From Chitinophaga caseinilytica (GTDB lineage Bacteria > Bacteroidota > Bacteroidia > Chitinophagales > Chitinophagaceae), in NCBI RefSeq assembly GCF_038396765.1, contig NZ_CP150096.1, forward strand, positions 353,501 to 417,500: DNA of 64,000 nucleotides, read 5' to 3'. Under the pieces are notes generated by a model, which saw only the letters and a program-made list of their open reading frames with translations, was not told the DNA's origin and made no database searches. Numbering within the stretch: the stretch's first letter is position 1; the number at the start of each line of letters is the position of its first letter. The position numbers were made by a program, and so were the translations under genes. Positions 1 through 64,000 of this stretch are shown piece after piece.

Positions 1-1040
1 TCCTTGATGGAGCCCATTTTCTTGATCTGCTGCAGCTGTTCCTTGAAGTCGTCGAAATCGAACTGGTTCTGGCGGATCTTCTTTTCGAGCTTTTTGGCCT
101 GTTCTTCGTTGAACTGGGCCTGTGCGCGCTCCACGAGGGTGGTAATGTCTCCCATGCCGAGGATACGCTGCGCCATACGTTCGGGGTAGAAAACGTCGAG
201 CGTGTCGAGCTTTTCGCCCATAGACACGAACTTGATCGGTTTCTGCACCGTGTAGGTGATGGTGAGGGCCGCACCGCCGCGGGTGTCGCCATCGAGCTTG
301 GTAAGCACGATACCGGAGAAATCGAGCTTTTCGTTGAAGGCCTTGGCGGTGTTCACCGCATCCTGGCCGGTCATGGAATCCACCACGAAGAGGATTTCCT
401 GGGGCTGGACGGCCTTTTTCACGTTGCTCACCTCGGTCATCATCACTTCATCGACCGCGAGGCGGCCGGCGGTATCGATGATCACGACGTTGTTGCCGTT
501 GGCTTTCGCCTGTTTGATGGCGTTTTCCGCGATCTGAACGGCGTTTTTGTTTTCGGGCTCGCTATATACTTCCACCCCGATCTGGCCGCCGAGCACCTGC
601 AGCTGGTCGATCGCCGCAGGACGGTAGATATCCGCTGCAACGAGCAGGGGCTTTTTGTTCTTTTTGGATTTGAGGAAATTGGCCAGTTTACCGGAGAAAG
701 TGGTTTTACCGGAACCCTGCAGGCCGGCGATGAGGATCACGGTGGGGTTGGCTTTGAGCTCCAGTTCCACTTCGGTGTTGCCCATCAGTTCCACCAGTTC
801 GTCTTTCACGATCTTCACCATGAGCTGGCCGGGAGAAATGGCGGTGATCACCTTTTCGCCGAGGGCTTTGTCTTTTACTTTATCGGTAAAGTCTTTGGCG
901 ATCTTGTAGTTCACGTCCGCGTCCACCAGGGCGCGGCGTATCTCTTTCACGGTAGTGGCGATATTGATTTCCGAGATACGACCTTCGCCCTTTAGTTGTT
1001 TAAAGGCCGACTCGAGCCGCTCTGATAATGATTCAAACAT
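1..1040 (-). CDS. ffh: Signal recognition particle protein Ffh (SRP54), 3' end cut by window edge
   Basis: GTPase subunit of the signal recognition particle; with 4.5S/SRP RNA it delivers nascent membrane proteins to FtsY. Read by hand on the minus strand from the ATG at 1038-1040, it begins MFESLSERLESAFKQLKGEG, the usual N domain of Ffh. The G domain follows, with P-loop GLQGSGKTT, then DTAGR and TKLDGD. The reading frame is open to the window edge, so about 346 codons are seen and the methionine-rich M domain is mostly missing. rpoD lies upstream on the same strand, separated by about 105 bases that hold a -7 box and a long palindrome. Confidence 0.96.
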   Translation of the reverse strand, partial: MFESLSERLESAFKQLKGEGRISEINIATTVKEIRRALVDADVNYKIAKDFTDKVKDKALGEKVITAISPGQLMVKIVKDELVELMGNTEVELELKANPTVILIAGLQGSGKTTFSGKLANFLKSKKNKKPLLVAADIYRPAAIDQLQVLGGQIGVEVYSEPENKNAVQIAENAIKQAKANGNNVVIIDTAGRLAVDEVMMTEVSNVKKAVQPQEILFVVDSMTGQDAVNTAKAFNEKLDFSGIVLTKLDGDTRGGAALTITYTVQKPIKFVSMGEKLDTLDVFYPERMAQRILGMGDITTLVERAQAQFNEEQAKKLEKKIRQNQFDFDDFKEQLQQIKKMGSIK

Positions 1041-1072
1041 ATTGGTAAACTGGTATGATCTTTAAAAATGCA

Positions 1073-1103
1073 AAATGGTGAATATTTCGAATATTCACCA
1101 TTT
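1073..1103 (-). terminator. Perfect 14-bp palindrome between rpoD and ffh
   Basis: Fourteen bases (1073-1086) pair perfectly with 1090-1103 around a TCG loop. On the minus strand the hairpin is followed by a T-rich stretch (TTTTGCATTTTT), which fits an intrinsic terminator for rpoD. It also lies just downstream of the likely ffh -7 box, so it would sit at the start of the ffh mRNA and could instead be an attenuator or operator. The stem is A/T-rich, so terminator strength is uncertain. Confidence 0.55.
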
Positions 1104-1109
1104 GGACTG

Positions 1110-1117
1110 CAAAAATA
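1110..1117 (-). promoter_or_regulatory. Putative -7 box for ffh
   Basis: On the minus strand these bases read TATTTTTG, a full match to the Bacteroidota -7 consensus TAnnTTTG, about 70 bases before the ffh start. No clear TTG is seen at the -33 position, so this is weaker than the rpoD promoter. Confidence 0.4.
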
Positions 1118-1145
1118 AGTTTTTGTTGCGTTCGCGGGAAAAAAA

Positions 1146-2015
1146 TCAGCCACCGAGATAATTCCGCAGCAGTTTGCTTCTGGAGGTGGTGCGGAGTTTG
1201 GTGATGGCTTTGTCTTTTATCTGGCGTACGCGTTCTCGGGTAAGACCGAATTTTTCGCCGATGTCTTCGAGGCTCATGGGATGTTCCACGCCGATGCCGA
1301 AATAGAGCATGATCACGTCTTTCTGGCGGTCGGTGAGGGTGGAAAGGGAGCGTTCGATCTCGCGGCGGAGGGAATCGTGGTGATCGAGCTCCTCGTCTGC
1401 ACTAACGGCATTGGGATTCTCGAGCACGTCGAGCAGGGAATTGTCTTCGCCGTCGATGAACGGAGCGTCCATAGACACGTGGCGGGCGGCAACGCCGAGG
1501 GTGGCTTCCACTTCTTCGGTGTTGATTTCGAGGATGGTGGCGAGCTCGTCGGGCGAGGGCTCACGTTCGAATTCCTGTTCGAGCTGGGAGTAGGCTTTGC
1601 TGATTTTGTTGGACAGGCCTACTTTATTGAGCGGGAGGCGCACGATGCGCGACTGCTCTGCGAGTGCCTGGAGGATGGATTGACGGATCCACCAAACGGC
1701 GTATGATATGAATTTGAAACCGCGGGTTTCATCGAACCGCTGGGCGGCTTTGATGAGGCCGAGGTTGCCTTCGTTGATAAGGTCAGAAAGGGAAAGGCCC
1801 TGGTTCTGGTACTGTTTGGCTACAGACACCACGAAGCGGAGGTTGGCTTTGGTAAGCTTTTCCAACGCGCGCTGGTCGCCCTGCTTGATGCGGATGGCCA
1901 GGTTCACTTCTTCTTCCGGCGTGATGAGATCCACTTTGCCGATCTCCTGCAAATACTTTTCTAGCGACTGGGACTCACGATTCGTGATGGACTTCGTGAT
2001 TTTTAGTTGGCGCAT
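1146..2015 (-). CDS. rpoD: Primary RNA polymerase sigma factor (RpoD/SigA)
   Basis: Housekeeping sigma-70 factor that directs RNA polymerase to TTG/TAnnTTTG promoters. About 289 residues, the short length normal for Bacteroidota. Region 1.2 lies near residues 15-45 and region 2 near 50-125, with the -10 recognition helix around [13 protein letters not shown]. Region 3 spans about 130-210, and region 4 ends with a helix-turn-helix at [20 protein letters not shown]. An ATG two codons upstream (2019-2021) is possible; 2015 is chosen because Bacteroidota orthologues usually begin [20 protein letters not shown] well-formed promoter of its own class lies at 2074-2103. Confidence 0.97.
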
Positions 2016-2073
2016 TGACATAGCACGGGAACAGTTACAGGTTATTAATAAGTTAATTTAGAAGAATGCCCAA

Positions 2074-2103
2074 CAAAAATAACTTTTTTTAGATACGACC
2101 CAA
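2074..2103 (-). promoter_or_regulatory. Putative rpoD promoter (TTG - 19 bp - TAnnTTTG)
   Basis: On the minus strand TTG (2101-2103) is followed after 19 bases by TATTTTTG (2074-2081), matching both halves of the Bacteroidota sigma-A promoter. Transcription would start about 50 bases before the rpoD start codon. The rest of the 2022-2414 intergenic stretch is A/T-rich; besides this promoter and the one for the next gene no other feature was found in it. Confidence 0.6.
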
Positions 2104-2347
2104 AAAAATTACTAACCATTGAATCCTTTTCAAGCAAAATCGATTGTTGGTAATAATCTGTTCGTGTTATACCGCATTAACCGGCACTGATACTGGATTC
2201 ACCTATGATGGTCAGGGTGTGGAAAACGGGGTTGGTTTAACCGTTTCTTCAATCGCAAAATACATAATTAAATATTTTTATATTCCATTTTGTTATAAAT
2301 CGTGAAAATGAGAGCTTTAGGCGGGAAAATGTTTTTCAAAATTTATT

Positions 2348-2376
2348 TTGATAGAATAAATAATTTTCTATAATTG
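2348..2376 (+). promoter_or_regulatory. Putative promoter for the START-like gene
   Basis: TTG at 2348-2350 is followed after 18 bases by TATAATTG (2369-2376), a seven of eight match to TAnnTTTG. The expected transcript start is about 30 bases before the ATG at 2415. Confidence 0.45.
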
Positions 2377-2414
2377 CAGGCAGATGATTTTGATTTCTAT
2401 AATAATACAGTGCG

Positions 2415-2795
2415 ATGTCAAAGAAAGTGCAATATGAGTTAGAATATCCGGTGCGGTGCTCCCCAAGTATTCTTTATGAATTTTTGTCGACCCCTGCTGG
2501 TTTGCAGGAGTGGTTTGCCGACAAGGTGGATTTCCGGGATAATGTTTTTTCGTTTTCCTGGAATGGATCCGCGGAGGAAGCAGAAGTGCTGGAACAGGAA
2601 GAAGACGAGTTTATCCGCTTACATTGGACACATGCTCCCAAAAACGAGTATTTCGAATTCAGGATTCGGATCTCCGAAGTAACGAACATGACTATCCTGG
2701 TAATCAAGGATTTCGCAGAGAAAAAAGAAGTGGCGGACCAAAGCCAGCTCTGGGATTACCAGATCAAGGACCTTTTCCACCGTATCGGCAACTAA
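2415..2795 (+). CDS. START-like (SRPBCC fold) domain protein
   Basis: A 126-residue soluble protein filled by one SRPBCC/START-like domain, the type annotated in Bacteroidota as START-like domain-containing and related to AHSA1. It begins MSKKVQYELEYPVRCSPSIL, with the helix SPSILYEFLSTPAGLQEWFAD typical of the fold opening, then alternating strands. There is no signal peptide. The ligand or partner is unknown. It is monocistronic, behind its own promoter, and its stop codon overlaps by four bases the stop codon of the convergent broken gene at 2792-3396. Confidence 0.8.
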   Translation: MSKKVQYELEYPVRCSPSILYEFLSTPAGLQEWFADKVDFRDNVFSFSWNGSAEEAEVLEQEEDEFIRLHWTHAPKNEYFEFRIRISEVTNMTILVIKDFAEKKEVADQSQLWDYQIKDLFHRIGN

Positions 2796-3396
2796 CTATC
2801 TGAGGAACCTCCCAACCAGCCCAGCAGCGATGCATATTCTACCGCCGCAACGGGCAGGATATTTTCCCAATCTGTCAACTTACACTGTTTTGCTATTTTA
2901 ACGAAGGGCTGTTGCAGGATGCCTTTCCATTGCTCCTCCGTGAGCGTGGAAGCTGCGCGGTAGTTGTCTTCGCCGAAATGATGCTGCCAGGGGTCGTCGT
3001 TCACACAAACGTGCCACCCCGCGGATGCGAGCCGTTCGTGCATGCCCGTTAGCGCGCCGCGCCGGCGCTCCAGCTCCTCCCCCGCCAGGTGCAGCGTGAG
3101 ACTGAAATAGCGCCCCCACCAGAAAAACGTCCGGCAGGCGAATATGCTGTTCCGTGAGAAAGCACGGGGATAGTCGAGCATGACGTACGGGAGGCCCAGG
3201 TATTGCTCCCCCGCGAGATCTTCGGCGGCTGCGCCCCCTCAAGCTCCCATCCCCCGATCGTCATATCCGCCTCCATGGCCGATTGCAGCGATCCGAACAT
3301 CGCATATACCTTTTCGATCACCCGGTTTTTCGTGAGAATGATCTCCGCATCTGCCGCCAGTGCCATTTCACTTTCCGTAAGCCTGTAGTCTTCCAT
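2792..3396 (-). pseudogene. Conserved hypothetical protein, single-base frameshift
   Basis: Two minus-strand frames together make one protein of about 201 residues. The first runs from ATG 3394-3396 (MEDYRLTESEMALAADAEII) to about 3240. The second, entered at GGAAAEDLAGEQYLG, continues to the stop at 2792. The second frame has a TGA directly before the junction, so it has no start of its own. Adding one G to the five-G run at 3234-3238 restores the frame. The family is not recognised: no signal peptide, an aromatic-rich middle (FFWWGRYFS) and an acidic C-terminal half. The lesion could be real or a homopolymer sequencing error. Confidence 0.7.
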
Positions 3397-3538
3397 GCCG
3401 AAAATATTAACCAATTTTTGGGCGGGCCGCTGTTCCTCCTGTCGGGATTCGTATTAACTTTGTGCGGCCGCTTTTCAAAAATAAGCTGAAAACCAGGCCT
3501 TTTTACATTTTACCGTTTTATTTTTCATTCGCCGATTC

Positions 3539-4978
3539 GTGAAGAAACTCGATAAACTGATCATCAAAACCTTCGTGGGCCCATTCATCGCCACATTTTT
3601 CGTGACGCTGTTCGTGCTTATCATGCAGTTCGTCTGGAAGTATATCGACGACCTCGTGGGCAAAGGGCTGGACACGCCGGTGATCATGGAGCTGCTCATC
3701 TATACCAGCGCCAGCCTCGTTCCGCTTGCGCTTCCGCTGGCCGTGCTCCTTTCTTCCATCATGACCTTCGGCAACCTTGGCGAAAGCTTCGAGCTGGTGG
3801 CCATCAAATCGGCGGGCATTTCCCTGCTGCGGTTCATCCGCCCCCTGCTCTTCCTTTCCATCGGCATCGGCATCTGCGCCTTCCTTTTCGCCAACTACAT
3901 CATCCCCATCGCCAACCTCCGCGCCAAATCGCTCCTCTACGATATCACCAATTCCAAACCCGCCTTCAACATCAAACAGGGCGTGTTTTACGGCGATATC
4001 CCGGGGTACACCATCAAAGTAGCGAAGAAAGAAGCGGATAACAAGACCATCCACCAGGTGATGATCTACGAAAACTCCCTGGGCGATAAAAACCCGCGCA
4101 TCATCCTCGCCGAAAAAGGCACCATGGAATTGTCGGCCGATAAACGCTTCCTCCTTTTCACGCTCTATAACGGCTGGCGATATGAAGAACGCGGCAATAC
4201 CCGCGCCCAGCAAGGCAATGAGCTGATCAGGCTCGGGTTCAAGAAATACATCAAACCGTTCGACCTCCAGACGTTCGCGTTCGACCGTCTGCCGATGGAC
4301 CTTTTCGCCAGCAACCAGCAGATGCTGAACGTCCGCCAGCTGGATTACGGCATCGATTCGCTCCGCCGCATCGATTCCTCCATCGTCCGCACCGTCAACG
4401 CCTATGTGACCACCCGGTATCCGTTCTACAAGTGGAAAGACACGGGCTGGGCGGCCAATGTGAAGCCCCTGGCTACAGACACCTTTTTCAATTCGATCCC
4501 TGAAGCCAGCCGCAGGTACGTGATCGAGCGGGTGGAATCGAACCTCCGGGAATCGGAGTCGAGCCTTTCCACTTCTTCCAAAGATTACGTCGACAATAAA
4601 GAAAAAATATCGCTTTTCAAGGTGGAATGGCAGCGCAAATTCTCACTGGCCGCGGCCTGCGTGGTGCTTTTCCTCATCGGTGCGCCGCTGGGCTCCATCA
4701 TCCGGAAAGGCGGGCTGGGAACGCCGCTCGTGTTTGCGGTGATCTTCTTCGTCATCTTCAACATCTTCTTCATGACCGGCGAAAAAATGGCCCGACGGGA
4801 AGTGATGGCTTCCTGGAGCGGCATGTGGCTCGCCAATATCGTATTGTTGCCCATTTCGGCTTTCCTGGTGTACAAGGCCATGAACGACAGCCAGCTTTTC
4901 AACAAGGAATTCTACTACCGCTTCTTCCAGCGCGTGAAAAAGGAGTGGCAAAAACGCTTCAAAAAACAGCCCGCCTGA
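3539..4978 (+). CDS. LptF/LptG (YjgP/YjgQ) family permease
   Basis: Inner-membrane permease of the LPS export ABC transporter, which lifts LPS from the inner membrane to the periplasmic bridge. The 479 residues show the family layout: N-terminal membrane segments at about 12-38, 55-80 and 100-125, a large periplasmic beta-rich domain at about 130-350, and three C-terminal segments at about 365-450. MKKLDKLIIKTFVGPFIATF is the typical N-terminus. The start codon is GTG at 3539. It is longer than the 360-residue E. coli proteins, through a larger periplasmic part and a basic tail. Whether it is the F or G type cannot be told from sequence alone. Confidence 0.9.
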   Translation: MKKLDKLIIKTFVGPFIATFFVTLFVLIMQFVWKYIDDLVGKGLDTPVIMELLIYTSASLVPLALPLAVLLSSIMTFGNLGESFELVAIKSAGISLLRFIRPLLFLSIGIGICAFLFANYIIPIANLRAKSLLYDITNSKPAFNIKQGVFYGDIPGYTIKVAKKEADNKTIHQVMIYENSLGDKNPRIILAEKGTMELSADKRFLLFTLYNGWRYEERGNTRAQQGNELIRLGFKKYIKPFDLQTFAFDRLPMDLFASNQQMLNVRQLDYGIDSLRRIDSSIVRTVNAYVTTRYPFYKWKDTGWAANVKPLATDTFFNSIPEASRRYVIERVESNLRESESSLSTSSKDYVDNKEKISLFKVEWQRKFSLAAACVVLFLIGAPLGSIIRKGGLGTPLVFAVIFFVIFNIFFMTGEKMARREVMASWSGMWLANIVLLPISAFLVYKAMNDSQLFNKEFYYRFFQRVKKEWQKRFKKQPA

Positions 4979-5090
4979 GTTTGCGGCACGGTTGATGCGG
5001 TAACAGCTTTTTCCGGCCGGGGCACTACCGGCGGGAAAATGGCGTTATTACCGTTGAACGGCCTGAGAGACCGGCAAACCATATCGACTG

Positions 5091-6328
5091 ATGAAGCAAA
5101 TCCTGACAGTTCTGGCGGCAGCACTGCTGTTCCTTCCTTTTCCTATTTTATTCCGGACAGGCCTTGCGCCTGGAGCGGACGCACCGCTGTACGGCTGGCT
5201 ACAATCCGCCGCGGAAGCGGTTTTCGGCCATGGGCCTTTTGCTGCGCGCGTCCCCAATGCGCTGGCGGGCATTTTGACCGTGCTCACCTGTTTCCAGCTC
5301 GGGAAGCGGCGCGACGATGAGCGTTTCGGGATGTGGTGGGCCCTGGTCCTGGTGGGCTCCTGGCTGCCGCAACTGTTGTTCAGGAGCGATGCGCCGATGA
5401 TCTGGGGCAATTATTTCCTTTTTCTTTCCATTTACCTGGCTTACCGCCTGTCGTGGAGCACTTTCCCTGGCGCGCGGCGGCTTTATCGGGCGTGGGTTTG
5501 GGGATCGCGACCTTGTCTGCCGGGCTCGTGGCGCCTGTCATCTGGGCGTTGACGGGGCTGGTGTACTGGACCTGGAAGCGGTTCCATACCGGTTTGAAGT
5601 GGCCACAGCTGTTGTTTATCGTCATGATCGCCGCGGTGTCTGCCGGCTGGTATTATGCCTGGCTGGGCTGGCGCGGCGGGCTGGCGGGGCTTCGCATCCA
5701 GCCGTATGCTTCGGCCGGCAATTCATTTTCGCTTCACTGGCTGGCCATGGTGGCCTGTTTCCCGGTGCTGGCGTTTGCGCTGACCTGGTTGCAGACGGCA
5801 CGCACGCGGTCTATTTACCTGGCGCAGCCGGCGGAAAACAGGGATATGTCGTGGTGGATGTGGGCGATGTTCTGGACGGGACTGCTGGTGCTTTCCGTGA
5901 TGCGCGCTCCGCTGGAAAGCGCGTCGTTGCTGCATTTGCCGTTGGCGTACCTGGCGGCGGTGCAGGTGCACCGCGTGGTGGAGGGACGGCTCCGGCTGCG
6001 GCCCTGGAACCATGCGCTGCTGCTCATTTTGGGCATTGGCGGAGGGCTGATGCTGGCGTTGCTGCCGCTGGCGGGCAAATATCACCCGGAGCTGCTGCCG
6101 ACATGCTTCCGGCCGGATGCGGACTGGCATATCGCGGAGATGGCGTATGGCATTTTGTATATGATCTTCACGGCCGTGGGCGCGGCTTTGGTGGCGAAGA
6201 AGCGGGCGCAGGAGGGGTTGATGCTGCTGCTTTTCGGTGGAATGCTGCTGATTACGCTGGCGGCGGTGAGTTTCGGGGATAAGGTGCAATTGGCGCCGCA
6301 GGGCACGGCTGTCGAAACGAAAAAGTGA
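5091..6328 (+). pseudogene. GT39/ArnT-like polytopic membrane protein, single-base frameshift
   Basis: Two plus-strand frames join into a protein of about 412 residues rich in membrane helices. The frame from ATG 5091 is good to LAYRLSWST; the second takes over at FPWRAAALSGVGLGIATLSA and runs to 6328. One extra C or T in the TTTCCC run at 5462-5467 would restore it. The pattern RVPNALAGILTVLTCFQLG followed by many hydrophobic helices fits GT-C fold glycosyltransferases of the GT39/ArnT type, which use lipid-linked sugars. The usual acidic N-terminal motif is not obvious and the protein is short for the family, so the exact activity is uncertain. Confidence 0.65.
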
Positions 6329-6346
6329 TCCCCAGTAATATAATTG

Positions 6347-6382
6347 AAAGGCTTGTACCCTCTTTCCGGTGCAGGCCTTTTT
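6347..6382 (+). terminator. Intrinsic terminator after the GT-C gene
   Basis: A 13-pair stem (6347-6359 with 6368-6380, two G-U pairs) around an eight-base loop runs directly into five T residues, 19 bases after the stop codon. Confidence 0.8.
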
Positions 6383-6477
6383 ACATGAGTTCGGGTACAC
6401 CTGAAGTTCCGCATAACGGTTACACCGGAGTGGCGGGTAGGCGATAAATCCACTTGCATTTGCCGGTAAACGCGCAT

Positions 6478-6510
6478 AAAAAAGCGACCGTTGCACGGGG
6501 CAACGGTCGC
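6478..6510 (-). terminator. Intrinsic terminator after sod
   Basis: A perfect 11-bp stem, 6484-6494 with 6500-6510, followed on the minus strand by six T residues (6478-6483). It lies 24 bases beyond the sod stop codon. Confidence 0.88.
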
Positions 6511-6533
6511 GGGCATATGTTGGGCCGGGGGCC

Positions 6534-7262
6534 TTATTTCTTCAGTGCTTCTTCGTAGAGCGCGCTCACTTTTTCCCAGTTTACCACGTTCCAGAAGGCC
6601 GCGATATAGTCGGGGCGCTTGTTCTGGTGTTTGAGGTAATAGGCGTGCTCCCACACGTCGAGGCCCAGGATGGGTGTTCCGGGTTCTTTGGCGAGGTGGG
6701 TCATGAGGGGATTGTCCTGGTTGGGGGTGGAAGTGATGGCGAGTTGGCCGCCTTTTTTCACGATGAGCCAGGCCCATCCGGAGCCGAATACGCCTTTGGC
6801 GGCGTCGCCGAACTTCTGACGGAAGGCTTCATCTGACCCGAAAGCCGCGGTGATAGCGGATTTCAGTTTAGCGGAGGGTTCCGTTTTGGTGGGCGACAGC
6901 AGGCTCCAGAAAAGGGAGTGATTGTAATGGCCGCCGCCGTTGTTGCGGATGGCGGGCTCTGCCGCGGTAACGGCGGACAGGATCTGACCGAGGGATTTGG
7001 CGGCGAGGGGGCTCGACTTCAGGGCATCGTTCAGGTTTTTCACATAAGCGGCGTGGTGTTTCCCGTGATGGATTTCCATGGTAAGCTGGTCGATATTCGG
7101 CTCCAGCGCGCCGGCGGCATACGGAAGGGGCGGCAGTTCGAACGGGGCCTTGGCGGCGAGGAGGTCTTTATTCTGCTCCCCTGCGGCAAAAAGCCCAGAC
7201 GGATTGGCTATCGCAGCCACGCCGGCCAGTCCGGCCAGTTTTATGAATTCTCTCTTATTCAT
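6534..7262 (-). CDS. sod: Fe/Mn superoxide dismutase with export signal
   Basis: Converts superoxide to oxygen and hydrogen peroxide. The mature part has the Fe/Mn-SOD signature [13 protein letters not shown] with metal ligands Asp and His, N-terminal ligand histidines in [13 protein letters not shown], and [11 protein letters not shown]. Unlike most bacterial SODs it starts with an export peptide, [19 protein letters not shown], so the enzyme is predicted to act in the periplasm. The signal resembles a Tat-type leader but lacks a clear twin arginine. The start is taken at the second in-frame ATG (7260-7262), which fits the signal peptide better than the ATG three codons upstream. Metal preference cannot be decided from sequence. 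Confidence 0.93.
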
Positions 7263-7281
7263 AATGAACATATTATTATTA

Positions 7282-7289
7282 CAAATCTA
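7282..7289 (-). promoter_or_regulatory. Putative -7 box for sod
   Basis: Minus-strand TAGATTTG matches TAnnTTTG, 20 bases before the sod start. No TTG at the expected -33 distance was found; the nearest CAA on the plus strand is at 7312-7314. Confidence 0.3.
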
Positions 7290-7361
7290 TTATTTCCACC
7301 GTAAAACCATGCAAATATTACACCAATGACGGGCGTTTTATTAATTTGCGGCTACGGAGGC

Positions 7362-7390
7362 CATTATTTTGCGGTTACTGCAAAATAATG
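7362..7390. repeat. Perfect 11-bp inverted repeat upstream of sod
   Basis: CATTATTTTGC (7362-7372) and GCAAAATAATG (7380-7390) flank a seven-base spacer. It lies about 100 bases upstream of sod in a 565-base stretch (7263-7827) with no convincing gene. It could be a regulator site for sod or for the divergent operon at 7828. Apart from this and the sod -7 box nothing else was recognised in the stretch. Confidence 0.5.
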
Positions 7391-7827
7391 CTATCGTTTC
7401 TCGTTTAATTTGAAATTAATTGCTATTTTACTTTTATATTCATGTGTAAGCTGTAGTGTACTTAATCATTTTGAAAAGATGAAGCCATTTATCCCTGGAG
7501 CCAGGATCAGTCCCCGACGGTACGAAAGGTATGCCGCAGGCGAGCCTGACTGCCAAATCCGGCGAAATCCGGGCATCGTCCATCTCCCCTTAAAAGTCAA
7601 ATCAAGCGCCATTCTTTTCCATTCAAGTTCATTAGTTAATACCCCTGTTTCCTGAAAAAGGGAAAGGTGACACAGGATTCCCGACCGTTGGGCTTATGCA
7701 AACGGTTGAATGCAATAAATTAAACCGGCCGGCAGCCGAAACGAAGCCGGGCGGTATTTGATTTTTGGATATAAGTATCAGAGCACAGGCTATTAATCAT
7801 TAAAAGAAAATCGAGCGTAGCGGCAGT

Positions 7828-8931
7828 ATGACACTAAAGGAACGCATACAAGAGACACAATCGGCGCCTATCACCTACACCCCGGTATTTTTCTACCCGG
7901 ACCGGGCTGCAGATCAGGCAGCACTGCAGCAATTGCTGGAGGCGCAACCGTATATAAGGGTATATGATGAGCTGGCCGGTCAGCTCCGGGAACTGGTGAA
8001 AATCCAGCACCCGACGCGCCGGCTGTCGGAAGCGGAAACGGTTACGGCCGTGGAAGCGCATCTGAACGGCGTTCCGCAAGACCAGTACGGCGTTTGGGTA
8101 TTTTACCCGTGGACGGCCAAGCTGGTGCACCTGCTCGGGAAGGAAGAATTCATCGCGCTCCGCACATCGCGGAACATGCACAAGATCACGGCGGCGGAAA
8201 GAGACGCGCTGCAGGAAAAGAAAATAGGCGTCATCGGTCTTTCCGTAGGCCAGACCATCGCCCTCACACTGGCTATGGAGCGGGTTTGCGGGGAATTGCG
8301 GCTGGCGGATTTCGACGATGTGGAACTGACGAATATGAACCGCCTGCGCACGACCGTCGACAACCTGGGGATGCCCAAAGTGATCGTGGCGGCGCGGGAG
8401 ATCGTGGAAATGGACCCTTACATCCAGGTGAAAGTTTACCTGGACGGGGCTACGGAAGCGAACCTCGACGATTTTCTCACCGGCGGCGGCAAGCTCGACA
8501 TCCTGGTGGAAGAGTGCGACGGGGTGGATGTGAAGATCCTCAGTCGCCAGAAAGCCCGCAAACACCGCATCCCCGTGGTTATGGACACCAACGACCGTGG
8601 AATGCTGGACATCGAGCGGTTCGACCTCGACCCGGAATACCCCCTGTTGCACGGGCTCATCCCTCCTATCGAAGACCTGGGCATGTTGAAACATCTGAGC
8701 AACGAGGAAAAGATTCCCATCCTGGGGCCGATGGCGGGTATGGCAGACATGAGCCCCCGCATGAAATATTCGCTGGGAGAGATCGGCAAAACCATCACCA
8801 CCTGGCCGCAACTGGCCTCCTCCGTTATGCTGGGCGGGGCGTTGGTGACAGACACCTGCCGGAGGATATTGCTGGACCAGCTGAAAAGCTCCGGCAGATA
8901 CTATGTGGATTTCGATCAACTCATTCAATAA
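7828..8931 (+). CDS. ThiF/E1-like adenylyltransferase
   Basis: E1-like enzymes activate a carboxylate as acyl-AMP using ATP. The Rossmann domain begins near residue 130 with IGVIGLSVGQTIAL in place of the usual GxGGxG. It keeps ADFDDVELTNMNRLR (acidic ATP/Mg site, and the Arg of the NxNR motif) and the Lys in LGMPKVIVAARE. The zinc-binding CxxC pairs of ThiF/MoeB are absent. Residues 1-125 are a family-specific N-terminal region. It is the first gene of an operon with a GNAT-fold protein 28 bases downstream and then sensor kinases. The substrate is unknown; the context suggests synthesis of a small molecule rather than thiamine or molybdopterin sulfur transfer. Confidence 0.82.
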   Translation: MTLKERIQETQSAPITYTPVFFYPDRAADQAALQQLLEAQPYIRVYDELAGQLRELVKIQHPTRRLSEAETVTAVEAHLNGVPQDQYGVWVFYPWTAKLVHLLGKEEFIALRTSRNMHKITAAERDALQEKKIGVIGLSVGQTIALTLAMERVCGELRLADFDDVELTNMNRLRTTVDNLGMPKVIVAAREIVEMDPYIQVKVYLDGATEANLDDFLTGGGKLDILVEECDGVDVKILSRQKARKHRIPVVMDTNDRGMLDIERFDLDPEYPLLHGLIPPIEDLGMLKHLSNEEKIPILGPMAGMADMSPRMKYSLGEIGKTITTWPQLASSVMLGGALVTDTCRRILLDQLKSSGRYYVDFDQLIQ

Positions 8932-8959
8932 CGCCCAAATTAACTAAACGAAGCAATCA

Positions 8960-9658
8960 ATGAGCGCACCGATCAACGTTAGGGCATTTTTCGCACCAGA
9001 CGACCCGGAAGCAGCCATGCGATTTTACGAAGGCCATAGTAAGCTGTTACAGATTTACTTCGGTATTCACAAAATCACATCCGGCAATGTGGACTGGATC
9101 AGCCACCGGAATACGGTGGTGGTGATCGTGGAAGACGAAACAGGCACCAAAACCTACGGTGGCGCCCGGGTCCAGATTGCAGACGGCGTACTGCCCCTCC
9201 CCATTGAAATGGCGGTGGGCAAGTACGATCCGAAAGTATATACGGACGTGGTGCCCGGCAGCGCGGAAATCTGCGGGCTGTGGAACTCCAAGGAGGTGGC
9301 GGGCATGGGCATCGGGAGCCTCATCCTCAGCAGGGTTTGCGTGGCGCTCACCACCCAGCTGCCCGTGGGCAACGTACACGTACTTTGCGCACCGGTAACA
9401 GTGAGAGGCGCCAAGCGTGTAGGCGCGGTCATCGACACTTCTCTGGGGAACGAAGGGGTGTTTTATTACCCGAAAGACGACCTGGTGGCAACGGCGATGA
9501 TCATCCGCGACAACCACGAGCTGGCCAGCGCAGACCCCTCGGAGCAGGCGCTCATCGCCGATCTGCGGAGCAATCCCAACCAGGTGCGCACGGAAACCGG
9601 GCCCAAAGGGACCTTCGAAGTCAATTACATGTTGGGCCTCCCACAAATGGTTCCTTAA
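8960..9658 (+). CDS. GNAT-fold acyltransferase-like protein (FeeM/LuxI-like, tentative)
   Basis: A 232-residue soluble protein. The middle, GGARVQIADGVLPLPIEMAV through EICGLWNSKEVAGMGIGSLI, has the beta-strand then acyl-CoA-binding-loop pattern of the GNAT fold. It resembles the N-acyl amino acid synthase (FeeM) and autoinducer synthase branch more than ordinary acetyltransferases, but similarity by eye is low. It sits between a ThiF-type adenylylating enzyme and a 7TMR-DISM sensor kinase, so a role in making an acylated small molecule is plausible. That is inference; a structural or regulatory GNAT-like role is equally open. Confidence 0.5.
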   Translation: MSAPINVRAFFAPDDPEAAMRFYEGHSKLLQIYFGIHKITSGNVDWISHRNTVVVIVEDETGTKTYGGARVQIADGVLPLPIEMAVGKYDPKVYTDVVPGSAEICGLWNSKEVAGMGIGSLILSRVCVALTTQLPVGNVHVLCAPVTVRGAKRVGAVIDTSLGNEGVFYYPKDDLVATAMIIRDNHELASADPSEQALIADLRSNPNQVRTETGPKGTFEVNYMLGLPQMVP

Positions 9659-9715
9659 AATCAGTATGTTTGCTGCGGCATTCGCCGCCTGACTATATAA
9701 CAATCGTGAACTAAA

Positions 9716-11875
9716 ATGTCTATACGTTTATTCGCCCTGATCCTGCTTACCCTTGCTGCCCAATTGACGACCCGCGCACAGTCGCCCGTCGTATTCCGCG
9801 ACAGCGCCCAGCTTTTACAGGTAGGCGAATACCTGGACCTTTACATCGACAGTTCCAACGAGCTTACCATCGACCAGGTGCGCAAGCAGGAATTCCGGCG
9901 CTCCGGCAGCAGGGTCCCCAATCTCCAGATCACGCCCTTCACCAGCTGGGCCCGCATCCACGTCACCAACGCCACGCCCATCACCCGGCTCCTTCTCGAA
10001 GTGGAATACCCTACGATCGACGAGATCTCGCTTTATGAAGTGCTCCCCGGCGGAGGGTACAAAGTGACCGAACTGGGCCAGTACCAGCCTTTTAAGATCC
10101 GCCCCATCAACCATCAGAACTACATCTTCCCCCTCGATATCCAGCAGGGGCAGACCCGTGAATATTTCCTGAAGATCCGCGCCGGCGAACAGGCCCAGCT
10201 GCCCATGTACCTCGGCGCCGAGTCGACGCTCTTCGCCAAGAACACCGAGCGTAACTTCATCTTCGGGCTGTATGCCGGCATCATCCTCGTGATGGCGCTG
10301 TACAACTTCTTCATCTGGCTCACGGTGCGCGACAACAGCTACCTCATTTACGTGAGCTATATCATCTGCGTGGGCCTTACGCAGGCTTCGCAGCAAGGGT
10401 ATACATTCCGCTTCCTGTGGCCGAACAGCCCGTGGCTGGCGATGCACGACACGCTGCTCATCCCGGTCTTCAACGGGATCACGGCGGCGCTGTTCATCCA
10501 ATCGTTCCTGCATACCCGTGAAAAGTACAAACTGGGGCATAAACTCCTCACCGGCGTGGTGGTCGCCTATTCGCTGGCGCTCGTTCCCACGTTGATGGAC
10601 AACCACTTCGTGGCCAACATGATGACGCAGATCATCGCCATGACGGCTTCGCTGCTGGCGATTTTCGTGGGTTTCAAGGTGTGGCGGAAAGGGTACGGGC
10701 CGGCGGCTTACTTCCTCGTGGCCTGGGGGATATTCCTGGCGAGCGTGTGTATTTTCGTGTTGCGGAATTTCAATATCCTGCCGTATAACGACTTCACGTA
10801 TTACGCCCTGCAGGTGGGCTCCGCGGCGGAGGTAACCTTGCTTTCCTTCGCGCTGGCCAACAAGATCAATATTTACCGGAAGGAGAAGGAGGAATCCCAG
10901 GCGGTGGCGCTCCGTATTTCGCAGGAAAACGAGCAGCTGGTGCGCGAACAGAACGTGATATTGGAAGCGAAAGTGGCAGAACGCACCGAGGCGCTGCAAA
11001 CCTCCAACGGCGAACTGAACAAGGCGCTCACCAACCTGAAAAGCGCCCAGACGCAACTGGTGGAATCGGAGAAGATGGCCTCGCTCGGTCAGCTCACCGC
11101 CGGCATCGCCCACGAAATCAACAACCCCATCAACTTCGTAACGTCCAACATCAAGCCGCTGAAGCTCGATTTCGAGGATATCCGCTCCCTGCTGCGAAAA
11201 TACGACACCATCCGTCCGGGAGAAGACGTGGCCGGGCAACTGGCGGAGATCGAACGGTTCAAGCAGCAGATCGATATCGGGTATTTGCATGAGGAGATAG
11301 ACACCCTCATCAAAGGGATCGAAGACGGCGCCAACCGTACCGCAGAGATCGTGAAAGGCCTCCGGACGTTCAGCCGCCTCGACGAAAGCGACCTCAAATC
11401 GGTAGACATCCATGAAGGCCTCAACTCCACCATGGTACTGCTCCGCAACAATATCCCCAAGAACGTGACGGTACATTACGATTACGGCGAACTGCCGAAA
11501 ATCGAATGCTTCGCCGGCAAGCTCAACCAGGTGTTCCTCAATATCATCAACAACGCGCTGAACGCCATTAAGATGAAGCCGGACCAGGGAGACGAGCGGC
11601 TGACGATCAAGACGCGGCTGGAAGCCGACCAGATGGTGAGCATCAGTATCAAAGACAGTGGCATCGGCATGTCTGACAAGGTAAAGGAAAAGATTTTCGA
11701 GCCGTTCTTCACAACAAAAGACGTCGGCGAAGGCACGGGCCTCGGGCTATCCATCGTATTTAGCATCATCGAGAAGCACCACGGAAGGATCGTGGTAAAT
11801 TCCGAACCCGGAAACGGAGCGGAATTTATCATATATTTACCCCAGAATGTGCCTATCGCTCAGAGTCATGCGTAA
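9716..11875 (+). CDS. 7TMR-DISM sensor histidine kinase
   Basis: Membrane sensor kinase of 719 residues. A signal peptide (about 1-22, ending TTRAQS) is followed by a periplasmic DISM extracellular domain at about 30-165 and a seven-helix 7TMR-DISM membrane domain at about 180-390. A coiled coil lies at about 395-455. The dimerisation/phosphoacceptor helix carries His466 in GIAHEINNP, and the ATPase domain has NNALNAIK, DSGIGM and GTGLGLS. DISM periplasmic domains are thought to bind small ligands such as carbohydrates. It lies 57 bases after the acyltransferase-like gene and 22 bases before a receiver-kinase, so the operon may pair production and sensing of one compound. Confidence 0.92.
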   Translation: MSIRLFALILLTLAAQLTTRAQSPVVFRDSAQLLQVGEYLDLYIDSSNELTIDQVRKQEFRRSGSRVPNLQITPFTSWARIHVTNATPITRLLLEVEYPTIDEISLYEVLPGGGYKVTELGQYQPFKIRPINHQNYIFPLDIQQGQTREYFLKIRAGEQAQLPMYLGAESTLFAKNTERNFIFGLYAGIILVMALYNFFIWLTVRDNSYLIYVSYIICVGLTQASQQGYTFRFLWPNSPWLAMHDTLLIPVFNGITAALFIQSFLHTREKYKLGHKLLTGVVVAYSLALVPTLMDNHFVANMMTQIIAMTASLLAIFVGFKVWRKGYGPAAYFLVAWGIFLASVCIFVLRNFNILPYNDFTYYALQVGSAAEVTLLSFALANKINIYRKEKEESQAVALRISQENEQLVREQNVILEAKVAERTEALQTSNGELNKALTNLKSAQTQLVESEKMASLGQLTAGIAHEINNPINFVTSNIKPLKLDFEDIRSLLRKYDTIRPGEDVAGQLAEIERFKQQIDIGYLHEEIDTLIKGIEDGANRTAEIVKGLRTFSRLDESDLKSVDIHEGLNSTMVLLRNNIPKNVTVHYDYGELPKIECFAGKLNQVFLNIINNALNAIKMKPDQGDERLTIKTRLEADQMVSISIKDSGIGMSDKVKEKIFEPFFTTKDVGEGTGLGLSIVFSIIEKHHGRIVVNSEPGNGAEFIIYLPQNVPIAQSHA

Positions 11876-11897
11876 ATAAAAGCAGAAAGAACCCTAC

Positions 11898-12995
11898 ATG
11901 AAAAATAACCGTATCAGGATTTTGTACATCGACGACGAAGTACATAACCTTAATGCATTCCGCGCGAATTTCCGCAGAACTTACGAGATCTATACCGCCA
12001 GTTCTGCCGCCGAAGGCATGCAGGTACTGAAAGGAATCGAAGTACATATCATCATCGCAGACCAGAAGATGCCCACTACCACCGGTGTGGAATTCTTCAA
12101 CGAGATTAAGGACCTGCTGCCAGACCCCATCCGCATCCTCCTCACCGGTTATACCGACGTGGAAGATATCATCGACGCCATCAACAAGGGGCACATCTTC
12201 TCCTACATCAAAAAACCCTGGGACGAGCACGAGCTGTTCAAAACCATCAATAACGCATACGAGATCTATTCCGCCCGCAAGCAGCTGAAGGAAAAAGTGG
12301 CCGAACTGGAAAAGACGAACGACGAACTGAACCGGTTCATCTATTCCACCTCGCACGACCTCCGCGCGCCGCTCATGAGCGTGCAGGGCATCATCAACCT
12401 CAGCCGCCTCGATAATACGATGACCGACCCGCAGGGGTATATGGGGATGATCGAAGTGTGCATCACGCGGCTGGACAGTTTCATCCAGAAGATCATCGAA
12501 TACTACCGGAATTCGCGGCTGGACCTGGAGTATGAGAAAATCGACTTCCAGGCGCTGATGAGCGATTGTATCGATACGTTCAAGCATCAGAATACCAATA
12601 TCGGTTTCAATGTGAATGTAGACCAGCCGGTACCTTTCAAGGGCGATTTCTTCCGGATCAGCGTTATCCTGAACAATCTGATCAGCAATGCCGTTAAATA
12701 TCAGAAGCCGGACGAGACCTCCCCGCAGGTGAGCCTCTCCGTGAAGGTAGAGCCGCATAAAGCCACGATCAGGATAGAAGATAACGGGATAGGGATACTC
12801 AGCGAGCACCTGAGCAACATTTTCAAGATGTTCTTCCGCTCCAAGAACAACAACAAACCCGGAAGCGGTATTGGCCTGTATATTGTAAAAGAAGCCCTCA
12901 ACAAGATCGGGGGCACCATCGGCGTAGATTCCCGTTACGGAGAAGGCACGCAATTTGAAATTACCATTCCGAACAGAAATGAATTCGATACCTGA
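11898..12995 (+). CDS. Hybrid protein: N-terminal receiver, C-terminal histidine kinase
   Basis: Cytoplasmic, 365 residues, no membrane segment. The receiver domain (about 1-120) has acidic residues in YIDDE, phospho-acceptor Asp55 in IIADQKMP, and the conserved Lys in IKKPW. A short coiled coil follows, then a HisKA-type helix with His153 in STSHDLRAPL, and an ATPase domain with NLISNAVKYQ, EDNGIGI and GSGIGLYIVKEA. It probably takes phosphate from the 7TMR-DISM kinase or reports its state, then passes it to the small receiver whose gene overlaps its end by 17 bases. Confidence 0.92.
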   Translation: MKNNRIRILYIDDEVHNLNAFRANFRRTYEIYTASSAAEGMQVLKGIEVHIIIADQKMPTTTGVEFFNEIKDLLPDPIRILLTGYTDVEDIIDAINKGHIFSYIKKPWDEHELFKTINNAYEIYSARKQLKEKVAELEKTNDELNRFIYSTSHDLRAPLMSVQGIINLSRLDNTMTDPQGYMGMIEVCITRLDSFIQKIIEYYRNSRLDLEYEKIDFQALMSDCIDTFKHQNTNIGFNVNVDQPVPFKGDFFRISVILNNLISNAVKYQKPDETSPQVSLSVKVEPHKATIRIEDNGIGILSEHLSNIFKMFFRSKNNNKPGSGIGLYIVKEALNKIGGTIGVDSRYGEGTQFEITIPNRNEFDT

Positions 12996-13395
12996 TCTGC
13001 GCGTAATATTAATCGACGATAACGATATCGATCTGCTACTGCATGAACGGCTCATATCCATTCAGCAGATCAGCCGGACGATCCTTTCCTTCAGCAACGC
13101 CAACAAGGCGCTGGAATTCCTTTCCAGCAACATTACCCTCCCACACATCCCGCCCACCGTCATCCTCCTCGATATCCAGATGCCGGAAATGGACGGGTTC
13201 GAGTTCCTCCGTTCCTTCGATTCCTACCCGCAGAAGATCAAGAACCAGTGTTACATCATCATGGTTTCCTCTTCCCTCGACTTCGGCGATATTTCCCGCA
13301 CCAACGCCAACCCGATGGTGATCCGCCTGCTCAAGAAGCCCTTGCAGCCCAAGGAGCTGAAAGACGTCATAGAGGGCATTTTCCGCGATCAGTAA
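12979..13395 (+). CDS. Single-domain response regulator
   Basis: 138-residue stand-alone receiver: IDDND acidic patch, phospho-acceptor Asp65 in LLDIQMPEMDGFEF, and Lys in RLLKKPLQP. There is no output domain. The ATG at 12979, inside the end of the preceding kinase gene, is chosen over an upstream TTG; the overlap implies translational coupling. It is the last gene of the five-gene operon and the likely end of its phosphorelay. The output is unknown. Confidence 0.9.
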   Translation: MNSIPDLRVILIDDNDIDLLLHERLISIQQISRTILSFSNANKALEFLSSNITLPHIPPTVILLDIQMPEMDGFEFLRSFDSYPQKIKNQCYIIMVSSSLDFGDISRTNANPMVIRLLKKPLQPKELKDVIEGIFRDQ

Positions 13396-13397
13396 AT

Positions 13398-13431
13398 AAA
13401 AAAAGGCTTCTTCATGCGAGATGAAGAAGCC
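13398..13431 (-). terminator. Intrinsic terminator after htrA
   Basis: A perfect 11-bp stem (13405-13415 with 13421-13431) whose minus-strand 3' side runs into seven T residues. It lies between the convergent receiver gene and htrA; the T run suits htrA. On the plus strand the hairpin could still stop the phosphorelay operon weakly. Confidence 0.85.
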
Positions 13432-13487
13432 ATATATGTTCCCCGGGCAACGGGCCCGGAAAACGGACCCCTGGTTACAATTCCTTC

Positions 13488-14978
13488 CTAGTTTTCATTG
13501 ATACCGTAATAATAAGCTTTTCCACTGCCGGGATATGTACCCTCGATCTGGTAATTGCCGTTCTGACGCGCCAGGGCCGCTTTCAGCTCGTCTACCGTGC
13601 GCACGGTGATGCCGCCCACCCGGGTAATTACAAATCCTTCCTTCATGTTCGTCTGCTGGTCGAGCAGGCCGCCTTCTTCGATGGATTTCACCTGCACGCC
13701 GCCTGCAACGCCCAATTTGGCTGCATCCTGGCGTGAAAGCGCTGCAAAATCAGCCCCCAGTGCGCTCACCGAAGCGCCATTGCCTGCGGCCATATTGCCG
13801 AGCTTTCCTTTCAATGTTGCGCTCAATTCCTGTTCACTGCCATTGCGCTGCAGTGTGATCGCCACTTTATCGCCGGGCTTGAGCCTTGCGATCTGTTCAG
13901 ACAGTTCCGAACCGGAATTCACTGCCGCGCCGTTCACTTTCGTGATCACGTCTCCCTTCTTCACACCTGCTGCTGCCGCTGCGCCGGAAGGATCGGTATC
14001 CATCACGTACACACCGTCTGTATTGCTGGAAGTAATGCCAAGCTGTTTTTTCTGCGAATCGTCGAGGTTCTCGGGCGCCATGGAGATGCCGAGGTAACCG
14101 CGCTGCACGCTGCCGAACTGTTTGATGTCGTTGATCACCTTTTTCATGAGGTTAGACGGGATGGAGTAAGCGTATCCCGCGTAAGAGCCCGTGGGCGAAG
14201 CGATGGCGGAGTTGATGCCCACCAGTTCCCCGTTCGTGTTCACGAGCGCGCCGCCGCTGCTGCCGGGGTTCACCGCCGCGTCTGTTTGCAGGAAGGCTTC
14301 CACCGGGGCGGAACCCTGGCGGTTGATGCCGATGCTGCGCGATTTGGCGGAGATGATGCCCTGCGTTACGGTAACGTCGAGGTTGAGGGGATAGCCGATG
14401 GCCAGCACCCATTGGCCCAGGCGAACGTCGTCAGAATTGCCGACCGGGATGGCGGGCAGGTTCTTCGCGTCGATCTTGATGAGGGCCAGGTCGGTATTGG
14501 GATCGGTACCGATCACCGTTGCCTTGTAGTTTTTACGGTCGGTCAGTGTGACCGCGATCTCGGATGCACCGTTTACCACGTGGTTATTGGTGACGATGTA
14601 ACCGTCTTCGCTGATGATCACGCCCGATCCGGAAGCCCGCTGTTCGGGCGCGTTGAATTGCCGGCGGCCGCCACCTTCGCCGAAGAACCGGCGGAAAATG
14701 TCGTCATCCATCCCTTCGAACGGATCCTGCTGTGCTACCTGCCTGCTTTTCACGACCGTGCGGATATGCACGACGGAGGGCACCGCGTTCCCTGCCGCCT
14801 TTTCAAAATCAGTAGGCTGGGCCGAAGCCGGGCCTGTATATGCTGTTTGAATGAGGGGTTCAGGGTTTCCGAAGCCGATACCGTCCGAAATTCTGCCGGA
14901 TTTGCCGCTGAGGACGAATCCGCCGGCTACCACGGCCCCACCGATGAGGAGGCCTGCAATGAGTTTCTTATTGATCAT
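13488..14978 (-). CDS. htrA: Do/DegP family serine protease HtrA
   Basis: Periplasmic protease/chaperone that degrades misfolded envelope proteins. An N-terminal membrane anchor or signal occupies residues 5-25. The trypsin-like domain carries the full triad: His133 (TNNHVVNG), Asp163 (NTDLALIKI) and Ser241 (NPGSSGGAL). Two PDZ domains follow, near 285-385 and 405-490. 496 residues is normal for the Bacteroidota family. It lies 78 bases downstream of an OmpR-type regulator/kinase pair on the same strand, an arrangement that recalls Cpx control of DegP, so envelope-stress control is a reasonable inference. Confidence 0.95.
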   Translation of the reverse strand: MINKKLIAGLLIGGAVVAGGFVLSGKSGRISDGIGFGNPEPLIQTAYTGPASAQPTDFEKAAGNAVPSVVHIRTVVKSRQVAQQDPFEGMDDDIFRRFFGEGGGRRQFNAPEQRASGSGVIISEDGYIVTNNHVVNGASEIAVTLTDRKNYKATVIGTDPNTDLALIKIDAKNLPAIPVGNSDDVRLGQWVLAIGYPLNLDVTVTQGIISAKSRSIGINRQGSAPVEAFLQTDAAVNPGSSGGALVNTNGELVGINSAIASPTGSYAGYAYSIPSNLMKKVINDIKQFGSVQRGYLGISMAPENLDDSQKKQLGITSSNTDGVYVMDTDPSGAAAAAGVKKGDVITKVNGAAVNSGSELSEQIARLKPGDKVAITLQRNGSEQELSATLKGKLGNMAAGNGASVSALGADFAALSRQDAAKLGVAGGVQVKSIEEGGLLDQQTNMKEGFVITRVGGITVRTVDELKAALARQNGNYQIEGTYPGSGKAYYYGINEN

Positions 14979-15056
14979 AGTATCCAGAGTTTTATGGTGT
15001 AAAACTGCCGTGGCATTCTGAATACTTTCTGAATATCAGGGAAGCGGAGTACGATT

Positions 15057-16292
15057 TTAACTTTTCATTATCACCTGGAAGTTGTGCATGCCTTTCTCCC
15101 AGCTGTATTTCACTTCGAAACCGTAGAGATCGCAGATTTTGCGGACGATCTCCAGGCCCAGGCCCAAAGACTCCGCATCCTTGCTGTTTTTGGCGAAGCG
15201 CTGATAGATACGGTCTTCCTGCAGCGGGTACGCCTGGCCGGTGTTGCTGACGGTCAGCACGCCGTTGGCGCCCTTCACCACGATCTTCCCGCCGGGCAGA
15301 TTGTGCCGGATGGCGTTAGACAGCAGGTTGCCCAGCAGCACTTCCAGGAGGTTGGGGCTCATGTTCACCGGCAATTCATCCAGCCAGTCTTCTTCCACCT
15401 GCAACCCTTTCTGTGCGATCTGCGGCTCGTATTGCGCGAGCAGATGCCGTGCCGTTTCGCGGACGAACACGGCCGCCGTGTCGGGGAATTGTCCGTTCTG
15501 GATGCGCGTGAGCAGCAGCAGCCCCTTGTTCAGCCGCGTCATCCGGTGGCTGGCGTCTGCCAGTTCGCTGATAAGTGCAGCCTGTTCTTCAGACAGCGGC
15601 GTGGTTTGCATGAGCATCTCCAGCTTCCCCTGGAAAACCGCCAGCGGCGTCCGCAATTCGTGGGACGCGTTTTCCGCGAATTCTTTCTGGGAAAGATAGG
15701 ACTGGCGGCTTCTTTCCGCCAGCTGCTCCACCGCCGAATTCAGTTCCCCGAACTCGCTGATGCCCGAAGGCGCCAGTTGCAGCGGCGCCGGATCGTCGAC
15801 CTTATACGCCCGCAACTTGCGAAGCGTCTGGTAAAAGGGCTTCCAGATGCGCTTCGCCAGCGACTGGTTGATGAGCAACAATCCCGTTAACAGCAATATC
15901 AGCAGTACGGATTGTAAAATAATGATACTCCCGATCAGCCGCTGATGGTCTGCCAGCGACGATTTGATCTGCAGCCGGTACGTTTCCTGGTTAATGACGA
16001 GGTAAGACGTGAGCAGGCGGTATTTATCGGTCGTGTACAGCGAATCGCTTTCAGGCCGGCGGGGCGCTTTTTCGAGCGTAACGCCATCGTCTAGCCCGGG
16101 CTGCAGCGCTTCCGGCTCAATTTCCATGACCCGGAGCCGCGGGATGAGCTGCGTTTTGGTGGCAACGAGACTGGCGTCGATATTAGACAGCACGATGCGT
16201 TGCAGCACGTAATAAAAAACCGGGATCGCGACCATGAGGAGCACGATCGACAGCCAGAAATAATATTGGAGGGTTTTGTTGAGCAACTTCAT
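15057..16292 (-). CDS. Sensor histidine kinase (two-component, membrane)
   Basis: 411 residues: transmembrane segments at about 12-35 and 120-145 enclosing a small periplasmic domain; HisKA helix with ENASHELRTPLAVFQ; ATPase domain with GNLLSNAIRHNLPGG, a degenerate G1 box (VSNTGQAY) and LGLGLEIVRKICDLYGF. It pairs with the regulator gene 20 bases upstream and probably controls htrA just downstream. Its ATPase domain closely resembles the kinase at 63579-64000, suggesting paralogous envelope-stress systems. Confidence 0.92.
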   Translation of the reverse strand: MKLLNKTLQYYFWLSIVLLMVAIPVFYYVLQRIVLSNIDASLVATKTQLIPRLRVMEIEPEALQPGLDDGVTLEKAPRRPESDSLYTTDKYRLLTSYLVINQETYRLQIKSSLADHQRLIGSIIILQSVLLILLLTGLLLINQSLAKRIWKPFYQTLRKLRAYKVDDPAPLQLAPSGISEFGELNSAVEQLAERSRQSYLSQKEFAENASHELRTPLAVFQGKLEMLMQTTPLSEEQAALISELADASHRMTRLNKGLLLLTRIQNGQFPDTAAVFVRETARHLLAQYEPQIAQKGLQVEEDWLDELPVNMSPNLLEVLLGNLLSNAIRHNLPGGKIVVKGANGVLTVSNTGQAYPLQEDRIYQRFAKNSKDAESLGLGLEIVRKICDLYGFEVKYSWEKGMHNFQVIMKS

Positions 16293-16312
16293 CGGTGAAA
16301 CTTTTTAACGTG

Positions 16313-16990
16313 TCAGGGCGCTTCGAGTTTGTACCCCATGCCATAAACCGCTTTGATATGATCGGTCCAGCCGGCCTGGATGAGCTTCTTCTTGAGGTTT
16401 TTCATATGGGCGTAGATGAAATCGTAATTATCGAACAGACTTTCCCCATCGCCCGACAAATGCTCTGCTATCGCGTGTTTGGACACTACGCGGTTGCGGT
16501 TGGTGAGCAGGTAGAGGAGCAGGTCGTATTCCGAGCGGGTGAGGTCTGCGGGTTGATTCCCGACGCGGACCGTCCGTGCGGCGGTATCTACGGTGAGGCC
16601 GGCGGCTTCGAGGATGGAAGTACCGGAGAAGCGCCTGCGGCGGATGACGGCGGCGATGCGGGCGCTCAGTTCGGACAGGTGGAATGGTTTGACGAGGTAA
16701 TCGTCTGCCCCGAGCTGGAGGCCATGGATGCGGTCTTCGATACCGTCGCGCGCGGAAATGATGATGACACCGTCTGTCTTGTTGTTTTCGCGGAGGGCTT
16801 TGAGCACCTGGAGTCCGTTCCCGTCTGGCAGGGAAATATCGAGGAGGATGCAGTCGTAGTCGAACGATTCGATGCGCTGCAGGGCGGAGTGTTTATCGGC
16901 GACCAGCTCACAGGTGTACGCTTCCGCCTGGAGGTAGTCGGAGATGCTTTGGCCGAGGGCTTTTTCGTCTTCGATGATGAGGATCTTCAT
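16313..16990 (-). CDS. OmpR/PhoB-family response regulator
   Basis: 225 residues: receiver domain with EDE acidic patch, Asp51 in LLDISLPDGNGL and Lys in YLVKPFHLSEL, then a winged-helix DNA-binding domain (about 130-220) with LTRSEYDLLLYLLTNRNRVV and the recognition-helix region DFIYAHMKNLKKKL. It is the first gene of the regulator-kinase-htrA set. The DNA target is unknown. Confidence 0.93.
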   Translation of the reverse strand: MKILIIEDEKALGQSISDYLQAEAYTCELVADKHSALQRIESFDYDCILLDISLPDGNGLQVLKALRENNKTDGVIIISARDGIEDRIHGLQLGADDYLVKPFHLSELSARIAAVIRRRRFSGTSILEAAGLTVDTAARTVRVGNQPADLTRSEYDLLLYLLTNRNRVVSKHAIAEHLSGDGESLFDNYDFIYAHMKNLKKKLIQAGWTDHIKAVYGMGYKLEAP

Positions 16991-17079
16991 AATTCCGGGA
17001 TGAAAATACGGAATTTCGGTGGTGGGGGGATGGGCGATGTTGTGGCCTTGTTTTGGGGGAGGGATGCGCGGCGGGAATG

Positions 17080-17105
17080 AAAAAAGCCCCGCGGCTGCGG
17101 GGCTT
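17080..17105 (-). terminator. Intrinsic terminator after the DUF805 gene
   Basis: Eight-pair GC-rich stem (17085-17092 with 17097-17104), loop GGCT, and a run of T on the minus-strand 3' side. It is 23 bases beyond the DUF805 stop codon. Confidence 0.82.
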
Positions 17106-17127
17106 CCGGTAAAGTTGCGGGGTTAGC

Positions 17128-17502
17128 TTATTTGGCCGGATTGCGTTCGAAATCGAAGGAAGGATCCGGGTTGTAGGGGTCGGGGCCGTATTTGTTTTCC
17201 GACTGATCGCCCTGCGTAACCGCGAGGATGAGCCCGTAAATGGGGATGAGCATGTACCATCCGCTTTTGTTCACATCGTGCGCGCGGCGGATCATAACGG
17301 CCACACCGGGCAGGATGAACACCAGCGTAACGACGAGGCTGACGATAGAGAGCAAAGCCGCCGGAAGCACGAACGCCCCTGCGAAAGAGATCCCCCAGGA
17401 AACAATGAGGTTGAAAAGGAAGAACCACCAGAACTCGGCACGACTGGCGCGACCATTGAAGTCGGTGGATTTTTTGAATACGGTGATTACGTGTTGTTTC
17501 AT
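17128..17502 (-). CDS. DUF805 family inner-membrane protein
   Basis: 124 residues starting MKQHVITVFKKSTDFNGRAS, with the family's GRASRAEFWWFFLFN motif, then hydrophobic segments at about 25-50, 55-78 and 90-105, and RRAHDVNKSGWY between the last two. The ATG at 17500-17502 is used because the longer frame adds 35 residues without family character. Function is unknown in this family. It is monocistronic. Confidence 0.85.
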   Translation of the reverse strand: MKQHVITVFKKSTDFNGRASRAEFWWFFLFNLIVSWGISFAGAFVLPAALLSIVSLVVTLVFILPGVAVMIRRAHDVNKSGWYMLIPIYGLILAVTQGDQSENKYGPDPYNPDPSFDFERNPAK

Positions 17503-17676
17503 AGTTGCAGGATTGGTTTTACAATTATCCGGGGCAAAATACCGGTGGCCGCACCTGCTAATGAAGGGAAATCCGCGGAAGCGGGGATTTGGATCGCTGG
17601 AGGTCAATATTCCCGGTATGAAAAACAGCCGGGAGCGCGAAGAAAATCGGCGGCCCGAAAAATTGCAAAAGATTTT

Positions 17677-17706
17677 TTTGAATTTTGAAAAAAGCCCCTA
17701 TTTTTG
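17677..17706 (+). promoter_or_regulatory. Promoter of tRNA-Ala
   Basis: TTTG (17677-17680), 18 bases, then TATTTTTG (17699-17706), a full Bacteroidota promoter. Transcription would begin about seven bases before the mature tRNA end at 17720. Confidence 0.7.
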
Positions 17707-17719
17707 CACTCCATTCTAC

Positions 17720-17792
<73 letters not shown>

Positions 17793-17855
17793 CAAAAGAT
17801 TCAAAACCTGCCACCATGGCGGGTTTTGCTATTTCAAGGAAATAATTGTTCCGCT

Positions 17856-17891
17856 AAAAAAGCCTTACAGTATTGCTGTAAGGCTTTTTTT
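17856..17891. terminator. Bidirectional terminator between the tRNA and the glycosyltransferase gene
   Basis: Stem AGCCTTACAG (17861-17870) pairs with CTGTAAGGCT (17876-17885) around TATTG, flanked by A residues on the left and seven T residues on the right. It can end transcription from both sides. Confidence 0.88.
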
Positions 17892-17908
17892 ATGCGTTCA
17901 AAGGCAAC

Positions 17909-19258
17909 TCATACAGCTCGCCGTACCGGGCTTCCATATACCTGCGACGCTTTATTGGCCTTCTCCAGGCGCTGACGACAGGTTTCGTATTTATCCCTGC
18001 CCGCAGGCGATCCCCCTTTCGCTTCCGGTTTTTCTTCGGGAGAATTTTCCTGCAGGGAAATGAAGGGGTATACTACCATTTTGTTACTGATCATTTCAGA
18101 CAACATCGCTTCCAGGGTCAATTCCGGATTGAACGCCTCATCGAGAATGGCCTGGAATGCGGAATGATAGATCACTATGAAACGGGAACCGGTCACCTGG
18201 TCTGTCCAGAAACCGTCATCGGCAAGCGGGAGCACCTGCGAAAAACCGTTGATGCTTCCACAAAGCAACCCGCCTCCGTACTGATATGCCCGGATCACCT
18301 GACGAACGAAAGTATGTGCCGAGTAAGCGGGCGTGAAACGATGATCGTCGTAGCAAACCACGATTACGTCCTCTTCCTTTTCCACAGCCATCCTTACGAT
18401 ACTGCAAAGCCGGCCCCAATCTGCGGTATTATCGCACGCTGACCATTCGTGTGTTGCGATGGTGAATTCCCTCCGCCCTTCGAATTCCTTCAAAATCTGC
18501 CCCTCCTTATCTGCCGCTCCAGGAGTTGACAGGATGTATACCGGCAGCACAACCGTTGCCAGATCTATCGTTCCGGCCACCTCCGGCTGCACGGCCGCAT
18601 TCCTGAAAAAACCGGCCACCGTATCCAGGATATTAACTTTCGCGATGGCATTCACATAGAGCTCGTCTACCCGCCCGGGCGTATCGTTCCTCGATGTAAC
18701 GTCCGAATACCCGAATGATTGCTGGACCGACACAAACGGCGCGATAAAGAATTTGGCATCTGTTAGCCGGGAAATAAACAGATCGGCCACATTTCCGGTG
18801 CCGAAATCTGCTTCGAGAATTTGCGGGATGAATTTCCGGAAAACGACGACAAACTGAAAGCCGGTGAACTTCTCCACCCAAAACAAGTTATCCGAAGCAT
18901 GAAAAGCATTCTCGAACCAGCTCGGCCCGCCGACCAGGATATCCGCCTGCCGTTCCCTTGCTTCTATGATACAGGTATGCAGCAGTTCCGGCGAATAGTT
19001 TTCGGTAAACAAGTGATCGTCTTCACAAATCAGCACATATTCCGATGCCTGTTCCGCCCGGCTGGAAAGGATTTCGAGGATCGTATCCCAAAGTCCGACG
19101 GCGCCGGAAGCGTGTTCCCGGGCTTCTACGATAACGGGGGTAAACTCCGGCTTGCCTGCGAATTGCGCCAATGCGTGTTGCCGGCGGTCGTCTCTTTTCT
19201 TCAGGTTGATGATGAAAGCGGGAATTGGGGGAAACGGGGTTTTCACGTCCTGGTTCAT
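17909..19258 (-). CDS. Tandem GT25-like glycosyltransferase of the peptide-export operon
   Basis: 449 residues made of two similar halves (about 10-215 and 235-420). Each opens with a strand (IPAFIINLKKRDDR; LPVYILSTPGAAD), then a metal/nucleotide-type acidic motif (ICEDDHLFTENYS; VCYDDHRFTPAYS), then a matching aromatic block (WVEKFTGFQFVVVFR; WTDQVTGSRFIVIYH). This is the pattern of family 25 (LgtB-like) glycosyltransferases, present twice. The C-tail is charged. No membrane segment. Its ATG overlaps the HlyD stop codon (ATGA), so it is translated with the exporter. It may glycosylate the exported six-cysteine peptides; the acceptor is inferred from position only. Confidence 0.72.
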   Translation of the reverse strand: MNQDVKTPFPPIPAFIINLKKRDDRRQHALAQFAGKPEFTPVIVEAREHASGAVGLWDTILEILSSRAEQASEYVLICEDDHLFTENYSPELLHTCIIEARERQADILVGGPSWFENAFHASDNLFWVEKFTGFQFVVVFRKFIPQILEADFGTGNVADLFISRLTDAKFFIAPFVSVQQSFGYSDVTSRNDTPGRVDELYVNAIAKVNILDTVAGFFRNAAVQPEVAGTIDLATVVLPVYILSTPGAADKEGQILKEFEGRREFTIATHEWSACDNTADWGRLCSIVRMAVEKEEDVIVVCYDDHRFTPAYSAHTFVRQVIRAYQYGGGLLCGSINGFSQVLPLADDGFWTDQVTGSRFIVIYHSAFQAILDEAFNPELTLEAMLSEMISNKMVVYPFISLQENSPEEKPEAKGGSPAGRDKYETCRQRLEKANKASQVYGSPVRRAV

Positions 19259-20628
19259 TGCATTGAATTAAATGATTTGGTGAAATTATCGGCGAATCTT
19301 TCCAGCAACCTCAAGTTGCGGGTAATGATCCTTGCTTTGACCCTGAGGCCGTTTTTATAGGGCAGTTGCTGATTCCGGTTGGTCAGCAATCCCTGTTCCA
19401 GCCGTATACTGGCAAGAAACCCACTGTCTGACGGCACGCTTGAAATATAGGAAACCCTCCCGGGCACATGTCCGAATTCATGAAAGGGATAGGCCTGGAA
19501 TTGCAACAACACCTGCATGCCGGTATCGATCTTGCCGAAATTCTCCTGCGCCAGATTCACTTCGATGTATTGCGTATTTCCGGCAGGACTAACATACCCC
19601 AATACTTTCCCCTGTGTCACATATTGGTTTTCCTGTAGCGGCATTACAAACGCGATTTCGCCTTCAACCGGCGCGATGATAGTGTACCGCTTCCGCCAAT
19701 CTTCGATCTTGCTGCCCAGCACTTCCAGCAAATGCAGGTACGCGCTTGCGTTCCGTTCCAAATCCTGGGCAAGCGCATCCACCTCCTGTCGTTTTTCACT
19801 AAGCCGTGTTTCGGCCGACAGTATAGACAGATCGTACTGATTAGCGGCGATTTCTTTGGAGAGATAATTGCTGTGATGATTCCTGAATTCATCGTTGGAA
19901 GTAACTTTTTCCTTCAGCAGTTTTTCCTGTACCTGATATCTTTCCCGGGCGATGGTGAGGTCTTGTTGTGAAATGAGCTGCTGTTTCCGGATGGTAGCCA
20001 GCTCCAGCTGCAATCTTTCCATATCTCTTTTGAGGACGGCATTCTTCCGCATATAGAAACCCTCGTTCAGGTATCCCCTATACTGTTGAACGGTCTGCAT
20101 CAGTTCCCGATAATTCTGTTGCAGTTCGCCGAGATGCTCCATGCCAGTGGGGATCGCACGCAGCGAAGATTCCCCGTTCCCGGCCATTGCCAGTTCCGTG
20201 CTCTTTTGGACGATTTCCCGCAACCGCAGCACAGTGGCATGATCTGCCGTGGATTGCAGCCAGGCGATGGTGGCGCCCGCCGGTACCCGGCTGTTGTTTT
20301 GCGCAAACAGCCGGATGATCCGTCCGCTTTCGTAGGGCAGTAGTTCTTTCGGTGCATTGTAAGCGGTCAACGTTCCGCTGGCGTCGATGATATCCGGATA
20401 CCGGATGAACCATGCAGTAACGAGGATCGCGGCCAGGATACCAGTGTAAAACCACAGGGCGCGCCTTTCCATCCATCCCGGCTTGCTGGAAAAAATCTCC
20501 TCCATGGCGTCTGATCGCATGAACTTATGGGGCACTTGGGGTGAAACGGCGATCTGCTCCGGACCAGGAACGATGGGCTCCTGGCCGGTATCTTTTTCGG
20601 TGGCGGATGGATGGGGTTGCGTATTCAT
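19255..20628 (-). CDS. HlyD-family adaptor of the C39 exporter
   Basis: 457-residue periplasmic adaptor linking the ABC transporter to the outer membrane. Cytoplasmic N-tail of about 55 residues, one membrane segment at about 58-78 (LWFYTGILAAILVTAWFI), lipoyl/barrel half at about 90-130, a long coiled coil at about 140-320, then the second lipoyl half (IIAPVEGEIAF) and beta barrel. Its ATG overlaps the transporter stop by one base (TAATG). There is no TolC gene in this operon, so a shared outer-membrane channel is needed. Confidence 0.92.
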   Translation of the reverse strand: MNTQPHPSATEKDTGQEPIVPGPEQIAVSPQVPHKFMRSDAMEEIFSSKPGWMERRALWFYTGILAAILVTAWFIRYPDIIDASGTLTAYNAPKELLPYESGRIIRLFAQNNSRVPAGATIAWLQSTADHATVLRLREIVQKSTELAMAGNGESSLRAIPTGMEHLGELQQNYRELMQTVQQYRGYLNEGFYMRKNAVLKRDMERLQLELATIRKQQLISQQDLTIARERYQVQEKLLKEKVTSNDEFRNHHSNYLSKEIAANQYDLSILSAETRLSEKRQEVDALAQDLERNASAYLHLLEVLGSKIEDWRKRYTIIAPVEGEIAFVMPLQENQYVTQGKVLGYVSPAGNTQYIEVNLAQENFGKIDTGMQVLLQFQAYPFHEFGHVPGRVSYISSVPSDSGFLASIRLEQGLLTNRNQQLPYKNGLRVKARIITRNLRLLERFADNFTKSFNSMQ

Positions 20629-22814
20629 TACCTGGCAAGTTCCAGCTGGTTTTTCACCAGCTCATAATAGTGATTTTTCAATTCGATCAGTTCGAAGTGG
20701 GTTCCCTCTTCAATGATCTTTCCTTGTTTCAGTACGATGATCTTATCTGCATTCTTCACCGTGCTCAGCCTGTGGGCCACGACCAACACCGTTCGCCCCC
20801 TGAAAAACCGGTCGAGGTTTTCCACGATCGTTTTTTCGTTGTTGGCGTCGAGCGCGTTGGTAGCTTCGTCGAAGAAAAGGAAAGCCGGATCCTTGTACAC
20901 CGCCCGGGCGATGAACAGCCGCTGCCGCTGCCCCTGGCTCATCCCCACGCCTTCCGCGCCCAGTTTTGTATTAAAACCATTCGGCAGCGATTCGATAAAG
21001 GGAAGGATATTGGAAACCCGGCAGCTGTATGCCAGCCGCTCCTCGTCAATCACTTCTTCTCCCAACGCGATATTCCGGGCGATGGTATCATTAAAGATGA
21101 AACTGTCCTGCAACACGGCGCCGCACTGCCGCCGCCAGAAGGCTGGACTGATATTCTGCAGATCATGGTTCCCTATGGTAATATTGCCCTGGTATTCCTG
21201 GTAAATCCGCAACAGGAGCTTGATGATCGTGGTTTTGCCGGAGCCGCTGTCTCCCACGATGGCAGTAACTTTCCCCTGCGGGATTTCCAGTGAAACATTG
21301 TTCAGCACAACAGGGTTGCCGGCGCCGGGGTAGGTAAAATTCACATGCTGCAACCGGATCTGGCAAGGTACGGGTAGTTGCGTGACGAACGATTTGCCGT
21401 CCGGTTCCTCATCATCGAGCAAATTGATTTCGTTCAACCGCTCCAGGCTGATTTTCGCATCCTGGTATTGCTGGAACAAACCTACGAATTGCTGCACCGG
21501 TGCGCTCAGTTGCCCGAGTATATATTGAATGGAAAGCATGGCCCCGAAAGTTAGCTGCCCGTCTACCACCAGTTTGGCGACACTGAAAGTGAGCAGGATG
21601 TCTTTGCTTTGATTGATCAGCAATGCCCCGGCCGACTGCAGCTGGTTGTACCCGAGGTTCCTGAAGTTGAGCCGGAACATTTTCGATTGTATGTTTTCCC
21701 ACTCCCACCGCTTCAGCTGTTCCGCATTTCCCAGCCTGATTTCCTGTACGCCCTGGATCATTTCGAGTGAAGCGGATTTCTCCCGGGCCGAAGCGGCGAA
21801 CTGTTCTTCGTTGATCTTCCTGCGCAACTTCATGAACAGCCTTATCCACGTGAAATACAAGACACTGCCGATGAGGAAAATGACGAAAAGACCAGGGCTG
21901 TACAGCATCAGGATGGCTGCATAAATAACAAAGGAGATGAGCGAAAAAATGGTATTGATGGTCTGCCCGGTGAGAAAGGCCTGGATCTGCCGGTTATCGC
22001 TGAGCCGCTGTAGCGTATCTCCCGTTTGCCGGGTATCGAAATAGGAAAGCGGAAGCCGGTTCAGCTTGATCCAGAAATCGGACAGCAGCGCGATATTGAT
22101 CCTGCCTGTGACGCGCAACTGCAACCGGTTCCGGATGAAATTGATCAACGTGGTGCTGAACACGAGCATGAGCTGCGCGATGAGAACGAGCGTGATATAA
22201 TTGAGGTTATTTGCATTGATACCATTGTCTACCATGCTTTGTGAAAGGAAAGGCATGACGGTTTGCAATATCAATCCAATCCCCAGCGAAATGAATATCT
22301 GGATGAGCGGGCCGCGAGCACCTCTCAGGTAATTGAACAGGAATCCCCAATTCAGTTTATGTTCCTTCTCGTCTTCCGCCTGGAAGAATTCAGGTTTCGG
22401 CTCGAGCAACAATGCGGTGCCAACAGACCGGTCGTCTGCATTGATGTTGGTCGTCCATCTACGCATGAACTCCTCTTTCTTATAGGAGATGATACCGCTG
22501 GCAGGGTCCGCGATCTTCACGTTTCTTTTTCCCGCATCGATCATAACTACGAAATGATTATGGTTCCAATGCAGGATGGCGGGAACGGGAACCTGTTGCA
22601 ATTTCTCATAATCGATTTGCACACCGCGGGTACGGAATCCCATTTTTTCGGCGGATTCGCCGATGCTAAGCATGGAGACGCCTTGCTTACCAAGCCCTGT
22701 CTGGCGGCGGATTGTATCAACATTGTAATGCTTCCCATGCGAACGTGCCACCATCCGCAAACAGGTGGGGCCACAATCCATCGCATTCAATTGACGATAA
22801 AAATGAAAAGACAT
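20628..22814 (-). CDS. Peptidase-C39 ABC transporter (GG-leader peptide exporter)
   Basis: 728-residue exporter that cuts the leader after a double glycine and pumps out the core peptide. The C39 peptidase domain (about 1-135) has catalytic Cys14 in AMDCGPTCLRMV, His in WNHNHFVVMI and Asp in IADPASG. Six membrane helices at about 165-440 follow, then the ATPase: Walker A GDSGSGKTTII, signature MSQGQRQRLFIARA, Walker B FLFFDEATNALD, switch His in VAHRLS. The two double-glycine peptides at 24996 and 25434 are the obvious substrates. It is first in the minus-strand operon, divergent from the redox and peptide genes. Confidence 0.95.
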   Translation of the reverse strand: MSFHFYRQLNAMDCGPTCLRMVARSHGKHYNVDTIRRQTGLGKQGVSMLSIGESAEKMGFRTRGVQIDYEKLQQVPVPAILHWNHNHFVVMIDAGKRNVKIADPASGIISYKKEEFMRRWTTNINADDRSVGTALLLEPKPEFFQAEDEKEHKLNWGFLFNYLRGARGPLIQIFISLGIGLILQTVMPFLSQSMVDNGINANNLNYITLVLIAQLMLVFSTTLINFIRNRLQLRVTGRINIALLSDFWIKLNRLPLSYFDTRQTGDTLQRLSDNRQIQAFLTGQTINTIFSLISFVIYAAILMLYSPGLFVIFLIGSVLYFTWIRLFMKLRRKINEEQFAASAREKSASLEMIQGVQEIRLGNAEQLKRWEWENIQSKMFRLNFRNLGYNQLQSAGALLINQSKDILLTFSVAKLVVDGQLTFGAMLSIQYILGQLSAPVQQFVGLFQQYQDAKISLERLNEINLLDDEEPDGKSFVTQLPVPCQIRLQHVNFTYPGAGNPVVLNNVSLEIPQGKVTAIVGDSGSGKTTIIKLLLRIYQEYQGNITIGNHDLQNISPAFWRRQCGAVLQDSFIFNDTIARNIALGEEVIDEERLAYSCRVSNILPFIESLPNGFNTKLGAEGVGMSQGQRQRLFIARAVYKDPAFLFFDEATNALDANNEKTIVENLDRFFRGRTVLVVAHRLSTVKNADKIIVLKQGKIIEEGTHFELIELKNHYYELVKNQLELAR

Positions 22815-22942
22815 GAAACTGGGAAAATAGGATTTCGAGATCGGGTTAAATAAACATTTCGTTGATATTAAAGTTAATGCTTTCGAAAAATAATCGGAAC
22901 GATTTTTTTTATTTTTTTCTTCACTTTAAAAAACTAAATGCA

Positions 22943-22950
22943 TATATTTG
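22943..22950 (+). promoter_or_regulatory. -7 box in the divergent control region of the peptide cluster
   Basis: TATATTTG is a perfect TAnnTTTG match pointing toward the VKOR gene, leaving a leader of about 230 bases. No good TTG is at the -33 position. The 22815-23189 region between the divergent operons is A/T-rich. It also holds a nine-base inverted repeat (22992-23000 with 23029-23037) inside the predicted leader. No clear minus-strand box for the exporter operon was found. Confidence 0.4.
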
Positions 22951-23189
22951 AAATGTGTGAAAAACGAATAGAACGCGACTAAGGCAAAAAACTGAAAATT
23001 CCCGCGTCCCTTGCCCCCCGTGAATTGCAATTTTCAGGTTAACCTTTGAAACCCGATAAACCCGAATTTGAAATAATTAACATTTAATGTAACCCGATTT
23101 CCCAACGCCACGTGTTATGGTAATGTAAATGCGAAACCACCGTTTCGGAATGCACCGATCCCATGCATGGCATTTGACACAATTGCATT

Positions 23190-24815
23190 ATGTTCCGGAA
23201 ACTATCTGAACCCACGCCCAACGGGCCAATGGCAGCGCATGCCCTATGCTCGCTATTGGATGTCCCGGTAACGGCCTCCACGCTGAAACGTGAAACGGAA
23301 GACCATCCTTCCTATCCCAGCCTCCTCAGTATCAGTGAAGTATTGACGATGCATGGCGTAGAAAACATTTGTGCCAGCTTCCCCCAGGAACAACTGGCAG
23401 ACATACCGCCTCCGTACATCGCACAGATCAAAGACGAAAAACATCCCGGCGATTATTTCACCGTCGTAAAATCCTGCAACAACCGGCAAGTAATTTACCT
23501 GGACCCACACAGCGGAAAATGGGTTACCGTGCAGGCAAACCGCTTCACCCGCCTGTTCACTGGAGTAATACTGCTGGCCGAAGCCTTGCCGAATGCCGGA
23601 GAAGCGCAATACAACCTGAAACGGCGCGAAGAACGCTGGAACAGCATAAAGACTTACCTGCCCGCCATCGCTCTCACGCTCATCACCATTGCCGTGGCTG
23701 CCCGTGCCGCTGTGCAATTGGGAACAGGCGCCTTATTGCCCGTTATGTTCACACTGCTATCGTTGCTGGGCTGCGGCGTCGGCACCATCCTCATGTGGTT
23801 CGATCTCGACCGCTTCAACCCCGCCGTACAACAGTTCTGCCGCCGGAGCAATAAGGTGAACTGCAATGCCGTACTGCAATCGGATCGTGCCCGGTTCGCC
23901 GGATTTTCATGGAGCGAAATCGGCATCTCCTATTTTTCCGGTCAGTTACTTTTCCTGCTGACGCAGGGAATTTCTTCTCTCCCGGTGATCGCCGCAGCCG
24001 GCTGGATCAGCCTCGCTGCCCTGCCTTACGTATTTTACTCGATCTTTGTACAGGCGCGTGTTCTCAAGCAATGGTGCCTCCTGTGCCTGATGGTCCAGGG
24101 CATTCTCCTTGCGCAGGGAGCGGCGGCACTCACGCTGATCCTGCCGGTAAACACCATGCCTCCAATGCTGCCGATGGGCATCCTGGCAGCTTTCACGGCG
24201 TCCGCGTTCTTATTGGTACAGCTCGTCAAACCCATGCTGAAACAAAACAAACAATACCGGCATGTAAGAAGGCAATATACAAGGCTCCGGTTCCAGCCCG
24301 AAGTGTTCCAGTCTATATTGCAACGGCAACGGCAGGTAACGCATGACCCCGCCGGCCTCGGCCTCGTCATGGGTAATCCGGAAGCAAAACATACGGTGGT
24401 GAAAGTATGCAATCCGTATTGCGGCCCTTGCGCAACGGCACATGTGCCACTACATGAATTGGCGGAGCTGAACGAAAACGTCAACATACGGATCATTTTC
24501 ACAACTTCCGAAAACCCTGAAGATCCGCGCCGCTTACCGGTTAGTCATCTTATGGCCATCGCCGAAGAATATGACCCCGCCACCACCAAATCTGCGCTGG
24601 ATAGCTGGTATACCGCGAAAGAAAAAGATTACGCGGCCTTTGCCGCCAGGTTCCCCGTAAAGGCCGACCTCCAGCAGAAAAACACGAAGATCGCCGCTAT
24701 GGCGGAATGGTGCACAAAAGTCGGCATAGAACACACACCCACACTTTTCGTCGATAATTACGAACTACCTGAATCCTATTCCGTACATGATTTACGCAAT
24801 TTCCTGACAACATAA
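23190..24815 (+). CDS. C39-like / VKOR / thioredoxin-like fusion (disulfide-forming enzyme)
   Basis: 541 residues. The N-terminus (about 1-135) resembles a C39 peptidase domain (DHPSYPSLLSISEVL, HPGDYFTVVK) without the QxDC catalytic motif, so it probably binds rather than cuts. Four to five membrane helices form a VKOR domain with loop cysteines Cys217 and Cys225 and the quinone-side CxxC Cys296/Cys299 (QWCLLCLM). The C-terminal periplasmic DsbA/thioredoxin domain has Cys411/Cys414 (NPYCGPC) and cis-Pro in EHTPTLFVDN. VKOR fusions make disulfides using quinone. Placed just before two six-cysteine peptides, it probably oxidises them, with the C39-like part possibly holding the precursor. Confidence 0.88.
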   Translation: MFRKLSEPTPNGPMAAHALCSLLDVPVTASTLKRETEDHPSYPSLLSISEVLTMHGVENICASFPQEQLADIPPPYIAQIKDEKHPGDYFTVVKSCNNRQVIYLDPHSGKWVTVQANRFTRLFTGVILLAEALPNAGEAQYNLKRREERWNSIKTYLPAIALTLITIAVAARAAVQLGTGALLPVMFTLLSLLGCGVGTILMWFDLDRFNPAVQQFCRRSNKVNCNAVLQSDRARFAGFSWSEIGISYFSGQLLFLLTQGISSLPVIAAAGWISLAALPYVFYSIFVQARVLKQWCLLCLMVQGILLAQGAAALTLILPVNTMPPMLPMGILAAFTASAFLLVQLVKPMLKQNKQYRHVRRQYTRLRFQPEVFQSILQRQRQVTHDPAGLGLVMGNPEAKHTVVKVCNPYCGPCATAHVPLHELAELNENVNIRIIFTTSENPEDPRRLPVSHLMAIAEEYDPATTKSALDSWYTAKEKDYAAFAARFPVKADLQQKNTKIAAMAEWCTKVGIEHTPTLFVDNYELPESYSVHDLRNFLTT

Positions 24816-24995
24816 CATTTAAAAATCCTCCACATCACCCTTTCGCGATCCGCTAACCTCGCGATACCGGGCGAGTTGTGCGAAAAATAACTGGTAATCC
24901 GCCAGCAGTGCGCGCCTGCCGGAAGAGGACCATCATGGCCGCAGGCCGACATGTAAAAACGGCCGCACATTTTTTTAACCCTTTTATTTTTTACC

Positions 24996-25256
24996 ATGAA
25001 AAAACTCCAATTAAAAGCCCTTGAACTGGGAGCCCGGGAATTGCTTTCCCGCGAACAATTAAAGAACGTTCTCGGCGGAAATGGATCAGGATCCGACGAT
25101 TCCGGCGGGTCTGCCGGCGCCAAATGCACCGCGAAATGCGGCGACTCTTCCGTGTCCATTACATGCAAAGGCAGCTGTTCCGCGACAGATAACGTTGGCG
25201 TTGAATGCACCGAAGGAAGCACCACAACCAGCAAATCTTGCATGGGCGCAAGCTGA
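24996..25256 (+). CDS. GG-leader six-cysteine peptide precursor 1
   Basis: 86 residues. Leader MKKLQLKALELGARELLSRE continues to a double glycine in NVLGGNGSG, the leader type common in Bacteroidota RiPP precursors. Cleavage after GG leaves a core of about 57 residues rich in Gly/Ser/Thr with six Cys spaced C-x3-C-x8-C-x3-C-x9-C-x10-C. The pairs CTAKC and CKGSC each match an equivalent in precursor 2. No modification enzyme of the lanthipeptide or radical SAM type is nearby; disulfides and possibly sugars are the likely modifications. The function of the mature peptide (toxin, signal or surface protein) is unknown. Confidence 0.82.
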   Translation: MKKLQLKALELGARELLSREQLKNVLGGNGSGSDDSGGSAGAKCTAKCGDSSVSITCKGSCSATDNVGVECTEGSTTTSKSCMGAS

Positions 25257-25289
25257 TCCCGATAATTTCACCCTTATTCATTCCTTACG

Positions 25290-25392
25290 ATGAATAGCCC
25301 CAATTGGCAGCCCTACAGCCAGAACTAAGGAACTGCTCAACAGGGAACAATTGAAATCCCTGCATGGCAGAAACGGCTCAGGCTGCCAGTAA
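25290..25392 (+). pseudogene. Decayed third GG-leader precursor
   Basis: From ATG 25290 the sequence reads, with two one-base frame corrections, a leader like the two intact copies: PQLAALQPEL, then KELLNREQLKSLHGRNGSGC and a stop at 25390-25392. In the starting frame a stop is met after 12 codons. The double glycine has become Gly-Arg and only a stub of core remains. It is therefore a dead remnant of a third copy lying between the intact ones. Confidence 0.65.
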
Positions 25393-25433
25393 CACTTCAA
25401 TTCAACTTCTTTTTTAACCCGATTACTTACATT

Positions 25434-25688
25434 ATGAAAAAACTACAATTAAAAGCACTCGATTTAGGCGCAAAAGAAATCCTCTCCAGAGAACAACTGA
25501 GAAATGTTCTGGGCGGCAATGGCAGCGATGGCGGATCCGACGCCGGATCTTTCTCCACCTGTTCCACTACCTGCACCGGCTCGAAGGACATTAAGATCGA
25601 CAATTGCAAAGGTACCTGCTCAGCTTATGCCAATTCAAGCGTAACCTGCTCGGACCCCGACAAAACGGTGAACTGCCCCGTGCTGTAA
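25434..25688 (+). CDS. GG-leader six-cysteine peptide precursor 2
   Basis: 84 residues. The leader is almost identical to precursor 1 (MKKLQLKALDLGAKEILSRE, then NVLGGNGSD). The core of about 55 residues has six Cys with spacing C-x3-C-x10-C-x3-C-x9-C-x8-C; CKGTC matches CKGSC of precursor 1. Away from the cysteines and small residues the cores differ strongly, as expected for paralogous secreted peptides whose cores diversify while the leader stays fixed. A 10-pair hairpin follows the stop codon at 25722-25747. Confidence 0.82.
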   Translation: MKKLQLKALDLGAKEILSREQLRNVLGGNGSDGGSDAGSFSTCSTTCTGSKDIKIDNCKGTCSAYANSSVTCSDPDKTVNCPVL

Positions 25689-25721
25689 TACCCGCATCGA
25701 GATTCATCAATACTGAAAGCT

Positions 25722-25747
25722 GCCTGGCCGGAATCAACCGGCCGGGC
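25722..25747 (+). other. GC-rich hairpin after precursor 2
   Basis: GCCTGGCCGG (25722-25731) pairs with 25738-25747 (one T-G pair) around AATCAA. There is no T run after it, so it is not a standard terminator; it may protect the peptide mRNA 3' end or reduce read-through into the thioredoxin gene. Confidence 0.4.
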
Positions 25748-25820
25748 GGCCTTTACAAATCGCATCGCCATTTTTTAACTTTTCGTTGTCACCAAAAGTC
25801 AATAATTTAAATACAAAAAG

Positions 25821-27161
25821 ATGGTCAAGCCCTGTTTGCTGTTATTGCTTTTCCCTATCACATTAACCCTGTCAGCCCAGGACCTTCCCGTCCAACCCAC
25901 TAAGCTGCTGGCATTCGAAAATGGTGTACCGGGAAGAAAAGGTATCATGAAACGGGAATTCCTCACCGAGCAACTCTCCGGCGATAGCGGCTTCGTTAAT
26001 ATGCCGGATTGCGAACATCATACTATCCGGCGTTTCCATCTAAAAAAAGACCAGGACGTTTTCGAAAGATACGCACAGGGAAAAATCGAGCCTTCCCGCT
26101 TCCTGCAATTCATCCAGCAATACCAAATCGATACGAACCTCCTTTCCCGATCGCCCCAACCCGCCAATAGTTTCCATGCTTTCGTAGGATTGGACAGCCG
26201 GGGACGGAAGATAGTGATAGTAGATGTCAACCAGGACCGCAATTTCGGCAACGACAGCACCTGGCTTTTCGACACGAGCTATTTCGGGAAACCAGATAAA
26301 GATTGTCCGCCCCTCCCCGAAATTGCGCTTCCCGGCCCGAACGGCCCCGCCAAGATCAAGCTCAATCCTTACCAGGCGTATTTCGGAAAAGACGGATATA
26401 GCACGCCCGAAGACAGGCTGCTCGAACTGGTAATTTCAGTTGACGCTTATTGGATCGCCAGCCTGGAAGCCGGCGGGAAGAAACAGAAAATCTTTGCGTG
26501 GGACCAGGGTATCAACTTGCTGCAAGATCCCCGATCAAAAAATATCGTACTGAAGCTGGAAGAAGATAGTACCAGCAAGTATGTTTACCGTAAAGGTGAA
26601 AAAATCAAAACAGGAAATGCAGTGCTTGCCTGGACCGACACTTCGGCGTCCGTACTCCGGCAATACCCGGTAATCGCCTTCCGGCAAGTAAGCAGTACGC
26701 AACATTTCGAAGCGGATAAAGGAAGCTATGTGCCGGATTTTGAAACGAAAGATCTCATTACCGGCAAAACCGTTTCGATCTCCGGCTTCAAGGGGAAATA
26801 CGTAATCCTCGACTTTTGGGGCACATGGTGCAACCCATGCGTGGCCATGATCCCGGAAATGCGCACCGAACACGAGCAGCTGAAAGGCAAACCCGTGGTA
26901 TTTATCAGCGTGGCACTGGACCGTACCGCCGACGAAAAAAAATTGCGCCGGTTGATCGATACAGAAAAAATGGACTGGGTCCAACTATGGCAGAAATGGG
27001 AAAATAAATCGGAAGATGACAGCCTCACGAAACTGTTTAAAGTAATCGTTTTCCCCACATCCATTCTTATTAGTCCATCAGGTGAAATCCTCCACAGGGG
27101 AACTGCCGCAGACGGTTTCCAGAAAACGGTCGAAATCTTAAAAACCAGGCTGAAAGGTTAA
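25821..27161 (+). CDS. Secreted TlpA-like thioredoxin-fold protein
   Basis: 446 residues with a signal peptide (about 1-19, ending TLSAQ). The first 290 residues are a domain I do not recognise. The last 140 form a TlpA/ResA-type thioredoxin domain with redox pair Cys337/Cys340 in FWGTWCNPCVAMIPEM and cis-Pro in IVFPTSI. TlpA-type proteins usually reduce or rearrange disulfides in the periplasm, so it could complement the oxidising VKOR fusion by correcting mispaired cysteines in the peptides. That role is inferred from position. Confidence 0.85.
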   Translation: MVKPCLLLLLFPITLTLSAQDLPVQPTKLLAFENGVPGRKGIMKREFLTEQLSGDSGFVNMPDCEHHTIRRFHLKKDQDVFERYAQGKIEPSRFLQFIQQYQIDTNLLSRSPQPANSFHAFVGLDSRGRKIVIVDVNQDRNFGNDSTWLFDTSYFGKPDKDCPPLPEIALPGPNGPAKIKLNPYQAYFGKDGYSTPEDRLLELVISVDAYWIASLEAGGKKQKIFAWDQGINLLQDPRSKNIVLKLEEDSTSKYVYRKGEKIKTGNAVLAWTDTSASVLRQYPVIAFRQVSSTQHFEADKGSYVPDFETKDLITGKTVSISGFKGKYVILDFWGTWCNPCVAMIPEMRTEHEQLKGKPVVFISVALDRTADEKKLRRLIDTEKMDWVQLWQKWENKSEDDSLTKLFKVIVFPTSILISPSGEILHRGTAADGFQKTVEILKTRLKG

Positions 27162-27234
27162 CTACCGACACGCGTTCCCTTATACCCGATCAATAAAACC
27201 CATTCCCGTTTTTAACCCAATGAAAACCCATCGT

Positions 27235-27909
27235 ATGTTCAAATACGGCCTCATCACCGCCGCCGGGCATGGATCCCGGCTAGATCCACTCACGCAGTAT
27301 CTTCCCAAGGCACTGGTAGAAGTAAACGGCGCGCCCATGATCAGGAGCCTCCTGGACCAGATCAATCCGCTCGTACCTCATGTGTCAGTCACCATCGGCT
27401 ACAAGGCGGAAATGCTCGCATCCCGGCTCGCCCAAAGCATCAGCGCCATGTACAATACATCGGGAAAAGGCAATGGCTGGTGGATTTTCAATACTCCACT
27501 TCGATTCGTAAATGCCCCCGTACTCGTTGTGGCCTGCGACATTGTCGCCGACCTTGACCTTCATTTTATATATGACCAATACCTTAAAAACGGACACCCT
27601 CCCTGCATGCTCGTACCAATCCATGCCACATCCGATGTGGAAGGAGATTTCATCGAATATAAAGACGGGAGGGTTACTGCACTGAGCCGGACTATAGAAA
27701 CCCCTATGATGGGCTCCGGCATCTACGTTATCAACCCCGCCGTTGTAAATGCCCGTATGGCCGAGATGCAGGATGTGACAGATGTCTGGAAGCATTTTCT
27801 TCCTGCCGGAGATTTGGGCTGTACGCCCATTTATCCAAAATTCTGGGCCACCGTCAATAACCTGGAACAGCTATACCGTTGCCAGCAGGCACTCACTGTA
27901 AACTTGTGA
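27235..27909 (+). CDS. LicC-like sugar/choline-phosphate nucleotidyltransferase
   Basis: Nucleotidyltransferase fold: GLITAAGHGSRLDPLTQYLP (NTP-binding loop plus Lys in PKALVEVNG), DIVAD metal site and GSGIYVINP. Such enzymes join a sugar phosphate or phosphocholine to CMP/UMP. At about 225 residues it fits the short LicC-like type. ATG 27235 is preferred to ATG 27220 because it puts the start the same distance (about 16 bases) behind the TTTTTAACCC motif as in the two peptide genes. Three bases separate it from the LicD fusion gene downstream, which suggests donor synthesis for that transferase. Confidence 0.78.
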   Translation: MFKYGLITAAGHGSRLDPLTQYLPKALVEVNGAPMIRSLLDQINPLVPHVSVTIGYKAEMLASRLAQSISAMYNTSGKGNGWWIFNTPLRFVNAPVLVVACDIVADLDLHFIYDQYLKNGHPPCMLVPIHATSDVEGDFIEYKDGRVTALSRTIETPMMGSGIYVINPAVVNARMAEMQDVTDVWKHFLPAGDLGCTPIYPKFWATVNNLEQLYRCQQALTVNL

Positions 27910-27912
27910 ACC

Positions 27913-29130
27913 ATGCAGAAATACATGCTTTCTATTCAAAAAAATAACGGCATCCTCGTGGCATTGGAAAAGAACGGTCAGCGAACCATTATCGACCGTC
28001 CCGTGGAGCCCCTTATAGCCGTCGACGAAAAATATCAGGATGAAGAATGGGGTGTCGGGCTGAGCGATTTTGAAATCGAATATTTTCGTGCCAACTGGCA
28101 GGCTATATCACATTTTCTATTGCAAAAGGAAAAGAAATGGTGCATAATAGTGGAGGATGGAGTAGCAGTCAATTGCAGCGACGATATGCTGGAAGATATC
28201 GCTTCACAGATTCCTGATGAAGTAGATGTCTTTTTTCCCTTCGGCCGCAAACCCGAAGAAGCACAACTGAAAGTACATCCCTCCATCATGGGTTACTTCT
28301 GGGGAAGCCAGATTTATTTCATCAGCAAAGGAGGTGCAAAAAAACTGATGCAGCTTTGCCCTCTCATCAGACAGCCATTTGACGAGGAATTACTCAACCT
28401 TTCCATCGACAACAAATTATCTATCAGCTACGATGAAATAGACATCTTCACTTACAATTACAGCCTGTCGCCCAGCTATCTTGCCCGCCGACAGGTTGTC
28501 CATAACAAGCTTTTCAACTACCCGGCCTGGACTGCCGACACTAAACAAATGGCCCGCGACCTGTTGCGAAAGACTTGTCTGGAAGCTGACGAAGCCGCCG
28601 TCAAACTCGTCTTGCACGGAGGTACGCTACTGGGCGCCATCCGGCATGACGCCATCATGCCGTGGGACGATGATATCGATCTTGGCATCCATCACCACGA
28701 CATTGAAAAACTATTAGCTCAGCTTGATAAATCAGGAACACTGAAACATAAGCTGATTCATGCGAACTTCCGCGGTAACCCTTCCATTTTCTATAAAATC
28801 TGGGACGAAAATGGGATCAACATCGAAGGCTATGACTACAAATTCCCATTTATCGATATTTGGCTGTATTTCGAAGATGGAAAAGCCATGTATTACAAAG
28901 AATGGCCGTCATTCAACCCCGACCTGTATTTTCCCTTGAAAAAAACTGAGTTCGAAGGCAGCGATTTATGGATGCCGGTAAACCCCACCGGATTCCTCGA
29001 TTTTCTTTTCCGGGATTGGAGGGAGATGATCGTAGTATATCCTTTCTGTCATTCGAAAGAACGCTATGCCTTCAAACCACTATCATATGCTATCCAGGTG
29101 GATGAACTTGGCAAGCTGATCGAGTATTGA
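27913..29130 (+). CDS. Fusion of GT25-like domain and LicD/fukutin-type phosphotransferase
   Basis: 405 residues. The N-terminal half (about 1-190) resembles the GT25-like units of the gene at 17909, with WCIIVEDGVAV in place of the EDD motif and YFWGSQIYFISKGGAKKLM. The C-terminal half (about 205-400) is a LicD/FKTN domain with HGGTLLGAIRHDAIMPWDDD, then DIDLGIHHHD and the downstream FPFIDIWLYF. LicD proteins transfer phosphocholine or phospho-sugars from a CDP donor to glycans. It is preceded directly by a LicC-like gene. Whether the acceptor is the secreted peptide or a cell-surface glycan is unknown. Base composition looks more A/T-rich than the neighbouring Sus genes. Confidence 0.78.
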   Translation: MQKYMLSIQKNNGILVALEKNGQRTIIDRPVEPLIAVDEKYQDEEWGVGLSDFEIEYFRANWQAISHFLLQKEKKWCIIVEDGVAVNCSDDMLEDIASQIPDEVDVFFPFGRKPEEAQLKVHPSIMGYFWGSQIYFISKGGAKKLMQLCPLIRQPFDEELLNLSIDNKLSISYDEIDIFTYNYSLSPSYLARRQVVHNKLFNYPAWTADTKQMARDLLRKTCLEADEAAVKLVLHGGTLLGAIRHDAIMPWDDDIDLGIHHHDIEKLLAQLDKSGTLKHKLIHANFRGNPSIFYKIWDENGINIEGYDYKFPFIDIWLYFEDGKAMYYKEWPSFNPDLYFPLKKTEFEGSDLWMPVNPTGFLDFLFRDWREMIVVYPFCHSKERYAFKPLSYAIQVDELGKLIEY

Positions 29131-29200
29131 TCACGCCTCACGCAAAAAGAAAAGAAATGCCCGGAAAGTTGGACATTTATCATGACAGCAACCTCCGGGC

Positions 29201-29230
29201 AAAAAGAAAGCGCCCCACCAGGAGGCGCTT
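29201..29230 (-). terminator. Intrinsic terminator after the left Sus-like operon
   Basis: AAGCGCC (29208-29214) pairs with GGCGCTT (29224-29230); on the minus strand the stem is followed by TCTTTTT. It lies 26 bases past the DUF1735 stop codon. A second G/C hairpin (29158-29164 with 29194-29200) just to its left may serve the LicD gene. Confidence 0.75.
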
Positions 29231-29255
29231 CCGGACTTTTGGGGATTTGTATAAC

Positions 29256-30077
29256 TCAAGGTTGTGCTAACTTCACCAGCGTTTCCTGCACGCGCTTCAG
29301 CTCGCCGCTTACAGGGTCTTTATAGGTATAGTCCAACAGGAAAGTTTTCGTGTCCGGCAGATATTTGTTGACACCCGTTGCGGTAATCTCCATGGCGGAA
29401 GTCAGCGTCACTGACCGGTCGGCCGCAAGCGTCAACAGGATGTTGTATTTCGCATTCACCGTATCTTCAAACACCTTGTCTGCATACATTTCCAGCGAAT
29501 TTTCGGACATCGCGCGCAGGGTTTTCTCTTTCCCGATGCTTTCCGAACCGAGAAGGCCGGTCATGCTGTAAGCGCCGGAAAACTGGTTATTGAACACCAG
29601 GTGATACAGCACCCATTTCTTATCCTGGACGATCTCAAATTCCGACGACCGCGCGATGCTGACCGGCAACACATAATCCTTCTTGGCATCGAGGCCATTG
29701 GTCGTGATGGTGAATGGAAGACGGGCGTATTCCTCACCCGATTTCACGGTAACCGACATGTTGCTGATCTTGTAATTGGCCGCAGGCAACGGCGTATACA
29801 GCGTGGTGCCGGTAGTTGCGATGTCGTTGAGGCTATCCACGATGCGGGGCACCACTTCCACCCCCACGTTCACATCACGGTCGTTAGGCGCCACGCCGCT
29901 TACGTACACGCTCACGAAGGCCGGGTTTTCGGCGCCGAACATGACATCCGCGCTCAGCACGCCGCTCCGCACCATGTACACCTGCTTTTTGTATAATTCT
30001 CCCTGCGTGGCGTCTTTCTCGCAGGCCGACATCAGGATGGCGGCAGCGGCCAGGCAGGACCAGTATGATTTTCTCAT
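29256..30077 (-). CDS. DUF1735-type surface lipoprotein of the left Sus-like locus
   Basis: About 273 residues beginning MRKSYWSCLAAAAILMSACE, a lipoprotein signal with lipobox Cys in LMSAC. DUF1735-like region at about 45-165 (DVNVGVEVVPRIVDSLN, then YKISNMSVTVKSGEEYARLP), followed by a beta-rich C-terminal domain. Such lipoproteins accompany SusC/SusD pairs and are thought to help bind glycan at the cell surface. The ATG at 30075-30077 is chosen for the signal peptide; a longer frame upstream has no such logic. It is last in its operon, 28 bases after SusD. Confidence 0.8.
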   Translation of the reverse strand: MRKSYWSCLAAAAILMSACEKDATQGELYKKQVYMVRSGVLSADVMFGAENPAFVSVYVSGVAPNDRDVNVGVEVVPRIVDSLNDIATTGTTLYTPLPAANYKISNMSVTVKSGEEYARLPFTITTNGLDAKKDYVLPVSIARSSEFEIVQDKKWVLYHLVFNNQFSGAYSMTGLLGSESIGKEKTLRAMSENSLEMYADKVFEDTVNAKYNILLTLAADRSVTLTSAMEITATGVNKYLPDTKTFLLDYTYKDPVSGELKRVQETLVKLAQP

Positions 30078-30105
30078 GCGAATCATTTCAAATTGAATTA
30101 ATGCG

Positions 30106-32028
30106 TCACCATCCCGGATTCTGGACGAGCGACTGGTTCTTGTTGATATCGGGTTTCGGAATGGGCCAGAGGTATTGTTTGAGGGAAAACTTCCGTACGG
30201 CTTCCTTCGCGATGGTGCGCACAAAGAACTGGTCTTTGTTGGCTTTCGTGATCTCGGTGTTCATGCCGGTAACGGGCTTCGCATCCTCGAGCGGGGCAAT
30301 TTTCCAGCGGCGGGTATCGAAGTACCGGCGGCCTTCAAACGCCAGCTCGATCTGCCTTTCCCGACGGATGGCCGTGCGCAGCGATGCGGCGGAACCCAGC
30401 TCTTCGGGGCTCAATCCCGGCAGGCCCGCCCTGAAACGGATGCGGTTAAAATACTTCGCGATCTCTGCCAGGTCGCGCTTGTATTCCTTGCCATTCACCA
30501 TATGCGCGGCGCTTAGCTCGTTGAGGGCCTCCACGTAATTGAGATACACTTCGCCCATGCGGAACAGCATGAAAACTTTCCGCGACCGGGATGCACCTTC
30601 CCAGGTGTAGCTGTCTTCCGGGTGGATGTATTTCTGGATCGAATAGCCCGTCAACGGATAATCTCCGCCGGCCTTTCCTTCGTTCCCGTCGCGGTAATAT
30701 TCCACTACGAAATTTTTGCGCCAGTCTTTCGCCGCGCTCGTCCCTTTCCAGAAAAATCCGGTGAAGCCGATAGATGCGTAGAAACGGGGCTCGCGGTTGG
30801 CATACATTTTAAACACGCCCGACCGGGTGAACTCGTCTGCCGTAGCGGTGTACCCGTTTTCGCTGTAGGGATAGTCCACGCTGGCGTTGTCTTTCGTACG
30901 GCCATCGCGCATGTAGTAAGCGTCTACGAGCTTCTGCGTGGCGCCGCCGCCATTCCAGCTGTCGGTCTGGCGCGGCATGCAAAACTGGATGGTGTTGTTG
31001 AGGGAATTGACGGAGCGGACGAAGATGGCTTCGCGGTTCTTGCTGGCCAACACGTCTCCACCGGCAAACATATCGCGGTAAGACAGGAACGGATCGATAT
31101 CTCCCGCGCCGTCCGGATAGCTGCCCGCAGGCACATTCGCAGGCAGCTTCGCCGTTTCAGGCACTTTGGGCGTGGTATACAGCTCATACTGGTTGAGATC
31201 GATCACGGCTTTGGCGGCCGCGGCGGCCTGTGCCCATTTGCCGTCGTCGAACTGCTGGCTGATAAACGGAACACCTTTGGCCGTGCGGAACCCGCCGTAC
31301 TCCGTGTTCCCGTTGAACAACGGGCTGGCGGCATACAGCATCAGGCGCGATTTCACCGCCAGGGCAGCTCCTTTCGTCGGTTGCCCGATGGTAGTCGGCG
31401 ATGTGCTCAAAGGCAGCAGTTCCGCCACTTCCGTGAGCTCTTTCGCTACATAATTCACGCAGGAGTCGTAGGTGGAACGGGCCAGCATCAGCTCTTCTAT
31501 CGGCTGGCTGAACTCCAGCGGCTTTTCCGGCGCAATGATCACCGGGCCGTATTGCTGGATCAGGCAGAAATAGAAGTAGGCGCGCAGAAACCTCGCCTGT
31601 GCTTTCTTGTCCTGCTTCTCCCCTTGCGACATATCCTTCACCTCATCTACCCGGTGAATGAAAATATTGGCCGAGCGGATCCCGCGGTACAGGTTCGTCC
31701 AGAAGTTGTAATACCCCGTGGTAGCATCGTATTCGCCGGCTGCGATGTAGGATGCTGGCAGATCCGCGCGTTTCCATACCTGCACGGCTTCGTCAGACGC
31801 GGGCACCCAGGGCGTTCCGGATACTCGGAAGAAGTCGGATTCGTCGGGGATGTAATTGTAAATGTCGTAGAGGTAAGACGTGGCGTAAGAAGATTTGGCG
31901 AACACGGTGTCCATGTTCATCAGATCGTTCAGGTACGGGCGAACGTCCAGGAATTTTTTGCAGGCCGTCATTTGCGATACCGCCAGCATGGCTGCGGATA
32001 CGAAAAGGAGGCGGAAAAATGGCTTCAT
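30106..32028 (-). CDS. SusD/RagB-type surface lipoprotein
   Basis: 640-residue outer-membrane lipoprotein that caps the SusC channel and binds the incoming nutrient. Lipobox SQMTACKKFLDV, then the SusD TPR-like helices (NLYRGIRSANIFIHRVDEV; ARFLRAYFYFCLIQQYG) and the C-terminal signature RRERQIELAFEGRRYFDTRRW. Spacing of 31 bases to SusC. The sugar or other ligand cannot be deduced. Confidence 0.94.
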   Translation of the reverse strand: MKPFFRLLFVSAAMLAVSQMTACKKFLDVRPYLNDLMNMDTVFAKSSYATSYLYDIYNYIPDESDFFRVSGTPWVPASDEAVQVWKRADLPASYIAAGEYDATTGYYNFWTNLYRGIRSANIFIHRVDEVKDMSQGEKQDKKAQARFLRAYFYFCLIQQYGPVIIAPEKPLEFSQPIEELMLARSTYDSCVNYVAKELTEVAELLPLSTSPTTIGQPTKGAALAVKSRLMLYAASPLFNGNTEYGGFRTAKGVPFISQQFDDGKWAQAAAAAKAVIDLNQYELYTTPKVPETAKLPANVPAGSYPDGAGDIDPFLSYRDMFAGGDVLASKNREAIFVRSVNSLNNTIQFCMPRQTDSWNGGGATQKLVDAYYMRDGRTKDNASVDYPYSENGYTATADEFTRSGVFKMYANREPRFYASIGFTGFFWKGTSAAKDWRKNFVVEYYRDGNEGKAGGDYPLTGYSIQKYIHPEDSYTWEGASRSRKVFMLFRMGEVYLNYVEALNELSAAHMVNGKEYKRDLAEIAKYFNRIRFRAGLPGLSPEELGSAASLRTAIRRERQIELAFEGRRYFDTRRWKIAPLEDAKPVTGMNTEITKANKDQFFVRTIAKEAVRKFSLKQYLWPIPKPDINKNQSLVQNPGW

Positions 32029-32059
32029 AAACTAAAAATTCAGCTTCAACAATCGGTTA

Positions 32060-35000
32060 TCAGAATCGCAGGTCTATCCCAAAAGAGACGGTTTTCTGGA
32101 TGGGATAGGCAAGCCCGCCGCTGCCGGCCAGCTCGGGGTCCCAGAGCTTGACGTTGTCCCAGACGAGCAGGTTGAACCCGGTGGCGTACACGCGGAGGGT
32201 TTTCACTTTCAGCCGGCGCAGCCAGGACGGGGGAACGGTGTACCCGATCTGCATTTCCTTGAGGCGGATGTATTTGGCATTGGCCAGCCAGAAAGTGGAA
32301 GCCTGGCTGTTGTTGGTGCTGTTGCCGTAGGTCATGCGGGGGAACCTTGCGTCGGGGTTCTCGGTGCTCGGGCTTCCCTTGCCGCCGCCGGAATACCAGT
32401 CGGGCGTCCAGCGGTTGGCGGGATCGTTGACGATATCGAGCACATTGCCGGTTTCACCGCCCACGAAGGGGAACATCCCATATCCCGCGTAGAAGAAATC
32501 AGATTTGGAAGCGCCCTGGAACCGGAAAGCCAGGTCGAAATCGCCGTACCGTACTTCCGCACCAAAGCCATACACGACCTGCGGAACGGTGGAGGTGCCG
32601 ATGGGCACTTTATCATCGTCGTTGATGAGGCCATCGCCGTTTACGTCGCGGTACTTGATATCGCCGGGGCGCACTTCGCCGAAAGTCTGCACGGGGCTGC
32701 TCATGATATCCGCGGAATCTTTAAAGAGGCCCAATGCCTTGTATCCTTTCAGCTGGCCGTACGGGAAGCCTTTGAGGCCCTGGTAGGGGAACCGCGGCTT
32801 CGGCTCGTCGTACTCCAGGATTTCGTTGTGGGTATAGGTGAAGTTACCGCGCAGGGTAACGATGGTTTTGTTGAACTGATGGGTATAGCTGGCACTCATA
32901 TCGAAACCCGCGTTCTTCATCGCGCCCACGTTGCCCCAGGGCGCGGTGGTGTTGCCCACTACGTCGGGCAGGGTGGTGCGCAGCATGAAGATGCCGGTAC
33001 GCTTGCTGCGGAACAGGTCTGCCTGAACGGTAACCCGGTCTGCCCAGTTGAAATCCACGCCGAAGTTCAGCTTGTGGTCTACTTCCCAGCCCAGGTTGTC
33101 GGCCCCCAGCTCGCCTTCGCGGATGCCGGGGAAATAGTTGTTGCCATAATCGCCGAAGCTGTAGCCCGGTGCGCCCGTATTCACGAACGTCATGTAAGGG
33201 AAGCGTTTCCCGCCGCCGATCTGATCGTTGCCTACAAGCCCGTATGATGCCCGCAGCTTCAGCTGGCGCAGATCCGGGAGGATTTTTTTGATGAAGGGCT
33301 CTTCAGACAGCACCCATCCCGCGGCGATCGACGGGAAGAAGCCGTACTGGTTGCCGATCTCGAAATTCTCGGAGCCGTTGTACCCGAAGTTCGCTTCCAT
33401 GAGGTACCGCGATTTGTAACCGTACGTCACGCGGCCGCTGGTGCCCATCGCGCGGTAAGGGATCGAGGTAACGTCGGTAACCGCCTGGTTGTCTACCTTA
33501 TCCCGCCGGTTGAACAGCAACAGGCCGGATACCGAATGGTCTTTATTGAAAACCCGGTAATAGTTCAACGCTGCCTCCAGGTACTGGGAACGGGTGCCGT
33601 AGGCCAGTTTGGAGAAGCTCATCGGGGTAGATTCAGTTTTCTTCTGCAGCATGAGCGCGCCGGTTTCCGGATCTCGCTGGCGTTGGGCCAGGTACAGTTC
33701 AGGGAATTTTACGCGGTTGATGTTGTGCACATTGTAGGAGTCGAACGAATAAAGGATGTGCACTTTCAGGCCCGGCGTAATGAAAGGCAGCTCCTGCGTG
33801 AGCTTCAGGCTGCTTTCGATGGTATTCTGCCAATCTGTGATGAAACCGGTTTTCGTTAACAGCACATAAGGGTTGGCCTGGTTGTTCATTCCGTAAGACG
33901 CCATTTGCCCCGAGGAATATTGCAGCGGAACGGTGAGCGGCGTGAGCGTGCCCATCGATCCCCAGATAAAATCGGATGCAATGCCGGGCCGGTTCTGCTG
34001 CGCGATGTTGCCGCCCACGCCGATGTTGATCAGCATCGTGGGCGTAACATCTACGTCTACGTTCGAGCGGAAAGTATATTTCTTGTAATTGACGTTGCTG
34101 TTGTAGTTGTTGAGGTTATCGAATTTATAGAGGCCTTCTTCATTGTAATATGATCCCGACAGGTAATACCGCGCCGTGTTGCCGCCGCCGCCGATGCTGG
34201 CGCGGGCCATGAGGTTGCTGGTGTGGTCTTTGATGGTGAGGGCGCGCCAGTCTACGTCTGGATAGATATCCGGATCGAGTCCGTATTTGATGATCTCCAT
34301 CTCTTCCCTGTTGTACACGGGGTTCATGCCGCGCACTTCACGGGCTTCGTTGGCAAGGCGGGCATAATCGTAGGCGCCTACATAGTTTTGCAGCCGCGAA
34401 GGTTGAAGGGTGCCGCGCTCTACGCGGAAGTTGATGGAAGGCTTGCCGGCCTTTCCGCGCTTGGTGTTAATGAGCACAACGCCGTTGGCGCCTCTCACCC
34501 CGTAAACCGCCGTAGCGGAAGCGTCTTTGAGGATGGAAAAGGACTCGATATCGTCCGGGTCGATTTCGTTGATGCTTCCCCGTTCGATACCGTCTACCAG
34601 CACCAGCGCGCTTTGGTTGGCACCGAAAGTCCCGATACCGCGGATCCAGAATTGCGAAGCGTTGCGCCCCGGCTCGCCGGTGCGCTGCATGGCGATCACG
34701 CCTGCCGCGTTGCCCGCCAGCCCGTTAACGAGCGATGCGGTGGGCGTCCGGAGCGCAGACACGGGAACGGTGGTTACCGCACCCACCATCGTCGCTTTTT
34801 TCTGGGTCGCATATCCCACCACTACCACTTCATCCACATCCGATAATTTCTGCGACAGTTTGATAAGGACCCTCCCGCCGCCGGTTATCCGGTATTCCTT
34901 TTCCGCAAATCCCATCGCCGTCACGAGGATGATATCGTATTTGGCTACAGACAGTTTGAACTGGCCTTTCCCGTCTGTCACCGTTCCGAGGCTGGGCATA

Positions 35001-35146
35001 TTTTTCACCACCACGGTGGCGCCGGGAAAAGGCTCATTGCTGGCACTGTCGAGCACCTGCCCCTCCACGGTGAATTTCTCCTGGGCGTAGAGCCCCGCGC
35101 TGCATGCGAGCATACAGCAAAAAACGAACAGTATTTTCTTAAACAT
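32060..35146 (-). CDS. SusC/RagA TonB-dependent transporter (left locus)
   Basis: 1028-residue outer-membrane channel. Signal peptide (about 1-21, ending GLYAQ), a CarboxypepD_reg-like domain (FTVEGQVLDSASNEPFPGAT), plug domain with VDEVVVVGYATQKKATMVGA and SFSILKDASATAVYGVRGANG, then a large beta barrel. There is no STN domain, so direct FecR signalling through it is not expected. It is encoded between the IPT/NHL lipoprotein and SusD. Confidence 0.95.
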   Translation of the reverse strand: MFKKILFVFCCMLACSAGLYAQEKFTVEGQVLDSASNEPFPGATVVVKNMPSLGTVTDGKGQFKLSVAKYDIILVTAMGFAEKEYRITGGGRVLIKLSQKLSDVDEVVVVGYATQKKATMVGAVTTVPVSALRTPTASLVNGLAGNAAGVIAMQRTGEPGRNASQFWIRGIGTFGANQSALVLVDGIERGSINEIDPDDIESFSILKDASATAVYGVRGANGVVLINTKRGKAGKPSINFRVERGTLQPSRLQNYVGAYDYARLANEAREVRGMNPVYNREEMEIIKYGLDPDIYPDVDWRALTIKDHTSNLMARASIGGGGNTARYYLSGSYYNEEGLYKFDNLNNYNSNVNYKKYTFRSNVDVDVTPTMLINIGVGGNIAQQNRPGIASDFIWGSMGTLTPLTVPLQYSSGQMASYGMNNQANPYVLLTKTGFITDWQNTIESSLKLTQELPFITPGLKVHILYSFDSYNVHNINRVKFPELYLAQRQRDPETGALMLQKKTESTPMSFSKLAYGTRSQYLEAALNYYRVFNKDHSVSGLLLFNRRDKVDNQAVTDVTSIPYRAMGTSGRVTYGYKSRYLMEANFGYNGSENFEIGNQYGFFPSIAAGWVLSEEPFIKKILPDLRQLKLRASYGLVGNDQIGGGKRFPYMTFVNTGAPGYSFGDYGNNYFPGIREGELGADNLGWEVDHKLNFGVDFNWADRVTVQADLFRSKRTGIFMLRTTLPDVVGNTTAPWGNVGAMKNAGFDMSASYTHQFNKTIVTLRGNFTYTHNEILEYDEPKPRFPYQGLKGFPYGQLKGYKALGLFKDSADIMSSPVQTFGEVRPGDIKYRDVNGDGLINDDDKVPIGTSTVPQVVYGFGAEVRYGDFDLAFRFQGASKSDFFYAGYGMFPFVGGETGNVLDIVNDPANRWTPDWYSGGGKGSPSTENPDARFPRMTYGNSTNNSQASTFWLANAKYIRLKEMQIGYTVPPSWLRRLKVKTLRVYATGFNLLVWDNVKLWDPELAGSGGLAYPIQKTVSFGIDLRF

Positions 35147-35179
35147 ACGTTCCTTGTTAAATGGGTTGAATTGTGTTGC

Positions 35180-36493
35180 TTACTCCACCGTTACTGCGCG
35201 GATGCGGTGATTGTTCATGTCGGTTACGTACAGCACATCGTTTTTATCGACCGCCACACCATTGGGGAAATTGAATTTGGATTTCAGCGGAAGGCCGTCC
35301 TCGTATCCCGCGGCTTCTTCCGGCATTCCGGCGTAAGTGGTAACAAGGCCGGTGGGCGTTACTTTCCGGATACAGTTGTTCCGGGAGTCGGCTACATACA
35401 TATTATTCTGGCTATCGAAAACCATGTCTTCCGGCGCATTGAATTTCGCGTTGGCACCGGGCCCGTTGAGGAAACCCGCGCCGCCGTCGGTACCGGCAAA
35501 AATAGTGGTGTTGCCGGTTGCGGGGTCTACTTTGAAAATGCAATGGCGCGCGCGGCTGGAGGCGTAGATCACGCCGTTATTGTCTACCGCCACACGGCCG
35601 AACCCGTTGAAGTTGAATTGCGTGACCACCTTTTCCTCTTTCGTGGCGGGATTCACATAATTCAGCCGGCCGGCCAGCCAGTTGTAGACATAGAGCTTTC
35701 CCGAAGTATTATCGTAAGCGCCCGCCAGCGGATAATCTCCCGCGCCGAAAACGGGCGAACCTGCCGTGGTGGCGTAAAACGCTTTCGGTTGCCAGCTGTT
35801 GAGCGGCGCCAGCCCGGTCAGGATAACGGGGTACTGGTTATCCCGCTGAATGGCGATCACCTGGTTGTCGGATTTGCGGATGGTAATTCCGTACGGAGAT
35901 CCGGCGGGGATGCGCGTTACCTTGTTTTGTGAAATGGAAACCTGCCGCAGCCCGCGGAAATCGGTGCCGTCGTATTGCAATACCATCAGGTTGCCCTCAT
36001 CGTCTGCGGTGATATACTGCGGGAAGCTGAATTGCGCCTCGGCCAGGGGGCCGTCTGCCGTAACGCCTTTGCCATCCGGCCCTACTTTCCCGGAGATGGT
36101 GCTTACGGATTGAGTAATGATGTACCTGAATCGTTTCTGGGCACTCACTTCGCGGTCATGCACCTTCAATTGAAGATCTACGTCGCCACTGAGTTTCCGT
36201 GGCACCAGCGCATAGATTTTGTTATTCTTCACGCCTACCACCACCGCTTTCTTTCCGCCCACGCTCAGCCTGATATGCGCTGTATCGTTCCCGAAATTAT
36301 CGCCGGTGATGACGAGTTGCGTGGCCTTTCCGCCCGAATCCGGGGAAAAATGGGAGATGGTGATAGGTTTGCCCGGGTCATAGGGGTCTGCTTCCTTTCC
36401 GCCATCGTTGTCTTTCGAACAGGCGGCCGTTAAAAACAGGACCGTTAGGGGGATAAGAAACCCGGGCGATTTGATGTTACTCATAAATCGCAT
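35180..36493 (-). CDS. IPT/TIG plus NHL-repeat lipoprotein (left locus)
   Basis: About 437 residues. Lipoprotein signal with lipobox in FLTAACSK, an IPT/TIG Ig-like domain at about 40-120 (PITISHFSPDSGGKATQLVI), then NHL beta-propeller repeats (for example FNAPEDMVFDSQNNMYVADS and FNFPNGVAVDKNDVLYVTDM). It starts at ATG 36491-36493; ATG 36482-36484 is also possible. It is first in the SusC/SusD operon and has a paralogue at 44103 in the right locus. The likely role is a surface glycan- or protein-binding partner of the Sus pair. Confidence 0.85.
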   Translation of the reverse strand: MRFMSNIKSPGFLIPLTVLFLTAACSKDNDGGKEADPYDPGKPITISHFSPDSGGKATQLVITGDNFGNDTAHIRLSVGGKKAVVVGVKNNKIYALVPRKLSGDVDLQLKVHDREVSAQKRFRYIITQSVSTISGKVGPDGKGVTADGPLAEAQFSFPQYITADDEGNLMVLQYDGTDFRGLRQVSISQNKVTRIPAGSPYGITIRKSDNQVIAIQRDNQYPVILTGLAPLNSWQPKAFYATTAGSPVFGAGDYPLAGAYDNTSGKLYVYNWLAGRLNYVNPATKEEKVVTQFNFNGFGRVAVDNNGVIYASSRARHCIFKVDPATGNTTIFAGTDGGAGFLNGPGANAKFNAPEDMVFDSQNNMYVADSRNNCIRKVTPTGLVTTYAGMPEEAAGYEDGLPLKSKFNFPNGVAVDKNDVLYVTDMNNHRIRAVTVE

Positions 36494-36655
36494 GTGCTTA
36501 TGTTTAGACAATAAAATAGCGGCATCAGGGCGCTACCGTAAAAACGTGGTTAGAATGTATGCCTTGGAATTTTGGCCCTTCCGCAGGGCCATCGGAGTCT
36601 TCACTTTCATTTTGGTCGATCACAAAAGACGGGCGTACGCATCTACGTCCTGCTA

Positions 36656-36663
36656 CAAAAATA
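36656..36663 (-). promoter_or_regulatory. Putative -7 box for the left Sus-like operon
   Basis: Minus-strand TATTTTTG matches TAnnTTTG, about 160 bases before the IPT/NHL start. The -33 TTG is not evident. No other feature was recognised in the 36494-36740 gap. Confidence 0.35.
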
Positions 36664-36740
36664 GCATATCGTCCAAGCGGGGGATTAAGGATATTAGCAG
36701 TAATTATAACGATTTTAGCGACTGGGGCTTTCTTTGCGCG

Positions 36741-37178
36741 CTATTGTTGCGGAAAGGTGAAATGCAGCAGGGGATATGGCTTCCCCATGCCATCCGTTTC
36801 CGACCGCCCTGTTTCCACGAACCCCATTTTCCGGTAGAAGCCCACGGCCTGGAGGTTTTGTTCGTTTACGTCCACCTTCGTTACGCCCAGTTCCGACAGT
36901 GCGAAACGGACGAGCTGCTGCCCGATCCCCTGCCCTCTCGATGCCGCATCGATGAACAGCATTTCCAGGTTTTCGCCGGAAACGCCCAGCACGCCCGTTA
37001 GCCGTGCATCGTCGCCGGTCACGTACAGGTCGAGCGCAGGCAGGAATTGTTCCGGGATGATCTTTTTGAACAAATCGAAATCGGATTTCTGGAGGAAATG
37101 GTGGGTGGCCAGCACGGAAGATTCCCAAACCTGCATGATGGCGGGGTAATCGGCGGCGGTCGCTTTTCGGATGAACAT
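36741..37178 (-). CDS. GNAT-family N-acetyltransferase (YjaB-like)
   Basis: 145 residues, one GNAT domain: MFIRKATAADYPAIMQVWE opening, the acetyl-CoA loop in AASRGQGIGQQLVRFAL, then VDVNEQNLQAVGFYRKMGFV. It resembles YjaB/YiaC-type acetyltransferases. The substrate is unknown. It lies 24 bases downstream of the ECF sigma gene on the same strand. Confidence 0.88.
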   Translation of the reverse strand: MFIRKATAADYPAIMQVWESSVLATHHFLQKSDFDLFKKIIPEQFLPALDLYVTGDDARLTGVLGVSGENLEMLFIDAASRGQGIGQQLVRFALSELGVTKVDVNEQNLQAVGFYRKMGFVETGRSETDGMGKPYPLLHFTFPQQ

Positions 37179-37202
37179 GTTCGCAAATTAGGGATTTCCG
37201 CG

Positions 37203-37784
37203 TCAGAACAGCGTTCCGGAAGCGATCACCACGGCGCCGATGGCGCCGAATCCCTTCAATTCTTCCCGCATGAGGCCCAGCGATCGGGTCATGTGTTTTT
37301 CCACGGCTTTTACGGAAATCCCCAGTTTCTCGGCGATCTCTTTATAGCTGAGATGGTCGCGGCGGGAAAGGAGGAATATCTCCCGGCTGCGCTCCGTCAG
37401 TTTGTCGAGCGCCGCCGCGAAGGCTTTTTCCAGCTCGCGCAGGTCGTAATTGATATGCAGGTCGGCCGTTTGCCCGGAAGGCATTTGCTGGTGATGCTGT
37501 TCGTGGAGGAGGGAGTTCCGCAGTTCGTTGAAGATCCGGTTGCGGAGGGCGTTGTATAAATAGGAAGGTACGTTCTCGATATGGGCCAGCTCCGTCCGCC
37601 GGCGGTAAAAATTGGTAAAAACCTCCTGCAGCAGGTCTTCCACGATCGCCGGAACGGGCACTTTCCGGAAGGCATAGGCATACATCGCCCCGGCATGCCG
37701 CTGGTACAGCGTCTCGAACGCGCGCGCATCGTTTCCGGCCAGCAACGTCACCAGTTCCCTATCAGACAGTGCGGTATATCCCAT
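37203..37784 (-). CDS. ECF sigma factor, FecI-like
   Basis: 193 residues. Region 2 (LLAGNDARAFETLYQRHAGA; PAIVEDLLQEVFTNFYRRR) and region 4 helix-turn-helix (LSYKEIAEKLGISVKAVEKH) match Bacteroidota ECF sigma-70 factors of Sus loci. The ATG at 37782-37784 is used; the open frame extends far upstream but is only the antisense of fecR. The C-terminus has a short hydrophobic tail. It is transcribed divergently from the FecR anti-sigma gene, 97 bases away, and probably drives the right Sus-like operon. Confidence 0.93.
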   Translation of the reverse strand: MGYTALSDRELVTLLAGNDARAFETLYQRHAGAMYAYAFRKVPVPAIVEDLLQEVFTNFYRRRTELAHIENVPSYLYNALRNRIFNELRNSLLHEQHHQQMPSGQTADLHINYDLRELEKAFAAALDKLTERSREIFLLSRRDHLSYKEIAEKLGISVKAVEKHMTRSLGLMREELKGFGAIGAVVIASGTLF

Positions 37785-37881
37785 GATCGGCGGTAAAAAT
37801 AGGAGAAAATTCAGGATTTTGGCAGGAAGGGGGTAGGGTCGGGCCCCGATACCGTGTCTTATCCTCACACAAGCCCACGTA

Positions 37882-38886
37882 ATGAACGACCAACATCTGT
37901 TGCAACTGCTGGATAAATACCTCCGGAACACTTGTTCCCCGGAGGAAAAACAAGCCCTGGAAACCTGGCTCGAGCGGTACGAATCCCCGTTCCGGGATGC
38001 CGCCCCCGACCCTGCGCCCAGGCTCGCCGCAGTATACGACAGCATTTCGGCCCGGCTGAAAGCCGAAGGCGAAATGCCCGAAGCCCCCGCCACGCCCGTT
38101 CGCCACATCCGCGCCCGCTGGTGGAAAGTTGCCGCCGCGGCAGCCGTCCTCATCACAGGCGCTGCCACTACCTGGACCATCTTACAAAAGCCCGTCATGC
38201 TCCTGGCCTCCGCCCCCGCCGGCGAAAGTACCTTCGTGGAGCTGCCCGATGGCAGCCGCGTGTGGCTCAACGCCAGCAGCAGCCTGGAATACCCCGGCAA
38301 CATGGCCCGCAACGGCCGCACCGTGCGCCTGAAAGGCGAAGGATATTTCGAAGTGGCCCCCGACCAGCAACAACCGTTCGTGGTCCAGACGCAAGACCTG
38401 TCTGTCCAGGTACTGGGCACCTCCTTCAACCTCAAAGCCTACAACGAAGACGCCGCGCTGGAAACCGCGCTCATCGAAGGCAAGGTCGCCGTTTCGCTGC
38501 TGAGCGCCCCTGCGCGCCGGCAGCTCCTGGCCCCCGGCCAGAAACTCCTCCTCACCCGGAAAAATACCCCGGGCGCCGGCGGGGAAGACTGGGGAAACTT
38601 CTACGCACAAGTCCAAAACAATACCAAAACAAAAGATACGATCGCCACAGAAACGCTCTGGCGCAAAGGGCGCCTCCAGTTCCGCGACCAGTCGTTCGCC
38701 GAACTGGCCAAAATCATGGAACGGTGGTACGACAAACGCATCATCATCGCCGATCCTGCGCTGAACGACAACCGGTTTTCGGGGGAATTCCGCAAGGAAG
38801 GGATCAAAGACGCGCTCAATGCCCTGCAGCTGATCGCAAATTTCACGTACGACATGAGAGGGGATACCGTCATCATCAAGCAATAG
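37882..38886 (+). CDS. FecR-type anti-sigma factor
   Basis: 334 residues: cytoplasmic N-terminal segment with CSPEEKQALETWLERYESPF, a single membrane helix near 80-100 (VAAAAAVLITGAATTWTI), FecR domain in the periplasm (STFVELPDGSRVWLNASSSL; ALIEGKVAVSLL) and a C-terminal secretin-like STN-interaction domain (LRFRDQSFAELAKIMERWYD-like). It holds the divergent sigma factor until the STN domain of the SusC at 39076 signals substrate binding. Confidence 0.93.
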   Translation: MNDQHLLQLLDKYLRNTCSPEEKQALETWLERYESPFRDAAPDPAPRLAAVYDSISARLKAEGEMPEAPATPVRHIRARWWKVAAAAAVLITGAATTWTILQKPVMLLASAPAGESTFVELPDGSRVWLNASSSLEYPGNMARNGRTVRLKGEGYFEVAPDQQQPFVVQTQDLSVQVLGTSFNLKAYNEDAALETALIEGKVAVSLLSAPARRQLLAPGQKLLLTRKNTPGAGGEDWGNFYAQVQNNTKTKDTIATETLWRKGRLQFRDQSFAELAKIMERWYDKRIIIADPALNDNRFSGEFRKEGIKDALNALQLIANFTYDMRGDTVIIKQ

Positions 38887-39075
38887 TCAACCAACAAAAA
38901 CAGCTATGGAACGATTCACACCTTGCATTACATCAGACTAGGCGCTCTCCGGCCGCCATCAAATTAAAAAAAGGATAGTGCTGGCACACTACCCTTTAAG
39001 CTAAACATGGAATGAAACAAGTTTTCCGTGCGGGAAGGTTTTTGTTTCAAATTGTTCAACACTCAATCCAAATTT

Positions 39076-42000
39076 ATGAAAAAAACGCTGCGTTCAAAAC
39101 CAGCATTACCCAAGCATTTCTTGCGAAAAACATTATTGTTTATGAAGCTATGCCTGATTCTCATGACTGTGACCGTTCTGCAACTGCAGGCAGCCGTGGG
39201 ATATTCGCAGAACCGGTTTTCCATCGAAAGCCGGCAGATCGAGCTGAAAAAGCTGCTGGAGTGGATCGAAACGAAAAGTTCCTATCGCTTCCTGTACAAT
39301 ATCAAGACCTTCCCCGCAGCGGATAAGGTGGACGTCAAGTTCGACAATGCCACCCTGCCATCCGTGCTCGACCGCATCCTGCAAGGCCGGGCCCTCACTT
39401 ACCGTATCCTCGACGACGGGCTGGTGGTCATTTCTCCCCGCCAGGACGAAAAGATCACCGTAAAGGGAAAGGTACTTTCCGCCGAACAGACCGAACTGAT
39501 CGGGGTGAGCATCCAGCTGAAGGGCACCAGCACCGGAACGGCCACCGACGAGCAGGGCAATTTCAGCCTCAGCGTGCCGCCCAACGGCGTGCTCCTCGTC
39601 TCCTACATCGGGTACGAACCGCAGGAAGTGCCGGTGAACGGGCGCGCGCAGCTCCCCAACATCGTGCTGAAATCTTCCAGCTCCGGCCTGAACGAAGTGG
39701 TGGTACTGGGTTACGGACAGAAACAGGTGCGCCAGAGCGTTACCGGCGCGATCAGCAGCATCCAGACCAAAGAGCTGAAGCAAAGCCCGGTCGCCAACCT
39801 GACCAACGCCCTCGCCGGCCGACTCCCCGGCCTCATCACGGTGCAGCGCAGCGGACGGCCGGGCGCCGACTATTCGCAGCTGTTCATCCGCGGTATTAAT
39901 ACCACAGGCTCCACGAACCCGCTCATCGTGATCGACGGTCTTCCCCGCGGGAACGCCGACCTCGGCCAGCTCGACGCCAACGAGATCGAGTCCGTCTCCA
40001 TCCTGAAAGACGCCTCCGCCACCGCGCTCTACGGTATCCAGGGCGCCAACGGCATCGTGCTGGTAACAACCCGCCGCGGCCAGGAAGGGCCTCCCAACAT
40101 CCAGATCAACGCGCAAACCGCACTGCAACAGCCCGTTACCTTCCCCCGGTTCCTCGACTCCTACCGCTCCGGCCTCCTCCAGAACGAAGCGGCCAAAAAC
40201 GACGGGATGGCACCCCGCTGGAGCGAACAGGAACTGGAATATTTCCGCACCGGCCTCAAACCCTACGATTATCCCAATACCGACTGGTACACGGAAATGG
40301 TGCGCGACTATTCCCCGCAGAAAACCGTGAACGTGAACATCAACGGCGGTTCCAAATATGTCCGCTACTTCGTTTCCGGATCGTACCTGCGCCAGGAGCC
40401 CCTCTACAAACACGGCAATGAGAACATTTACGGTATCAAATACAAATACGACCGCTTCAACTTCCGCTCCAACATCGACATCACGCTCGACAAAAACACC
40501 GACCTGCAGGTAGACCTGGCTTCCCGCCTGGAAAACCGTACCAGTCCCTCGCTCGACCGCGCAGGCGGCGAAATGTTCTGGGTATTGCTGTCGCAAATGA
40601 CCAATCACCTCACGCCCGTGAAAAACCCCGATGGCAGCATCTCTTCCGGGAACATGCGGGAAGATTTCTATAACCTCTACGGCGTGCTCACGCAAAACGG
40701 CTACCTCGATGCTTACTGGCATAGCACGAGCGGCTCCGTGGCACTCACCCGCAAGCTGGATTTCATCACGCCTGGCCTGAAAGTGAAAGGATTGTTCACG
40801 TTCGAGAATTTTGGCGATATCAATACCGCATTCGACCAGGAGTTCGATTCCTACCGGTACAAATCGAAGCCCGGCACGTTCAACGGCGAATATTTCCAGC
40901 ATCGCACCGCTACCAGCCTCCAGCGTTCCGGCGCCACCAGCGGGCAGCGCTATTACTATTACGACCTGAAACTGATGTACGACCGGGATTTCGGGAAACA
41001 TTCGCTGGGCGGGCTGTTCCTCTTCAACCGCAACCTCCGCACACAGGCCGGCGATCTGCCCCGCGTGTATGAAGGATATGTGGGCCGCGTGACGTACAAC
41101 TACGATAAAAAATATTACCTCGAATTCAACGCAGGGTACAACGGGTCGGAGAACTTCCCGGTGGGCAAGCGTTATGGCTTCTTCCCCGCATTTTCCGCCG
41201 CGTGGATGATCAGCAACGAAGATTTCATGCCGAAAGACGGCGCGCTCAGCTTCCTGAAAGCCCGCTTCTCGCACGGGTATGTGGGTAACGACCAGATCGG
41301 CGGCGGGCGCTGGCTGTACATGTCCGACTTCTCCCGCACCGACGGGTTCACCTTCGGCAGCGTAGCCACCGGCAACGGCGGTTATTATGAAAGCAGGATC
41401 GGCAACACCGCCATCACCTGGGAAAAGGCGTCGAAAACCAACCTCGGTTTCGAAACCGGATTTTTGAAAGACAGGATCAAGTTCAACGTAGACATCTTCC
41501 GCGAGCTGCGCAAAGACATCCTCACCTACGCCGGTACCATCCCCTCCTACCTCGGCATCACGGCAGACATCAACCGCAACCGCGGCCGCATCGTGAACCG
41601 CGGCATCGAAGGCGACCTGCATGTGAACATGGACGTGGGCCGCGTGGGGATCTTCACCAAGATCAACTACCAGTTCGTGAAGAATAAAATCCTGGAAATG
41701 GACGAGCCCAAGCTGGAATATGCGCACCAGAGCGTGGTGGGCCTGCCCATCGGGTACGGGCTCGGATATCTGGCGGAAGGGTTGTTCCAGTCGAGGGACG
41801 AAATTTCCAAACACGCGAAGCAGAACTTTGCGCCGCTCATTCCCGGAGACATCAAGTACAAAGACGTTGTGGAAGACGGTGTGATCAATGAAGCCGACCG
41901 GGTGATGATGCCCATGCTCAACGTGCCCACTAGCTATTTCGGCGCCACTTTCGGCATCGATTACAAGGGGCTCGACGTCAGCGCCCTCTTCCAGGGCGCC

Positions 42001-42414
42001 CTCGGAGGCCGGCAGATCTATTCCGCACAGCTGGTATGGAACTACCGCGAAAGCTACCGCCCCATCCACGAAGGCCGCTGGACGCCGGAAAACGCCGCCA
42101 ACGCCACGTTCCCCGCGCTGCACTACAGCGAAAGCAACATGGGCAACAACTTCATCAATTCCAGCTACTGGGTCCGCAAAACCGATTACGTAAAACTGAA
42201 AAACGTGGAGATCGGGTACCGCCTGCCGAAACATTGGATGAACCGCGTAAAAATCAAAAACGCGCGCATTTTCGTGAACGGCATGAACCTCCTCAGCTGG
42301 GACAACGTCCGCGAGCTGGGCATCGATCCGGAATCCAATACCGGCGACCGCTGGGGCTGGCAACCTTATCCGCTCATGCGCGTCTACAACGCAGGCATCA
42401 CCATCAACCTCTAA
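39076..42414 (+). CDS. SusC/RagA TonB-dependent transporter with STN domain (right locus)
   Basis: About 1112 residues. Signal segment near 20-45 (LLFMKLCLILMTVTVLQLQA), STN domain at about 50-115 (ELKKLLEWIETKSSYRFLYN), CarboxypepD_reg-like domain, plug (LNEVVVLGYGQKQVRQSVTG; SVSILKDASATALYGIQGAN) and beta barrel. The STN domain links import to the FecR/FecI pair. The ATG at 39076 (MKKTLRSKPALPK) is used instead of an upstream start. A mismatched hairpin at about 38966-38997 lies in the 189-base gap behind fecR; it lacks a T run and may be a leader structure. Confidence 0.95.
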   Translation: MKKTLRSKPALPKHFLRKTLLFMKLCLILMTVTVLQLQAAVGYSQNRFSIESRQIELKKLLEWIETKSSYRFLYNIKTFPAADKVDVKFDNATLPSVLDRILQGRALTYRILDDGLVVISPRQDEKITVKGKVLSAEQTELIGVSIQLKGTSTGTATDEQGNFSLSVPPNGVLLVSYIGYEPQEVPVNGRAQLPNIVLKSSSSGLNEVVVLGYGQKQVRQSVTGAISSIQTKELKQSPVANLTNALAGRLPGLITVQRSGRPGADYSQLFIRGINTTGSTNPLIVIDGLPRGNADLGQLDANEIESVSILKDASATALYGIQGANGIVLVTTRRGQEGPPNIQINAQTALQQPVTFPRFLDSYRSGLLQNEAAKNDGMAPRWSEQELEYFRTGLKPYDYPNTDWYTEMVRDYSPQKTVNVNINGGSKYVRYFVSGSYLRQEPLYKHGNENIYGIKYKYDRFNFRSNIDITLDKNTDLQVDLASRLENRTSPSLDRAGGEMFWVLLSQMTNHLTPVKNPDGSISSGNMREDFYNLYGVLTQNGYLDAYWHSTSGSVALTRKLDFITPGLKVKGLFTFENFGDINTAFDQEFDSYRYKSKPGTFNGEYFQHRTATSLQRSGATSGQRYYYYDLKLMYDRDFGKHSLGGLFLFNRNLRTQAGDLPRVYEGYVGRVTYNYDKKYYLEFNAGYNGSENFPVGKRYGFFPAFSAAWMISNEDFMPKDGALSFLKARFSHGYVGNDQIGGGRWLYMSDFSRTDGFTFGSVATGNGGYYESRIGNTAITWEKASKTNLGFETGFLKDRIKFNVDIFRELRKDILTYAGTIPSYLGITADINRNRGRIVNRGIEGDLHVNMDVGRVGIFTKINYQFVKNKILEMDEPKLEYAHQSVVGLPIGYGLGYLAEGLFQSRDEISKHAKQNFAPLIPGDIKYKDVVEDGVINEADRVMMPMLNVPTSYFGATFGIDYKGLDVSALFQGALGGRQIYSAQLVWNYRESYRPIHEGRWTPENAANATFPALHYSESNMGNNFINSSYWVRKTDYVKLKNVEIGYRLPKHWMNRVKIKNARIFVNGMNLLSWDNVRELGIDPESNTGDRWGWQPYPLMRVYNAGITINL

Positions 42415-42423
42415 ACCAGCACC

Positions 42424-44082
42424 ATGAAAATAACAAGCATTACGAAGCGATTCATCTGGCTGTTGCTGCCCCTTTGCTGCGCATGCAACAAGAATTTCCT
42501 GGACCGGAAGCCCAGCGATAAAATCACCGAAAGGGAAGTGTTCAAGAACATCGAGAATGCTGAAAAGTTCGTGAACGTGATCTATCAGAGCCTTCCGAAT
42601 ATGTTCAAACCCGGCGGCGCCTGGATCCTCGGCAGCGCAACCGACGAAACCAACCAGTCTATCGACGCATCGGCCTCCTACCCGGACGCCGGCAGTTTCA
42701 ATAATTCGTCCATGAGCCCTTCCGCATTCCCCATGCAGGGCCAGTGGGCGGAATTTTTCGGGAAGATCCGTTCCTGCAACCTCTTCCTGTCCAATTACGA
42801 CATCATCCCCAACGATCCGAATTATCCCGATCGCAAAACGCGCCTCCGCGGCGAAGTGCTCCTGCTGCGCGGCTACTACTACTTCCAGCTGATGATCCGC
42901 TGGGGGAAAGTGCCCCTGCTCACGGACGTGCAAAACCCGTTCGATAACCCGGAGGATATTTACTACAAACGGAATTCCATCGACGAAGTCGTAGCCCAGA
43001 TCGCCAGCGACCTCGACGCTTCCGCGGCGCTGCTGCCCGCAGGTTACGACCAGCGCCCCAACAACTGGGGCCGCGCCAGCAAAACCATCGCCCTGGCACT
43101 GAAAGGCAGGCTGCTGCTGTATTACGCCAGTCCGCTCTACAACCCCACCAACGCCGGTCCGCGCTGGGCTGCGGCCGTAACGGCCTGCCGCGCTGCGCTG
43201 GATACCGCGCTGAACAACGGGTACATCCTGAATGCAAAATACAGCGACGCGTTCACGCAATATTTCAGCCGCGAAGTGATCTGGAGCCGCCCGGCCCCGG
43301 GGGCTTACCGCGACGGCGGGCTCGACCAGGAAATGAACCCGCGCGGTGCCGGCGGTTACGGCAACATCAACCCCTTGCAGGAATTGGTGGATGCTTATGA
43401 AATGAAAGCCACCGGCCTTCCCATCACCGACCCCGCATCCGGGTACAACCCGCTGGAGCCGTATAAAGGCCGTGATAAACGTTTCGAAGAAACCATCCTG
43501 TTCCCCGGCGCCATGTGGAAAGGCCGTGCGCTCGATCCCAATGGCGCAGACGCGCCGCGGCCCGGCCAGGTCATCTCCAACTACTGGCCCCGCAAATACC
43601 TCCTCGAAAACGTGAACCTCTTCAACCTCACCGGCGCTACCGACCGCAAGTGGGTACTGATCCGCCTCGCCGAACTGTACCTCAACTATGCCGAAGCGCT
43701 GAACGAAGCGAATGGCCCCGTGGGAGACGTGAACGCAGCGATTAACGCCGTGCGTAGCCGTGTGGACATGCCCAACTACAATGGAACGGACCGTGATAAG
43801 ATCCGTGAAAAGATCCGTAATGAAAGAAGGGTGGAACTGGCGCTGGAAGACCACCGCTTCTGGGACGTCCGCCGCTGGAACATCGCCCATATCGTCGACA
43901 ACCGCGAGGTGCATGGCGTGAAAGTGATCGGCCAGGGGAACGTGACATATGAATATCCCGTGGTGGAAAAGCGCATTTTCAACAACAACCAGAACCGCGA
44001 TTACTGGCTGCCCGTTCCGCAAAACGAGATCGACAAGGTAGCCGGCCGCAATTCGGAATTCAAGCAAAACACCGGATGGTAA
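42424..44082 (+). CDS. SusD/RagB-type surface lipoprotein (right locus)
   Basis: 552 residues. Lipoprotein signal (LLLPLCCACNKNFLDRKPSD) and SusD signatures: AEKFVNVIYQSLPNMFKP, LRGEVLLLRGYYYFQLMIRW and, near the end, RNERRVELALEDHRFWDVRR. Nine bases after SusC, so co-translated from one mRNA. The substrate is unknown. Confidence 0.94.
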   Translation: MKITSITKRFIWLLLPLCCACNKNFLDRKPSDKITEREVFKNIENAEKFVNVIYQSLPNMFKPGGAWILGSATDETNQSIDASASYPDAGSFNNSSMSPSAFPMQGQWAEFFGKIRSCNLFLSNYDIIPNDPNYPDRKTRLRGEVLLLRGYYYFQLMIRWGKVPLLTDVQNPFDNPEDIYYKRNSIDEVVAQIASDLDASAALLPAGYDQRPNNWGRASKTIALALKGRLLLYYASPLYNPTNAGPRWAAAVTACRAALDTALNNGYILNAKYSDAFTQYFSREVIWSRPAPGAYRDGGLDQEMNPRGAGGYGNINPLQELVDAYEMKATGLPITDPASGYNPLEPYKGRDKRFEETILFPGAMWKGRALDPNGADAPRPGQVISNYWPRKYLLENVNLFNLTGATDRKWVLIRLAELYLNYAEALNEANGPVGDVNAAINAVRSRVDMPNYNGTDRDKIREKIRNERRVELALEDHRFWDVRRWNIAHIVDNREVHGVKVIGQGNVTYEYPVVEKRIFNNNQNRDYWLPVPQNEIDKVAGRNSEFKQNTGW

Positions 44083-44102
44083 AACCTATCAAACCGACAT
44101 CA

Positions 44103-45389
44103 ATGATGAAACATATCGCATTCCCCCTCATAGCCGCGCTGGCGCTGTTCGCAACTGCCGGCTGCAAGAAAGAAAAAGGTTTCGAGCACGATCCCAATGC
44201 GCCCGTGGTGATCGAGAAATTTACGCCGGAAGTAGGCGGCGCTGGCGTGGAAGTGCTCATCTACGGCAGCAATTTCACCAAAGATACCAGCGGCGTTTCC
44301 GTAACCGTGAACGGTGTTCCCGCGTTCGTGGCCGGTGTGGTGGAAGACCGCATCCTTATCGCCATCCCTCCCAAAGCCGGGACGGGCAAAATCGAAGTGA
44401 ACATCCGCGGCCATAAGGGATCGAGCACAGACGACTTCGGATACAAACCCTCCACCGTCGTAACCACCTTCGCCGGCAGCGGAAATTCCAGTTACGTAGA
44501 CGGGAAAGGCACCGCCGCATCGTTCAACATCGGCAACCGCTGCGGTATCGATATCGACGAAAACGGCAACCTCTACGTTCCCGAAGCCGGCAACCTCCGC
44601 GTGCGCAAGATCGCGCCCGACGGAACGGTGACCACGCTCACGGGGAACGGGAACAGCGGCTACAAGGAAGGCGCCGCATCCGAAGCGGAATTCTATATGC
44701 CGTTCGACGTAGTGGCGGCCGGCAACGGGATCGTGTACGTTTCCGACCCCGCGGCATGGACGATCCGGAAAGTGACCGCCAACGGCACCACCTCCCTCGT
44801 AGGCTGGTTCGAAGCCTGGGGAATGGGCATCGACCGGCGCAACGGGACGCTCTATTACACCGATGCGCGTGGAGACGGCAGCGTGTATAAAGTAGACCCC
44901 GCAACCGGCGCTTCCGAGAAAATCATCGGCAGCCTCAGCTACCCTTCAGATGTGGCGGTAGACAGTAAAGGCAACCTGTACGTGGTCGTGAACGGCAGCC
45001 ACATCATCCGCCAATACAAAGCCGGCAGCTGGGAACCCGGCGTTACCATCGGCATCCCCGGCCAGGCAGGTCTCGTGAACGGCCCCGCCGCTTCCGCGAA
45101 ATTCGATCTGCCCTGGAGCGTGGCCGTAGACGCGAACGACAACCTCTTCATCGCCGGCAACGGCACCTGGGACGGCAGTTCCACCAACACCAACCAGTGC
45201 ATCCGCTTCGTGAATACCACTTCGTGGGAAGTGAGCACCTTCACCGGCGGCAGCACGGCAGGTTTCGCGGACGGCACCGGCTCCGCAGCTCTCTTCAGCG
45301 CGCCCACCGGCGTTACCGTTGGGGCAGACGGTGCGGTGTACGTGGTAGACAGGAAAAACGACAGGATCAGAAAAGTGATAGCCGAATAA
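44103..45389 (+). CDS. IPT/TIG plus NHL-repeat lipoprotein (right locus)
   Basis: About 428 residues with lipobox in ALFATAGCKKEK. IPT/TIG domain at about 30-110 (PVVIEKFTPEVGGAGVEVLI), then NHL propeller repeats such as GIDIDENGNLYVPEAGNLRV and VAVDSKGNLYVVVNGSH. Start taken at ATG ATG (44103/44106), just after the SusD stop; a further ATG at 44076 overlaps SusD. Same domain layout as the protein at 35180. Confidence 0.86.
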   Translation: MMKHIAFPLIAALALFATAGCKKEKGFEHDPNAPVVIEKFTPEVGGAGVEVLIYGSNFTKDTSGVSVTVNGVPAFVAGVVEDRILIAIPPKAGTGKIEVNIRGHKGSSTDDFGYKPSTVVTTFAGSGNSSYVDGKGTAASFNIGNRCGIDIDENGNLYVPEAGNLRVRKIAPDGTVTTLTGNGNSGYKEGAASEAEFYMPFDVVAAGNGIVYVSDPAAWTIRKVTANGTTSLVGWFEAWGMGIDRRNGTLYYTDARGDGSVYKVDPATGASEKIIGSLSYPSDVAVDSKGNLYVVVNGSHIIRQYKAGSWEPGVTIGIPGQAGLVNGPAASAKFDLPWSVAVDANDNLFIAGNGTWDGSSTNTNQCIRFVNTTSWEVSTFTGGSTAGFADGTGSAALFSAPTGVTVGADGAVYVVDRKNDRIRKVIAE

Positions 45390-45395
45390 TCAATT

Positions 45396-46529
45396 ATGCA
45401 AAAAATCATGAAAAATCTGCTGGCGGTATGCATCCTCGCAACCGCCAGCTTTACCGCCGCCGCACAATCGGCCGCGTACAAATGGAACGAATTGCCCGTG
45501 AGGGGCCTGCTGATGAGCGCTCCGGCGAAGCAGGACGTAGCCGTGTTCTGTGATTTCGTCCGGAAAGCGTTGCCGAAGGAAGGCGTCAACACGCTGGCCA
45601 TCCGCATCGAATACGGATACCAGTACAAATCGCACCCGGAAGTGGCGGAAAAGAACGCCCTGTCCGAAAGCGATGTGAAGCAGATCGTGAAAGCCGCCAG
45701 GGAAGCGAAGATCAGGCTCATCCCCATCATGAACCTCATGGCCCACCAGTCGGAAGCCACGGAAATGGGGCCGCTCCTGAAAGCCTATCCCCAGTTCGAC
45801 GAATCGCCCGACTACAACCCGCCCGTTCCCTGGAAAAGCGGCGGCATGTTCGATTTCTACAGCAAAAGCATCTGTCCGCGCCACCCCGATCTGCTGAAAG
45901 TGTTCTTCCCGATGATGGACGAGCTCGTGGAAGCATTCGAGGCAGACGCGCTGCACGTGGGGCTCGACGAAGTTTGGATCATCGGCTACGATAAATGTCC
46001 GCGTTGCGGCGGGGGCGATAAATCCGAGATTTTCGCCGAATACGTCAACAAGCTGCACGCACATCTGAAAGAGAAAAACGTGGAAATGTGGATGTGGAGC
46101 GACCGCCTCATCGACGGTAAAACCACCAACCTGCTCGCCTGGCAGGCCAGCATGAACGATACCCACCGCGCCATCGACCGCATTTCCAAAGACATCGTGA
46201 TCACCGACTGGAAATATGAAAGCGCCCCTCCCACACCGGGCTACTTCGCGCTGAAAGGGTTCAACGTGCTCGCCAGCCCCTGTTCCAACACGGAAGTTGC
46301 GCTCGACCAGCTGAAGCAGGTGCTCCAGATCCGGAAAGACGCCACCCGTGCAGAATGGGCCCTGCCGCTGGGCCAGCGCATGCAGGGCGTTTTCGAGACG
46401 ATGTGGTTCAATTCCAAAGAGTTCATCGACGCATATTACGAGCGCGGCGAGTACCGTCCGCTGGCGAAAGAGAACGTAAAAGCCTTCAAGGCGCTCTTCA
46501 AAGCCGTACGCGAAGCGCAAAAGCAATAA
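45396..46529 (+). CDS. GH20-like glycoside hydrolase (secreted)
   Basis: 377 residues with signal peptide (about 1-24, ending FTAAAQS). TIM-barrel sequence with the family-20 active-site pair Asp191-Glu192 in LHVGLDEVWI, where the acid/base Glu follows the Asp that positions the substrate N-acetyl group. The usual family 20 N-terminal domain is missing and the protein is shorter than classical hexosaminidases, so substrate preference (N-acetylhexosaminides) is tentative. A CPRCGGGD element at about 202-209 could be half of a metal site. Last gene of the right Sus-like operon, followed by a terminator. Confidence 0.75.
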   Translation: MQKIMKNLLAVCILATASFTAAAQSAAYKWNELPVRGLLMSAPAKQDVAVFCDFVRKALPKEGVNTLAIRIEYGYQYKSHPEVAEKNALSESDVKQIVKAAREAKIRLIPIMNLMAHQSEATEMGPLLKAYPQFDESPDYNPPVPWKSGGMFDFYSKSICPRHPDLLKVFFPMMDELVEAFEADALHVGLDEVWIIGYDKCPRCGGGDKSEIFAEYVNKLHAHLKEKNVEMWMWSDRLIDGKTTNLLAWQASMNDTHRAIDRISKDIVITDWKYESAPPTPGYFALKGFNVLASPCSNTEVALDQLKQVLQIRKDATRAEWALPLGQRMQGVFETMWFNSKEFIDAYYERGEYRPLAKENVKAFKALFKAVREAQKQ

Positions 46530-46561
46530 CTGTTACCATCCCTGAAAAATCCCTATACCAC

Positions 46562-46592
46562 AAAGCCGCCCATCCGGGCGGCTTTCCTTTTA
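46562..46592 (+). terminator. Terminator of the right Sus-like operon
   Basis: Perfect 10-bp stem AAAGCCGCCC (46562-46571) with GGGCGGCTTT (46576-46585), then CCTTTT. It is 32 bases after the GH20-like stop codon. Confidence 0.85.
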
Positions 46593-46632
46593 TCCAGCCG
46601 TTAAAACCGCACATAACCAGCACCGCAACAAC

Positions 46633-46648
46633 TAGGTAGCACTACCTA
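46633..46648. promoter_or_regulatory. 7-bp palindrome, possible operator
   Basis: TAGGTAG-CA-CTACCTA lies 22 bases upstream of a -7 box, roughly at -52 to -37 of the predicted start, the position where activators commonly bind. No partner regulator is recognisable nearby. Confidence 0.4.
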
Positions 46649-46670
46649 TAGGCGGGCGTTTCACGCGAAC

Positions 46671-46678
46671 TATATTTG
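46671..46678 (+). promoter_or_regulatory. -7 box for the lipoprotein gene at 46703
   Basis: TATATTTG is a full TAnnTTTG match 24 bases before the ATG. The -33 TTG is missing, which fits a promoter that needs an activator. Confidence 0.45.
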
Positions 46679-46702
46679 CGGCTGAAAAGAAATTAACCCC
46701 AA

Positions 46703-47968
46703 ATGAAAAAGTTGTTATGCGTATTCCTGCCGGCCCTGGTGCTGCTGGCAGCCTGTAAAAAAGATCCGAAGCCGGTGGAGCCGGGAACGGAATTACCGGG
46801 AAAAATCCCCTCAGATCCGAAAGCCCGTCCAATTGGCGAACCCATTGGCCCAGGCATAGTCGCCATGGTAACGCCGGCCGGTGCCACCATCACTTCGGCC
46901 GACGGTTCGTTCAAACTGCGTATACCCGTTGGCGCGGTGAATGCCAATACCGACATCCTGGTCCAGGAAGTGAAGAACACCGCTCCGGGCGCCGTGGGCA
47001 GAAGTTTCGAGCTGCAGCCGCACGGGACTGTTTTTCAGAAACCCGTGACCCTCGAATTTTCGTGGGAAGGCCACGAAAGCTGGGTGAACATTCCCGAAGC
47101 GTTGGGCGTTGCGTGGCAGGACGAGAAAAATTTCTGGCGGCTCACCAAAGCGCCGGTCATCGATAAAGTGAAAAAAACCGTTTCCGTGCAGACGACCCAT
47201 TTCTCCAACTGGGCCCTGCTGCAATGGCTGCAACTGGAGCCGGTGGCCACTACCGTGAAGGCGGGCGGCCAGGCGCAGCTTACGGTGAAATCGTACATCC
47301 CGCTTTCCGGCGACGATCTGCTCACGCCGCTGGTGCCTGCCGACGGTCAGGATATTGCATTGGGAGAAGGGAAGCCTTTGCCCGGGAGCTTCATCCGGTC
47401 GTGGGCCGTGGGCGGCGTGGGAAAGGTGCAGGGTAACGGCGGACAGGGGACTTATTCCGCACCCGCCACGGTGCAGAAGCCCGAGATCGCAAATGTGACG
47501 GCGACGTTGAAAGACCGGAAGCAGCAGCTGATGGTAGTGAGCACGTTGACGGTTATACCGGAAGGCATTTCGTTCAAGGTAGACGGCGGGCCGTGGATCC
47601 ACTTTCCGGCGCATTCGGGGCCGGACGATGAAGGGTTTGAGATGTCGGGTTTTGGAGACGATGGTTACTTTGCGATCGCCTGGCCGGGAGGCACCGGCAG
47701 TAGATCCTGGAACAAGGACAATACGATCGCGCTGGTATATTCGAACACGAAAACCGGGAGGAATTATGAAAGCGTTTTCTATGAAGAAGCCCTCGGGCGC
47801 TTCGTTCCCGCCGGCGGATCACTGAACGTTGTGGAACTCGGCGCGAAAGGCGAGTACATCAGCGGCAATTTTACCATGAGCGGCGGCGGTGTGTTTACCG
47901 ACAACGACCGCGAACCCATCAGCAAGAGTACCATCCAGGGATATTTTTATGTAAGGCATGATCTTTGA
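46703..47968 (+). CDS. Lipoprotein with ZU5-like domain, function unknown
   Basis: 421 residues; lipobox in VLLAACKKD. Residues about 50-160 resemble a ZU5 domain (MVTPAGATITSADGSFKLRI; IPVGAVNANTDILVQEV), followed by Ig-like stretches (EPVATTVKAGGQAQLTVKSY) and a C-terminal domain with many Gly/Trp. Such layouts are common in surface lipoproteins of Bacteroidota. Monocistronic, with its own promoter. No enzymatic motif is visible. Confidence 0.7.
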   Translation: MKKLLCVFLPALVLLAACKKDPKPVEPGTELPGKIPSDPKARPIGEPIGPGIVAMVTPAGATITSADGSFKLRIPVGAVNANTDILVQEVKNTAPGAVGRSFELQPHGTVFQKPVTLEFSWEGHESWVNIPEALGVAWQDEKNFWRLTKAPVIDKVKKTVSVQTTHFSNWALLQWLQLEPVATTVKAGGQAQLTVKSYIPLSGDDLLTPLVPADGQDIALGEGKPLPGSFIRSWAVGGVGKVQGNGGQGTYSAPATVQKPEIANVTATLKDRKQQLMVVSTLTVIPEGISFKVDGGPWIHFPAHSGPDDEGFEMSGFGDDGYFAIAWPGGTGSRSWNKDNTIALVYSNTKTGRNYESVFYEEALGRFVPAGGSLNVVELGAKGEYISGNFTMSGGGVFTDNDREPISKSTIQGYFYVRHDL

Positions 47969-47989
47969 TTTTATCGGAACATACATTTC

Positions 47990-48325
47990 ATCCGCAACCC
48001 CGACGCATCCATTCCCCCCAAAAAATCATCCATACCCCGCACATCCATGCTGTGACCTCAAAACCGCTGCGTTCATCCATCCACCCCGAAAACAGCATCC
48101 ATTTCAGGCCATGAAAATGGCGGTTCAGCCCCGAAATTCTCCGGTTCGCCCTGCCAAATGCGGCAGGGCGGCCGATTAGCGGTGAAATGAAGTAACAAAT
48201 CCGCGTTACTGCCCGTTTTACCTGCAATCATCCAGCCCCATCATCCAACTGTTGCCTCAAAATTATTCAACAGCTATCATCCAGCTAACCCCAATAATCC
48301 ATCTAACCCCAAACGTCCATTCAGA
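47990..48325. repeat. Intergenic island with scattered ATCCA repeats
   Basis: Between two lipoprotein genes (47969-48461, 493 bases without a gene) the unit (T/G/A)CATCCA recurs at irregular spacing of roughly 15-40 bases in two groups, about 48006-48102 and 48229-48263, with weaker copies to 48320. At least nine copies are visible. C-rich words such as TAACCCCA alternate with them. No open frame uses them. The two groups are split by a longer repeat with a hairpin. Confidence 0.55.
48126..48222. repeat. Hairpin-containing direct repeat, copy 1
   Basis: About 97 bases beginning CAGCCCC and ending GTTTTACC, partner of 48342-48448. It contains a 9-bp stem CGCCCTGCC/GGCAGGGCG (48147-48155 with 48162-48170), then GGCCG and a GTAAC element. 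Confidence 0.6.
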
Positions 48326-48341
48326 CCGCAACCCGGTCTTG

Positions 48342-48448
48342 CAGCCCCAAACTATTCCGGTCTGCCCTGCCCGCGTGGCAGGGCGGCCGCATTTTTACCC
48401 CTATTTCCACCGAAAGAGTAACAAAAAGACGGTGACCGCCGTTTTACC
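48342..48448. repeat. Hairpin-containing direct repeat, copy 2
   Basis: About 107 bases with the same order of elements as copy 1: CAGCCCC, CCGGT, GCCCTGCC/GGCAGGGC stem (48364-48371 with 48377-48384), GGCCG, GAGTAAC and GTTTTACC. The loop differs (CGCGT against AAATGC) while the stem is kept, which suggests the hairpin matters. It ends 13 bases before the next start codon, so it lies in that gene's leader. Confidence 0.6.
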
Positions 48449-48461
48449 CGAAAACACTGCG

Positions 48462-48860
48462 ATGAGAATTTTCTACATATTCCTATCCGCCATCCTGGTA
48501 ATGACGGCCTGCAAGAAAGACGGGAACAAGCCCCCGGAAGCCTTCCGCGGGAAATACGCCGGCAGGTTTTATGTGGAAAAAGGCGGCGTCAATTATAACA
48601 TTTCCAACGTCAGCATCCGGTTCGACGGGTGGGAGTACGAATTCGGGGTTTCGGACGTGGCGAATTACCCCAGCTACAACCAGGGCGGAAAGGGATTTTT
48701 CCTCACACCGCCGGATAAAATCACCCTCAACATGTTGCTGCCCACGGCCACCCAGCTCAAACGGGAATACATTTATACCATTAAAGGAGATTCCCTGATT
48801 TTCATGAATCCGATCAGCGATACCGAGCGGGAATATTTCCGGCTGAAACGCGTCCCCTGA
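48462..48860 (+). CDS. Small lipoprotein, function unknown
   Basis: 132 residues starting MRIFYIFLSAILVMTACKKD, a lipoprotein signal with lipobox VMTAC. The rest looks like a small beta-sheet domain (GKYAGRFYVEKGGVNYNISN; KREYIYTIKGDSLIFMN), lipocalin- or extracellular-binding-like in style, but no family is recognised. A longer in-frame extension upstream is rejected because it runs through repeat DNA. A terminator follows. Confidence 0.72.
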   Translation: MRIFYIFLSAILVMTACKKDGNKPPEAFRGKYAGRFYVEKGGVNYNISNVSIRFDGWEYEFGVSDVANYPSYNQGGKGFFLTPPDKITLNMLLPTATQLKREYIYTIKGDSLIFMNPISDTEREYFRLKRVP

Positions 48861-48887
48861 TCCCGCAACTCCTTCAAAACATTGTCA

Positions 48888-48920
48888 AAAGCTCCGCCCG
48901 GCGGGGCTTTGTCTTTTTTT
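48888..48920 (+). terminator. Intrinsic terminator after the small lipoprotein gene
   Basis: Ten-pair stem AAAGCTCCGC (48888-48897) with GCGGGGCTTT (48901-48910), one T-G pair, followed by GTCTTTTTTT. Confidence 0.85.
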
Positions 48921-48954
48921 CCCTATTTTTACCGTTAGCCAACTTGTTACAACA

Positions 48955-51078
48955 ATGAGCATATCTAATTTTACCCGAAACCTGATAATTGCAGTGAGTA
49001 TGACGACAGGACCATCCGCTATGGCACAGGCCCCGGCAGCTACCAACCCGTTTCTGCTGGAATTCAACACGACTTTTAAAGTACCGCCCTTCGCCGAGAT
49101 CAGGGCAGAACATTTCATGCCCGCGTTCGAAGAAGGCATCCGGCAGCAGCAGCAGCGCATCGGCGCCATCACCATGCAGCGCAGCGTGCCCACTTTCGAA
49201 AATACCGTGGCCGCACTGGAAAAAAGCGGGGATCTCCTCCGCAATGTGAGCACCGTATTCTTCAACCTGACCTCCGCCAATACGAATCCCGACCTGGAAG
49301 GCATTTCCCGCCAGATCGCCCCGAAAATGGCCCAGAACAGCGACGACATCTATCTCAACCCTGCACTTTTCAACCGCGTGAAAACCGTGTACGAAAAACG
49401 CAACGCCCTAAAACTCACACCCGAGCAACATCGCCTGCTCGAAAAAACCTATAAAGCCTTCGTGCGCAGCGGCGCCAATCTCGATGCCGCCAAACAGGCC
49501 CGGATGCGCGAGATCAACAAGGAAACCTCGCTGTTGACCGTGAAATTCGGCCAGCACCTGCTCGCGGAAACCAACCAGTTCGAACTGATCGTCGACAACG
49601 AAGCCGACCTCGCCGGGCTCCCCACTTCCCTGAAAACCGCCGCCGCCATCAGCGCCAAAGAAGCCGGCAAGGAAGGGAAATGGCGCTTCACCCTCCACAA
49701 CGCCAGCGTGATGCCGTTCCTGCAATATTCCGCCAACCGCCCCCTCCGCGAAAAAATGTACAAAGCGTACATCAACCGCTGCAACAATAACGACGAGCGC
49801 GACAACAAAGAAATCGTTGGTCAGCTGGCCGCACTCCGTGCCGAAAAAGCCGGTATGCTCGGCTACGCATCCCACGCCGATTTCGTGCTCGAAGAAAACA
49901 TGGCCAAAACGCCCGCCCAGGCTAATGATCTCCTCAACCGCCTCTGGGAAGCCGCCCTGCCCGTAGCCAAAAACGAAGCCGCGGAAATGCAGCAGGTAAT
50001 GGACCGCGAAGGCAAAGGCGAAAAGCTTGAAGCGTGGGACTGGTCTTACTACGCCGATAAAGTACGCAAGGAAAAATACAACTACGACGCCGAAGAACTG
50101 CGCCCGTATTTCCAGCTGGAGAATGTGCGGGAAGGGATTTTCTCCGTGGCCAAAAAGCTCTACGGCATTACGTTCACCCCATTGAAAGACATTCCCGTTT
50201 ACCAGGAAGACGTAGTGGCGTATGAAGTGAAAGAAGCCAACGGCGACCATATCGGCGTGATCTATATGGACTTCTTCCCCCGCGGCTCCAAGCGCGGCGG
50301 CGCCTGGATGACCTCCTACCGCAAACAGGCCACCGAAAACGGGAAGCGCGTGGCACCTGTGGTTTCCATCGTCTGCAACTTCACCAAACCCACCGGCGAC
50401 CAACCCGCATTGCTCACGCCCGACGAAGTGGAAACCTTCTTCCACGAGTTCGGCCACGCGCTGCACGGATTGTTGTCCAACGTGAAGTACGAAACCCTCA
50501 GTGGTACTTCCGTTCCCCGCGATTTCGTAGAGCTGCCTTCGCAGATCATGGAGCACTGGGCGTTTGAGCCGGAAGTGCTGAAGATGTACGCCAAACATTA
50601 CAAAACCGGCGAACAACTGCCCGCATCCCTCGTGAAGAAAATGGACGACGCTTCCAAATTCAACCAGGGCTTCGTGACGGTAGAATACCTCGCCGCCTCG
50701 CTCCTCGACATGCAATACCATACCCTCGCCCCCGGCGCAAAGGTAGACCCCTTGCAATTCGAAAAGCAGCAGATGGACAAGCTGGGTCTCATCCCCCAGA
50801 TCGCGCCGCGGTACCGCAGCACCTATTTCCAGCATATTTTCGCCGGCGGATATTCTGCAGGATATTACAGCTACATCTGGTCTGAAGTGCTCGACAGCGA
50901 TGCGTTCGCAGCGTTCAAGGAAACAGGCAACATCTTCGACCCCGCCACCGCCAACTCGTTCCGGAAAAACGTGCTGGAAAAAGGGGGAACGGCCGAACCG
51001 ATGGACCTTTACAAAGCGTTCAGGATGCGCGCGCCGGAGGTGAAATTCCTCCTCAAAAACCGTGGATTAGAGAAATAA
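48955..51078 (+). CDS. dcp: M3 family oligopeptidase (peptidyl-dipeptidase Dcp-like)
   Basis: 707-residue zinc peptidase that trims short peptides. Signal peptide at about 1-25 (ending SAMAQ), so probably periplasmic. Zinc motif HEFGHALHG with His497, Glu498 and His501, preceded by LLTPDEVETFF and followed by the distal SGTSVPRDFVELPSQIMEHW region with the third ligand Glu. Length and N-terminus (PFLLEFNTTFKVPPFAEIRA) match bacterial Dcp. Monocistronic, between terminators. Confidence 0.93.
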   Translation: MSISNFTRNLIIAVSMTTGPSAMAQAPAATNPFLLEFNTTFKVPPFAEIRAEHFMPAFEEGIRQQQQRIGAITMQRSVPTFENTVAALEKSGDLLRNVSTVFFNLTSANTNPDLEGISRQIAPKMAQNSDDIYLNPALFNRVKTVYEKRNALKLTPEQHRLLEKTYKAFVRSGANLDAAKQARMREINKETSLLTVKFGQHLLAETNQFELIVDNEADLAGLPTSLKTAAAISAKEAGKEGKWRFTLHNASVMPFLQYSANRPLREKMYKAYINRCNNNDERDNKEIVGQLAALRAEKAGMLGYASHADFVLEENMAKTPAQANDLLNRLWEAALPVAKNEAAEMQQVMDREGKGEKLEAWDWSYYADKVRKEKYNYDAEELRPYFQLENVREGIFSVAKKLYGITFTPLKDIPVYQEDVVAYEVKEANGDHIGVIYMDFFPRGSKRGGAWMTSYRKQATENGKRVAPVVSIVCNFTKPTGDQPALLTPDEVETFFHEFGHALHGLLSNVKYETLSGTSVPRDFVELPSQIMEHWAFEPEVLKMYAKHYKTGEQLPASLVKKMDDASKFNQGFVTVEYLAASLLDMQYHTLAPGAKVDPLQFEKQQMDKLGLIPQIAPRYRSTYFQHIFAGGYSAGYYSYIWSEVLDSDAFAAFKETGNIFDPATANSFRKNVLEKGGTAEPMDLYKAFRMRAPEVKFLLKNRGLEK

Positions 51079-51090
51079 TACATACACCTT

Positions 51091-51120
51091 AAAGGCCGGA
51101 GCGGATCTCCAGCCTTTTTT
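51091..51120 (+). terminator. Intrinsic terminator after dcp
   Basis: AAAGGC-C-GGAG pairs with CTCC-A-GCCTTT (one mismatch) around CGGAT, then T residues to 51120. Confidence 0.75.
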
Positions 51121-51157
51121 CATGTTGTAACTTATAGTGGCCAAACGTTTACGCATA

Positions 51158-51187
51158 TTGGATTTAACCGCCTTTTCGTTACATTTG
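51158..51187 (+). promoter_or_regulatory. Promoter of the lone receiver gene
   Basis: TTG (51158-51160), 19 bases, TACATTTG (51180-51187): both halves of the Bacteroidota promoter. The start would be about 26 bases before the ATG at 51220. Confidence 0.6.
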
Positions 51188-51219
51188 CTGATACTAAAAG
51201 ACAAAAACCCGTCCTGACG

Positions 51220-51606
51220 ATGAAGCAAAAAATTAGCTGCCTTTTGATTGATGATGACAGGGACGATCAGGAAATTTTTAAAATCGCCTTGCAGGATGTG
51301 AACGACGAAGTGCATTTCGTGGCTGCAGATGATGGCGTGGAAGGCCTTCAGCTCCTCCAGTCGGGCGAACACGGAACACCATCCTTCATTTTCCTCGACC
51401 TGAACATGCCGCGGATGACCGGCAAGGATTGCCTCGCCGCGATCCGCAGCCAGCCGCATTTATCGGGCATCCCGGTCGTGATCTACTCCACTTCTTCCGA
51501 CCCGAAAGACATCCAGGATACCAAAGCCCTCGGCGCCACGGACTACGTGGTGAAACAATACAGCATCACTTCGCTGAAGGAAATCCTCCGCAGATTTTTC
51601 AACTGA
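51220..51606 (+). CDS. Single-domain response regulator
   Basis: 128 residues: LLIDDDRDDQEIF acidic patch, Asp60 in FLDLNMPRMTGKD, TSS for the switch Thr/Ser and Lys in YVVKQYS. It belongs to the Rcp1-like receivers that work with phytochrome- or GAF-type kinases, which fits the hybrid kinases encoded next to it on the other strand. Its end overlaps the end of cheR by eight bases, convergent. Confidence 0.9.
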   Translation: MKQKISCLLIDDDRDDQEIFKIALQDVNDEVHFVAADDGVEGLQLLQSGEHGTPSFIFLDLNMPRMTGKDCLAAIRSQPHLSGIPVVIYSTSSDPKDIQDTKALGATDYVVKQYSITSLKEILRRFFN

Positions 51607-52422
51607 TTTTATGCCATATCCGCAGCCGTTGCGGTAATTGCCTGTACCTCGGTGCTATCGGGGAATAGCGCAGGCTTTCCTTGGTGCCCAGCGCCAGGAA
51701 CCCGCCCGCTTCCAGGCTGTCGTCGAACAACTGGAGCGCCTTGTTCTGGAGGTCTTTGTCGAAATAAATAAGCACATTCCTGCAAAGGATCAGCTGGAAT
51801 TCGTTGAAAGACCGGTCTGTAGCGAGGTTGTGGGGGAAATGACCATCCGGCGGATGAGGTCTTCGCCGAATTTGGCCAGGTCGTATTTAGCGGTATAATA
51901 TTGACTGAAATCCTGCGTACCGCCCGACTGGATGTAGTTTTCCGAATATTGTTTCATGGACCTGAGCGGGAAGATCCCCTTCCGCAGGTTTTCCAGCACC
52001 GCCGGGTTGATATCTGTAGCATATAACAGCGACCGGTGCAGCAATCCCGCTTCGCGCAGCAGGATCGCCATGCTGAACACTTCCTCCCCCGTAGAGCAGC
52101 CGGCGTGCCAGATGCGGATCAGCGGCGCATGGGCGATGGCCGGCAATACTTCCTTCCGCAGCAACCGGTAAAACGCCGGATCGCGGAACATCTCCGTCAC
52201 GTTCACCGTCACTTCCTCCACGAAATGCCGGAAATACGCTTCATCGTCCAGCACGCGGCGGCGGAAATCATCGAGATTCCCGAAGCGGTCGAGCGCAATG
52301 AGCCTGCCGAGGCGCCGCCGCAGCGAGGGGCGCGCATAATTGACGAAATTATACCCGTGCGTTTCCAACACATCGTGCAGAAACCCGTCCAGCCATGCAT
52401 CCTTCATTTCCATCTGCTGCAT
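51599..52422 (-). pseudogene. cheR: CheR-type methyltransferase, single-base frameshift
   Basis: SAM-dependent protein-glutamate methyltransferase. The first frame (52422 down to about 51840) has the N-terminal helical domain and SAM site IWHAGCSTGEEVFSMAILL, then ILYATDIN. At the TTTCCCCC run (51831-51839) the frame is lost. One added base gives HNLATDRSFNEFQLILCRN, VLIYFDKDLQ and GGFLALGTKESL, ending at TGA 51599-51601, for a normal total of 274 residues. In the read frame it stops at 51790 with 18 unrelated residues. It lies 10 bases after the hybrid kinase. It could be a true mutation or a homopolymer error. No CheB gene is nearby. Confidence 0.82.
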
Positions 52423-52431
52423 TCGCTTATT

Positions 52432-55400
52432 TTATTTTCCGGCATCGTATAGCCATACCCGTAATAAAGACAGCAATTGGTCGATATCGACCGGCTTGCT
52501 GATGTAGTCAGACGCGCCCGCCGCGATGCACTTTTCTCGGTCGCCCTTCATGGCCTTGGCCGTAACGGCGATCACGGGCAGGTGGCGCGTAGCGGGATCG
52601 GCCTTGATGCGGCGGGTGGATTCGTATCCGTCCATTTCGGGCATCATCATATCCATCAATACGATGTCGACGTCCTTGTTTTTCGACAAAAGTTGCAGGG
52701 CCTCGCTGCCGTCTGTCGCGGAAATGACTTTCATGCCGAAGCTTTCCAGCGCGCGGGTGAGCGAAAAGATGTTGCGCACATCATCGTCTGCCAGCAGGAT
52801 ATTTTTTCCGCGGAGCACTTCCGCCAGCCTGCCGAGCCCGTTGCCCGGGCGTTCCGCGTCTTTCTTCTCCCCTTCCACCAGGTGCAGGAAAAGCGACACC
52901 TCGTCCATGATCCGCTGGTACGAATTGGCGACTTTCACCACCACCGAATCGGCGTAACTGCGGATTTTCGATTCTTCGTCGCGGCTGAGGTTTTTGCCGG
53001 TGAACACGATGATGGGAATATTTTCCAGCCCCGGCTCGCGCTTCACCTGCTCCAGCGTTTCGTACGAACGGGCGTGGGAAACCCCCATATCCAGGATCAC
53101 GCAGTTCACTTCCTGCTTCTGCAGCGATTCCAGGCTGCCACCAATATCGTTCCGGATTTCGGTGTTGACTTTATAGTTTTCGAGGAAATACGCCAGCGCC
53201 TTCGCATGCTGCAGATTTTCTTCCACGATAAGCACTTTGCGCGGGTTTTCGTGGAGCATGAATTCGATCTTCCGGAAGATATCGTCCATCTTGTCGAAGG
53301 TCAGCGGTTTATCGATGAAGTCTACCGCGCCTTTCGACAAACTTTTAAACCGCGCCTGGAAGGCAGACATGATGTGGACGGGAATGTGGCGGGTGGCGGA
53401 ATGGCTCTTCAGTTCCTCCATCACTTCCCAACCGTCTTTGACGGGCAGTTGAATATCGAGGAGGATGCCGGCGGGGAGGAATTGTTCGGCGAGGGATTGC
53501 GCCTCGTCGCCGCGGACCGTCACGATGCCCTTGTACCCCTTGCTCCGGGTGAATTCGAGCAGCGACCGCGCAAAATTCAGGTCGTCTTCCACGATGAGGA
53601 TACATTTTTCTCCGGGCTTGATCGCAGCCCGGTCGTCTTCCACCGTTCCCACGGGAATGGCGTCGCTCACGAACCGCTGGCGGTATACGCTTTTCTCTTT
53701 GGCGGGCATCAGTTCGGAGGCAGACAGTTTTTCCACTTTCCCGACGCCGGAAGAAACGGGCAGCAGTACGGTGAACTGGCTGCCATGGCCCGGTTCGCTC
53801 ACCAGCCTGATCTCGCCGCCCATGAGCCGCGCCAGTTCCCGGCTGATGGAAAGCCCCAGGCCCGTTCCGCCGAAACGCCGGCGCGTGGAGCCGTCTTCCT
53901 GCTGGAATGCCTCAAACACCACGTCCTGCTTATCTGCGGCGATGCCGATGCCGGTATCCGCCACGGTGAACGCGATGGTATTGGTATAGTCTGCCGGGCG
54001 CCAGGCGCGCAGCGTCACCGTGCCTTCGTCGGTGAATTTGATGGCGTTGCTGAGGAGGTTGCGGAGGATCTGGTCGAGCCGCTGACGGTCTGTCTCGAAA
54101 ACGCCCTGTACATCATCCGCGATCTCCGTTCCGAAATCCACGCCTTTTTCCCGCGCCAGCGGTTCGAACAGCGCGCGCATGTCTTTCACCACTTCATCCA
54201 CACCGGCTTCGGTATACACCAAATCCATTTTCCCCGCTTCGATTTTGGACAGGTCGAGGATTTCGTCGATGAGCATGAGCAGGCCTTTCCCGGAGTTCTG
54301 GATCACGCGGGCGTATTCGATCTGTTCCGGAGATAGGTTGCGCTCGTTGTTTTCTACCATCAGGCGCGACAGCAGCAAGATGGAATTGAGCGGTGTCCGC
54401 AGTTCGTGCGACATATTCGCCAGGAATTCCGATTTATATTTCGTGCTTTGGGCGAGCTCTTCGGCTTTGCGCTGGATTTCGCGGTTGGAGTCTTTCACGA
54501 GGCGGTTGGTTTCTTCCAGTAGCCGCGCCCTTTCTTCCAGTTCGGAATTGGCGTCTACCAGTTCTTCCTGCTGCGTGCGAAGCTCTTCTTCCGAGGCCTG
54601 CAGTTTTTCCGTCTGCGCTTCCAGTTCGCTGTTGGCGTTTTCCAGTTCGTTGTGCTGCGCCTGCAGTTCTTCGGCCTGGCTCTGCGTTTCTTCCAGCAGT
54701 TCCTGGAGGCGCTTGCGGTTGTCGAGGATGTGGATGACGGTGCCGATATTGAGCACGGCCGATTCGAGGAACGATTTTTCCTGGTTACTGAAACTGCGCA
54801 GGGACGCCACTTCCAGCACGCCCATTACTTTCCGTTCGTGATACAGCGGCAGGGCGATGACGGATTTGGGCTGGATGGCGCCACAGCTGACCTGCATGCG
54901 CAGCAAGCCTTCGGGAACGTCTTCCAGCACGATGGGCTTCCGGCTGAGGGCGCTTTGTCCCGCGAGCCCTTCGCCGAAGCGCAATACTTCTTCCAGGCCT
55001 TCGCTTTCCGCGGCATGCCGGCCATAAAGCCGCAGCCGGCCGCCTTCTTCGGCCACGTATACCGCGCCGGTGCTGCCGTTGGTGTAAGGCACCACATAAT
55101 CCAGCACGCGTTGGGCCAGCTCGTCGAGCTCATATTCTCCGATCATCTGATCGTTAAGCGCCGCCACGCCCGATTGCAGCCATTCGCGGTCTGCCAGGTC
55201 GGTAAAGGATTTTTCGAGGGATGCGGCCATGCGGTTCAGGGAAACCGACAACTGGCCGAGGCCGTCGTCTATATCGTCCCTCACGCGGGCCGCATAATCG
55301 CCGGCCGATATTTTGGCGGCCACTTCCTGCGTCATGCGGATGCGGCGGGTGATGTCTTCGTCCTTTTTCTCCAGTTCCTTTTGTAAAGCGGTGCGTTGTT

Positions 55401-56016
55401 TATAGTCGCTGTTGACCTTCAGGAAGGAAACGATGGTGATGATAATGGCCACGATGGAAGCGATCAGCACAAAAACCGGCGTAGTGCCGGCAAATGCGTT
55501 CATCCGGCTGGTACGTTGGGACAGGAGGTGCTGTTCGGAAGTTTTCATTTCCGTGACGAGCATCCGCGCCCGGTCCATATGCTCCTTTCCCCGCTCCATG
55601 TCGTCTATCGTGATGTCCGTGCCGCGTTTCTTTTTGTCGATATTATTATTGAGCACGGCCAGCCGCTGCCGGATGGCGAGGGTGAGCTCTTCTGCGGAGG
55701 CTTGCTGCCTGACGTTGTCGGCCGTCATTTCCTTCGTGAGGCGAATATGCCGCATGATACTGTCTTCCGCGCCCTGGTAGGGCTGCAGGAATTCGCGGTC
55801 GCCGGTAATGAGGAAGCCGCGCTGACTGGTTTCCGCGTCTTTCAGATGAGACAGCACATCGTCGAGATGGCGGATCACCTGGTTGGTATGTTCCACCCAT
55901 TCCGCGCTGGAAATGAGATTGCGGATGCTGATGATGGACGCCGCCGATCCCGTAATGAGGAGGAACAGCGAGAACCCGAACCCGATGATGAGGTTGCGCT
56001 GGAAATTGGACTTCAT
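52432..56016 (-). CDS. Hybrid histidine kinase: CHASE3-HAMP-GAF-HisKA-ATPase-REC-REC-REC
   Basis: 1194 residues. Membrane helices at about 8-32 and 178-200 enclose a CHASE3 sensor (SHLKDAETSQRGFLITGDRE). HAMP at about 205-275, GAF at about 285-430, long coiled coil to about 535, HisKA with ANMSHELRTPLNSILLL, ATPase (LLSNAIKFTDEG; GGTGLGLSISREL). Three receivers follow: LLDIQLPVKDGW, then VILDMGVSHARSYE (atypical after the Asp), then VLMDMMMPEMDGYE. The ATG overlaps the upstream gene's stop by four bases. It is probably the hub of this cluster, with input from membrane/GAF signals and outputs including CheR and the lone receiver. Confidence 0.94.
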   Translation of the reverse strand: MKSNFQRNLIIGFGFSLFLLITGSAASIISIRNLISSAEWVEHTNQVIRHLDDVLSHLKDAETSQRGFLITGDREFLQPYQGAEDSIMRHIRLTKEMTADNVRQQASAEELTLAIRQRLAVLNNNIDKKKRGTDITIDDMERGKEHMDRARMLVTEMKTSEQHLLSQRTSRMNAFAGTTPVFVLIASIVAIIITIVSFLKVNSDYKQRTALQKELEKKDEDITRRIRMTQEVAAKISAGDYAARVRDDIDDGLGQLSVSLNRMAASLEKSFTDLADREWLQSGVAALNDQMIGEYELDELAQRVLDYVVPYTNGSTGAVYVAEEGGRLRLYGRHAAESEGLEEVLRFGEGLAGQSALSRKPIVLEDVPEGLLRMQVSCGAIQPKSVIALPLYHERKVMGVLEVASLRSFSNQEKSFLESAVLNIGTVIHILDNRKRLQELLEETQSQAEELQAQHNELENANSELEAQTEKLQASEEELRTQQEELVDANSELEERARLLEETNRLVKDSNREIQRKAEELAQSTKYKSEFLANMSHELRTPLNSILLLSRLMVENNERNLSPEQIEYARVIQNSGKGLLMLIDEILDLSKIEAGKMDLVYTEAGVDEVVKDMRALFEPLAREKGVDFGTEIADDVQGVFETDRQRLDQILRNLLSNAIKFTDEGTVTLRAWRPADYTNTIAFTVADTGIGIAADKQDVVFEAFQQEDGSTRRRFGGTGLGLSISRELARLMGGEIRLVSEPGHGSQFTVLLPVSSGVGKVEKLSASELMPAKEKSVYRQRFVSDAIPVGTVEDDRAAIKPGEKCILIVEDDLNFARSLLEFTRSKGYKGIVTVRGDEAQSLAEQFLPAGILLDIQLPVKDGWEVMEELKSHSATRHIPVHIMSAFQARFKSLSKGAVDFIDKPLTFDKMDDIFRKIEFMLHENPRKVLIVEENLQHAKALAYFLENYKVNTEIRNDIGGSLESLQKQEVNCVILDMGVSHARSYETLEQVKREPGLENIPIIVFTGKNLSRDEESKIRSYADSVVVKVANSYQRIMDEVSLFLHLVEGEKKDAERPGNGLGRLAEVLRGKNILLADDDVRNIFSLTRALESFGMKVISATDGSEALQLLSKNKDVDIVLMDMMMPEMDGYESTRRIKADPATRHLPVIAVTAKAMKGDREKCIAAGASDYISKPVDIDQLLSLLRVWLYDAGK

Positions 56017-57614
56017 GTATCGCTTGCTTGAGTATGGTTTTCGTGTTGATGTTGATGAACGGGCAGTACCATCGTAAATACCGAGCCTTCGCCTTCGCGG
56101 CTGCTGGCCGTTACCAGGCCGCCGTGGGTATCGATGATCTTTTTGACGATGGCCAGCCCGATGCCCGTGCCTTCGAATTCGTTGCGCCCGTGCAACCGCT
56201 GGAAGATGACGAATATTTTGTCGAGATACCGCTCGTCGAACCCGATGCCGTTATCCCTGACGGTGATGCGGCAAAACGCCCCTTCGGCGGAAGATGCTCC
56301 GTTGACGGACAGCTCCTCCGTCCTTTCGGCGACCACGCTGATGTCCGGCGGAACGCCCTGGCGGGAGAATTTCAGGGCGTTGCTGAGGATGTTCTGGAAC
56401 ACCTGGCGCATCTGCGAAGGGATGGCGAGGAGCAACGGTACGTTTTCCATCCGGATCACGGCGCCTTTTTCGCGGACGAGCAGTTCCATATCGTCGAGGA
56501 TATCGCGGAGGATAGCGTTGACGTCGGTAGCGCGGAACTGGCCGCCGATGGAGATCTTCGAATATTCCAGCACGTCGGTGATGAGGCTGTTCATGCGCGC
56601 GGCGGAGGAAACGATCTTGCTGAGGTAATGTTCGGCTTCGGGCGCTTCCGTCCCGAATTTGCCGCTGATGAGGTTGCTGAACACCTGGATTTTCCGGAGG
56701 GGCTCCTTCAGGTCGTGCGAGGCTACGTATGCGAATTGCTGGAGCTCGTGGTTGCTGTATTCCAGGTCGCGATTGGCCTGTTGCAGCGCGCGGGTGCGTT
56801 CGTCTACCCGGTTTTCCAGCAGCTGGTTGATCATTTTCTGTTCGTGGATATCGGTGAAGATGCAGACCCACTTCCCGATGGCGCCCTCTTTCCACACCGG
56901 CGTCAAACTGAAAAGATGATACCTGAAATCCGTTTCCCCGATGGGCCGGATGCGCACTTCGCAAACCTCCTGCTGGCCAGACGCCATGGCTTTGGCGATG
57001 CATTCCGGCAGCGAGGTTTCCCCGTCCGGCGTAGCCGGCAAGGTTTCCAGCGAATCCGCGTACCGGTACCAATACCGGTTGGCGAACTCGATCTGGCCCG
57101 AAGGCCCGAGCGTGAAAGCGATCTGCTGGATGGATTCGAGGATGGAACGGAGCTCGTCCAGGCTGTGCGATAACGCCTCCTGCGCTGCTTTCCTTTCCAT
57201 GACTTCCTGCCGCAACGCTTCCTGGGCTTCGTGCAGTTCACGGGTTTGCTGGTGAAGGCGGTAAAAGGTACTCACTTTGAGGAGGAGGATTTCCGGGTCT
57301 ACGGGCTTGGTAATATAATCCAGCCCGCCCGACGAATAGCCGCGGGTAATGAACCGCTTTTCCACGCTCACGGCGGAAAGGAAGATAATGGGAATGTCTT
57401 TCGACTTGCTGTAGCCCGTGATTGCTTCCGCAACTTCGAACCCGTCCATTTCCGGCATCTGCACATCGAGGATGATGAGAAAATAGGTATTGCGCAGTAT
57501 TTTCCGCAAGGCTTCCTCGCCCGAGGAGGCCGTATCCACTTTGAAATGATTCAGTTCCAGAAGTTTCTGCAGGGAATAGAGATTCTCAGGCCTGTCGTCT
57601 ACGATTAATATCAT
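56013..57614 (-). CDS. Receiver-PAS-histidine kinase
   Basis: 533 residues, no membrane segment. N-terminal receiver (about 1-120; LIVDDRPENL, LDVQMPEMDGFEV, YITKPVDPE), coiled coil, PAS-like sensor (about 150-265; FTLGPSGQIEFANRYWYRYA), HisKA with YVASHDLKEPLRKIQ, ATPase with ILSNALKFSRQG, DNGIGFDE and EGTGIGLAIVKKI. First gene of the three-gene minus-strand operon with the hybrid kinase and cheR. Similar in build to the receiver-kinase at 11898. Confidence 0.92.
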   Translation of the reverse strand: MILIVDDRPENLYSLQKLLELNHFKVDTASSGEEALRKILRNTYFLIILDVQMPEMDGFEVAEAITGYSKSKDIPIIFLSAVSVEKRFITRGYSSGGLDYITKPVDPEILLLKVSTFYRLHQQTRELHEAQEALRQEVMERKAAQEALSHSLDELRSILESIQQIAFTLGPSGQIEFANRYWYRYADSLETLPATPDGETSLPECIAKAMASGQQEVCEVRIRPIGETDFRYHLFSLTPVWKEGAIGKWVCIFTDIHEQKMINQLLENRVDERTRALQQANRDLEYSNHELQQFAYVASHDLKEPLRKIQVFSNLISGKFGTEAPEAEHYLSKIVSSAARMNSLITDVLEYSKISIGGQFRATDVNAILRDILDDMELLVREKGAVIRMENVPLLLAIPSQMRQVFQNILSNALKFSRQGVPPDISVVAERTEELSVNGASSAEGAFCRITVRDNGIGFDERYLDKIFVIFQRLHGRNEFEGTGIGLAIVKKIIDTHGGLVTASSREGEGSVFTMVLPVHQHQHENHTQASDT

Positions 57615-57747
57615 ATTTGGCTGAATAAAGCGGCTGAAAAGTATTCAATTTTCAAACAACGGGACTGTGGATTCTTCTCCACACTCAATACATTGATTCA
57701 CAGCATGATAAATCGAATTTTCCATGGCATGGTTTTTAATGCCGGCA

Positions 57748-57785
57748 TAAAAAAAGGAACAGCGCCTATCACTGCGCTGTTCCTT
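57748..57785 (-). terminator. Terminator of the efflux operon
   Basis: Perfect 12-bp stem (57754-57765 with 57774-57785) around an eight-base loop, with seven A residues on its left, which read as T on the minus strand. It is 28 bases past the adaptor stop. Nothing else was seen in the 57615-57812 gap. Confidence 0.87.
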
Positions 57786-57812
57786 GTCAACTTGGCCACT
57801 CATTGATTCGTA

Positions 57813-58914
57813 TCACTTCTTGATCGTCACGGCAGATCCGTTCCTGATTTCGTCGTTGGCCTTTTCCACAAGCATATCTCCATCGCGGAGGTCTCCGAAT
57901 ATTTCTGTTTTGCCTTCTGCTTCGCGGCCTTTCTTCACGTCCACCCATTCCGATTTATTGCCGTTCACGCGGATGACGAATATTTTTTCGGTGGAGCTGA
58001 CTACGGCGGTGGTGGGTACTACGAACACACTGTCTGCCGTAGCCAGCGGGATGTGCACTTCGGCTACCATACCGGGCAGGAGGAGTTTATCGTTGTTCTG
58101 GACGTCCATTTCCACGCGTTGCGAGCGCAGCCGGGCATCGAGCGCGCCGGCCATGCGGTTGATGATGGCTTCGAATTCGCGGTTGCCGAGGGATTTGATC
58201 ACGAATTTCACGGCGCTCTTTGTCTTTCAGGTACGGTGTATATGCTTCGGGAACAGATACCACGAGGCGCAGTTTCTTCTGTTCCTGCAGCGTGAACAGC
58301 GGCATTTCCGAACCTTTGCCCGAAGGCCCCACATATGCGCCGGCGCTCACGTTACGCGAGCTGATCACGCCGGAAAAGGGCGCCCTGATCTCCAGGTAAT
58401 TCCGCTGGTCGGCGATTTCGCGATAGGCGGCACGGGCGGCTTCCTTCTGCGCAAAGTCGCTCTGCTGCTTGGCGAAGGCCATGTCCAGGTCGTTCTGCGA
58501 TACGGTTCCGGGCGTGAGGCTGGTTTGATATAATCTGTCGTAATTGGCTTTGCTGGCGAGGTACACGGCTTCCTGCGAGCGCAGGCGCGATTCGGCGCCA
58601 GACAGGGCGCTCCCCAGCTCGGGGGCTTCCATGGTGGCCAGCACCTGGCCCGCCTGTACGGTGGAGCCCACGTCTACATTGAGTTTGCGGACGAAGCTGT
58701 TCACCTTCGCGTAGAGGTCTACCTGCTGGAAAGCCTGCAGCTCTCCCGGCGTTCTCAGGGATGCGGAGAAGATCGCTTTCCCGAGCGGAAATGCGGTGAC
58801 GGCGGTGGCCGTTTCCACTTTCGTGTTTTCCGGTTTGCTCTGCGAAACGCCGCAACCGGCAAGCCAGATGGCCGCTGCGAGGGCAAGGCCCGGCGTTTTA
58901 TTGATTGTGATCAT
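57813..58914 (-). pseudogene. RND efflux adaptor (HlyD/AcrA type), single-base frameshift
   Basis: Periplasmic adaptor joining the RND pump to TolC. Lipoprotein signal with lipobox in WLAGCGVSQ; lipoyl half (LNVDVGSTVQAGQVLATMEA), coiled coil (about 95-165), second lipoyl half (APFSGVISSRNVSAGAYV). The frame ends in junk after LKDKE; the correct continuation AVKFVIKSLGNREFEAIINR, down to 57813, is one base out of step near 58213-58218. Dropping one base gives 366 residues, a normal adaptor. Unlike the other three breaks this is an extra base (or two lost) and not at a homopolymer. If real, the pump would lack its adaptor. Overlaps the RND gene end by 17 bases. Confidence 0.82.
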
Positions 58915-61900
58915 ACAGGGAAGGTATATAGTGTTTACTTTCTTTGTTTTCTGGATTGAGGGAAACGCTTTGCGTGGATGCGGATTTCATCACCCATCCA
59001 AACACCAGCGGGAGCATCACGAGCGCCGCCACCGTAGAAGCTACCAGTCCGCCGATCACCGCGCGGCCCAGCGGGCTCACCTGGTCGCCGCCTTCGCCGT
59101 GCCCGATGGCCATGGGGATCATGCCCACCACCATCGCGAGGCTCGTCATGAGGATCGGGCGGAGCCGCAGCGCCGCGGCTTCCCTGGCCGATGCCAGCGC
59201 GTCGCCGTTATGCTTGCGCAAATGCTCCGCGTTCGTGATCAGCAGCACCGCGTTGGAAATCGATACGCCGACAGACATGATGATGCCCATGTACGATTGC
59301 AGGTTCAGCGTACTGCCCGTTATGCGCAGCAGCAGCAGGGAACCCAGGATCACTGCGGGCACCGTGGTCAGCACCACAAAAGATACGCGGAACGACTGGA
59401 AATTGGCGGTCAGCATGAGGAAAATCACCACGATCGCCACGAGCAGGCCGCCTTGCAGGCTGCTCAGCGTTTCGGTGAGCGTATTGCTCAGGCCCACGGG
59501 CTCCATCGTTAAACCGCGGGGCAGCTCGCCCAGTGAGGCGATGGCGGCTTTTACGTCTTCACTGGCGGTACCGAGGTCGGTATCGTTGAGGTTCGCGGTC
59601 ACGGAGATCATGGGCATAGCGCCGAGGTTGTCGTTCTCACCGTAAGTGGTTCCCGGGGTGAGGGTGGCCACGTCTCCCAGCACGGGGCGCGATGCGTTTT
59701 TCATGAGCGGGATCTCAGCGATCTCGTCGATACTGTTCATTTTGTTTTCCGGCACTACCACCTGCACGCTGTAACTGAGGTTCGTTTTCTCATCCACCCA
59801 AACATTCTTTTCCGTTAACCGGCTGGACGACGTGGAAGCGATGAGCGAACGGGTAACGTCTGTCATATCCGCGCCCAGCTGCGCCAGCCGCGTACGGTCT
59901 ACCTCGATGTTGATAGACGGGTATTTGGTGGATTGCTGCAACTGCACGTCGCGCATGTAATGGATCGCTTTCAGCTTATCGATGATCTTGTTGGCGTATT
60001 CTTCGTTCAGCTTTTTATTCCTTCCGGAAATGCGCACCTCCACCGGCGTGGGGGAACCCTGGCTGAGGATTTTATCGGTCAGTTCGATCGGTTCGAAAGA
60101 CAATGTCATGTCGGGCACTTTTTCCTTCAGCGCGGCACGCAGCTGTTCTTTCAACTCTTCCAGCTCGAAATGCTTGTCCTTGTTCAGGCTCACCTGCAAA
60201 ACGGCTTCATGCGGCCCGGCCATGAAAAGGTAGATCGGGCTTACGGAGAACAGCGAGGGGTGCTGGCCAATATAAGACGAAGTGATGCTGATATTTTCCT
60301 TGCCGATGACGTTTTCGATGGTGTGGATGGCGCGGAGCGTTTTTTCTTCCGTCCTTTCCATCCGCGTCCCCTCTTCCGCGCGCAGCCTGACCTGGAACTG
60401 GCCGCCGTTGGTGCGCGGGAGCACGTCGCGCCCGATGCCGCTCAGCAGCCAGAACGCGATACCGCTGATGATGACGAGGTACGCGATCACCACGGGTTTG
60501 CGGACGGGCATGAGCCGGTCTATCAGTTTCATAAAACGATTCCGGAATTTCTCGAATCCGCTCACTTTCCCATCGTTATTGAAATCGGCACGTTCCACGA
60601 GCACTTTCTTCTGGTCCCAGGTATCGTTTTCGTTGGCGGGAACATGTCCTTTCTTATGCGCTTTCATGATCCAGTTGGCCATTACCGGCACAAAAGTCTG
60701 GGAAAGGAAGTAGGAAGTGATCATGGAGAAACCGATCGCGAGCGCCAGCGGGAGGAACAGCGAACCGGGGATGCCTTTCATGGTGAAGGCGGGCGCAAAC
60801 ACGGCGAGGATACAGAACAGGATCAGCAGTTTCGGGAACGCGATTTCCTTACAGGCGTCCCAAATGGCGAGGGCCTTGGGCTTGCCCATGTCGAAGTGCT
60901 GGTGGATGTTCTCGATCGTGACCGTGCTTTCATCCACCAATATCCCGATCGCGAGGGCGAGGCCGCTCAGCGTCATGATGTTGATGGTCTGGCCGAAGAG
61001 GCTCAAAAACAGTACGCCCGAAATGATCGACACGGGAATGGTGAGGATCACGATGAGCGCGCCGCGAAGGTCTCCCAGGAACAGGACCACCATCAAACCC
61101 GTGAGGATCGCACCGATGATGCCTTCCGTCACGAGGCTTTTCACGGCGTTCATCACGTAGGTGCTCTGGTCGAATTCATAACTGAGCGTCACGTCTTCCG
61201 GCAACTGCGCCTGCAGCCGCGGAATAGCTTTCTTCAGATTCTGCACCACTTCCCAGGTGGAGGCGTCGGCCGATTTGGCGACGTTCAGGTATACGGACCG
61301 GCGGCCGTTCACGAGAGCGTACCCCGCGGCAATGTCTGCCCCGTCCTCTACCGTGGCCACATCGCGGAGGAAGAGCGTCTGCACACCGCCTTTGAACAGC
61401 GGCAGGTTCTCGAAATCCTTGATGTTTTTGACGGTCGTATTCGTAGGTGTGATGTAGTTTTTGTCGCCGATGCGCACGTTGCCCGAGGGCGCCACCTGGT
61501 TGTTCAACCGGAGCGCTTCCACGAGCTGGTCGGGCGTGAGGTGATGGATGCGCAGCAGCTCGGGGTCGGCCTTGATCACCACGGTTCGGATGTTGCCCCC
61601 GAAAGGCGGCGGCGCCACCAGGCCGGGAATGGAGGTGAACGATGCGCGAACGTACACGTTGGCCATATCCATCAGTTCGTTGTTGGTCCGCTTGTCGGAA
61701 CTGAGCACGAGCTCACCTACCGGCAGCGTAGACGCATCGAACCGGATGATGAACGGCGGCTGCGAGCCGGGCGGGAAAATGGCCTGGGCGCGGTTGGAGA
61801 ATGCCGACACTTCCGCCGCGGCCTGGCTCATGTTGGTACCTTCGTAGAAGTTGAGCTTCATGAGCGTGAGGCCCTGCACGTTTTTCGTTTCGATGGATTT

Positions 61901-62131
61901 TACGCCGTTCACGAACAGCAGGATATTCACGTATTGCTTGGCGAAGAAGGCTTCCATCTGGTTGGGCGTGTATCCGCCGAAGGGGTGCGCGATGTAGAGC
62001 ACCGGCATGTCGAGCTTGGGGAAGATGTCGACTTTCACTTCCCGCACCGCTTTCACGCCGAAGAAAAACAACCCCGCCACCAGTACGAGAATGGTGATCG
62101 GTTTGTCTAGCGCGCTTTTGATGAGTCCCAT
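58898..62131 (-). CDS. RND-family efflux permease with an EF-hand-like loop
   Basis: 1077-residue inner-membrane proton-driven pump. Starts MGLIKSALDKPITILVLVAG; twelve membrane helices in two groups, two large periplasmic domains, with LSGLALAIGILVDESTVTIE in the first helical group carrying the Asp/Glu of the proton path. The loop between the two halves contains residues 516-527, DFNNDGKVSGFE, which match the calcium-binding EF-hand loop DxNxDGxIxxxE position by position; this is unusual for the family. Branch (multidrug, heavy metal) cannot be fixed; sequence style is closest to the HAE1-like group of Bacteroidota. Confidence 0.93.
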   Translation of the reverse strand: MGLIKSALDKPITILVLVAGLFFFGVKAVREVKVDIFPKLDMPVLYIAHPFGGYTPNQMEAFFAKQYVNILLFVNGVKSIETKNVQGLTLMKLNFYEGTNMSQAAAEVSAFSNRAQAIFPPGSQPPFIIRFDASTLPVGELVLSSDKRTNNELMDMANVYVRASFTSIPGLVAPPPFGGNIRTVVIKADPELLRIHHLTPDQLVEALRLNNQVAPSGNVRIGDKNYITPTNTTVKNIKDFENLPLFKGGVQTLFLRDVATVEDGADIAAGYALVNGRRSVYLNVAKSADASTWEVVQNLKKAIPRLQAQLPEDVTLSYEFDQSTYVMNAVKSLVTEGIIGAILTGLMVVLFLGDLRGALIVILTIPVSIISGVLFLSLFGQTINIMTLSGLALAIGILVDESTVTIENIHQHFDMGKPKALAIWDACKEIAFPKLLILFCILAVFAPAFTMKGIPGSLFLPLALAIGFSMITSYFLSQTFVPVMANWIMKAHKKGHVPANENDTWDQKKVLVERADFNNDGKVSGFEKFRNRFMKLIDRLMPVRKPVVIAYLVIISGIAFWLLSGIGRDVLPRTNGGQFQVRLRAEEGTRMERTEEKTLRAIHTIENVIGKENISITSSYIGQHPSLFSVSPIYLFMAGPHEAVLQVSLNKDKHFELEELKEQLRAALKEKVPDMTLSFEPIELTDKILSQGSPTPVEVRISGRNKKLNEEYANKIIDKLKAIHYMRDVQLQQSTKYPSINIEVDRTRLAQLGADMTDVTRSLIASTSSSRLTEKNVWVDEKTNLSYSVQVVVPENKMNSIDEIAEIPLMKNASRPVLGDVATLTPGTTYGENDNLGAMPMISVTANLNDTDLGTASEDVKAAIASLGELPRGLTMEPVGLSNTLTETLSSLQGGLLVAIVVIFLMLTANFQSFRVSFVVLTTVPAVILGSLLLLRITGSTLNLQSYMGIIMSVGVSISNAVLLITNAEHLRKHNGDALASAREAAALRLRPILMTSLAMVVGMIPMAIGHGEGGDQVSPLGRAVIGGLVASTVAALVMLPLVFGWVMKSASTQSVSLNPENKESKHYIPSLYDHNQ

Positions 62132-62143
62132 TATCTGCTATGA

Positions 62144-63550
62144 TTAAAATTCGTTGATAAATAATCCGAAATCCCCTGCGGCCGCCGATTTCAGCAGCAG
62201 CGCCTGCCAGACGTTGCTGTACGCCACGTCGCGGTCGGTCTCCGCACGGTTGAGGGTATACAGCGCCTGGGTGACGTCTACCAGCGTGCTCAGCCCGTTT
62301 TTGTACATCACGGTTTTCTGGAGATAGGCGTCAGACGCGGATTTGATCTGCACGAGGGCCTCGCGGTAAGTATCCAGCGCGTTTTTCATTTTGGTATCCG
62401 CGAGCGACAATTGCGCTTTCAGTTGCTGGTCTACCACTTCCATTTCATTTTGCAATGCTTTGGACGTGTACGCCTGTGCGCCGAGTTGCTTGTTCACCCG
62501 CAAAATATTGGTCAGGTTCCAGGTGACGCCCAGGCCCAGCAGGTAGTTGGTGCGGGTGGGCTTCACGCCGTCCCAGTAATTATGCGTGAAAGCAGTGTGG
62601 TCGGTGATGTATTCCGCCTGGAACCCGGAGCCGCGGGTCTGGATAATGCTGAAAACGCTGAACGCGGGATATTGCAGGGTACGGATGTACTTTTCCTGCT
62701 CCTGGCTCAGCTGGATGCGGCTTTGGTAAAATTGAAGGATGGGATGCGCGTCTGTCCGCATGGCCACGGTGTCTGTCACCACCACCGGCAAGCGGGTGAG
62801 GATGAAAGAATCGAGGACGAACGGCTGGGGCGCGAGGCCCATGAGCTGCGCGAGCAGGTTGGCCTGTTCCTGCTCCACGTCGCGCGAGCGGGTGAGGGAA
62901 ATGCGGGCGCTGGCCACTTCGGCATTGGCGAGAGAAGAATCCACCCCGGCTATGAGGCCGTTCTTGGCGCGGCGCGTTACCACGGAGCGGAAAGTATCCG
63001 CCCGCTCGAGGTTGCGCTCCCAGGCGGCGCTGAGGCGCTGGGCGGCCAACAGGTTAAGATAGGCGCCGGCCACTTTCACTTCGTGACGGAACTGCTCCTG
63101 CTGCCAGTCGCGCTCGTCGCGGTGCGCGAGCTGCTGTGCGGCTTTGATCTTTTCCTTCATCCTGCCGAAAGCGAAAAATTCCCAGTTCATGTTGGCCAGG
63201 TAGAGCGCCCCGAAAGCGGCGTTCCAGTTTTGCTCCGGCATGGCCATACCGGAAGAAGCTACGCCCAGACCGCCGAAACCGTACAGCGGACCGTTCTGTC
63301 CGTTGATGGTACCATAGTCTTGCTGGGCAGACACGCTGAAGTTGGGCAGATAATCCCGGCGCGCCTGTTCTGCAGAGGCTTTGGAGGCGTTGACGTAGTT
63401 GGCTTTCGCCTTGATGGAACCGTAGTTGTTCAGTGCCGTTTGTACAGCATCTTTCAGGGTAAGCACCTGCGCGCGGGCGCTGGTGAAACCGGTGAGAAGG
63501 ATAACAGACAACAGCAGATGAACAGGATAGCGTGAAGTCATCTGTTTCAA
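62144..63550 (-). CDS. TolC-family outer-membrane efflux channel
   Basis: 468 residues with signal peptide (about 1-28, ending TSARAQ). Two repeats of the OEP type with long helices (about 100-180 and 315-425) separated by beta segments; typical LTLKDAVQTALNNYGSIKAK opening and NGLSTLVDVTQALYTLNRAE near the end. 12 bases before the RND gene. It may also serve the HlyD/C39 exporter at 20-22 kb, which has no channel gene of its own; that is inference. Confidence 0.92.
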   Translation of the reverse strand: MKQMTSRYPVHLLLSVILLTGFTSARAQVLTLKDAVQTALNNYGSIKAKANYVNASKASAEQARRDYLPNFSVSAQQDYGTINGQNGPLYGFGGLGVASSGMAMPEQNWNAAFGALYLANMNWEFFAFGRMKEKIKAAQQLAHRDERDWQQEQFRHEVKVAGAYLNLLAAQRLSAAWERNLERADTFRSVVTRRAKNGLIAGVDSSLANAEVASARISLTRSRDVEQEQANLLAQLMGLAPQPFVLDSFILTRLPVVVTDTVAMRTDAHPILQFYQSRIQLSQEQEKYIRTLQYPAFSVFSIIQTRGSGFQAEYITDHTAFTHNYWDGVKPTRTNYLLGLGVTWNLTNILRVNKQLGAQAYTSKALQNEMEVVDQQLKAQLSLADTKMKNALDTYREALVQIKSASDAYLQKTVMYKNGLSTLVDVTQALYTLNRAETDRDVAYSNVWQALLLKSAAAGDFGLFINEF

Positions 63551-63578
63551 AAATGAGCGATTTTAAAGCATGGCAGCC

Positions 63579-64000
63579 TTACAGCTGAGTTTTCTCATGC
63601 AAAGAGCGCGCATCATTCTGAAGCAATTTTGAAGAAGTGAAAGTGGCAGGAAAATCGATCGAAATTATGTGATGACCGGTTTCAAACCGGTATTCAATGG
63701 TAAAGCTGTTCATGTCGCATATTTGCTTGACGATAGACAGGCCGATGCCCACAGAGCTCTGGCACCGCATCCCCTTCCTGAACCGCTGGAACATCTCTTC
63801 CGGCGGCCCCTGGGGCTCCAGGCCGGTATTGGCGATCACGAGCCTTTTGGCCGTCAGCTCCACGGAAATATGCCCGCCGGGGTAATTGTGGCGGATGGCG
63901 TTGCCAAGGAGGTTGTTCAGCAAAATATCCACCAGGGCCGTATGGAGCTTCACCTCCACTTTTTCCTCGATGCGGTAGTCCATCGTCAGCCCCTTGATGG
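63579..64000 (-). CDS. Sensor histidine kinase, C-terminal part (5' end outside window)
   Basis: Open to the window edge; 140 codons visible. ATPase domain with LLNNLLGNAIRHNYPGG, a degenerate G1 box (IANTGLEP) and SVGIGLSIVKQICDMNSF. Very like the C-terminus of the kinase at 15057. Placed 28 bases before tolC, it is probably the kinase of the two-component pair that controls this efflux operon; the regulator should lie just beyond the edge. Confidence 0.9.
   Translation of the reverse strand, partial: IKGLTMDYRIEEKVEVKLHTALVDILLNNLLGNAIRHNYPGGHISVELTAKRLVIANTGLEPQGPPEEMFQRFRKGMRCQSSVGIGLSIVKQICDMNSFTIEYRFETGHHIISIDFPATFTSSKLLQNDARSLHEKTQL

Follow-up and report, generated by a model that had tools for sequence, protein, structure and literature searches.

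A Chitinophaga caseinilytica locus encoding disulfide-type peptides with predicted sugar and phosphate-linked modification

The window analyzed here, 64,000 nucleotides of Chitinophaga caseinilytica DNA, contains one cluster that brings together two GG-leader six-cysteine peptides, a C39 exporter, an HlyD adaptor, a tandem GT25-like protein, a VKOR/thioredoxin fusion, a TlpA protein and a nucleotidyltransferase/GT25-LicD pair. We propose that the secreted peptides probably bear a sugar with a phosphate-linked cap, the locus comprising two precursors and the genes that finish them (Table 1). The presence in one cluster of an exporter, a likely disulfide former and two enzymes with predicted folds like those of human collagen- and dystroglycan-modifying enzymes makes capped-sugar peptides likely products. 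We predict that the tandem GT25-like protein would attach a sugar to a Ser (or Thr) in the Gly-Ser linker directly after the leader, and that the neighboring nucleotidyltransferase would activate a phosphate-linked head group with which the FKRP-like GT25-LicD protein would then cap this sugar. Up to three disulfides would be formed by the VKOR-thioredoxin fusion, and leader removal and export would fall to the C39 exporter with HlyD. Genes, domains, recurrent co-location, the linker difference and predicted folds were computed; we infer every chemical step and the order of the steps.

Table 1. Features of the locus, in coordinates of the window
Feature	Position	Strand	Description
tRNA-Ala (GGC)	17720..17793	+	edge of a ~33 kb stretch absent from a same-genus relative
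Tandem GT25-like glycosyltransferase	17909..19258	-	predicted peptide O-glycosyltransferase; N half CEDDH, C half degenerate CYDDH
HlyD-type periplasmic adaptor	19255..20628	-	Pfam HlyD_3 45.1 bits, over cut-off
C39 peptidase-ABC exporter	20628..22814	-	predicted to cleave behind the GG and export the peptide; C39 at 117.4 bits and ABC_tran at 102.8 bits in Pfam
Degenerate C39-like + VKOR + thioredoxin fusion	23190..24815	+	predicted disulfide former with leader-docking domain
Precursor PepA	24996..25256	+	six-Cys core (58 residues) behind a GG leader and a Gly-Ser linker
Likely third-precursor remnant	25318..25392	+	read from sequence: leader-end-like frame and Gly-Ser start, then stop; no intact start
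Precursor PepB	25434..25688	+	six-Cys core (56 residues) behind a GG leader and a Gly-Ser linker
TlpA/ResA-like thiol oxidoreductase	25821..27161	+	CNPC motif; AhpC-TSA 51.7 bits; predicted disulfide proofreading
Nucleotidyltransferase, MobA/LicC/MurU fold family	27220..27909	+	NTP_transf_3 31.2 bits (cut-off 27); predicted head-group activation
FKRP-like two-domain protein	27913..29130	+	GT25-like stem (EDD motif lost) and LicD catalytic domain (WDDDID)

Gene content and precursors

The nine genes between 17909 and 29130 are all open reading frames at the positions in Table 1. Minus-strand overlaps join the exporter stop to the HlyD start (TAATG) and the HlyD stop to the glycosyltransferase start (ATGA), which makes translational coupling plausible. 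Both precursor leaders end in GG and each predicted core has six cysteines; with three disulfides and no addition, the calculated mature masses are 5394.157 Da (PepA) and 5562.321 Da (PepB). A TIGR04149 label for PepA was rejected (19.1 against a cut-off of 25). No immunity gene was identified for the peptide locus, and the two ends compared of the tRNA-edged ~33 kb stretch share no common word longer than 10 bases that could mark att repeats.

The C39, ABC and HlyD domains all exceed their Pfam cut-offs, as do the VKOR and thioredoxin domains of the fusion. Open reading frames and Pfam domains thus confirm the gene content originally predicted from the sequence: GG six-Cys peptides, C39 and HlyD coupled to the glycosyltransferase, VKOR/thioredoxin fusion, TlpA and LicD pair. 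Absent from that prediction was a third, N-terminal C39-like domain in the fusion (35.6 bits, cut-off 22). When 60 fusions were placed in one alignment that included the exporter, the C39 catalytic column held no Cys in any of them (59 gaps, 1 Ile), ruling out a catalytic C39, while the four VKOR Cys were present in 60/60 and the thioredoxin Cys pair in 59/60. We suggest that this degenerate domain docks the leader.

The tandem glycosyltransferase and the Gly-Ser linker

Foldseek assigned GT25-like folds to both halves of the tandem protein, with human collagen galactosyltransferase COLGALT1 as the best match, and the EDD metal motif is present in the N half. TM-scores of the whole-chain Foldseek matches were low (about 0.3), as expected because the relative placement of the two domains differs. 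The GT25 family PF01755 scored 22.2 bits, just below its cut-off of 24; precomputed annotation assigns it to roughly three quarters of the 97 relatives listed. Judged by its predicted structure, the window's tandem protein is of GT25 fold with an EDD metal motif. No GT2 Pfam family matched any of the nine proteins of the cluster.

A Gly-Ser linker follows the cleavage site in 37 of 46 precursors beside a tandem glycosyltransferase (GT+) versus 7 of 46 in VKOR loci without one (GT-), a contrast that is confounded with precursor lineage and uses a leader model built on GT+ seeds. In many GT- loci the leader belongs to another subclass, with EMK in place of QLK. Three of 49 leader matches in each set were dropped for having fewer than three Cys. 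The GT- set consisted of 40 stretches out of 75 rows listed in 54 genomes; the main loci of the window's own genome, G106 and G177 (which carry the tandem glycosyltransferase), the fragments in G107 and G124 and weak rows were left out. Some stretches are short contig ends, and near-duplicate loci (for example, L031 and L033) are among those counted.

If the linker were a flexible spacer only, the tandem glycosyltransferase would modify some other residue, such as a core Ser, Thr or Cys. GS is absent from every linker in 7 of 27 GT+ loci and the sequence leaves other sites possible, as such a spacer would allow; the enrichment of Ser and Gly, however, sits in the linker, and none was seen past the first Cys. 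We consider a mere spacer unlikely. On the preferred reading of a glycosylated linker, these data point to the Gly-Ser segment as the likely glycosylation site.

The GT25-LicD protein, its head group and recurrence of the locus

The LicD domain scored 61.4 bits (cut-off 22.6), the acidic catalytic motif WDDD(I/V)D was found in 35/35 rows of the GT25-LicD alignment, and predicted folds match the protein to human FKRP across both domains. The N-terminal domain received no PF01755 call from Pfam. The original family assignments, GT25-like and LicD-type, stand by the LicD score, the folds and the relatives, and lack a Pfam GT25 call for either protein; for both, GT25 rests on relatives and predicted folds. 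EDD was present in 0 of 34 fusion rows with letters at that position, which gives no support to a catalytic GT25 domain in the LicD fusion; the first Glu is retained in 29 of the 34, so the domain may keep some activity. The acceptor-binding stem of FKRP likewise lacks its catalytic motif (PMC6965139, available portion).

The head group in the window was assessed from the neighboring nucleotidyltransferase, which matched the LicC entry 1jyk at 5.8e-5, behind four other entries; a three-row profile placed 1jyk first (4.5e-12), but over positions 5-75 only. By sequence comparison, the earlier term LicC-like applies no further than the fold family. The window's genome (G000) has no match to choline kinase PF01633, and with so weak a 1jyk match the phosphocholine once suggested for this window was set aside. 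A single IspD gene was found, and the window's own partner enzyme is not of IspD type. PntC-type activation is a route to a 2-aminoethylphosphonate head group (PMC6697681, in the part available). This candidate was also rejected: PEP mutase exceeded its cut-off in none of six genomes; G582, G583 and the genome of the window gave no match, and the matches in G843, G783 and G630 fell below the cut-off.

Among GT25-LicD relatives the activating enzymes vary. Choline kinase, LicC and the LicD fusion occur together in L047 (Pedobacter psychrodurus) and L116, and an IspD-type partner occurs in L114 and L119. In the first two, phosphocholine would be the head group; the best NCBIfam model for their kinases is a guanitoxin-pathway kinase, below its cut-off, so that "choline" rests on Pfam and PDB matches. 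We tentatively put forward a wider reading, which may prove correct about as readily as not, though we would not favor it: a class of exported ribosomal peptides whose linker glycan is phospho-alcohol-capped by an FKRP-like enzyme with interchangeable heads (choline via choline kinase and LicC, a polyol via the IspD type, another via the window's enzyme), as a bacterial counterpart of dystroglycan ribitol phosphate built on a collagen-type tandem glycosyltransferase.

The fusion is rare. Family genomes gave any match in 3/294, near full length in two (the window's own and G209), and a class sample gave 13/295, full length in the window's genome only; in the family of Pedobacter psychrodurus there was any match in 23/301, with nine genomes, including G583, covering at least 300 model positions. 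One of the scans used a single short peptide pattern and was non-exhaustive.

With a GG precursor, a C39 domain, a VKOR fusion or LanB taken as a hallmark of peptide export, such a hallmark was found in 35 of 40 tandem-glycosyltransferase loci and 10 of 13 GT25-LicD loci versus 0 of 22 control stretches; the first of these figures set against the controls indicates more than a chance arrangement. Dropped before counting were, for the LicD loci, L118 and L120 (fragmentary LicD) and, for the 40, L019 (the L052 locus) and L021-L024 (the L049, L029, L051 and L056 loci). Twenty of the controls were taken from preset, round-numbered positions in eight genomes, and L176 and L026 made up the rest. BLAST to the exporter matched three of the 22, none with a C39 domain, and the C39-domain test (0/22) was therefore used as the figure; one of the 22 matched GT25-LicD, and L026 had entered the controls owing to such a match. 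These counts support the prediction of a locus devoted to disulfide peptides and their sugar-type and LicD-type tailoring; they also turn out in favor of that prediction on the refuting condition set with it, that homologues would lie in LPS or capsule loci apart from GG peptides. The stated lack of radical SAM and LanB holds for this window; among the 40 loci, LanB relatives occur in three and radical SAM relatives in four.

The LicD pair is an accessory of tandem-glycosyltransferase loci, present in 5 of 40, two of which (L110 and L116) entered via the LicD search itself. Eight of 13 LicD loci have no tandem glycosyltransferase in the stretch examined (three of the 13 show no hallmark), and the fusion thus cannot always act on its sugar. 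Both counts would suit a glycosylated disulfide peptide without a phosphate cap, the nucleotidyltransferase and GT25-LicD protein serving another acceptor, such as a surface glycan, and adjoining by chance or shared regulation; so would the weak LicC match in the window and the lack of a choline kinase match in its genome. The recurrence of GT25-LicD fusions in peptide-export loci argues against this; among these loci are L112, which has LanB and LanC, and L044, where a GG-leader protein adjoins LicC. We judge an uncapped product rather improbable.

GT25 and LicD are classical LPS families, as would befit LPS or capsule glycan genes of the usual kind lying next to an unmodified, bacteroidetocin-like disulfide bacteriocin, but this is very improbable given that tandem-glycosyltransferase relatives stay with peptides across several genera and that the Gly-Ser linker is mostly missing from VKOR peptide loci without the enzyme; the 40-locus survey with its control and the coupling of the glycosyltransferase gene to the exporter and adaptor genes led us to reject an LPS or capsule locus. 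An exporter with a thiol oxidoreductase, which would also fit, is known for bacteroidetocins (PMC6671954, available portion).

A phosphate-capped sugar on such peptides appears to be undescribed in the open-licence literature searched, which includes available portions of PMC10352776, PMC12457901, PMC6671954, PMC6697681 and PMC6965139 and has most subscription journals outside it. If the preferred capped-sugar reading is true, GT25 tandems and FKRP-like LicD proteins join the modification toolkit of ribosomal peptides, and cytidylyl-type activation enters peptide natural products. Pedobacter psychrodurus is a named strain with the complete phosphocholine set in which the prediction can be checked, and bacterial stand-ins for FKRP and COLGALT1 would be on offer.

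Comparison with known systems

The SunS glycosyltransferase belongs to GT2. Glycocins (sublancin, glycocin F and thg) share with this locus a Cys-rich precursor core, a protease/transporter, a dedicated glycosyltransferase and thiol-disulfide enzymes (PMC12457901, in the part available). The original label, glycocin-like, fits these activities, including the C39 exporter and cysteine-rich GG precursor found here, and does not extend to the glycosyltransferase family: by relatives and fold the window's glycosyltransferase-type proteins are GT25-type, with a GT25 tandem rather than a SunS type, and a VKOR fusion takes the place of BdbA/BdbB. The locus additionally has an HlyD adaptor, a nucleotidyltransferase and an FKRP-like LicD protein, in a Gram-negative host.

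Bacteroidetocins are likewise GG-leader peptides of Bacteroidetes, served by a thiol oxidoreductase and by an ABC exporter that has a double-glycine peptidase domain; as described in the available portion of PMC6671954, their features include a five-TM protein gene and a bacteroidetocin-type peptide, and the two studied peptides have four cysteines versus six here. The terms "glycosyl" and "VKOR" are absent from the main text of that paper. With the Lic phosphocholine pathway (LicA, LicC, LicD) the locus shares the LicD domain, and L047 and L116 the full set; unlike that pathway, the window has neither a choline kinase nor a LicC-grade enzyme, and the predicted acceptor is the glycan of a peptide instead of LPS or teichoic acid.

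Human FKRP, with ISPD, places ribitol phosphate on dystroglycan. Like the GT25-LicD protein, it combines a glycosyltransferase-fold stem with a LicD-type catalytic domain, and the likeness extends to ISPD in L114 and L119, in contrast to the window's partner. The GT25-LicD protein differs in being bacterial, in its GT25-type stem and in its peptide-export locus. Similarly, the match of the tandem protein to COLGALT1, a collagen hydroxylysine galactosyltransferase, spans both halves at about 10% identity, whereas its acceptor would be a Ser/Thr in the Gly-Ser linker.

Gene content and acquisition of the cluster

The genes and associations described here are observed, and we read them as a glycocin-like disulfide peptide locus whose chemistry is predicted. 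All nine genes placed in the cluster by the original prediction were found at their positions. In Pfam searches, the C39-ABC exporter, HlyD, the TlpA-like protein, LicD and the NTP_transf_3 match of the nucleotidyltransferase exceeded their cut-offs, as did VKOR and thioredoxin, which are fused in a single protein behind an N-terminal C39-like domain; the GT25 score of the two-domain glycosyltransferase (tandem GT) was slightly below. The exporter and HlyD genes overlap at TAATG and the HlyD and GT genes at ATGA, and three bases separate the nucleotidyltransferase and LicD genes. The predicted cores of the GG-leader precursors PepA and PepB (58 and 56 residues) contain six Cys each. Between them, a frame without an intact start resembles the leader end and opening core residues of a third precursor. 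The same genome encodes a further HlyD/ABC pair elsewhere, likewise matching C39, around which a scan for leader motifs picked up no GG precursor.

Among VKOR fusions pooled from loci with and without the tandem GT, the four VKOR Cys are present in 60/60 and the thioredoxin Cys pair in 59/60; in one alignment, none of the 60 has the Cys of the C39 catalytic column. This dead C39 domain may dock the leader.

In G229, a relative from the same genus, the response regulator, tRNA-Ala and sequence matching the window from 51.2 kb on stand in the same order, and ~33 kb of the window next to tRNA-Ala is absent. GC across the cluster is about 0.49-0.53, versus 0.54-0.59 in most other 2-kb windows between 10 and 58 kb; the ends of the stretch that were compared showed no repeats. 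The cluster-bearing stretch was likely gained beside the tRNA gene; alternatively, it is possible that G229 lost the ~33 kb.

Coordinates of features in the window and in other loci
Locus	Position	Strand	Feature
Window	17909-19258	-	Tandem GT
Window	25318-25392		Third precursor-like frame
Window	27220-27909	+	Nucleotidyltransferase
Window	27913-29130	+	FKRP-like GT25-LicD fusion
Window	17794-51220		Absent from G229 (L176)
L177	7439-10813		Second HlyD/ABC pair
L051	16139-17776		GG precursor run
L114	8488-9216		Second IspD copy
L119	5611-6348		Second IspD copy
L044	6709-7770		~300-350-residue protein
L118	1892-2833		~300-350-residue protein
L119	7972-8871		~300-350-residue protein

Occurrence of the tandem GT and the precursor linker

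The tandem GT is rare in the family (7/294 genomes, own genome counted). A genome-contig scan yielded 35 loci in Chitinophaga, Pedobacter, Mucilaginibacter, Sphingobacterium, Niastella and others, to which the window, L018, L020, L110 and L116 were added. GG-leader precursors occur in 25 of these 40 loci, a C39 domain in 25, a VKOR fusion in 23, LanB in 3 and radical SAM in 4; any of precursor, C39, VKOR or LanB was found in 35/40, versus 0/22 control stretches. The remaining five are L037, L050 (contig end), L056 (single GT domain), L058 and L061. For three PepA relatives in the databases, the contig sizes (476750, 62031 and 298650 bases) are identical to those of contigs bearing tandem-GT relatives. 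Peptide loci of disulfide, LanB and radical-SAM type therefore share this one enzyme family, which suggests that its substrate is a peptide rather than LPS.

Three LanB/LanC loci (L027, L043, L045) enclose a tandem GT, with a transglycosylase-domain relative; their products are possibly glycosylated lanthipeptides. In Longitalea luteola (L051, the same locus as L023), a run of similar GG precursors near the tandem GT has cores with an RMA start and CC pairs, differing from the six-Cys type. Three GT25 relatives of 660-667 residues (P0123, P0171, P0181) carry additional Pfam domains of methyltransferase type (PF13489, PF13649, PF08241).

Precursors beside the tandem GT were compared with those from 40 VKOR-fusion stretches of the family, none with a tandem GT, the three known GT-bearing loci having been left out beforehand. 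GS occurs between the GG and the first Cys in 37/46 GT-associated precursors versus 7/46 others (Fisher 3e-10), a contrast confounded by lineage, as the leader model was seeded from GT-associated leaders and the sets differ in leader subclass. A stricter leader cut-off gave 37/44 versus 4/21, and loci with any GS linker numbered 20/27 versus 7/25 (p 0.002); past the first Cys, the two sets were nearly equal in their content of Ser and Gly. Among the 19 PepA relatives listed, whose context is mostly unknown, 14 have GS and 17 have G then S or T in the linker. The linker would be a candidate place for a sugar from the tandem GT.

LicD partners and head groups

A partner nucleotidyltransferase was found in 8/13 LicD loci; in the remaining five, only some neighbours were tested. 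The partner is LicC type in L044, L047 and L116 and IspD type in L114 and L119; L110 and L112 share the type present in the window. The strongest case for a phosphocholine set is the Pedobacter psychrodurus locus L047, where a nucleotidyltransferase (LicC 1jyk, 5e-51) and a kinase (choline kinase 4r77, 1.5e-54) form one run with the LicD fusion, in a locus that also has a GG precursor, VKOR fusion, exporter and tandem GT. In L116, BLAST relatives of both enzymes adjoin the LicD fusion. For both kinases the best NCBIfam model, below cut-off, was a guanitoxin-pathway kinase. Phosphocholine, an option in the original prediction, is unsupported for the window, where the nucleotidyltransferase is weakly LicC-like and no choline kinase was found in the genome; a phosphonate is unlikely, as PEP mutase was not found.

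The IspD-type genes of L114 and L119, near an FKRP-like protein and exporter, are second IspD copies in their genomes. The L114 sequence matches a MEP cytidylyltransferase entry (1.1e-31, as labelled) better than it matches ribitol enzymes (1.6e-22), so a polyol head group is a guess. In L044, L118 and L119, related proteins of ~300-350 residues lie close to LicD genes and to genes of LicC or IspD type; that of L044, which matches DUF7689 and has a GG-type leader, is a candidate protein-sized substrate.

By predicted fold, the enzymes of the locus resemble human enzymes that modify collagen and dystroglycan.
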